Shown one piece after another: positions 1 through 30,064 of a DNA stretch of 30,064 nt (positions are counted from its first letter, which is position 1; each line of letters begins with the position of its first letter). Origin of the DNA: a virus. The DNA lies in IMG/VR virus record IMGVR_UViG_3300010160_000166, positions 1-30,064 of that record; one strand, given 5' to 3'. Made by a program: the position numbers and the translations under genes. Under the pieces are notes generated by a model. The model was not told where the DNA came from, ran no database searches, and worked only from the letters and a program-made list of their open reading frames with translations.

Positions 1-2
1 GT

Positions 3-662
3 ATTGTTAGAGGATTAATACCTGCGTTTCTACTACCTGATACACTTTATATTTTAGTTGGCAAAGGAGGAATAGGACCAAGCACTGCTGCACCTGGTCC
101 TAGTGGTGGTATAAGTTATATAGCGTTACAACCCTCAACATCAGAACAAACATTAATATGCAAATCTTCTACAGCAACTGCAAATGGAGGAACAGGTACA
201 GCAGGTGGTACAGCAGCTACTATATCAGTAGTATCCTTATCAGCATTTGGTAATTTAGGACTATTCACTGCTATTGCAGGAGTGAATGGAAGTAATGAAG
301 GTCTTAGTCCAACAGCATTAGCATCAAACTTAACTACAGGAGGAGCAGGTGGAGGAGGTAAAACATCAATAGCGTTTACAGCAGGAGGAAATATAACAGC
401 AGCATCTGTAATATTAACATCAACAGTTAATGGCGGCCAAACATCAGGAGCAAATGGTAATTCAGGGTATGGAACATTACAGCCTTTTTGTGGAACTGGC
501 GGTGCAGGAGGGGCAGGAATACAAGGAGCTTCTGGAACAGGGGGTAATGGAGGGAATGGATTTTATGGTTGTGGAGGAGCTGGAGCAGGTGGAAGCTCTA
601 CTGTATCAGCTAAAGCAGGAAACGGTGGAGATGGATTAGTAATAATTACAGTTATAACATAA
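3..662 (+). CDS. Glycine-rich adhesin-like protein, 5'-truncated by window edge
   Basis: The reading frame is open from the first bases of the window, so the start lies upstream and only the C-terminal part (about 219 residues) is present. It aligns by eye with the next two proteins: an LLPDTLYILVGKGG segment matches LLPNILYILPGIGG and QLPDILYVQVGLGG downstream. The remainder is Gly/Ala/Thr/Ser-rich and ends in GDGLVIITVIT, a hydrophobic terminus shared by all three copies. Polyglycine-rich proteins of this sort in tailed phages act as receptor-binding adhesins at fibre tips (gp38-like), so the role here is inferred from composition and from the fibre genes nearby. The stop overlaps the next ATG by one base. 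A start at 282 would cut off the conserved part and is rejected. Confidence 0.75.
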   Translation: MVRGLIPAFLLPDTLYILVGKGGIGPSTAAPGPSGGISYIALQPSTSEQTLICKSSTATANGGTGTAGGTAATISVVSLSAFGNLGLFTAIAGVNGSNEGLSPTALASNLTTGGAGGGGKTSIAFTAGGNITAASVILTSTVNGGQTSGANGNSGYGTLQPFCGTGGAGGAGIQGASGTGGNGGNGFYGCGGAGAGGSSTVSAKAGNGGDGLVIITVIT

Positions 663-1540
663 TGTTAGATTTATCATATTTTCAAAATCAAAACTCAAAT
701 GTACAAGGTTTCTTCAATGGAGGAACTTGGCAGACTTGGATAAAACCAAGAGGTGCTAAACTTGTCAACATTATATGTGTAGGCGCAGGCGCCGGCGGTG
801 GTGGTGGTTTGCAGAGTGCAGGAACTAGAGGTGGCGGCGGCGGTGGCGGTAGTGGAGCTACAGCAAGACTAACTATAGATGCAAATTTACTACCTAACAT
901 ACTTTATATACTTCCAGGAATTGGAGGAGCAGGAGGTATAACAGCAGCAGGAGGAGCAACAGCCGGCTCTGCAGGACAAAACAGTTTTGTAACTCTAATA
1001 ACTAGTACAGCTTCAGTATCAAATGTAGTTTTACGTTCAGGAACAACAGCAGCAACAGGTGGAGGAGTAGGTACAACTGCAGCAGGAGGAGCAGGAGTAG
1101 GAGAAACAGTATCATTAATTACAAATAATATTTTTGCTAATTTAGGAACATATACTTTTCAAGCAGGAGTAAATGGTTCTGCAGGGGGTACTGCTTCAGG
1201 TACAGGGATAACACCAACAAATTTTGTAAATGGGGGAACAGGTGGAGGTGGAACAGGTACAAGTGGTGCCTTTTTAGTACAAGGAGTATTTCCAGCAATA
1301 GCAGCAACACCTGTAAATACTAACGGCGCTGGAAATATTATATTATATAAACCAACATTAATGTTATTTGGTGGTCTAGGAGGTGGTGGAGCTTCGGCAA
1401 ATGCTGTTGGTGGTGGCGGCATTGGTGCACCAGGATGTGGAGGTGGTGGAGCAGGAGCAAATAGTAATACAGGAGCCACTCCACTTGGACCTGGAGGAAG
1501 AGGAGGCGATGGCTTTGTAATAATAACAACAAGTTTATAA
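662..1540 (+). CDS. Glycine-rich adhesin-like protein, copy 2
   Basis: This 292-residue protein is complete. Its N-terminus has a compact non-glycine segment with WQTWIKPRGAKLVNIICVGA, followed by a long glycine-rich body with runs of five to seven Gly. The W-x-W-x-KP then hydrophobic strand then GxGGGG layout is typical of glycine-rich phage and bacterial surface domains. The start overlaps the previous stop (TAATG). It is a paralogue of the flanking genes, with the same MLDLS opening as the next copy and the same GDGFVII-type end. Its likely role is host-receptor recognition at a tail fibre tip; a structural glycine-rich spacer is the alternative. No transmembrane segment or enzyme motif is visible. 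Confidence 0.8.
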   Translation: MLDLSYFQNQNSNVQGFFNGGTWQTWIKPRGAKLVNIICVGAGAGGGGGLQSAGTRGGGGGGGSGATARLTIDANLLPNILYILPGIGGAGGITAAGGATAGSAGQNSFVTLITSTASVSNVVLRSGTTAATGGGVGTTAAGGAGVGETVSLITNNIFANLGTYTFQAGVNGSAGGTASGTGITPTNFVNGGTGGGGTGTSGAFLVQGVFPAIAATPVNTNGAGNIILYKPTLMLFGGLGGGGASANAVGGGGIGAPGCGGGGAGANSNTGATPLGPGGRGGDGFVIITTSL

Positions 1541-1541
1541 T

Positions 1542-2402
1542 ATGTTAGATTTATCTCATATACCAAATAGTCAACAAGACGTAAAAATATTTTACTCAAT
1601 ATCAGGTTCCAACTCATGGCAAACTTGGCAAAAACCAAGAAAATGCAATTATGTTTGGATAATGTGTATTGGTGGTGCTGGTGGTGGTGGCGGTGGTCAA
1701 AATTCTTTTGGTACCTTAGGTGGTTCAGGAGGTGGTTCAGGAGGAGTATCAAGAGCTTTATATAATGCTCAACAACTTCCAGATATATTATATGTACAAG
1801 TTGGATTAGGTGGAGCTGGTGGAGCTTCCCTTACCGCAGGTTCTTCTGGAACAAGAAGTTGGGTATCACTACTACCAGCAGTAGTTTCAGCAAATATGAT
1901 ACAAGGCTCAGGAGGGGCTGTAGCAGCAGGAGGTGGATCAGGAACCGGAGCAAGTGCTGCAGGAGAAACTGCAATAAATCAAACTATAGTAAATTTTTTA
2001 ACTTTATCAAATTTTATAACAACAGCAGGACAGGCATCAACAGCTTTTAGTACTACATGGGACACTACACCACTTAGTTCACAAATAACCTCAGCAGGTG
2101 CTGGAGGAGGTTACATTGGTGGTACAGGTAATATACTATCTTCAAGTATTAGTCCATACTTACCGGGCGGAGCAGGCGCAACAGCATCAGGAAGTAACGG
2201 CGGAAATGGAGTAGATGGATTTTTATCTTGGAAACCTTTTTATTCATTAGGAGGATCTGGTGGAGGAAGTGCTACAAGTGGTTCTGGTGGCCAAGGTGGT
2301 AATGGTGGAATAGGCTCTGGTGGCGGCGGCGGCGGAACAGGTAATACTGCAGGAAGAGGTGGAAAAGGAGAAGACGGATTAGTAGTAATAGTAGCATTTT
2401 AA
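1542..2402 (+). CDS. Glycine-rich adhesin-like protein, copy 3
   Basis: This 286-residue protein begins one base after the previous stop and opens with MLDLSHIPNSQQDVK, then WQTWQKPRKCNYVWIMCIGGA, then a polyglycine-rich body. It is the third tandem paralogue. The first 14 bases of copies 2 and 3 are identical, but the central region differs strongly, as expected for receptor-binding proteins that diverge after duplication. It ends GEDGLVVIVAF, matching the termini of the other two. It is the last gene before a noncoding gap with a putative promoter, so the three copies probably form the end of one transcription unit. Function is inferred from composition only. Confidence 0.8.
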   Translation: MLDLSHIPNSQQDVKIFYSISGSNSWQTWQKPRKCNYVWIMCIGGAGGGGGGQNSFGTLGGSGGGSGGVSRALYNAQQLPDILYVQVGLGGAGGASLTAGSSGTRSWVSLLPAVVSANMIQGSGGAVAAGGGSGTGASAAGETAINQTIVNFLTLSNFITTAGQASTAFSTTWDTTPLSSQITSAGAGGGYIGGTGNILSSSISPYLPGGAGATASGSNGGNGVDGFLSWKPFYSLGGSGGGSATSGSGGQGGNGGIGSGGGGGGTGNTAGRGGKGEDGLVVIVAF

Positions 2403-2430
2403 TAATAAAAGTATATAAATTTATTAAGAG

Positions 2431-2465
2431 TTATCAAGTTACATATTTATATTAAATAAAATTAA
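2431..2465 (+). promoter_or_regulatory. Putative late promoter, ATATTTAT motif
   Basis: ATATTTAT sits at 2443-2450, 23 bases before the ATG at 2466, followed by an AT-only stretch. The 22 bases at 2431-2452 are identical to 5460-5481, upstream of another fibre gene, which argues that this noncoding block is functional. Confidence 0.55.
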
Positions 2466-2795
2466 ATGATTAGAACTGCATTCAATTGGGACAATGCAAC
2501 TTTTGCATGGGATGCTAACCCGTTTGGAGCATTGCAAAGCTCTAATCCATTTAAGTGGGACGACATTGCATTACTTCAAGAATTAGCTGGAATAATTCAA
2601 ACGGGCGGTCACATAGATGATGTAAATCATCATTTAAAAAATAAAAAAAAGAAACAACAATTTGTAACTCTTTGGTGTAAAGTGCAAGGCATTGAAACAA
2701 AAAGTGCAAAAGAAATAAAAGACTTCAAAGTTAAAATTTCTGACGTAGAAATGGTAATTAAAGAAGTATTTAATTCAATTAAAATAGAACTATAA
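2466..2795 (+). CDS. Small virion-region protein of unknown function
   Basis: This 109-residue protein is not recognised. The N-terminal third is aromatic and repetitive (FNWDNATFAWDANPF, then NPFKWDDIALLQEL); the C-terminal half is Lys-rich and probably helical, with a KNKKKKQQ patch. No transmembrane segment, signal peptide or catalytic motif is visible. It is the first gene after a putative promoter and overlaps the next gene by one base (TAATG), so the two are probably co-translated. Its position between adhesins and fibre proteins suggests a structural or assembly role. Confidence 0.7.
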   Translation: MIRTAFNWDNATFAWDANPFGALQSSNPFKWDDIALLQELAGIIQTGGHIDDVNHHLKNKKKKQQFVTLWCKVQGIETKSAKEIKDFKVKISDVEMVIKEVFNSIKIEL

Positions 2796-3367
2796 TGTAT
2801 AAACTATTTACTGATAAAACTGAAAATTTTGAATGCAACGTTAAATTAGAGGGAGCTTCATTAAAAAGCAGTGTAGCTAGAATAATAATAGAATCTGAAG
2901 ATGTTAATTTATTATTTAATGGTACAATCGATTCTAAAGGAAAATGTACTATTCCAATTAAAAAGCTAAAAGGACTACTTGGAGAAAATACCAAAGGTAC
3001 ATTGAAATTAGAAGTAATAGCAGAAGATACATATTTTGTACCTTGGACATCTAAATTTTCAGTTGAAGCTGCTCGTAAAGTAACAGTAGAAGTGAAATCA
3101 CAAAATGCTGATTTAATAGCAGAATCTGCTCCGAAAGTTCAAATTTCCAATGTAAAAAATTCCAATCAAAACATACCACTTTCTGTTCAAAATCATGTTG
3201 TGCGATTAGTGTCTTTGCTGATAAAAGAAAATATCAATTTAGATAATTTACGTTATAAAAAAGACAAACTTAATAACATTGTAGCAACATACCTGCAAAA
3301 AAATACAATTAAAGAATCACAAAAACCAGAATTGATTGAAGGAATAATTAATAAGTTACCTAAATAA
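2795..3367 (+). CDS. Putative structural protein, unknown function
   Basis: This 190-residue protein overlaps the previous stop by one base. Residues 1 to about 105 look like an all-beta domain (alternating hydrophobic strands such as ARIIIESEDVNLLF and KLEVIAEDTYFVPW). The C-terminal part is a lysine/asparagine-rich helical segment. No enzyme motif was recognised. The beta-sandwich look and the neighbours suggest a small virion or fibre-associated protein, without further support. Confidence 0.65.
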   Translation: MYKLFTDKTENFECNVKLEGASLKSSVARIIIESEDVNLLFNGTIDSKGKCTIPIKKLKGLLGENTKGTLKLEVIAEDTYFVPWTSKFSVEAARKVTVEVKSQNADLIAESAPKVQISNVKNSNQNIPLSVQNHVVRLVSLLIKENINLDNLRYKKDKLNNIVATYLQKNTIKESQKPELIEGIINKLPK

Positions 3368-3388
3368 TAAGTACTTAAATAACTAGTT

Positions 3389-4732
3389 ATGGCATTACCT
3401 AATTTAGCAGGGCAGAATATTGAAACAACCTATCAAAGGATTGTTCATACAGACGGTACTAATTACTATAATGGAGCAGGAACTTTATTAAATATAGGAA
3501 GTGGAGGCTCTACTTTTCCATTTTCAGGTTCTGCAGTAATTACAGGCTCACTTTTAGTATCAGGTTCACTTACAGTTTCTGGTTCGTTAAATGTAACACA
3601 AGGTATAACAGGTTCATTATTTGGAACTTCATCTTGGTCACAAAATTCTATAAGTTCCTCATATCCATTAACAGTAACAGGATCAACTTTAAGATCGACT
3701 TTTGGAGGTGTAGGTACGGCAACTGGAACAAATACAACAGGAAGTATATATATAGGTTTAGTAGCAGGCAATTCTGCAACCAATGCTAGCAACTCTAACT
3801 TTTTAGGTTCTAGCGCCGGTATTTCAGCAACCAATGCAAATAATTCAAACTTTTTTGGTCAGCAAGCAGGTCAAAGTGCAACTAATGCTAGAAATTCAAA
3901 CTTTTTAGGTTACGGTGCAGGTTTTTCAGCAACCCATGCCTCTCAATCAAATTTTATAGGTTGGAATGCTGGTAGTAACACAACCAATGCAAGTAACTCA
4001 AACTTTTTAGGTGCTCAAGCTGGTGCCGGTGCAACCAATGCTTTTTATTCAAACTTCTTAGGAACCTATGCTGGTCAGCTAGCAACCAATGCTAACAACT
4101 CTAACTTTTTTGGTCAAAATGCTGGTTACGAATCAACAAATGCAAACAACTCAAACTTCCTAGGTCAGTATGCCGGTGCTTTTTCTGATAATGCTTTTTA
4201 TTCAAACTTTTTAGGTCATAGAGCTGGTACGTATGCGACAAGCGCATCTTACTCAACTTTATTAGGGTTTCAAGCTGGCTATGAACCGCAAGGAATTTCT
4301 TCCTTAAGTATTGGGTCAAATAATATTATAATTGGTACTAATATAACTTTACCAGCGCAACGAAAAAACTCAATTAATTTAGGAGGAATTATATTTGCAA
4401 CAGGTTCATACTCTACAACGACAGGAAATCCATATTCAGGTTCACAATTTGGAACAGGTAGAGTAGGTATAAATGTAGTAAATCCAACTTATACTTTAGA
4501 GGTAGGAGGAACAGTAGCATTTCCAAATATAACTAATGTAAGTCACCCAGATGTACTTTACCGCAGTAATACCGGTGAGATAACATACGCGGCAGCACCA
4601 TCAGCAGGAACAGCAGCAACTGTAGATCAAATAAATACACCAGACACGGAGCGCGTCTCTATAGGACCTCAAGAACTAGAACAAAGCAAATATACAACAA
4701 TAAATATTTATAATAACTTAAACTTTATATAA
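3389..4732 (+). CDS. Tail fibre-like protein with 17-residue repeats
   Basis: This 447-residue protein starts with MALPNLAGQNI. Residues about 45-80 carry serine/glycine strand repeats (SGSLLVSGSLTVSGSLNVT), typical of fibrous phage proteins. Residues about 121-307 hold eleven copies of a 17-residue unit (F-L-G-x-x-A-G-x-x-A-T-N-A-x-x-S-N). The C-terminal part has GRVGINVVNPTYTLEVGG, a module common before fibre C-termini, and ends without a recognisable intramolecular chaperone domain. The regular repeat fits a beta-helical or trimeric shaft resembling YadA-type heads, and the role is most likely a tail fibre or host-contact protein. The last 30 bases also contain an ATATTTAT motif that may drive the next gene. 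Confidence 0.7.
   Translation: MALPNLAGQNIETTYQRIVHTDGTNYYNGAGTLLNIGSGGSTFPFSGSAVITGSLLVSGSLTVSGSLNVTQGITGSLFGTSSWSQNSISSSYPLTVTGSTLRSTFGGVGTATGTNTTGSIYIGLVAGNSATNASNSNFLGSSAGISATNANNSNFFGQQAGQSATNARNSNFLGYGAGFSATHASQSNFIGWNAGSNTTNASNSNFLGAQAGAGATNAFYSNFLGTYAGQLATNANNSNFFGQNAGYESTNANNSNFLGQYAGAFSDNAFYSNFLGHRAGTYATSASYSTLLGFQAGYEPQGISSLSIGSNNIIIGTNITLPAQRKNSINLGGIIFATGSYSTTTGNPYSGSQFGTGRVGINVVNPTYTLEVGGTVAFPNITNVSHPDVLYRSNTGEITYAAAPSAGTAATVDQINTPDTERVSIGPQELEQSKYTTINIYNNLNFI
3749..4309 (+). repeat. Eleven in-frame 51-bp coding repeats
   Basis: Eleven consecutive 51-base units encode the 17-residue motif (F/Y/L)(L/F/I)GxxAGxxATNAxxSN without any insertion or deletion. Units start at 3749, 3800, 3851, 3902, 3953, 4004, 4055, 4106, 4157, 4208 and 4259. 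The first and last units are the most diverged. The xxSNFLG core is strongest at DNA level, while the two residues after FLG and those after AG vary. Confidence 0.9.
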
Positions 4733-4736
4733 TGCC
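4704..4736 (+). promoter_or_regulatory. Putative late promoter overlapping end of upstream gene
   Basis: ATATTTAT at 4704-4711 lies 33 bases before the ATG at 4737, within the last codons of the upstream fibre gene. Spacing matches the intergenic examples, but as it is coding sequence a chance match is possible. Confidence 0.35.
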
Positions 4737-5210
4737 ATGGCAGAACTAAACAAACAACCGATATTCACAGGAACACCTTTATTGATCACAAGCCAATTTG
4801 ATCCGGAAATACCAACAAACTTAAAAACACCTGGAATAGATAACTATACTGTAGTTTATGAAGATGCAAGTTTCTACGGTTCATTAATTACCAAAGTAAC
4901 AGTCTGTTCAACAGGTTTAATAGGAACAAACGTAACGACTAAAGTAATTTATTTAGGTATAGTAGATGCAAATAGCGGCGTAGCATCGCTATATCAATCT
5001 AAAATAATGACCGGTATATCTGGTATATCTGCAACTGATGTAGTACCTTACGTTACTTTTGAATTTGGAGGAGGTTTAGTTATGCATCCAAATAGTGGAT
5101 ACCAACTAGTTATTGCAGCTAGTACGAATGCTGCCGAAGATGAACCAGGAGATCAAATCAGTGTAACATTAGAAGGCGGGACATACGACCAACCTCCTGT
5201 AGATAAATAA
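4737..5210 (+). CDS. Putative beta-rich virion protein
   Basis: This 157-residue protein (MAELNKQPIFTGTP) is not recognised as a named family. It has evenly spaced hydrophobic strands (SLITKVTVCSTG, TKVIYLGIVDANSG, YQLVIAASTNAAED) and no helical, membrane or catalytic signature, which suggests a small jelly-roll or beta-sandwich virion component. An earlier ATG at 4732 is in a different frame and overlaps the upstream stop, so the ATG at 4737 is the start of this frame. It lies between two fibre-related genes and shares a unit with the next small gene. Confidence 0.65.
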   Translation: MAELNKQPIFTGTPLLITSQFDPEIPTNLKTPGIDNYTVVYEDASFYGSLITKVTVCSTGLIGTNVTTKVIYLGIVDANSGVASLYQSKIMTGISGISATDVVPYVTFEFGGGLVMHPNSGYQLVIAASTNAAEDEPGDQISVTLEGGTYDQPPVDK

Positions 5211-5216
5211 ACTAAT

Positions 5217-5456
5217 ATGAACAACGGATTTTACGAATTTTCGCGAGGTAAACAAACAACTGCTACGGCTGCTACAAATGGATTAACAGTAACTGGATCT
5301 GTAAATATAACAGGTTCCTTAATAATGTCTCCTAGCAGTTCCTTCATACTACCTCAAGTAGCTGCAACTACACCGGAAATAGGAAGTGCTTATTGGTCAG
5401 AATCATTCTTATTTGTATATAATGGAACAAGATACATGAGTGCTAGTTTCTTCTAG
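5217..5456 (+). CDS. Small fibre-related protein
   Basis: This 79-residue protein contains TVTGSVNITGSLIMSPSS, the same TGS strand-repeat style as the fibre proteins on either side. It then has FILPQVAATTPEIGSAYWSE and FLFVYNGTRYMSASFF, a short C-terminal module seen in phage fibres where a peptide such as P-x-x-G-S-x-Y-W precedes an L-F-V-Y-N-G strand. It could be a minimal stand-alone fibre tip or a remnant of a longer fibre gene. It starts six bases after the upstream stop. Function is inferred from motif similarity only. Confidence 0.6.
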   Translation: MNNGFYEFSRGKQTTATAATNGLTVTGSVNITGSLIMSPSSSFILPQVAATTPEIGSAYWSESFLFVYNGTRYMSASFF

Positions 5457-5459
5457 TAT

Positions 5460-5497
5460 TTATCAAGTTACATATTTATATATAAAATAAAACTCAA
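5460..5497 (+). promoter_or_regulatory. Putative late promoter, ATATTTAT motif
   Basis: ATATTTAT at 5472-5479 is 26 bases before the ATG at 5498. It lies inside a 22-base block (5460-5481) identical to 2431-2452 upstream of another gene, with an AT-rich spacer after it. Confidence 0.55.
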
Positions 5498-6604
5498 ATG
5501 GCTATAACGAATTTATCCAATCAACATATATCTGCTTCATTTCAATATTTAGCACAGATATCGTCGTCAGGAAATATATATGATGGTTTTGGAAATCAAA
5601 TTAATTCATTGAATTTAGTAACTTCTTCGTACGTTACTGCTCAAACAGCATCTTTTGTCAATCCATTACGGCAAAACGTTGTAGTTTCAGGTTCTTTACA
5701 AATTACTGGCTCTAATACATTAATTGGAACAAAGACAATTACAGGTTCTGTTTTTATTACAGGTTCTAAAACAATTGTAGGAAATAATACTGTTATTGGT
5801 ACAAATACAATAACCGGTTCACTGCTTGTATTAGGTTTACAAAATTTTGTTGGAAATAAAACGCTTTCAGGATCTATTTTTATTACAGGCTCTAAATTTA
5901 TAATAGGTGATAATTACATAACTGGTTCGCACAATGTGTCAGGGTCTATGACATTAACAGGGCCTTCCATTCAAAATGCCGCTACGCTATTACCTACATT
6001 AGTTTCCGGTTCAATGGAATTTGACGGCACAACGTTTTATAGAACAGTTGATTCTTCCGGAAGAACTTTAAATGCAAATCATCATTTATTTTATTTACCT
6101 GCAGCAATAACTCATTCTGTCGCAATAAACACATCAGCTGACGTATTTTCAGGTTCATTGCATGCATTTACTATGCAACCAAATTCTATGTATGAAGTAC
6201 TTTATACAGTATTTTATCAAAAACCGACTACTGCTGGGCAAATGTCTTTTAATGTAGTATCTTCAAATTCATGGCAATTGGCAAATCTTCAATATGATAG
6301 AACCGGATTAGCAGGTACTGGTAACTCTTTTAACACAGGAGTGTCCGCTGCGGCATTAGCACCTATATCACAAACAATAATTAACTCTATAGGAAACAGT
6401 GTTGGATTTAATACTCCTACTAGTGATACACTAAATTCATATCAAAGAGTTAATATTAAAGGACTAATATGGAACAATGCATTATCTCCTTCTTCTTTAA
6501 GATTACAATTTCAATATACTGCATTAGGATTGATAATATGGCCAGGGTCTTATTATACAATTAAAAAATTACCAGCCTCATCTGTAGGAGTATTCACAGC
6601 ATAA
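5498..6604 (+). CDS. Tail fibre-like protein with TGS strand repeats
   Basis: This 368-residue protein opens with MAITNLSNQHISASFQYLAQ, similar in layout to the start of the repeat-bearing fibre at 3389. Residues about 60-157 are made of irregular repeats around ITGS/TITGS/FITGSK, a pattern of short beta strands expected of a triple-stranded fibre shaft. The C-terminal 200 residues form a non-repetitive beta-rich domain (FSGSLHAFTMQPNSMYEVLYTVFYQ) that may be the globular tip. No chaperone domain or enzyme motif is seen. It is the first gene of a unit that continues into the large multidomain enzyme 10 bases later. Confidence 0.7.
   Translation: MAITNLSNQHISASFQYLAQISSSGNIYDGFGNQINSLNLVTSSYVTAQTASFVNPLRQNVVVSGSLQITGSNTLIGTKTITGSVFITGSKTIVGNNTVIGTNTITGSLLVLGLQNFVGNKTLSGSIFITGSKFIIGDNYITGSHNVSGSMTLTGPSIQNAATLLPTLVSGSMEFDGTTFYRTVDSSGRTLNANHHLFYLPAAITHSVAINTSADVFSGSLHAFTMQPNSMYEVLYTVFYQKPTTAGQMSFNVVSSNSWQLANLQYDRTGLAGTGNSFNTGVSAAALAPISQTIINSIGNSVGFNTPTSDTLNSYQRVNIKGLIWNNALSPSSLRLQFQYTALGLIIWPGSYYTIKKLPASSVGVFTA
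5678..5965 (+). repeat. Degenerate TGS-coding repeats in fibre gene
   Basis: Within the fibre gene, codons for (I/V)(T/S)GS recur roughly every 8-20 residues, with phrases such as FITGSK occurring twice and TITGS twice. The unit is degenerate in length, so it is a protein-level shaft repeat and not a DNA satellite. Confidence 0.6.
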
Positions 6605-6614
6605 TAATTAAATC

Positions 6615-9350
6615 ATGATAAAAAATATAGTAGCAATATATCCAGGCAGGTTTCAACCTTTTGGTAAACATCACGCTGCAGCCTTCAAATGGCTACAAAC
6701 TCAATTCGGAGCAGCAAATTGTTACATAGCAACTTCAAATGTTGTAGACCTACCAAAGTCGCCATTTTCTTTTGAAGAAAAGAAAGATATAATAAGACAC
6801 TATGGTTTCAATGATCATATTGTACAGACGAAGCAACCGTATAAAGCGGAGGAGATTCTTTCCAAGTACAAACCAGAAGAAACAGCTGTGCTATTTTTAG
6901 TAGGGCAAAAAGATATGCAGGAAGATCCTAGGTTTGCAATGAAACCTAAAAAAGACGGAAACCCGTCATATTTTCAACCTTACGATAAAAATAAAACTAA
7001 TTTACAAGGATTTGATAAACATGGTTATTTAGTAGTAGCTCCTCACGTTTCAATTGCAATTCCAGGATTTGGAGAAATGTCAGGAACTACCTTAAGAAAA
7101 GTTCTAGGGGAGAAAAAACCTAGAACTCAAAAACAAAAAATATTCAAAGACATTTTTGGTTGGTATGATGAAAAAACAGCTAACATGATTTTTGATAAAT
7201 TAGAGGCTATTTCAGAATCTAAAATAAACCCTATAGCAGAAATGTTTAAAAAAAAGAACCAGGCTATAAAACAATCTATTTCTGAAACTCAAACTAAATT
7301 ATTTAGTAAAGAATGGTGGAGTGAATCTTTAGAATTAACAGAAGCTATATCAGTAGACGAACTTAAATCTAAATTTAATAAATTCATTACTGCACTTAAA
7401 CAAGAAGGTAAAGAAACTAAAGTAGCTTTTACTTTACTAGCTCAAGCAGCTCAAGGTAAAAAGAATTTATCTGACGCTGAAAAAAAACAAATAGGAGATC
7501 AAATGAAAGATGTCCTTAAAACAATTGGCTTAACTGCAATTGCAGTGCTACCGGGAGGTTCAATAGCAGCTATATTAATTAAACTTTTAAAAGCAGAACG
7601 TTACATATTACCTTCATCGTTTATAACTGAAGCTTCATTGAAACCAAATGTTTGGAAAGACTTCGATTTAGCTTCTTTAACTTCGGAAGATATGGATGTG
7701 TTATGGAGTATGTATGAAGATACATATTCAAAAGCTGGATTAGACTTTTCAGCTAATAATGCCTCTGAATTACAATCCAAATACAAAGCAGTTTATTTAG
7801 AAGATGTAGATAGCGATTCTATCGCAGATGCTTTTATCATTTACAAACCTACTTCATTTGGAAATAAAATTGCATTGTTAGGAACCAATGATAAAAAAGA
7901 AGCTAAAAAATCTATGTTAACTCAGCTATTTAAACTTTTAAAAACCCAAGGATGGTTTATAGAAGCTTCTATGAAAATGGAAGACATTCTAGCAGCTAAA
8001 TCTGACATTCCTGTAGTAACTGACGAAAAAGTTATTCAAGGTTTAGCAGGAGATAAAGGTTTGGAAATGATGGATGACGGTTATTATAAACGTAAATTAT
8101 CTAAAGTTAATAAAATAATTGTTAAACGTTTATATGGTAAGCCAAGCATTAATTCTTTGAAAGAAGGCGCTATGTCAGCAGCTCAGCAGAAAAAGCACAA
8201 TGAAAAAATTGAAAGACTAAAAAGATTTTTAGATAATAATGTGGGTAGACCATTTGTATATGATTTCAATGACTTTCCTAAAACAGTAGCTGGTATCAAA
8301 TTATATGAAGCTCTTTTAAAAGAAGGTGGAGCAGGAGGTCATATGGCACATCCATTTAATATTAATTGGGTTAATTCTGGAAAGGATTTAATTAAGGCAT
8401 TTCAAATGTCAATTGATTATTTGAAAAAAGGACCTGCTGCAGTAAAAATTGATGGAGTAAATGCTTCTATTCGTTTTGTTGAGTTAGACGGTAAAAAACA
8501 ATTTGTAATGGATAGAGGTTCAATGAAACCTTTAGATGTTAAAGGAATTACCAAAGCAGAATTAACTGACAGATTTGGAGAAGGTCATGGAATGATTAAA
8601 GTAGGAGGTACTGTTTTAGATATCTTTAATGCGTCAATTCCTAAAATTCAAAATGAACTTAAAAAATTAAAATTGTGGGACAATCCAAATATAATGTTCA
8701 ATATTGAATATGTATCAGGGTCGACTAATGTATTAGCATACGATAAAAATTTCCTAGCTATTCACGGTTTATTAGAATTAGAGCAAATCACTCCTAAACG
8801 AAGAGGCACTAATGAAATTGAATATGACGAAGCTGCATTGCAAGAGTTATTGAATAAATTAGCTCCTGCTGCAGCTAAAAATGGATATGAGGTAGTAGGA
8901 TCTATTCCAACTAAATTAGACGGAACTCCTGATTTAAATTCAGAATTAAATAAAAAATATACAGTTAATTACAATGCAACTAAAAAAGAAACTAAAACTT
9001 TAAATGATTGGTTGAAAGATGCAAAAGTACCTAGCACAGAATTTAAAACAAAAGAAGGAAAGACTATATCTGCATTGTCAAAAGATGTGTTAATTAAAAT
9101 TTCAGAAGGTATAAATTTAGAAGATTATGTAGCAGATCCTAAAGATTATCAAACTGTAATAGACGGGTTTGCAATTTACATGGCTACTATGAAGTTAGGA
9201 GATGCCGTATTAGCTAAACTATCTTCCCCTTTAGGCCCTGTTTCAGATCATGAAGGAATTGTAATTAGAGATGAAAGAATTAGCAATGCACCTTTTAAAA
9301 TTACTGGAAAATTTATTTTGGGAGGATTAGCGAGCTCTTTTAAAAAATAA
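6615..9350 (+). CDS. Multidomain enzyme: HIGH-type nucleotidyltransferase plus ligase-type nucleotidyltransferase
   Basis: This 911-residue protein has several domains. Residues 1 to about 185 are a cytidylyltransferase/NMNAT-like fold: YPGRFQPFGKHH at 9-20 and MSGTTLR at 155-161 match the nucleotide-binding motifs, but the usual HxGH reads GKHH. Residues about 245-330 are helical and end in an apolar LPGG segment, vaguely like LETM1-related domains. Residues about 345-510 are an unassigned alpha/beta region. Residues about 572-911 carry the covalent nucleotidyltransferase motifs of ATP/NAD-dependent ligases: KIDG at 611-614 (predicted adenylated Lys611), FNIEYV near 695, EGIVIRD at 880-886 and FKITGK at 894-899. 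Several L/I-x-E before A/G sites (after 243, 339, 517, 570) lie between domains and resemble prohead-protease sites. Substrate is unknown; RNA ligation and NAD metabolism are both possible. Confidence 0.75.
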   Translation: MIKNIVAIYPGRFQPFGKHHAAAFKWLQTQFGAANCYIATSNVVDLPKSPFSFEEKKDIIRHYGFNDHIVQTKQPYKAEEILSKYKPEETAVLFLVGQKDMQEDPRFAMKPKKDGNPSYFQPYDKNKTNLQGFDKHGYLVVAPHVSIAIPGFGEMSGTTLRKVLGEKKPRTQKQKIFKDIFGWYDEKTANMIFDKLEAISESKINPIAEMFKKKNQAIKQSISETQTKLFSKEWWSESLELTEAISVDELKSKFNKFITALKQEGKETKVAFTLLAQAAQGKKNLSDAEKKQIGDQMKDVLKTIGLTAIAVLPGGSIAAILIKLLKAERYILPSSFITEASLKPNVWKDFDLASLTSEDMDVLWSMYEDTYSKAGLDFSANNASELQSKYKAVYLEDVDSDSIADAFIIYKPTSFGNKIALLGTNDKKEAKKSMLTQLFKLLKTQGWFIEASMKMEDILAAKSDIPVVTDEKVIQGLAGDKGLEMMDDGYYKRKLSKVNKIIVKRLYGKPSINSLKEGAMSAAQQKKHNEKIERLKRFLDNNVGRPFVYDFNDFPKTVAGIKLYEALLKEGGAGGHMAHPFNINWVNSGKDLIKAFQMSIDYLKKGPAAVKIDGVNASIRFVELDGKKQFVMDRGSMKPLDVKGITKAELTDRFGEGHGMIKVGGTVLDIFNASIPKIQNELKKLKLWDNPNIMFNIEYVSGSTNVLAYDKNFLAIHGLLELEQITPKRRGTNEIEYDEAALQELLNKLAPAAAKNGYEVVGSIPTKLDGTPDLNSELNKKYTVNYNATKKETKTLNDWLKDAKVPSTEFKTKEGKTISALSKDVLIKISEGINLEDYVADPKDYQTVIDGFAIYMATMKLGDAVLAKLSSPLGPVSDHEGIVIRDERISNAPFKITGKFILGGLASSFKK

Positions 9351-9351
9351 G

Positions 9352-9376
9352 ATATTTATTATTAAAATTAGAAAAT
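9352..9376 (+). promoter_or_regulatory. Putative late promoter, ATATTTAT motif
   Basis: ATATTTATTA starts at 9352, two bases after the upstream stop codon and 25 bases before the ATG at 9377. It would drive the six-gene accessory cluster up to 13310. Confidence 0.55.
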
Positions 9377-9973
9377 ATGTCAACAAAGTTACGTAATATT
9401 GATGCTATCAAAAAAATGTTAGATGGTAATCATAAGTCACAAACAACAACAAAAGTCGGATTGCAAACTGGCATACAAGCTGATACTCAAAGACGAGAAG
9501 TAGGTGAGATATGGAAAGATTCTCAAGGTGTTGAATGGGAGCAAAGAGCAGGATTTAAAATTCAAAAAGGTAAAATGGATGAAATTCGTTCATTAATCAA
9601 TGCTCAAAAAATGCCTTCAACATGCCCGAAATGTTCTAGAGAAATGAAATCTAGAGCAGATCAAAAGATTTGGAAATTGGAAAGACATTGTCTTGAATGT
9701 CAAATTGACTTTGAGCATAATTTACGGATTGAAGGTAAGTATAAAGCTTACGAAAAAGAAAGAATTTTAAAAAGTGCAGAAGCTTGGTTAGTAGAGGCTG
9801 AACAAGAAGCTACGGAAATTATAGAAGCATTTAGAAACCCAGTTACATATACAAACGTAGATGGTACATCTGAAACGTGGTCAGGTCAAATATCAGCAGA
9901 AGAAATTGCTGAAAAAATAGAAACTCAGTTTAAAGAATTTAAAGAAGATTTTTTACGTAAATTAAAAGAATAA
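9377..9973 (+). CDS. Zinc-ribbon-containing protein, unknown function
   Basis: This 198-residue protein has CPKC at 83-86 and CLEC at 105-108, a CxxC-x18-CxxC zinc ribbon. The first 80 residues are basic and polar (MSTKLRNIDAIKKMLDGNHK) with GEIWKDSQGVEWEQRAGFK. After the ribbon comes a long charged helical region to the end. It could bind nucleic acid or act as a structural adaptor; I recall similar uncharacterised proteins in T4-like marine phages but assign no function. Its stop overlaps the next start by one base (TAATG), so it is coupled to the membrane protein that follows. Confidence 0.65.
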   Translation: MSTKLRNIDAIKKMLDGNHKSQTTTKVGLQTGIQADTQRREVGEIWKDSQGVEWEQRAGFKIQKGKMDEIRSLINAQKMPSTCPKCSREMKSRADQKIWKLERHCLECQIDFEHNLRIEGKYKAYEKERILKSAEAWLVEAEQEATEIIEAFRNPVTYTNVDGTSETWSGQISAEEIAEKIETQFKEFKEDFLRKLKE

Positions 9974-10584
9974 TGACGCAAATAGGAACGATTGTAGCAG
10001 CATTTTTAACTGGGGTCGCAGGGCCTTTATTATTAATGATAGTTAAAAATTATTTTGACAGTAAGAAAAAACCTGCCGATATGGTTAAAGAAGCTATAGA
10101 AGTTTCCACATTGGTATCTGCAAAGATTGATCATATAAAAGAAGAGTTCGGAGCTGATAGAGTTTGGGTATCTCAATTTCATAATGGTGGTCATTTTTAT
10201 CCAACAGGTAAGTCCATAGCAAAATTTAGTTTACTTTATGAAACGGTTAAAACAGGCACGTCATCTATTCAAGCAAATTTTCAAAATATTCCAGTAGCAC
10301 TTTTTTCAAAGTCTGTAAATGAATTGCTAGCAAATGACATTATTAGTATTGAAGATTTCAAAGATGAAACAATAGCTACATTTGGATTGAAATATATTGC
10401 AGACGAAAGCGGCTGTAAGTCAGGATATTTATTTGCAATTAAAACAATTGAAGGTAAGTTTATTGGCACTCTAGGATTAGATTTTACAAGAAGAAAAACT
10501 AAACTAGATATAGACACCGTTAATCACTTACTAAATCATGCTACGTCAATTGGCGGAGTATTAATGAACCATTTACAAAATTAA
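9973..10584 (+). CDS. Membrane-anchored GAF-like domain protein
   Basis: This 203-residue protein has an N-terminal transmembrane segment (about residues 5-27, TIVAAFLTGVAGPLLLMIV) followed by a soluble domain. That domain (RVWVSQFHNGGHFYPTG, later GYLFAIKTIEGKFIGTLGLDFT) has the strand order and the final G-x-L-x-L-D strand of GAF/PAS-like sensor domains. A phage protein with this topology would sit on the inner membrane with its sensor domain in the cytoplasm, or travel in the virion. No output domain is present. It overlaps the upstream gene by one base and precedes the next by five bases. The GAF call rests on pattern only. Confidence 0.6.
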   Translation: MTQIGTIVAAFLTGVAGPLLLMIVKNYFDSKKKPADMVKEAIEVSTLVSAKIDHIKEEFGADRVWVSQFHNGGHFYPTGKSIAKFSLLYETVKTGTSSIQANFQNIPVALFSKSVNELLANDIISIEDFKDETIATFGLKYIADESGCKSGYLFAIKTIEGKFIGTLGLDFTRRKTKLDIDTVNHLLNHATSIGGVLMNHLQN

Positions 10585-10589
10585 TAATC

Positions 10590-11498
10590 ATGATAAAATT
10601 AAAAAATCTTTTAGTCTTAAAAGAAGAAGAAGATAAAGCTCCTGTATCAGTTCAAGATACAATAGAAGCTTTTTTTACTAAAAACAAATCTAAATTAGAA
10701 AAATTATCTGATGATGATGATTGGGATGCGTTTTATGAATTAGGATTTGAAGCATTTCCAGACATGGAAGAAGGAGATGTAGCTCAAGCTATGAACCGAG
10801 CAATGCTAAATTCTGGTTGGGTAGAAAATGAAGATGTAGCTGAAATGCCAACAGAAAAAGATTTAGAGTTAGCTGCATTCGGAGATAAAAAACTTCAAAA
10901 AGGTGTTAATACTTCTGAATATGATAAGTTAGCAAAATTGCCTAAAAATCCAGAAAATATAAAAGAGTCTTTTAAAAAAAAAAGTAGAGTATCTGAAATA
11001 ACTACTACCGAGGCTACAAAAGTAGAATCATTTTTAAGAGCTATTAAATCTTCAGTTAAAAGTGCAAGAGTTGTTCAGCAAGTAACTGACTTTATTAATA
11101 TTGCTAGATTAGACCCATATGCTTCTTATAAAAGTCTTTTAAAAGATTTATTATTATTTTACAAAGGTAACAATGAAGTATATAATATAGTTCAATCAGG
11201 ACTTCAAGAATCTAAAAAAAAAGAAGCACTTTGTGAAATTGATCAAATAGAAGAAGGTGAATACAAAGGCAGAAAGGTAGAATTAAATAAACCATTTTAT
11301 ACACCAGGAGGTCCTAGAAAACGAGCAGTTTATGTTACAAATGACAAAGGTAATGTTGTTAAAGTAGGCTTCGGAGAACCTGGAATGAAAATTAAGAAAA
11401 ATAATCCTGCTCGAAGAAAATCTTTTAGAGCAAGACATAATTGTGAAAACCCTGGACCGCGCTGGAAAGCTAGATATTGGTCCTGCAGAGCATGGTAA
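10590..11498 (+). CDS. Conserved phage protein with KARYWSC C-terminal module
   Basis: This 302-residue protein opens MIKLKNLLVLKEEE, a leader like those of the downstream Cys-rich protein and the gp22 scaffold. Residues 20-100 are acidic. Residues about 145-205 are helical. The C-terminal 78 residues (about 225-302) form a compact basic module beginning KGRKVELNKPFYTPGGPRKR and ending with an RARHNCENPGPRWKARYW-type stretch containing two cysteines. I recognise this module as recurring in T4-like phage proteins of unknown function. An IEE before G site at 220-223 lies immediately ahead of it, so gp21-type cleavage could release it. Function is unknown; a virion-internal protein is the best guess. 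Confidence 0.65.
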   Translation: MIKLKNLLVLKEEEDKAPVSVQDTIEAFFTKNKSKLEKLSDDDDWDAFYELGFEAFPDMEEGDVAQAMNRAMLNSGWVENEDVAEMPTEKDLELAAFGDKKLQKGVNTSEYDKLAKLPKNPENIKESFKKKSRVSEITTTEATKVESFLRAIKSSVKSARVVQQVTDFINIARLDPYASYKSLLKDLLLFYKGNNEVYNIVQSGLQESKKKEALCEIDQIEEGEYKGRKVELNKPFYTPGGPRKRAVYVTNDKGNVVKVGFGEPGMKIKKNNPARRKSFRARHNCENPGPRWKARYWSCRAW

Positions 11499-11502
11499 AA
11501 AT

Positions 11503-12543
11503 ATGAAACCAAATTTAATTACAGAAGCAGCTAGATTGCAAAAATTAGCTGGATTGAGATTGACAGAAGCTAAAAGTCGTGAAGAATTAGCAGCAGAACT
11601 TGCCGCTGCATTTAAAAAAGGTCCAGCAGCAACTAGAGCATTTTTAGACTCTGAAGACGGTATGTCTGACATAGTGCGAACAGATTTGTTACTTAATCCA
11701 CAAACGGATGGAAGTATGTCTGACGACACAGTTAACGTTGGTTCAGCTCAAGGACCTGCAATGGAGTTTAAACCTACACAAAGTGAAATAGATTTAATGA
11801 AATCTGTTTCTTGGCCATTAGGTTCAGCTAAAAATCTTATAGATGCTATTAATTCAGGGCCAGTTGCTCAAGGAATTGTAACTTCTGGAAATTTAATTAT
11901 TGACGGTCATCATAGATGGTCCGGCGCTATATCTATAGGAGGTGATAAATCTGGAATTTCCGGCACAGATGTGAATTGGCCAGGTCAAAATACTCAAGAA
12001 AAATTAGCAGCTGCGCAAATAGCCATTGCAGCTACTCTAGGGCCAGGCAAATCTATTCCATCTCAAAGTAAGCCATTTAAAACAAATATAATGGGCGCAA
12101 ATGCTGAAGCGATTTCAAAAATGATTATGAATAATATTAATAAACAAACAGATGCCAACGCACCAGGAGCTTTATTAAATGATAAAATGATTAAAGATTT
12201 AGTTGCTGGAGAAATAAGTGGAGCTGATACAGTGTATGATTGGTTAGGCGGAAAACCGTTTGAAGATAATAGTTCTAATAAAGGATATAAATTACGTCTA
12301 GCAATTGCTAAAAAAATAGGAGAAAATCTAGCTGCATTACCAAAAAATCCTGATGCGCCGGAACGTAAAGATATGCCGCAATTCGATCCTAGTGTCGGCG
12401 GTCCTAAAATTAATTCAGTAACTGGAATGTTAAAAGGAAAATCTAAAGGTGACTATAACGTAGCTGCTCCGTTTACAGCTAAAGAATCTGTCAATAAAAG
12501 ATTAGACTCTATGCTTAAAGAATCTTTTATAAAAATAAAATAA
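11503..12543 (+). CDS. ParB-like domain protein with capsid-type leader
   Basis: This 346-residue protein is read from the ATG at 11503, four bases after the upstream stop. The frame is open further up to an ATG at 11443, but that start would overlap the upstream coding region by 56 bases and is less likely. From 11503 it begins MKPNLITEAARLQKLAGLRL. That leader has ITE before A (residues 6-9) and LTE before A (20-23), both gp21-type sites, plus the peptide QKLAGL also found at the end of the gp22 scaffold. Residues about 95-150 hold GNLIIDGHHRWSGA, whose DGHHRW (134-139) is the hallmark of ParB/Srx-like domains. Such domains bind nucleotides or cut DNA in other systems; the activity here is not known. 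Confidence 0.7.
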   Translation: MKPNLITEAARLQKLAGLRLTEAKSREELAAELAAAFKKGPAATRAFLDSEDGMSDIVRTDLLLNPQTDGSMSDDTVNVGSAQGPAMEFKPTQSEIDLMKSVSWPLGSAKNLIDAINSGPVAQGIVTSGNLIIDGHHRWSGAISIGGDKSGISGTDVNWPGQNTQEKLAAAQIAIAATLGPGKSIPSQSKPFKTNIMGANAEAISKMIMNNINKQTDANAPGALLNDKMIKDLVAGEISGADTVYDWLGGKPFEDNSSNKGYKLRLAIAKKIGENLAALPKNPDAPERKDMPQFDPSVGGPKINSVTGMLKGKSKGDYNVAAPFTAKESVNKRLDSMLKESFIKIK

Positions 12544-12544
12544 A

Positions 12545-13057
12545 ATGATCAAATTAAAAGACTTATTAAAAGAAGCTGAAGGGGGAACTCCAAAGTGTCC
12601 AGTAGCTACTCAAAATATAGAAGTAAATTTAGAGCACAGACAAATAGCTATTGAAAAATATGGATATGGTCCTTTGAATCCTAATAATCCAAATGTAAAA
12701 TTTTGGAAAGCAAAACAAGCTTTATGGAAATCAGAAACTATTGAAGAAGCTAAATCTGCAAGATGTAATTCATGCGCTGCATTTAATATTACTACTAAAA
12801 TTTTAAGTTGTATTGAAAAACCATTAGCATCTGATGTAGTACCTGAAGAAATTCCTGTTGAAGAAGGTGAAGATATGCAAACTCAAGCTCCAGCTATTGA
12901 ACCAGAATTTGACGATACTGAAGGAGCAGACAAAGACGCATGGGATACAATAGAAGCTGGTAAATTAGGATATTGTACAATGCACAAATTTAAGTGTGCA
13001 GGTTCTAGAACATGTAATGCTTGGATAACAGGCGGTCCTATTAAAGATAAAAAATAA
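12545..13057 (+). CDS. Cysteine-rich protein with capsid-type leader
   Basis: This 170-residue protein opens MIKLKDLLKEAEGG, with LKE before A (8-11) matching the gp21 cleavage pattern. It has seven cysteines: C18, C74, C77, C89, C144, C151 and C157. The groups CNSC, GYC and FKCAGSRTCNAW suggest metal or iron-sulphur binding. Similar C-x2-C ... GYC ... C-x5-C-x-AW proteins occur in other T4-like phages without assigned function. Residues about 98-138 are an acidic linker. It starts one base after the previous stop and is co-transcribed with the ParB-like gene. A redox or structural zinc role cannot be distinguished from sequence. Confidence 0.65.
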   Translation: MIKLKDLLKEAEGGTPKCPVATQNIEVNLEHRQIAIEKYGYGPLNPNNPNVKFWKAKQALWKSETIEEAKSARCNSCAAFNITTKILSCIEKPLASDVVPEEIPVEEGEDMQTQAPAIEPEFDDTEGADKDAWDTIEAGKLGYCTMHKFKCAGSRTCNAWITGGPIKDKK

Positions 13058-13070
13058 AAAAACAAAAGTT

Positions 13071-13310
13071 ATGCCATTACAAAAACCAGTTTTACAAGCA
13101 GCAATTCTAGCAGCATTTCAAAAGCAATCAGCTCCGTCTGCTAATTTAGCCGCTGCACAAGCACAGCTAGCTGCAGACTTAGCAACCGCAATTGACCTTT
13201 ATATTAAGTCACAAAAAATAGTCATACCGCCAGGTCAAGCTGTATTAGCAGGATCTCCTCCAGGTCCAGGTGCGACAATAGCCCCTTCACCAGACGCAAA
13301 AATATCTTAG
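13071..13310 (+). CDS. Small Ala-rich conserved phage protein
   Basis: This 79-residue protein has an amphipathic helical first half (PVLQAAILAAFQKQSAP, then LAADLATAIDLYIKSQKIV) and a short Gly/Pro-rich second half (PPGQAVLAGSPPGPGATIAP). The layout of a helix with DLATAIDxYIKS, then a strand, then a Pro/Gly tail recurs in small proteins of many T4-like marine phages, where the function is not established. It is the last gene of the accessory cluster and is followed by a hairpin. Confidence 0.6.
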   Translation: MPLQKPVLQAAILAAFQKQSAPSANLAAAQAQLAADLATAIDLYIKSQKIVIPPGQAVLAGSPPGPGATIAPSPDAKIS

Positions 13311-13315
13311 TATTT

Positions 13316-13350
13316 ACTGTCTTTTATATTTATATTAAATAAAAGACAGT
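13316..13350. other. Perfect 12-bp inverted repeat with promoter motif at its centre
   Basis: ACTGTCTTTTAT (13316-13327) and ATAAAAGACAGT (13339-13350) are perfectly complementary around an 11-base loop. The hairpin fills the gap between the stop at 13310 and the ATG at 13356, and the ATATTTAT motif (13326-13333) lies across one arm and the loop. It could be a terminator for the upstream cluster, an operator-like dyad over the promoter, or a structured leader. There is no run of T after it, which weakens the terminator reading. Confidence 0.6.
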
Positions 13351-13355
13351 AACAT
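13326..13355 (+). promoter_or_regulatory. Putative late promoter, ATATTTAT motif
   Basis: ATATTTAT at 13326-13333 is 30 bases before the ATG at 13356. It would serve the spanin-like pair and the terminase gene. It is embedded in the inverted repeat described separately. Confidence 0.5.
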
Positions 13356-13718
13356 ATGAGTACATCACAAAACAACAATCAAAATATTCTGTTATTTATT
13401 ATAATTGCATTAGCAGCTTATAATATATTTACTACTAACAGGATTAAGACAGACGTAAGAGGATACAAAAACAAAATTGAATCTATTCAAGTAAAAGTAG
13501 ATTCAGCTAAAGCTGTGAACACTAAAATAGGTGTTAAGATCGATTCAGTTAAGCAAAAGGTCGTGACTATTAATAATGATATCCATCACATTGACAAAAC
13601 AATAACTATAGTAAAACAAAACACCCATGAAAAAACTAATTCTATTAATAAGCTTTCTAACCCTGAGTTGGAATACTTTTTCACAAACCGCTACAACCCA
13701 GCCCTTAAAACCAAGTAG
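13356..13718 (+). CDS. Membrane-anchored coiled-coil protein, putative inner-membrane spanin
   Basis: This 120-residue protein has a short polar N-terminus, one transmembrane segment (about residues 10-27, ILLFIIIALAAYNIF), then a long heptad-like segment with regularly spaced I/V (KIESIQVKVDSAKAVNTK and onward) and a C-terminal LSNPELEYFFTNRY. This is the topology of an inner-membrane spanin (Rz type): N-in anchor, periplasmic coiled coil and a short C-terminal tip. Its last 92 bases overlap the next gene in another frame, as in Rz/Rz1 pairs. The family was not confirmed, and a general tail or membrane protein is possible. Confidence 0.5.
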   Translation: MSTSQNNNQNILLFIIIALAAYNIFTTNRIKTDVRGYKNKIESIQVKVDSAKAVNTKIGVKIDSVKQKVVTINNDIHHIDKTITIVKQNTHEKTNSINKLSNPELEYFFTNRYNPALKTK

Positions 13719-14064
13719 TCCAGACACAACTGAAGTTTGTATACCTACTCCTATCGCAAAAGAAGTTGCAAAAGATTTATTACGATATGACGGATGTTTG
13801 GAAGAAGTTAAACTTTTAAATGCTAAAATTGAAAAATTAGAAAGCGTTTCTCAAGTTAAATCTATTATGTTAGAAATGCATGACGAACAAGATAAAAACA
13901 ATGCATTTATAATTCAACAGCTTGAGGCTCAAGTTAAATTAGCTACAAAAATGTCAGACGACTTACATAAAGAATTAAAAGGTCAAAAGGCTAAATCATT
14001 TCTGTGGAAAGCTGCGACATTCGTAGGTGTGATTACTACATCATACTTGTTAATAACAAAATAA
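13627..14064 (+). CDS. Secreted protein with C-terminal membrane anchor, putative lysis partner
   Basis: This 145-residue protein starts inside the upstream gene in a different frame. MKKLILLISFLTLSWNTFSQ is a signal peptide with probable cleavage near FSQ-T; no lipobox cysteine is present, so it is not a classical outer-membrane lipoprotein spanin. Residues about 50-120 are coiled-coil-like with two cysteines (C38, C57), and residues about 125-143 (LWKAATFVGVITTSYLLI) form a C-terminal transmembrane segment. It would therefore span the periplasm anchored at its C-terminus. The overlap with a coiled-coil membrane gene suggests a joint lysis role. A different envelope function cannot be excluded, since the endolysin lies 12 kb away. 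Confidence 0.5.
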   Translation: MKKLILLISFLTLSWNTFSQTATTQPLKPSSPDTTEVCIPTPIAKEVAKDLLRYDGCLEEVKLLNAKIEKLESVSQVKSIMLEMHDEQDKNNAFIIQQLEAQVKLATKMSDDLHKELKGQKAKSFLWKAATFVGVITTSYLLITK

Positions 14065-14067
14065 TTT

Positions 14068-15660
14068 ATGTCGAATACGAATAAGTCTTTAAAGGATATT
14101 ATTAAGGAAGAATACAAAAAATGTTTGTTAGATCCTGTACACTTCATGAAGAAGTACTGTCAGATTCAACATCCACAAAAAGGTAAAATTCCATTTCATT
14201 TATATCCATTTCAGGAAGACGCGTTACGTGATTTAAGAGATAATGATTATAATATAATCTTGAAGTCTAGACAGTTAGGTATTTCAACTTTATCTGCGGG
14301 ATATGCTTTATGGTTAATGACGTTCTTTAACGATAAAAATATTTTAGTTATTGCAACTAAACAAGAGGTTGCAAAAAACTTAGTATTAAAAGTAAAGGTA
14401 ATGTATGAAAATTTACCTTCATGGTTAAAATTACCAGCTACTGAAGATAATAAATTATCATTAAGATTAAATAATGGTTCTCAAATTAAAGCAACTTCAT
14501 CATCAGGGGACTCAGGTCGTTCTGAAGCATTGTCTTTATTGATAATAGATGAGGCCGCATTTATTTCCAATGTAGAAGAAATTTGGATATCAGCACAACA
14601 AACTCTAGCAACTGGAGGAGGAGCAATTATATTATCAACGCCTAATGGTACTGGTAATTTCTTTCATCAAACATGGGTAGGGGCTGAAGAAGGAACTAAT
14701 CAATTCAATACAATTAGACTACATTGGTCTGTGCATCCAGACAGAAATCAAGATTGGAGAGATAAACAAGATGGTCTTTTAGGAGCTAAAGGAGCAGCAC
14801 AGGAATGTGATTGTGACTTTATATCATCTGGTACTACTGTAATTGACGGTGCATTATTACAATGGTATGAGCAAACTACTATTCAAGAACCTATAGAAAA
14901 ACGTGGTATAGACGGAAATTTATGGATTTGGGAACAGCCTGATTACACGAGAGATTATATTGTAGTAGCAGACGTTGCTCGTGGAGATGGAGGAGATTAT
15001 TCAGCATTCCACGTATTAGATGTAGAGTCAGTAACTCAAGTAGCAGAATACAAGGGGCAAATGAGTACTAAGGATTATGGTAATCTTTTAGTAAATGTAG
15101 CAACAGAATATAATGATGCATTGCTAGTAATAGAAAATGCAAATGTAGGATGGGCATCAATTCAAGTAGCAATAGATAGACAATATAAAAATATCTATTA
15201 TTCTCCTAAAGACGGTGGGGTGTCAGACGTCTCCCAACAACTTGCACGATATGTTGATTTAAAAGATACTTCTCAAATGACGCCTGGGTTTACAACTTCT
15301 TCTAGAACAAGACCTTTAGTGATATCTAAATTAGATACTTATATGAGAGAGCGAATTCCAGTAATTCGCAGTAAACGACTTATAGCAGAACTTTTTGTAT
15401 TTATTTGGAATGGTTCTAGAGCAGAAGCGCAGAGAGGTTATAATGACGATTTAACTATGGCATTTTGTATTACGCTATGGATTAGAGATACAGCATTGAA
15501 ACTTCGTCAACAAGGAATGGAATTGAATAGAAAAACTTTAGACCATTTTAGTAAAGGTTCAGGAGCATATTCCACAGGATATCGAAGTGATGTAGGATGG
15601 TCTATGAATACAGGTCATAATGGTCAAGGTCATGATGAAGATTTACGCTGGTTATTATAA
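14068..15660 (+). CDS. 17: Terminase large subunit (T4 gp17-like)
   Basis: This 530-residue DNA-packaging motor ATPase/nuclease cuts concatemeric DNA and pumps it through the portal. The N-terminal ATPase has a Walker A KSRQLGIST at 66-74, in which the usual GK(T/S) lysine is replaced by Ile and Lys66 may take its place (a deviant Walker A as in lambda gpA). It has Walker B LLIIDEA at 157-163 and a coupling motif STPNGTGN near 190. The C-terminal RuvC-like nuclease shows DVARGDGGDYSAF with Asp302, VIEN with Glu356 and NDD at 459-461. Length is close to the T4-like family. No gp16-like small subunit gene is adjacent in this window. It starts three bases after the previous stop. Confidence 0.95.
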   Translation: MSNTNKSLKDIIKEEYKKCLLDPVHFMKKYCQIQHPQKGKIPFHLYPFQEDALRDLRDNDYNIILKSRQLGISTLSAGYALWLMTFFNDKNILVIATKQEVAKNLVLKVKVMYENLPSWLKLPATEDNKLSLRLNNGSQIKATSSSGDSGRSEALSLLIIDEAAFISNVEEIWISAQQTLATGGGAIILSTPNGTGNFFHQTWVGAEEGTNQFNTIRLHWSVHPDRNQDWRDKQDGLLGAKGAAQECDCDFISSGTTVIDGALLQWYEQTTIQEPIEKRGIDGNLWIWEQPDYTRDYIVVADVARGDGGDYSAFHVLDVESVTQVAEYKGQMSTKDYGNLLVNVATEYNDALLVIENANVGWASIQVAIDRQYKNIYYSPKDGGVSDVSQQLARYVDLKDTSQMTPGFTTSSRTRPLVISKLDTYMRERIPVIRSKRLIAELFVFIWNGSRAEAQRGYNDDLTMAFCITLWIRDTALKLRQQGMELNRKTLDHFSKGSGAYSTGYRSDVGWSMNTGHNGQGHDEDLRWLL

Positions 15661-15666
15661 AGATTG

Positions 15667-15695
15667 ATATTTATTTAAAATCACTTAATTAAATT
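15667..15695 (+). promoter_or_regulatory. Putative late promoter, ATATTTAT motif
   Basis: ATATTTATT at 15667-15675 lies between terminase and portal genes, 29 bases before the ATG at 15696. Confidence 0.55.
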
Positions 15696-17573
15696 ATGGC
15701 AGAAAAAACATTATTTGGTCGTCTTAAACGTCTCTTTAACACTAACGTAATTGTGCGTAAAGTTGGTAAAGATAAACTACGCGTTATTGACAATGACCAT
15801 TTACAGTCAATGGGTAATCCGCACAATTCAAGATATGCCGACAGGTTCACTCGACTACACGGAGTAAAACCATATTCATCAAATACATACAATCCTAACT
15901 ACAATTACTTTTCTTCAAAGGTAGAATTGTATACGGATTATGAAACAATGGATCAAGACGCTATTATCAATTCAACTTTGGACATTTATGCAGATGAAAC
16001 TGTAATGAAAGATGACTTTGGCGATGTATTGAGAATAACTAGCAATGACGAAAATACAAAAAAAGTACTTCACAATTTATTCTATGACATTTTAAACATA
16101 GAATTTAATTTATGGCCATGGGTTAGAAATATGTGTAAGTATGGAGATTTGTACTTGAAATTAGATATATCTGAAGAGGTAGGGGTTATCAATGTAGTTC
16201 CATTATCAGCATATGAAATTATTCGTGAAGAAGGAATGGACCCTAATAATCCATACGCTGTACAATTCAAGCAATTAGGAGGAGAAAATATTACATATGA
16301 GAATTTTGAAATTGCTCATTTTAGATTATTGACAGATTCAAATTTTCTGCCATATGGTAGATCTATGATTGAAGGAGCTAGAAAAGTTTGGAAGCAATTA
16401 ACTTTGATGGAAGATGCAATGTTAATTCACAGAATAATGAGAGCTCCTGAAAAGAGAATTTTCAAAATTGATGTAGGTAATATTCCGCCTAATGAAGTTG
16501 ATGCATACATGCAGAAGATTGTCAATAATATGAAAAAGACTCCTTTTGTAGATCAAGCTACTGGAGAATATAATCTTAAGTTTAACATGCAAAATATGTT
16601 AGAAGATTATTTCTTACCTGTAAGGGGTGGAGCTTCTGGAACTGAAATTGACACTTTAGCTGGAATGGAATTTACGGGTATCGATGATATTGAATACTTA
16701 AGAAATAAAATGATGGCTTCTTTGAAAGTGCCAAAAGCATTTCTTGGATATGAAGAAGGAGTAGGAGGTAAAGCTACTTTAGCAGCTGAAGATGTTAGAT
16801 TTGCAAGAACTATTGAAAGACTTCAAAGAATTGTAATTTCAGAATTGTATAAAATAGCTATTGTACATTTGTCTGCTCAAGGTTATGAAGATTCTGAATT
16901 AGCCAATTTTGAATTGACAATGACATCGCCGTCGACTATTTACGAGCAGGAAAAATTAACTTTATATGCTACCAAAGTTGATTTAGCAAAATCAATGTTA
17001 GAAGGTAAAATAATCTCTAAAGATTGGATTTTCAGAAATATATTTAATTTTGCAGACGACGAAATTGAAGCTATTGCTCAGGGAATTGTACAAGATCAAA
17101 AAGAAACTTTCAGAATGACTAAAATTGCTGAAGAAGGAGAAGATCCTTTAGATGAATTCAATAAAAAGAAAGAAGAGCAAGAAGGCGGTGAAGAAGGAGG
17201 AGCTGAAGGTGAAGCTAAAGCAGGAGCTGAAGGAGAAGAGGCAGAAGCTGGAGCTAATCCATTTGGGGAAGGCATTGATGAAGATTTAGAAAAAAAATAT
17301 GACAAACGCTCTAAAAATAGAGATACACCTGAGGTACCTAAAGGAGGATGGCCAGGAGCTGGCAGACCAAAAGAAGGTATGAAGTACAATACTCACGAGC
17401 ATCCTAGAGGATATGATCCTATTGGTAAAGTAGCTTGGAAAAACGCACGAAATGAATCTGTAGATTTAATTAAAAAATACGGATTAGAAAAATTTGTGAA
17501 TAAAAAAGCGACTTTATTGTCGGAACAAACCAGTATAGATGACGAGGCAAGTATTTTGCCAGAAGGAAATTAA
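15696..17573 (+). CDS. 20: Portal protein (T4 gp20-like)
   Basis: This 625-residue protein forms the dodecameric portal at the head vertex through which DNA is packaged. Recognised features are the N-terminal YSSKVELYTDYETMDQDAII-like region, the PLSAYEIIREEG strand, LLTDSNFLPYGRSMIEGARK, MEDAMLIHRIMRAPEKRIF and the FLPVRGG...GIDDIEYLRNKM core, all typical of gp20. It is longer than T4 gp20 (about 524 residues) because of an acidic, Glu/Gly/Ala-rich linker (about 480-545) followed by a basic segment with GGWPGAGRPKEGMKYNTHEH. It is flanked by ATATTTAT motifs on both sides, so it may be expressed as a single-gene unit. Confidence 0.93.
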   Translation: MAEKTLFGRLKRLFNTNVIVRKVGKDKLRVIDNDHLQSMGNPHNSRYADRFTRLHGVKPYSSNTYNPNYNYFSSKVELYTDYETMDQDAIINSTLDIYADETVMKDDFGDVLRITSNDENTKKVLHNLFYDILNIEFNLWPWVRNMCKYGDLYLKLDISEEVGVINVVPLSAYEIIREEGMDPNNPYAVQFKQLGGENITYENFEIAHFRLLTDSNFLPYGRSMIEGARKVWKQLTLMEDAMLIHRIMRAPEKRIFKIDVGNIPPNEVDAYMQKIVNNMKKTPFVDQATGEYNLKFNMQNMLEDYFLPVRGGASGTEIDTLAGMEFTGIDDIEYLRNKMMASLKVPKAFLGYEEGVGGKATLAAEDVRFARTIERLQRIVISELYKIAIVHLSAQGYEDSELANFELTMTSPSTIYEQEKLTLYATKVDLAKSMLEGKIISKDWIFRNIFNFADDEIEAIAQGIVQDQKETFRMTKIAEEGEDPLDEFNKKKEEQEGGEEGGAEGEAKAGAEGEEAEAGANPFGEGIDEDLEKKYDKRSKNRDTPEVPKGGWPGAGRPKEGMKYNTHEHPRGYDPIGKVAWKNARNESVDLIKKYGLEKFVNKKATLLSEQTSIDDEASILPEGN

Positions 17574-17588
17574 AACATTAGAAAGTTC

Positions 17589-17622
17589 ATATTTATTATT
17601 AAAAAAGAAACACATAGCCTGA
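17589..17622 (+). promoter_or_regulatory. Putative late promoter, ATATTTAT motif
   Basis: ATATTTATTATT begins at 17589, 15 bases after the portal stop and 34 bases before the ATG at 17623. It would drive the head-core and protease group ending at 21833. Confidence 0.55.
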
Positions 17623-18468
17623 ATGAAAAATTTAAAGCACTCAAAGTTTAAAAACACCGGCGTACTATTCGAATTACTTGTTCGCCAAGTTGCGTCCGAT
17701 ACTTTGAACAATAATGATTCAAAGGCGATACCACTTATCAAGAAGTATTTTGCTAAATCTACAACATTAGCAAAAGAACTTAACTTGTATCAAACTTTAG
17801 TTAAAGAGCATTTTTCAAAAGAAGAAAAAGCTAATCATTTAATTGAAGCAGTGTTAGTGGCAAAATCGCAAATTAACCAAGCAACTTTAAACAGACAAAA
17901 ATATAACTTGATCAAAGAAATCAGAGACACTTATAATGTTGAAGACTTTTTCAAATCAAAAGTAAATAACTATAAAACTTTAGCTGCAATTTATAAATTA
18001 TTTGAATTTACAATTGCTGATAACCCTACAGAGTCTGTTAATAATAGATATACTATTATCGAGCATATAACTCGTAAAGAAGTTAAAGTAAAAGCTGAGT
18101 TAAATGAAATGTCTGATTTTGTTAAACAAGACAAAGAAGTTCGTTTGCTATCTTATAAAATTTTAGTTGATAAATTCAATGACAAATATTCAAATTTGAA
18201 TGAAGGTCAAAAATCAATCTTAAGAAACTATATTAATACAGTTTCAGACGGACCTGATTTAAAAGACTTTATTGTTAAAGAATCAACTAAATTGCAAAAA
18301 GAACTAAATACATTGACTGCTAAAGTAGACGATGCTGTAGTAAAAATTAAATTAACTGAAGTAACTAATTTATTAAAAGAGTTAGCTTCTGTTAAGACAA
18401 TTAAAGATAATCATATATTGAATTTGTTACGGTATCACGAATTAATTAAAGAACTTAAAAAAGCGTAA
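17623..18468 (+). CDS. Conserved head-region protein, possible prohead core component
   Basis: This 281-residue protein opens MKNLKHSKFKNTGVLFELLV and is almost entirely helical and Lys/Asn/Leu-rich, with no cysteine, membrane segment or enzyme motif. Proteins with the opening LKHSKFxNTGxLFELLVRQ lie between portal and protease genes in other T4-like marine phages. In T4 this interval holds the small prohead core proteins gp67 and gp68, so a core or assembly role is inferred from position. It is much larger than those and I see no sequence relation. The start is placed after a 49-base gap with a promoter-like motif. Confidence 0.65.
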   Translation: MKNLKHSKFKNTGVLFELLVRQVASDTLNNNDSKAIPLIKKYFAKSTTLAKELNLYQTLVKEHFSKEEKANHLIEAVLVAKSQINQATLNRQKYNLIKEIRDTYNVEDFFKSKVNNYKTLAAIYKLFEFTIADNPTESVNNRYTIIEHITRKEVKVKAELNEMSDFVKQDKEVRLLSYKILVDKFNDKYSNLNEGQKSILRNYINTVSDGPDLKDFIVKESTKLQKELNTLTAKVDDAVVKIKLTEVTNLLKELASVKTIKDNHILNLLRYHELIKELKKA

Positions 18469-18470
18469 TT

Positions 18471-18785
18471 ATGCCATTTAATCCATTAGACCCGACTTAT
18501 TCATTTCAAAATGCATATCATCAACAAGATGCAAATGGTTCATTTTCTCGCACCGTTAGAGTAACTGCAACTTTAAATAATCCTTTAACACTAACAGGAA
18601 GTTTTGCTAATAACGCAGCATTTTTAATAATGAACACAGGAAGTGTAATACTTTCAGCTTCTAATGGTACTGGGTATATAGGAGCTGATTTTCATGAAGC
18701 AGGTCAAAATCATCAAATATTTCCAATTCAATTATCATTTGTGTCTGCATCTGCAGGAGGAGATATAACTGTATTATACTATTAA
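18471..18785 (+). CDS. Small beta-rich putative virion protein
   Basis: This 104-residue protein starts two bases after the previous stop. Sequence such as RTVRVTATLNNPLTLTGSFAN, FLIMNTGSVILSASNG and FPIQLSFVSASAGGDITVLYY suggests a small all-beta fold ending in a hydrophobic strand. There are no cysteines and no enzyme or membrane motif. Its place inside the prohead gene group suggests a minor head or decoration protein, without direct support. Confidence 0.55.
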   Translation: MPFNPLDPTYSFQNAYHQQDANGSFSRTVRVTATLNNPLTLTGSFANNAAFLIMNTGSVILSASNGTGYIGADFHEAGQNHQIFPIQLSFVSASAGGDITVLYY

Positions 18786-18795
18786 AAAATAATTT

Positions 18796-19224
18796 ATGTC
18801 ATATTCAGATTCATTTAAAAAATTCCTTTTAAAGGAAGCTTCGTTAGACTCAAGCAAGTCTAATAATTACATGTTTTATAGCAATTTAAAACAAATGCAT
18901 AGACAATGTGAGATTCTTTTAAACAAAGATGAAATGGAAATTAATAATATACTTGAAAATGGGCATGACTGGGCTGAAGATCATATATCAGAAGCTAAAA
19001 ATAACATGGATCAAGTATTTGACTTTATGATGAATGAGTTAGGTGAAGATATTACGGAAATGTCTACAACAGCTGGCGTTGCTGGATATGACACTCCTGC
19101 CGCTTTCGGAGATATAGGAGATGACACTATTGAAATGTTAGGATATAAAAAAGTTAAGAAAAATAAAAGCAATGTAGCTGAGTCTACTTTTATGAAGTTA
19201 TCGTCTCAATTACATTTAAAATAA
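18796..19224 (+). CDS. Putative prohead core or head-internal protein with gp21-type leader
   Basis: This 142-residue protein starts MSYSDSFKKFLLKEASLDSS; LKE before A (12-15) is a gp21-type site at the end of a short amphipathic leader. The middle is acidic and helical (DEMEINNILENGHDWAEDHI). Near residue 95 is MSTTAGVAGYDTPAAFG, a phrase I recognise as recurring in proteins encoded next to the prohead protease of T4-like phages. It lies directly upstream of the protease gene. Processing and packaging inside the head are inferred from the leader and the neighbourhood. Confidence 0.6.
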   Translation: MSYSDSFKKFLLKEASLDSSKSNNYMFYSNLKQMHRQCEILLNKDEMEINNILENGHDWAEDHISEAKNNMDQVFDFMMNELGEDITEMSTTAGVAGYDTPAAFGDIGDDTIEMLGYKKVKKNKSNVAESTFMKLSSQLHLK

Positions 19225-19228
19225 CACC

Positions 19229-19840
19229 ATGGAAAATAAAAAATTATTAGTAGATTATATTACCTTTGACATTTCGCCAGAGAAGATTAATGAGTCTATG
19301 GAAAAGAACGGAGGTCGCTTAATGGTTAAGGGTGTTTTGCAAAGAGCAGATGCCACAAACCAAAACGGACGTAAATATCCGAAAAATATATTAATGAGAG
19401 AAGCGCAAAAGTACTCTGATATTAATATTAAAGAAAGAAGAGCGTTAGGTGAGTTAGATCATCCAGATTCATCTATAGTTAACTTAAACAATGTATCTCA
19501 TAACATTACAGAAATGCATTGGGATGGAAATGATTTATGTGGTACTGTAGAAGTGCTTTCAACACCTTCAGGAAACATTTTAAAAGAACTTTTCAAATGT
19601 GGAATTAAATTAGGTATCTCTTCTAGAGGTTTAGGGTCTGTTAAGCAATTAGGAGAATCTGAAGTTGAAGTTCAAAATGACTTTGAGTTAATTGCATTTG
19701 ATTTTGTGTCAAATCCTTCAACTCACGGAGCATTTTTAAAACCAATGCACGAATCAATCCAACCAGGTCAAACGTTTTCATCTAATAAATATAATACAGT
19801 AAATAGATTGATAACTGATATCTTAACTGATACAAAATAA
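19229..19840 (+). CDS. 21: Prohead core protease (T4 gp21-like)
   Basis: This 203-residue serine protease degrades the scaffold and trims the capsid and internal proteins during head maturation. The catalytic residues can be placed: His78 in RRALGELDHPDSS and Ser131/132 in LGISSRGLGSV, matching the H...S arrangement of the gp21 family. The N-terminal MVKGVLQRADATNQNGRKYP strand-loop is also typical. Length is like T4 gp21 (about 212). It follows the head-internal candidate by four bases and overlaps the next gene by one base (TAATG). Its expected specificity (L/I-x-E before A/G/S) links it to the leaders seen across this window. Confidence 0.92.
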   Translation: MENKKLLVDYITFDISPEKINESMEKNGGRLMVKGVLQRADATNQNGRKYPKNILMREAQKYSDINIKERRALGELDHPDSSIVNLNNVSHNITEMHWDGNDLCGTVEVLSTPSGNILKELFKCGIKLGISSRGLGSVKQLGESEVEVQNDFELIAFDFVSNPSTHGAFLKPMHESIQPGQTFSSNKYNTVNRLITDILTDTK

Positions 19841-20229
19841 TGAAAGCTGAATTAAGAAAACTTATAGAGTCTGAAGTTAGAAAAGCTTTAAATGAAGCTG
19901 TAGTAGAACCTTCTGAGCAAGTTTTAAAAGGAGCTGTAGATGTATTTAGACAGCAAACTGGTATTAATCCAGCTACTCCTACTTTATCGAAAAAAGGTAA
20001 TAATGTTGTTGTATACGCTACTTCTTTAGAAAAAGAAATTAGAACAAATATAATGAAGGCAATGTTTAATTCATTAAGTCTAGAAGTTGTAGCTAGCCCA
20101 TTACCAAATATAATAGGAGGATATTCATTTCTATTCAGATTTAAATTTGTTCGTCCATTCGGTAAACAAGAAACTTTAGAGTCTGGAACAGTATTATTTA
20201 AAAATAATAAATTCACAGCACAATTTTAA
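19840..20229 (+). CDS. Small head-region protein with gp21-type N-terminus
   Basis: This 129-residue protein opens MKAELRKLIESEVRKALNEA. It has two candidate sites, LIE before S (8-11) and LNE before A (17-20), within a basic amphipathic helix, followed by an alpha/beta domain (NNVVVYATSLEKEIRTNIMK, then GGYSFLFRFKFVRP). It overlaps the protease stop by one base, so it is translationally coupled to gp21. No family was recognised. A leader cut off by gp21 is plausible, making it a candidate core or internal protein. Confidence 0.6.
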   Translation: MKAELRKLIESEVRKALNEAVVEPSEQVLKGAVDVFRQQTGINPATPTLSKKGNNVVVYATSLEKEIRTNIMKAMFNSLSLEVVASPLPNIIGGYSFLFRFKFVRPFGKQETLESGTVLFKNNKFTAQF

Positions 20230-20230
20230 T

Positions 20231-20977
20231 ATGCCGTATTCAGTAAGAAAAGAGGACGGAAAATATGCTGTGTATAAAAAAGACACCGGCAAATTAGTTG
20301 GTAGAACAAAAGGAACAAAAGAAGCATTAAGAAAATATCTAGCAGCGTTGCATTTAAACGCTGAAAACATAAATAACGAATCTATGAGTAAGAATCCTAT
20401 TAAACTTGCATCACTTATTAAACTTAAGGAAAATAAGTCTGCGACCGATGGAATGTCGTCGAAACAGAAGAAAGCTTTTTTAGAAGCTGTGTATAAATTT
20501 GCGGAACATTCTAATTCTATTTACAGAACTCACAATTTAAGAGAGACCTCTCAATATTTAGGAGAAATGATTAACGCTGCAAATCAATTGACTTTATCAG
20601 AAACTGAAGAATGGTTTGACCATCAGACTGTAGGTCGTCATATGAAGCATTTAGGGGAGGCTCACAAAATATTTGAAAAGACTGCTCAAGAAATGTCAAC
20701 TCTTCAGCAACGTTTAGAAGCTTGTTATGAAGATATAGGGTCTACATTGAACAAATATTATGATGTAGGTGGTATGGTTAATGAAGCTTCGGCAGTAGCC
20801 GGCGCTGGTCAAGACTATCAAAAGTTCTTTCAAAAAGCAATGAAGAAATTTAAAATTCAAGAGCCTTCAGATTTAGAAGACGACAAATCAAAGAAAAAAT
20901 TCTTTAATTGGATTGATGCTAATTATGTAGCTCCGGAAGAACCTAAAGAAGATAAGGAAGATAAGGAAGAAAAATAA
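20231..20977 (+). CDS. Head-region helical protein, possible core/scaffold component
   Basis: This 248-residue protein has a small basic N-terminal module (YSVRKEDGKYAVYKKDTGKL, about residues 3-40), then an N-P-IKLASLIKLKENK stretch like the KLKD leaders of other proteins here. A long helical domain (about 75-180) follows. Near the end is GAGQDYQKFFQKAMKKFKIQ with a KKKFFNWID segment, a C-terminal module that I associate with T4-like head-region proteins. The tail is an acidic/lysine repeat (EPKEDKEDKEEK). It lies between protease and scaffold genes. A scaffold-associated role is inferred from position. Confidence 0.6.
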   Translation: MPYSVRKEDGKYAVYKKDTGKLVGRTKGTKEALRKYLAALHLNAENINNESMSKNPIKLASLIKLKENKSATDGMSSKQKKAFLEAVYKFAEHSNSIYRTHNLRETSQYLGEMINAANQLTLSETEEWFDHQTVGRHMKHLGEAHKIFEKTAQEMSTLQQRLEACYEDIGSTLNKYYDVGGMVNEASAVAGAGQDYQKFFQKAMKKFKIQEPSDLEDDKSKKKFFNWIDANYVAPEEPKEDKEDKEEK

Positions 20978-20978
20978 T

Positions 20979-21833
20979 ATGAATCAATTAATTTCTTTAG
21001 TACCTCGTGAAAAACGAATGATGTATGAACTTAAGCGTCATACTCCAATTCACGAATGGAAGCAACTGCAAAATGTTGTAGCAGAATTTTATGGGTTAAA
21101 TGAATCGGACGAAGTTTCAGATCAACAAATTGAAGATTTAATGATGACAATTGCAAAGGAATTGAAATCTGCCGGTAAAATTGAAAATGTACCTACTGAA
21201 ATTGATGTTGATAAATTAGAAAAAGGAGATGAGTCAGGTATTGAAATAAAAGAATCTAAAAATCGTCTTCATGAAGATTTTGGGATAAGTTTATTATTAG
21301 CGGCACCTACCTTATTAAAATTATTTGGTCGACTTATTGAATGGATATATAGAAAAAGAACCTTAAGTAGTGAAGAGCAAAAAGCTTGGGAAGATCAAAA
21401 AGCTGCGTTTGATTATGCTAAAAAAACAGGAAAAACGATAGACGGAAAAGCAGTTACGGACAAAGAAATTCATCATATGGAAGAAGCTTTGATTAAAACA
21501 AAAGCAGGAAAATTCATGATATCACTGTCACATAAATTTCATAGTGCTTATGTATCTCCACTTCGACTTATAATAGCAGGAATTCAATATATGAGTTTTC
21601 CTGAAGACTCTTGGAAGAAGGCTTGGGAAGATTCTAAAAAACCAGCAAATATAATTTTTGCTGTAATAATGATTGGAGTTGCTGGATATCTTGGAATACA
21701 CGCTATAAGTGAAATTACAAATTTATCAGTTTCGGTATTATCGCCGATTGCATCAGCAGTTACAGATGCTTTGAAAGGTGGTGATATGTCAATCGCAGTA
21801 CTAAAAACTATATTAGGTCACGTACACGTTTAA
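20979..21833 (+). CDS. Multi-pass membrane-type protein in head gene cluster
   Basis: This 284-residue protein has hydrophobic segments at about 101-123 (GISLLLAAPTLLKLFGRLI), a short one near 194-205, 223-244 (ANIIFAVIMIGVAGYLGIHA) and a weaker one near 250-265. The N-terminal 100 residues are soluble and acidic, with IKE before S (90-93) and LNE before S (40-43). A protein able to enter membranes, encoded among prohead genes, could be an ejection protein that helps DNA cross the inner membrane. An early-infection membrane effector is the alternative. It is the last gene before the 178-base noncoding gap. Confidence 0.55.
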   Translation: MNQLISLVPREKRMMYELKRHTPIHEWKQLQNVVAEFYGLNESDEVSDQQIEDLMMTIAKELKSAGKIENVPTEIDVDKLEKGDESGIEIKESKNRLHEDFGISLLLAAPTLLKLFGRLIEWIYRKRTLSSEEQKAWEDQKAAFDYAKKTGKTIDGKAVTDKEIHHMEEALIKTKAGKFMISLSHKFHSAYVSPLRLIIAGIQYMSFPEDSWKKAWEDSKKPANIIFAVIMIGVAGYLGIHAISEITNLSVSVLSPIASAVTDALKGGDMSIAVLKTILGHVHV

Positions 21834-22011
21834 ACTTTTTTAAAAAAAAATATACAAATGGGCGTGTTTTTGTAGACACGTCCATATTTATTGTTATAAC
21901 GCACAATACCTTGCTCACATTACTTCTATGCAAGGTGCATGATAGTATTTATTCTATTAAGATTCCTAATAATCTTATTTCCGATTTTTAAACAAATAAG
22001 AGGACAAACAC
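21834..22011 (+). promoter_or_regulatory. 178-base noncoding leader of scaffold/capsid genes
   Basis: This is the longest gene-free stretch of the window. In order it holds a poly-A run, a terminator-like hairpin (21860-21883), ATATTTATT (21884-21892), a second hairpin ACCTTGC/GCAAGGT (21908-21914 and 21930-21936) with a 15-base loop, a second TATTTATT (21946-21953), and an AAGAGGA purine run ending about nine bases before the ATG at 22012. Two promoter-like motifs and a structured leader fit the need for very high scaffold and capsid expression. No ORF of note lies in it. Confidence 0.6.
21860..21883 (+). terminator. Putative terminator hairpin
   Basis: GGGCGTGT (21860-21867) pairs with ACACGTCC (21876-21883), with one G-U pair and an 8-base loop. 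It is followed by ATATTTATTGTT, which is only partly T-rich, so termination may be inefficient. It closes the unit that ends at 21833. Confidence 0.5.
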
Positions 22012-22878
22012 ATGAAAGATTTATTGAAAGAAGCGATTGCTGATGCAAAAGCTGTAAAACAAACTGCCCTTGCTAATGCTAAATTAGCTTTAGAAGAAGC
22101 GTTTACTCCAAGACTTCAATCTATGTTATCTGCGAAATTAGCTGAAGAACTTTCTGAAGAGGAAGAAGAAGTTGAAGATGTAGCAACAGAAGGTGAAGAA
22201 GAAGGATACGTTGATAACGAAGCTCCTGTAGAGGAAGGCGAAGAAGGTGAAGACTATTCTGAAGAAGCTCCGGCTGAAGAAGAAGAAGTTACCGAAGAAG
22301 AAGATGATTTAGATTTAGAAGAAATCATCAGAGAATTAGAAGGAGAAAGCGATTCTGAAGACACAATGGAAGAAGGCGATTATTCTGAAGAAGACTCAAT
22401 GGAAGAAGGAGAAGAAGAAGAAATGACTGAAGAAGAAGATGAAGATATCGACATCAATGAAATCATTCGTTCTTTAAGAGAAGAAGATGAAGAAGAAGAA
22501 ATGACTGAAGAAGAAGAGTCTAGCGAAGAGTTAGAAGAAGCTTATAACGTTATTCGTTTCTTAAAAGGTAAAATCAATGAAGTTAATTTATTGAATGCTA
22601 AACTTCTTTACTCAAACAAATTGTTCCGTAATTTTGCATTGAATGAAGGTCAAAAAATGAAAGTAATTGAAAATTTTGACAGAGCTCATAATTTACGTGA
22701 AGTAAAATTAGTTTTCTCAACATTAGCTGAAGGATTCAAATCTCCATCAACTAAAAAGTCAATTAAAGAATCATACGCATCGAAGCCAGTTGCTTCAACT
22801 AAACCAGCAAAGCGTATTTTATCTGAAGGAGCTGACTTAGCTAGCAGATTCCAAAAATTAGCAGGTTTAAAAAAATAA
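22012..22878 (+). CDS. 22: Prohead core scaffold protein (T4 gp22-like)
   Basis: This 288-residue major scaffold is predicted to be digested by gp21 during maturation. The N-terminus MKDLLKEAIADAKAV has LKE before A (5-8), and ALEE before A follows. Residues about 48-175 are an extreme Glu/Asp run, as expected of the scaffold acidic core. The C-terminal domain (INEVNLLNAKLLYSNKLF, later KMKVIENFDRAHNLREVKL) is the recognisable gp22 signature. The last 17 residues follow LSE before G (270-273) and contain SRFQKLAGL, a peptide shared with the ParB-like protein. It lies directly before gp23, as in T4. Confidence 0.9.
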   Translation: MKDLLKEAIADAKAVKQTALANAKLALEEAFTPRLQSMLSAKLAEELSEEEEEVEDVATEGEEEGYVDNEAPVEEGEEGEDYSEEAPAEEEEVTEEEDDLDLEEIIRELEGESDSEDTMEEGDYSEEDSMEEGEEEEMTEEEDEDIDINEIIRSLREEDEEEEMTEEEESSEELEEAYNVIRFLKGKINEVNLLNAKLLYSNKLFRNFALNEGQKMKVIENFDRAHNLREVKLVFSTLAEGFKSPSTKKSIKESYASKPVASTKPAKRILSEGADLASRFQKLAGLKK

Positions 22879-22904
22879 TTTAAAAACAAAAAAACAAAAA
22901 CAAT

Positions 22905-24596
22905 ATGTCATTAAAATCAATCTTAAACGATAGTAACTCAACAGTTCGTCGTCAAATGGATGAGACCAAAGGCCTAGTAGGTAAATGGTCCAAGACTGGT
23001 TTATTAGAAGGTATTGATAGCGAGTACGAAAGACACGGTATGGCTATTATGCTTGAAAACCAAGCTAAACAATTAGTAACTGAAGCTAACTCAACAGGTA
23101 CAGCTTCTAACTCAGAACAATGGTCAGGTGTTGCTTTACCATTAGTAAGAAGAGTATTTGCTGAAATTGCTGCTAAAGATTTCGTTTCTGTTCAACCAAT
23201 GAACTTACCGTCAGGTCTAGTGTTCTATATGGATTTCAAATACGGAACTGCTCAGCCAGGATTCACTAACACAGCTACTCCTGCAGGTAATCCATCAGCT
23301 CCATCATTTCAAACAAACTCTGTATTTGGTGTAACTTCTGGATTGGATCAAGATCCAACAGGTGGTCTTTATGGACAAGGTAAATTTGGATACTCAATCA
23401 ATGATGTAACAACTACATTAGCTGCTTCAGGTTCTGCTTTATCAACTACTTTATCTGGATCTATTTCAGCAGCATTAACAATGGCTTCAGATGCAGATTT
23501 TGACGAATTTAATTATGATTCAAAATTTACATTAGCTAACTCAGCATCAATTGCTGCAGGTCACTTCAAAAAAATCTCTGTGCCAGCTGCATTATTGTCT
23601 GAGGCAGATTTAGAAGGTGTAAGAGCTTATTTGATTTCAGGTTCAACAGCTGCTAAAATTACAGCTTACTATCCACAATTTACTAAAAATGTTAATGACA
23701 CTACATTGACATTTATTGTATCAGGTTCTATTACAAATACAGGATTAAATGAAACTATTGCAATTGGATATCAAAAACAACCAGCTTCTAATTCAAGAGG
23801 TGATTTCCAAGATACTTCAGGAGATTCTTTAACTAATATCAATATTCCAGAAATCAACGTAGAGTTGAAATCAGAATCTATTGTTGCTAAAACAAGAAAA
23901 TTAAAAGCAATTTGGTCTCCAGAGTTTGCTCAAGATTTAAATGCATACCACTCAATTGACGCTGAAGCTGAATTAACTTCTATGTTATCTGAATATATCT
24001 CTCAAGAGATTGATTTAGAAATTTTAGATATGTTGATTCAAAATGCAGTAACGAATGAAAGATGGTCTGCTCAAATTGGATTTGATTATATCTCAAGCAC
24101 TGATACTTTCTCTCAAGCAGGTTTCACAGGAACAGCTTATACTCAAGGAACTTGGTTCCAAACTTTAGGAACTAAAATCCAAAAAGTATCTAATAAAATT
24201 CACCAAAAGACTATGCGTGGTGGAGCAAACTTCTTAGTATGTTCTCCAGACGTAGCTACTATTTTAGAATCTATTCCAGGATATGCTGCTGATACCGACG
24301 GTACTAAAATGCAGTTTGCAATGGGTGTTCAAAAAGTAGGTTTATTGAATTCAAGATTTACAGTTTACAAAAATCCTTATATGACTGACAACGTTATCTT
24401 GTTAGGATATAGAGGAGCTCAATTCTTGGAAACAGGTGCTGTATATGCTCCATATATTCCACTTATCATGACTCCATTAGTATACGATCCAACAAACTTT
24501 ACTCCACGTAAAGGTGTTATGACTCGTTATGCTAAGAAAATGGTAAGACCAGAATTCTATGGTACTATTAAAGTACATGGATTGCATTTAATATAA
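22905..24596 (+). CDS. 23: Major capsid protein (T4 gp23-like)
   Basis: This 563-residue HK97-fold capsid subunit precursor has QLVTEANSTG at 56-65, with cleavage expected after Glu60; it aligns with the FLTE/AEIG site of T4 gp23 after residue 65. LVRRVFAEIAAKDFVSVQPM and GLVFYMDFKYG follow, canonical gp23 signatures, with KLKAIWSPEFAQDLNAYHSI and the C-terminal VYAPYIPLIMTPLVYDPTNF and TRYAKKMVRPEFYG. Its gene shows somewhat different codon choice (more C-ending codons), consistent with high expression. It follows gp22 after an A-rich 26-base gap and is followed by a strong terminator. Confidence 0.96.
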   Translation: MSLKSILNDSNSTVRRQMDETKGLVGKWSKTGLLEGIDSEYERHGMAIMLENQAKQLVTEANSTGTASNSEQWSGVALPLVRRVFAEIAAKDFVSVQPMNLPSGLVFYMDFKYGTAQPGFTNTATPAGNPSAPSFQTNSVFGVTSGLDQDPTGGLYGQGKFGYSINDVTTTLAASGSALSTTLSGSISAALTMASDADFDEFNYDSKFTLANSASIAAGHFKKISVPAALLSEADLEGVRAYLISGSTAAKITAYYPQFTKNVNDTTLTFIVSGSITNTGLNETIAIGYQKQPASNSRGDFQDTSGDSLTNINIPEINVELKSESIVAKTRKLKAIWSPEFAQDLNAYHSIDAEAELTSMLSEYISQEIDLEILDMLIQNAVTNERWSAQIGFDYISSTDTFSQAGFTGTAYTQGTWFQTLGTKIQKVSNKIHQKTMRGGANFLVCSPDVATILESIPGYAADTDGTKMQFAMGVQKVGLLNSRFTVYKNPYMTDNVILLGYRGAQFLETGAVYAPYIPLIMTPLVYDPTNFTPRKGVMTRYAKKMVRPEFYGTIKVHGLHLI

Positions 24597-24623
24597 TCTA
24601 GAGACACTCTCTAAATTAAGTTT

Positions 24624-24649
24624 AAAAGGGGTTAGTAATAGCCCCTTTT
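24624..24649 (+). terminator. Factor-independent terminator after capsid gene
   Basis: AAAAGGGG (24624-24631) and CCCCTTTT (24642-24649) form a perfect 8-bp stem with a 10-base loop, the descending arm ending in T-rich sequence. It lies 28 bases after the gp23 stop and is the clearest terminator in the window. Confidence 0.8.
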
Positions 24650-24674
24650 CTACTGATTAAAAGACACTAGTTTG

Positions 24675-24698
24675 ATATTTATTATAAATTAGTATTTT
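24675..24698 (+). promoter_or_regulatory. Putative late promoter, ATATTTAT motif
   Basis: ATATTTATTA at 24675-24684 is 24 bases before the ATG at 24699 and lies just after the capsid terminator. An element at this position is needed to restart transcription, which supports the promoter reading. Confidence 0.6.
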
Positions 24699-25346
24699 AT
24701 GAAAGAACCTAATAGAGTTAGAAAAAATGATATTAAATACAATGTCGTTTTAAATGAAGAGCAAAAACAAGCAAAGCAATTAATAATAGATAACCAAATT
24801 GTTATTATAACGGGTAGAGCAGGGTCAGGAAAGTCATTAGTAGGTGCTCAAGCAGCTTTAGACTTTTTAAATAAAAAACAATGTGATAAAATATTAGTTA
24901 CTCGTAGCGCTATTGAAGTAGGAAGGTCGTTAGGATTTCTACCAGGAGCTTTAGAAGATAAATTCAATCCATATATGGAAGCACTTATCGAGAATTTGTA
25001 TAAGTGTATGGATAAGATTAAAATAGATGATTTTGTAAAAACTGAAAGAGTTCAAGCTTTACCTGTGCAATTTATTAGAGGTAAAACAATAGATGATGTG
25101 TTGATTGTAGAAGAAGCACAGAACCTTACGAAGCCTGAGATGCTTGCCATCTTAACACGCCTTGGAAAGACCGGTAAAATCATTATAAACGGGGATAATG
25201 AACAGCAAGATACAAACGAGTCTATATCAGGTTTAACTTATGCTATTGAGCTCTCTAAAAAGATAAATGGTATTGAATGGATAAAATTAAAAGAAAACCA
25301 TAGATCAGATTTAGTAGGGCAGATATTAGATTATGAATATAACTAA
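24699..25346 (+). CDS. phoH: PhoH-like P-loop ATPase
   Basis: This 215-residue protein has Walker A GRAGSGKS at 39-46, VTRSAIEVGRSLGFLPG at 68-84 (the PhoH-typical R-x-x-x-x-G-x-x-L-G-F-L-P-G block) and Walker B VLIVEEAQN at 134-142, then INGDNEQQD. It is a stand-alone PhoH core without extra RNA-binding domains. PhoH-like genes are common in T4-like marine and Bacteroidota phages; suggested roles are RNA-related ATPase or helicase activity, and a phosphate-stress role is not established. It heads a unit with the kinase and endolysin. Confidence 0.9.
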   Translation: MKEPNRVRKNDIKYNVVLNEEQKQAKQLIIDNQIVIITGRAGSGKSLVGAQAALDFLNKKQCDKILVTRSAIEVGRSLGFLPGALEDKFNPYMEALIENLYKCMDKIKIDDFVKTERVQALPVQFIRGKTIDDVLIVEEAQNLTKPEMLAILTRLGKTGKIIINGDNEQQDTNESISGLTYAIELSKKINGIEWIKLKENHRSDLVGQILDYEYN

Positions 25347-25349
25347 ATT

Positions 25350-25913
25350 ATGAAATTAAAAGATATATTAGATACAGTATTAGAAGATATTGAAAAAGGA
25401 TGGATGAAACAATTCACTCCTGGTCAAGTATATTCTAATCCATATCACACTGCATTTAATCAATTAAATGAAGGAGTAACAAAAACAGTTGTAATTATGG
25501 TAGGCATACCAGGTTCAGGTAAATCTACATTTATTAAAAAATTACCAGGAGCTCCTGTGATTTGTTCAGCAGATCATTATTTCGAGCAAGGAGGTGAATA
25601 TAAATTTGACGCTACTAAATTAGGAACTGCACATACTCAATGTAGAAATAAAGCAGCTTTAGCAATGCATCAAAATGCACCTGCTATTGTAATTGACAAT
25701 ACAAATTTAACAGATAAAGAAAGAGAACCATATGAAACTTTAGCTCAACAGAATGGATATAAAATTTTATATGTAGTTTTTGAACCAAATAAACAAGATG
25801 TAAAAAAATTAGCTAGACGAAACCTTCATGGTGTTGACGCGGCAAAATTAGAAGTTATGGCAAAAAGATTTCGACCACCTAGTGGCGAATTAGGTAAAAT
25901 CATTTATAAATAA
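25350..25913 (+). CDS. P-loop kinase (polynucleotide/zeta-toxin-like fold) with N-terminal leader
   Basis: This 187-residue protein has a P-loop GIPGSGKST at 52-60 in a strand-loop-helix, then CSADHYFEQGGEYKFD, IVIDNTNLTDKE and LARRNLHGVDAAKLE. This matches AAA_33-type kinases such as the kinase domain of polynucleotide kinases and N4BP2-like proteins. Residues 1-41 are an extra leader, MKLKDILDTVLEDIEKG and onward, ending in QLNE before G42; that is a gp21-type site placed just before the first strand of the kinase domain. Substrate is unknown (nucleic acid 5' end, or a small molecule or protein). It begins three bases after the PhoH stop. Confidence 0.75.
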   Translation: MKLKDILDTVLEDIEKGWMKQFTPGQVYSNPYHTAFNQLNEGVTKTVVIMVGIPGSGKSTFIKKLPGAPVICSADHYFEQGGEYKFDATKLGTAHTQCRNKAALAMHQNAPAIVIDNTNLTDKEREPYETLAQQNGYKILYVVFEPNKQDVKKLARRNLHGVDAAKLEVMAKRFRPPSGELGKIIYK

Positions 25914-25928
25914 TTTAACTTATCAATC

Positions 25929-26738
25929 ATGCTTTTAAAAAATGGGTCATCTGGAGAAGATGTAAAAAAACTTCAAACTAAATTAGGATTAACAGCAGAC
26001 GGTGCTTTCGGACCTAATACAGAAACAAAAGTTAAAGAATGGCAAAAGGCTAATGGACTGACAGCAGACGGTATCGTTGGACCAGGCACTTGGACAAAAA
26101 TGTTTGGGGCAGCGCCAGTAGCTGTAATACCAAACTCTAATTTCAAATTAGACAAATTAAAAGGGCATGTTCCTGATTCAGTAATTGCTCAAATTCCTAG
26201 CACAGCTGCAAAATTTAATATTACGACACCTTTAAGACTTGCTCACTTCTTGGCTCAATGTGGCCACGAGTCTGCTAATTTTAAAGCAGTTTCTGAAAAT
26301 GTAAATTACTCGGCAGACGGTTTAAAGAAAATATTCGGAAAATACTTTCCTGGAAATCTGTCAGACTTATATGCACGTCAACCAGAGAAAATAGCTTCTA
26401 GAGTTTATGCATCTAGAATGGGTAATGGAGATGAAGCTTCAAGAGAAGGATTCAAATTTAGAGGTCGTGGTTATATCCAATTAACAGGAAAATCTAATTA
26501 CACTAACTTTACTAAATTTATTGGTGAAGATTGTGTTGGAAATCCTGATTTAGTAGCTACTAAATATCCATTAGCTTCAGCAGCATTCTTTTTTGATTCT
26601 AATAAATTATGGTCTATTTGTGATAAAGGTGCAGATGATGCAACGGTTACCTCAGTAACTAAAAGAGTAAATGGAGGAACTATTGGATTAGCAGATAGAA
26701 TCAAACACTTTAAAGAATTCTATAGTTTATTATCTTAA
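25929..26738 (+). CDS. Endolysin: PG-binding domain plus GH19-like muramidase/chitinase domain
   Basis: This 269-residue protein hydrolyses peptidoglycan at lysis. Residues 1-58 are a peptidoglycan-binding type 1 domain (GSSGEDVKKLQTKLGLTADG, then GIVGPGTWTKM). Residues about 75-269 are a GH19 (chitinase-like lysozyme) domain with AHFLAQCGHESANFKAVSEN, in which Glu114 is the likely acid and Glu123 the second glutamate. FRGRGYIQLTGKSNY and VNGGTIGLADRI follow, both typical of GH19 phage lysins. No signal peptide is visible, so a holin or another route is needed; no obvious holin is recognised in the window. Confidence 0.92.
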   Translation: MLLKNGSSGEDVKKLQTKLGLTADGAFGPNTETKVKEWQKANGLTADGIVGPGTWTKMFGAAPVAVIPNSNFKLDKLKGHVPDSVIAQIPSTAAKFNITTPLRLAHFLAQCGHESANFKAVSENVNYSADGLKKIFGKYFPGNLSDLYARQPEKIASRVYASRMGNGDEASREGFKFRGRGYIQLTGKSNYTNFTKFIGEDCVGNPDLVATKYPLASAAFFFDSNKLWSICDKGADDATVTSVTKRVNGGTIGLADRIKHFKEFYSLLS

Positions 26739-26741
26739 AAG

Positions 26742-26766
26742 ATATTTATTAATAAAGTAAAGGAGC
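26742..26766 (+). promoter_or_regulatory. Putative late promoter plus GGAG ribosome site
   Basis: ATATTTATTA at 26742-26751 is 25 bases before the ATG at 26767. AAAGGAG directly before the ATG is the only Shine-Dalgarno-like string near a start here, but it is only one base from the ATG, so its use is doubtful. Confidence 0.5.
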
Positions 26767-27921
26767 ATGGCAGTAACAATACCAATTTGGACAGGAACAA
26801 GTACATTTGTATCAGGTTCAACTGGCACATTCGGATTCTTTGATGCAGATTCGACATATCGAAATCACGCAGATAAAGTAGCAGCGTGGTGTGCTGGTAG
26901 ATTAGGATATCCAATAAATGATGTCGAACTTCAAGCAGTACATTTTTACGCTTGTTTTGAAGAAGCATCTTTAGAATATTCCAATCAAGTTAATCAATTC
27001 TCTATTAGAGATAACATGTTTCAATTACAAGGGTCTCCAACAGGCGGTAATTTAACAGGTAAGCCTGTAAATACTAATTTAGGAAGATTAATAGGTATTG
27101 CAAAAAATTACGGTACGGAAGCAGGTTCAGGAGGTTATTTAGCTTATAAATCTGCTTCTATACAAGTAACGACAGGACAGCAAGTATATGACTTAAATGA
27201 TTTTACTTTTGAAGTAGCTGGGGACGCATCTAAACACATTGAAATTAAAAAGATATTTCATGAAACTCCTCCAGCAATTATAAGATATTTTGATCCATTT
27301 ATAGGTACTGGTTTAGGGTCTCAAACAATGTTAGAGAATTTTGGATGGGGTAATTATTCTCCAGGCGTATCATTTTTAATGATGCCTATGTATGCGGATT
27401 TATTAAGACTTCAAGCAATTGAAATGAATGATATGATTCGTAAGTCTGCATTTAGTTTCTCTATAACAGGAGATAGACTAACCTTATTTCCATTACCGAC
27501 ATACGATTATACATTATTTATAAATTATATTACGGAAGAAGACCGTTCAGCATTACAAGTTATAACAGGTTCAAATGTAGTTGGAGATTTTTCAAATGCT
27601 CCTTATGAATTGCATACTTATAATCAAATCAATCCTGCAGGTAAACAATGGATATTCAAATATACATTAGCTCTGGCAAAAGAAGTTTTAGGTAATATCA
27701 GAAATAAGTATTCTTCTATTCCAATTCCAGGTTCAGAAACGACTTTAAATGGAGCTGATTTAGTATCTCAAGGACAAACAGAAAAAGACGCTTTAATTAC
27801 TCAACTAAGAGAAAATCTAGAAGCAGTTTCTAGACAATCACAATTAGCTAAAATGACTGAAGAAGCAGATAATATTCAATCTCAATTAAACAAGGTACCT
27901 ATGCCTATTTATATAGGTTAA
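26767..27921 (+). CDS. 13: Neck protein (T4 gp13-like)
   Basis: This 384-residue head-completion/neck protein joins the portal to the tail. It is recognised by ADKVAAWCAGRLGYPINDVEL, followed by FYACFEEASLEYSNQVNQF, and by the C-terminal IFKYTLALAKEVLGNIRNKY with IPIPGSETTLNGADLVSQG, both typical of the gp13 family. It is longer than T4 gp13 (about 309), with an N-terminal extension of about 30 residues and a middle insertion. It is followed four bases later by the gp14-like gene and then gp15, the T4 order. Confidence 0.85.
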   Translation: MAVTIPIWTGTSTFVSGSTGTFGFFDADSTYRNHADKVAAWCAGRLGYPINDVELQAVHFYACFEEASLEYSNQVNQFSIRDNMFQLQGSPTGGNLTGKPVNTNLGRLIGIAKNYGTEAGSGGYLAYKSASIQVTTGQQVYDLNDFTFEVAGDASKHIEIKKIFHETPPAIIRYFDPFIGTGLGSQTMLENFGWGNYSPGVSFLMMPMYADLLRLQAIEMNDMIRKSAFSFSITGDRLTLFPLPTYDYTLFINYITEEDRSALQVITGSNVVGDFSNAPYELHTYNQINPAGKQWIFKYTLALAKEVLGNIRNKYSSIPIPGSETTLNGADLVSQGQTEKDALITQLRENLEAVSRQSQLAKMTEEADNIQSQLNKVPMPIYIG

Positions 27922-27925
27922 TAAT

Positions 27926-28453
27926 ATGGCATTATTTGGAGGTCAAAGAGACGCTTCTTTAATTAGAAGTTTAAATAGAGAATTAATTCACAGATATATA
28001 GATACAGAAGTGTTATTTTACAAAACACAGCTGAACTCTATATCTACAAATATCTATGACGAAACGAATAATAAAGTATATCAGCAACCTGTTTTAATTC
28101 CATGTATCGTAACTTTTGAAGATGAAGTTTGGTCGACAGAAGATTATGGTTCGGATGTAAACCAAAATTGTACGTTTGCATTTTTAAAAGATGATTTAGT
28201 AGATAATGGCTATCATCCTGAAATTGGAGATATAATAGAATATAGATCTAGATTTTTTGAAATAGACTCCACAGTAGATAACCAAAATTTTGCAGGTAAA
28301 GATCCTGACAGCTGGTTTGGAGGAACTGAACATGGATATTCACTATCTTATATTGTTCAAGCTCATATGACTCGTCAGTCTAAAGTAAATGTAGTACAAA
28401 CAAGATTTGGGGTACCTCCTACTGCTAAATCAATATTACCAAGTAACTTATAA
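27926..28453 (+). CDS. 14: Neck protein (T4 gp14-like)
   Basis: This 175-residue protein contains LIHRYIDTEVLFYKTQ near the N-terminus and HPEIGDIIEYRSRFFEIDST near residues 92-113, which match by eye the YxxxVxFYYVPR and EGDLIYFPxxNxLFEI blocks of T4 gp14. Position between gp13-like and gp15-like genes supports the assignment. It is shorter than T4 gp14 (about 256 residues), lacking the variable C-terminal extension. It overlaps the next gene by one base (TAATG). It is a head-closure component that acts before tail joining. Confidence 0.75.
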   Translation: MALFGGQRDASLIRSLNRELIHRYIDTEVLFYKTQLNSISTNIYDETNNKVYQQPVLIPCIVTFEDEVWSTEDYGSDVNQNCTFAFLKDDLVDNGYHPEIGDIIEYRSRFFEIDSTVDNQNFAGKDPDSWFGGTEHGYSLSYIVQAHMTRQSKVNVVQTRFGVPPTAKSILPSNL

Positions 28454-29652
28454 TGAGAACAGATAAAATAACTAAAAGTGAGGCAGCGTTTGTATCTGAT
28501 AAAGAAGTAAAACGTAATGCAGGATTTACTGACATTAAGAGAGATGGATTAGTTAAAGACATTTCAACTTCATTATATGATGTAGATTACGCAATAAAAT
28601 GGCATTTAGAAAATATAGTTACTCCTACAATTGTAGAAGAAAATACAGTTATATCAGTGCCTATAATGTACGCAGCAGGTGAGAAATGGGCTTCTGTACA
28701 AAAGCATGGATTTCTTCGAGACTCTCAAGGAAAACTTCTTACTCCACTTATAATGATAAGAAGAAATTCCGTAACTAAAAGAGAAGATATTCAAGATTTA
28801 AAAGTGTTAGAAACTTCAGACGCTAGAATTACCTTTGAAAGAAAATATACTCAAAGAAACAGATACTCAAGATTTGATTTAGCTCAGAGACCAAGAGAAA
28901 GAGAATTTTATTCTATGGATGTGCCTAAATTTGTACAAATAGAATATGAACTTTTATGCTGGACTAACAATACTGTACAATTAAATGAAATTGTAGAGCA
29001 ATTAATGTGGTTTGACGGTAAAGCTTTCGGAGATTCTCATAAATTTATAACTCACATAGATCCTCCTTCATTTGAAAATATTAATGATACAGGAACTGAC
29101 AGAGTAGTTAGAGCTACATTATCAATGAGAACCAAAGCTCATATTCTAAATACTCACGGACCAAACGCGCCTGCTTTGTATAAACTTAATCCAGTTAATA
29201 AAATTATTGCTGGTATTGAAATAGATGGAGTAACTGAATCAGTTTCTGCATTAGCTAATACAGCACCTAGAGAATCTAGTACTACTTTATTAAATGGATA
29301 TGGTACAAGAGCTGGAAGTAGTGGAGCTAGCACTGCAATTGCATATTTAACTATTAATAGGCAATTAACAGGTACAGTATTAAATAGCACTACAGTGTCT
29401 TTTGCTTCTGGTTGGGAAACAGCTCCTTCAGGATTACCAGCTACGAGCATTGATAACTTTACATTTTTACATAAACAAATGAATTGGGAAATGGCAGCTG
29501 CATTTATACCTAGATCGGCTATTGTATCATTTACTCAATCTGCGGGAGTATCTACATTAGTAGTAAATACCACAAATCTAGATTATAATTTAGTTCCTGG
29601 AGATCAGGTAGTAGGTATTGGTAAATTCATTGTACAAGACAATCTAGGTTAG
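28453..29652 (+). CDS. 15: Tail completion/sheath stabiliser (T4 gp15-like) with C-terminal extension
   Basis: This 399-residue protein matches T4 gp15 at several points: VISVPIMYAAGEKWASVQKH (versus the VPITYASKEH block), LLTPLIMIRRNSVTK, VQIEYELLCWTNNTVQLNEI (versus IYELSIFTRYEDDMFQIVEQ) and RVVRATLSMRTKAHIL. The family caps the tail tube/sheath and contacts the neck. Here the gp15 part ends near residue 265, and about 130 further residues follow that are Ser/Thr/Gly-rich and beta-like, including VSFASGWETAPSGLPATSID. The extension is not in T4 gp15 and is discussed as a finding. It begins at a one-base overlap with gp14. Confidence 0.8.
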   Translation: MRTDKITKSEAAFVSDKEVKRNAGFTDIKRDGLVKDISTSLYDVDYAIKWHLENIVTPTIVEENTVISVPIMYAAGEKWASVQKHGFLRDSQGKLLTPLIMIRRNSVTKREDIQDLKVLETSDARITFERKYTQRNRYSRFDLAQRPREREFYSMDVPKFVQIEYELLCWTNNTVQLNEIVEQLMWFDGKAFGDSHKFITHIDPPSFENINDTGTDRVVRATLSMRTKAHILNTHGPNAPALYKLNPVNKIIAGIEIDGVTESVSALANTAPRESSTTLLNGYGTRAGSSGASTAIAYLTINRQLTGTVLNSTTVSFASGWETAPSGLPATSIDNFTFLHKQMNWEMAAAFIPRSAIVSFTQSAGVSTLVVNTTNLDYNLVPGDQVVGIGKFIVQDNLG

Positions 29653-29669
29653 TTTCAAATGGCTGCTAC

Positions 29670-29699
29670 ATATTTATATTAAATTAATTAAATCAAGTT
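29670..29699 (+). promoter_or_regulatory. Putative late promoter, ATATTTAT motif
   Basis: ATATTTATATTAAAT begins at 29670, 30 bases before the ATG at 29700 and 17 bases after the gp15 stop. Confidence 0.55.
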
Positions 29700-29981
29700 A
29701 TGACAGAACAAACTACAATTACGCTTACTGAAACAGAATTAAGCGCACTCAGAGAATTGCGTGAAAAATACGCAGTATCAACCACTCAATTTGGTCAACT
29801 TAAAATTGAAAAAAGATTATTAGAAAAAGAGTTAGATAAATTAAATCGTCTAGAAGAAGAATTTGAACGTCAATATGATTCTATTATAGAATCTGAAGTT
29901 GCTTTAGTTAAGCAAATTGAAGACACTTATGGGCAAGGAAATGTCGACTTAGAAACAGGAATGTTTACTCCTATACAATAA
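29700..29981 (+). CDS. Small coiled-coil protein, unknown function
   Basis: This 93-residue protein is mainly a coiled coil with heptad-like Leu/Ile (LRELREKYAVSTTQFGQLKI, then LLEKELDKLNRLEEEFERQ). It ends with QIEDTYGQGNVDLETGMFTP, a short terminal motif (YGxGxxDLETGxF) that recurs in small uncharacterised proteins of T4-like phages. It has its own upstream promoter-like motif and sits between gp15 and the next, probably tail, gene. It could be an assembly factor or scaffolding chaperone. Confidence 0.65.
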   Translation: MTEQTTITLTETELSALRELREKYAVSTTQFGQLKIEKRLLEKELDKLNRLEEEFERQYDSIIESEVALVKQIEDTYGQGNVDLETGMFTPIQ

Positions 29982-30001
29982 CTGTTTGAGTCAGGTTAAT
30001 C

Positions 30002-30053
30002 ATATTTATTAATGATAATTAACTTAAACTAAATCTTTAACACATAAAACACA
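30002..30053 (+). promoter_or_regulatory. Putative late promoter, ATATTTAT motif
   Basis: ATATTTATTAAT begins at 30002, 52 bases before the ATG at 30054. The longer spacing is unusual compared with most copies and implies a longer leader for the next gene. Confidence 0.5.
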
Positions 30054-30064
30054 ATGGCAGAAAA
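30054..30064 (+). CDS. Start of next gene, truncated by window end
   Basis: ATGGCAGAAAA gives Met-Ala-Glu and runs off the window. It follows a promoter-like motif and lies after gp15. In T4 order the tail sheath gene 18 is a plausible candidate, but three codons cannot identify it. Confidence 0.45.

Follow-up and report, generated by a model that had tools for sequence, protein, structure and literature searches.

A hallmark of eukaryotic RNA viruses is the polyprotein that is cut into individual enzymes; in tailed phages the head protease has, to our knowledge, a recognized role in trimming and clearing and none in parting enzyme chains. Whether it could also do the latter is a question raised by a 911-aa ORF (6615..9350; ORF call and translation) in the window, the whole 30,064-nt stretch of DNA analysed here. 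This 30-kb fragment of an uncultured virus carries genes for a T4-type terminase, portal, gp21 protease (Peptidase_S77), gp23 and PhoH, and the ORF shares its late structural region with the genes for terminase, portal, protease, scaffold and capsid. All window coordinates given below are on the + strand. A preliminary description had proposed that the chain is packaged in one piece, cut in the prohead and injected. In our assessment it is very probably a head-packaged, modular cargo polyprotein processed by the prohead protease. NMNAT-like, LETM1-related, GNAT, G(Y/A)MS and RNA ligase-like units, joined by flexible [LI]xE linkers, would be built as one chain into the prohead core; as the head matures, the gp21-type protease would cut after Glu243, 339, 517, 565 and 570; and the units so released would remain with the DNA, enter the host along with it and act ahead of new phage protein synthesis. 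We infer cleavage, packaging and injection of this chain, as well as the roles of its enzymes, from the comparisons that follow.

The sites first listed were LTE243/A, ITE339/A, LKE517/G and LKE570/G (a slash marks the predicted cut), with FIE450/A as a weaker one, and all are exact in the ORF; LYE565/A and ISE831/G, absent from that list, are further strict sites. There are six strict [LI]xE[AG] matches in the chain (243, 339, 517, 565, 570, 831), against a mean of 1.41 in 10,000 shuffles of its 911 residues (P=0.0024). The accompanying caution that some matches are expected by chance, and that placement is the real argument, was well founded: motif counts alone were judged weak, and homologues, stand-alone copies and structure prediction were therefore used to test where the sites fall. 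Module borders, as defined by homologues in other contexts, fall 0-7 residues from a predicted site, and when six sites were placed at random 20,000 times, no placement came as near, a figure that is indicative only, the borders being analyst-chosen. ISE831 was rejected as a cut site; it lies inside the ligase module, in a confident fold, and is not conserved. FIE450 ends a strand inside the acetyltransferase fold, and all stand-alone copies share its Glu, so it too was dropped, leaving 243, 339, 517 and 570 from the original list.

The chain opens with an NMNAT/cytidylyltransferase-like unit and its linker (residues 1-243, core about 1-200; 6615..7343), identified by profiles and Foldseek. 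It matches PF01467 (E 3.9e-5), phrog_395 and the profile of the NMN adenylyltransferase 2qjt, its Foldseek matches are NaMN/PPAT adenylyltransferases, and the catalytic motifs GRFQPFGKHH and SGTTLR were recognized by eye. The linker element KLFSKEWWSESLELTE (residues 228-243; 7296..7343), of a [FL][ST][KQ]xWW type, adjoins predicted cut site LTE243/A (7341..7343), which is placed by homologue breaks and a low-pLDDT linker. Next comes a LETM1-related helical module (residues 244-339; 7344..7631), whose match to NF040639 (E 6.4e-11) covers only the C-terminal part of the family and is below the full-protein cut-off; it ends at predicted site ITE339/A (7629..7631; low-pLDDT linker, stand-alone comparison). 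Residues 340-517 (7632..8165) form a GNAT-type module, assigned from AlphaFold2, Foldseek and stand-alone copies. Folded alone, they give a model (pLDDT 88, pTM 0.84) that matches GNATs in Foldseek, and a PDB profile search with this module returned nothing useful; on the model, this is a GNAT acetyltransferase fold with a predicted activity. The third site, LKE517/G (8163..8165), is in a C-terminal tail missing from stand-alone GNATs. Beyond it is a small G(Y/A)MS...FPKT module (residues 518-570; 8166..8324), a separately shuffled unit that the preliminary description had missed. This module contains a double site, LYE565/A (8307..8309) and LKE570/G (8322..8324), the second directly before the GGAGGHM with which the next module begins.

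That last module, a covalent-nucleotidyltransferase (RNA ligase-like) one (residues 571-911; 8325..9347), is assigned mainly from conserved sequence motifs: KIDG (with Lys611), EGIVIR and KITGKF are invariant or almost so in the alignment. The window module itself has no Pfam or PDB profile match, a homologue (L178) has a weak match to RNA_ligase, and a full-chain Foldseek search against PDB matched the nucleotidyltransferase alone. In searches of annotated phages, the ligase was found in Mel-JY01 and large uncultured phages, with none besides. Mel-JY01 is an isolated Microcystis phage whose nucleotidyltransferase-ligase chain reads GGLGGHM after IIAE.

The border in front of the ligase is the most constant one. 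Immediately upstream of GGAxGHM, 97 of 102 distinct homologues have [LIV]xE (77 L, 17 I, 3 V), and the five exceptions have an HNH-like insert ending in LLxC instead of LLxE. With stricter de-duplication and later loci included, the motif is found in 88 of 93, and four insert carriers and L200 (LISD) lack it. The P2 position is occupied by ten different residues, and P4 is mostly L or I. The homologues are related, so these counts are not independent; by cluster, it holds for 47 of 48 at 90% identity and for all 13 at 60%. Among 40 representatives, [LI]xE[AGS] does not occur in the nucleotidyltransferase core (0 in 6,615 residues) and was counted 43 times over 10,952 residues of the middle region (pre-ligase site left out) and 17 times over 14,376 residues of the ligase. 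L or I stands at P3 of 5% of Glu residues in the nucleotidyltransferase, 22% in the middle and 12% in the ligase, and the middle-region enrichment is specific to P3, with no rise at neighboring positions. Such a pattern is what a gp21 specificity for L/I-x-E would leave. The insert, in-frame and about 230-265 aa long, is found at the pre-ligase site of L021, L043, L109 and L154, with a CxIC-type zinc finger at its start and LLMC or LLLC at its end, the site Glu being replaced by Cys; L154 retains a partial GGAADH copy upstream. It had no Rfam match as a group I intron, and intein splice-site residues were not recognized.

The rest of the chain is far more fluid. A homologue scan of viral contigs returned 45 loci, with chains from 564 to more than 1,300 aa in which both end enzymes are kept and the middle differs. 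Uncultured viral relatives differ by gain, loss, exchange or rearrangement of middle units at the predicted sites, and BLAST alignments break (in window numbering) at 239-244, 337-342, about 517 and 553-570. Among the arrangements seen, chains such as L024 and L036 have no middle unit; L002 and L006 have only the GNAT; L012 and L029 have a CW..GMKKKGKKQVPNC unit, to which the GYMS unit may or may not be added; and L137 and L201 have the LETM1-related unit followed by a DUF6934-like one in place of the GNAT. In L190 the order is reversed, with an N-terminal ligase, MKTFKQYYNTILNE/GGAAGHM, followed by the nucleotidyltransferase. L027 has a DUF5661 unit and then a Tad3-family (Type I Thoeris inhibitor) module (L027:6862-7260) between two predicted cut sites, LTE289/S before it and ITE422/G before the ligase. 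A cut after LTE289 would leave SLVDHAQNELELAGL, matching the start MSLSNHARRELELAGL of a free Tad3-family protein; in other phages, free members of the Tad3 family lack a targeting peptide, and packaging of Tad3 is therefore not universal. Border sites are conserved overall while linkers and cargo vary, as the proposed alignment check anticipated, and some homologue borders have a non-canonical P3 (T or D), as in VPTNE/GYMS and NLDEDDDPCW. The middle of L170 contains a plastocyanin-like domain (about residues 677-756) flanked by IKE/A and VDE/G, and HELEH-type (zincin-like) modules were seen within the long chains L168, L165 and L170.

Stand-alone copies of the same units suggest how the joins arose. 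Ligase, acetyltransferase and LETM1-related units encoded alone have a short N-terminus resembling T4 capsid-targeting peptides, with xxE at the same border as in the chains. One stand-alone ligase (L187) begins VNFSEYIELINE/GGAAGHM, and stand-alone GNATs (L060-L094) begin with MIRLTEILNE, MKHIKLYEDFINE or MFKKFRQFINE. The latter end in YGKPK or similar, and fused GNATs extend with xxSLKE or xSNLNE. Likewise, a stand-alone LETM1-related protein of 127 aa (L199) has the targeting-like start MKHLKTFENFNINE/T... and stops at PSSFQ, where the window reads PSSFITE/A. Since the fused units carry xxE tails missing from stand-alone copies, fusion appears to have inserted a cut site at each join.

The window chain begins MIKNIVAIYPGRF and lacks an N-terminal targeting peptide; in T4, no other kind has been shown to work. 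Homologous chains L047, L133, L135, L136 and L146 do have an N-terminal peptide of this type. The [FL][ST][KQ]xWW element was found in 41 distinct contexts in homologues, internal every time. Among 76 chain ORFs, it adjoins cut sites in 50 and is present in none of the five that have an N-terminal targeting peptide, an exclusion that is weak because the four L133-L146 chains are close relatives. The remaining 21 have neither and often contain an xLKE/xxxLxxLFKKLLxE/ stretch. Either this stretch or the WW-type linker might be guessed at as a candidate internal targeting signal, the linker being a candidate spacer as well.

Structure prediction places the retained sites in linkers. In an AlphaFold2 model of the full chain, pLDDT is below 50 at residues 205-225, 242-247, 330-342, 465-467, 477-519 and 543-575, taking in sites 243, 339, 517, 565 and 570 and neither 450 nor 831; low pLDDT is read here as a predicted linker, not as proof of disorder. 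All four sites of the preliminary description for which an exposed position had been proposed as a check are thus in predicted linkers. The low values at 477-512 are partly an alignment effect, the GNAT module folded alone being confident to about residue 507. The full-length pTM of 0.46 fits expectation, since the units would be loosely joined.

The proposed processing machinery is present in the window. A gp21-type prohead protease is encoded at 19229..19840 (Peptidase_S77, E 1.4e-30; phrog_207, E 6.5e-54) and a gp23-type major capsid protein at 22905..24596 (Gp23, E 3.8e-82), in which LVTE/ANSTG was found by eye at the place where T4 gp23 is cut after LTE. Between them, at 22012..22878, is an acidic scaffold-like protein with the start MKDLLKE/A and seven [LI]xE[AGS] sites. 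The L/I-x-E rule of gp21 and the function of targeting peptides are known from T4 (PMC9026906). For the nucleotidyltransferase, there is also virion evidence from relatives. The cyanophage core cytidylyltransferase T4-GC190 was found in purified S-SM1 virions and not detected in those of S-PM2 (PMC3037559). It starts MKKFSAFLNE/A in S-SM1, MKSFFQFLSE/A in S-SM2 and MKKFSAFLSE/A in Syn9, and the S-PM2 protein has no targeting-peptide start. NMNAT-like proteins have also been reported from S-SCSM1, S-CBWM1 and S-CREM2 virions; the authors allow for carry-over or co-purification (PMC9602691, PMC10665884). Just upstream of the cytidylyltransferase in S-SM1 is a KWDG ligase-like ORF, with a similar ORF in S-PM2 (L213-L217 are S-PM2, Syn9, S-SM2 and S-SM1); the enzyme pair would therefore be older than the window chain.

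The polyprotein reading has to be weighed against an uncut multidomain enzyme of the polyvalent-protein kind, in which linker LxE motifs would be common helical or acidic linker sequence. The linkers are indeed somewhat Glu-rich (7.1 vs 5.5 per 100 residues), and the parts of Iyer et al. (2017) drawn on here describe polyvalent proteins of 2-15 domains as widespread in phages without requiring processing, and the N4 virion RNAP as packaged uncut (PMC5512222). General acidity does not account well for a ligase border in which P3 and P1 are fixed and P2 is free, for enrichment at P3 specifically, for targeting peptides at the same border in stand-alone copies, or for C-terminal xxE tails on fused copies and none on stand-alone ones, and we regard an uncut enzyme as improbable. 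More improbable still is an unpackaged fusion of metabolic and RNA-repair enzymes residing in the cytoplasm, contamination being the source of the virion signal in relatives. It would fit the missing N-terminal targeting peptide and the carry-over considered in PMC9602691 and PMC10665884, but would leave the targeting-like N-termini of stand-alone copies, the position of the gene in the late structural region and virion detection in several independent cyanophages to be explained separately.

A further possibility is a sub-case of the polyprotein reading, in which only some sites are cut, freeing for instance the ligase while the rest stays joined, and the other motifs are relics of fused stand-alone genes. 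Only the pre-ligase site is near-invariant; other borders vary, a few without a canonical motif. On the other hand, relatives retain sites 243, 339 and 517 with changes in the residues that surround the Glu (LNE243/A and MTE339/A in L001, LKE243/A in L002, and similarly at 517), and partial cutting seems rather unlikely. The polyprotein reading as a whole draws on linker placement, conserved border sites and varying cargo, and is supported by the targeting peptides of stand-alone copies, the gp21-type protease in the window and the cyanophage homologues reported in virions.

Parts of this scheme have precedents. T4 gp21 processing (IPI-III, Alt, gp22, gp67, gp68) has the L/I-x-E sites, the gp21-type protease, short N-terminal targeting peptides and injected cargo (PMC9026906), but T4 internal proteins are trimmed of a terminal peptide (Alt of one at each end) and core proteins are fragmented and for the most part discarded, whereas cuts in the window chain would part several folded enzymes. 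Polyvalent proteins of phages and conjugative elements are likewise modular, combining conflict enzymes in reshuffled multidomain chains that are believed to accompany the DNA into the host, and their authors already compare them with viral polyproteins; in the sections of that paper used here, release is attributed to embedded peptidase domains, and neither prohead-protease linkers nor targeting peptides are described (PMC5512222). A profile search of the window chain found no peptidase domain at family cut-offs. Cyanophage T4-GC190 shares the related N-terminal enzyme (phrog_395), presence in virions and the MKKFSAFLxE/A start (Syn9 and S-SM1), but is a separate gene, not part of a multi-module chain. 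SPN3US gp245 and phiKZ gp175 are head-packaged, ejected proteins cut after x-x-Glu, some of such propeptides several times; their motifs are AxE/SxE, however, and the known SPN3US cuts take off N-terminal propeptides (and the protease's own C-terminal one) rather than opening linkers between enzymes. No description of enzyme chains separated by a prohead protease was found in a literature search of open papers.

A broader proposal, to which we would give slightly less than an even chance, is that, throughout a group of aquatic T4-like phages, the prohead protease serves to process polyproteins. Interchangeable effectors (NAD enzyme, RNA ligase, acetyltransferase, Thoeris inhibitor, plastocyanin, ParB-like protein and others) would sit between [LI]xE linkers. 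A single targeting element, either at the N-terminus or in the form of an internal WW-type linker, would bring the entire chain into the head, and the effectors cut from it would be injected. The chain design suggests a way to load several proteins per head at a fixed ratio. If the polyprotein reading is right, the stretches that [LI]xE borders enclose in such chains, and the genes that encode targeting peptides, can be recognized as early effectors that are injected, as yet unknown anti-defence proteins among them.

Several other genes in the window are candidates of this kind. A polynucleotide-kinase-like P-loop protein (25350..25913; AAA_33, E 2.7e-17, residues 47-177) has a targeting-like start, with LNE41/G just upstream of the kinase domain. 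It could form an RNA-repair pair with the ligase of the chain, which, if so, would be delivered at the moment of infection. A second candidate cargo polyprotein (10590..11498) starts with MIKLKNLLVLKE and has IKE126/S, LQE207/S and IEE222/G; its C-terminal unit (phrog_7595) sits behind different N-terminal parts in relatives. It is followed by a ParB-like protein (11503..12543) with an N-terminal LITE/A...LTE/A, a related domain being fused into a nucleotidyltransferase-ligase chain in L052, and by a protein with the targeting-like start MIKLKDLLKE/A, retained in relatives (12545..13057). The scaffold-like protein (22012-22878) ends in RFQKLAGL, and RLQKLAGL is found in the propeptide-like N-terminus of the ParB-like protein (11503-11570), possibly as a core-interaction motif.
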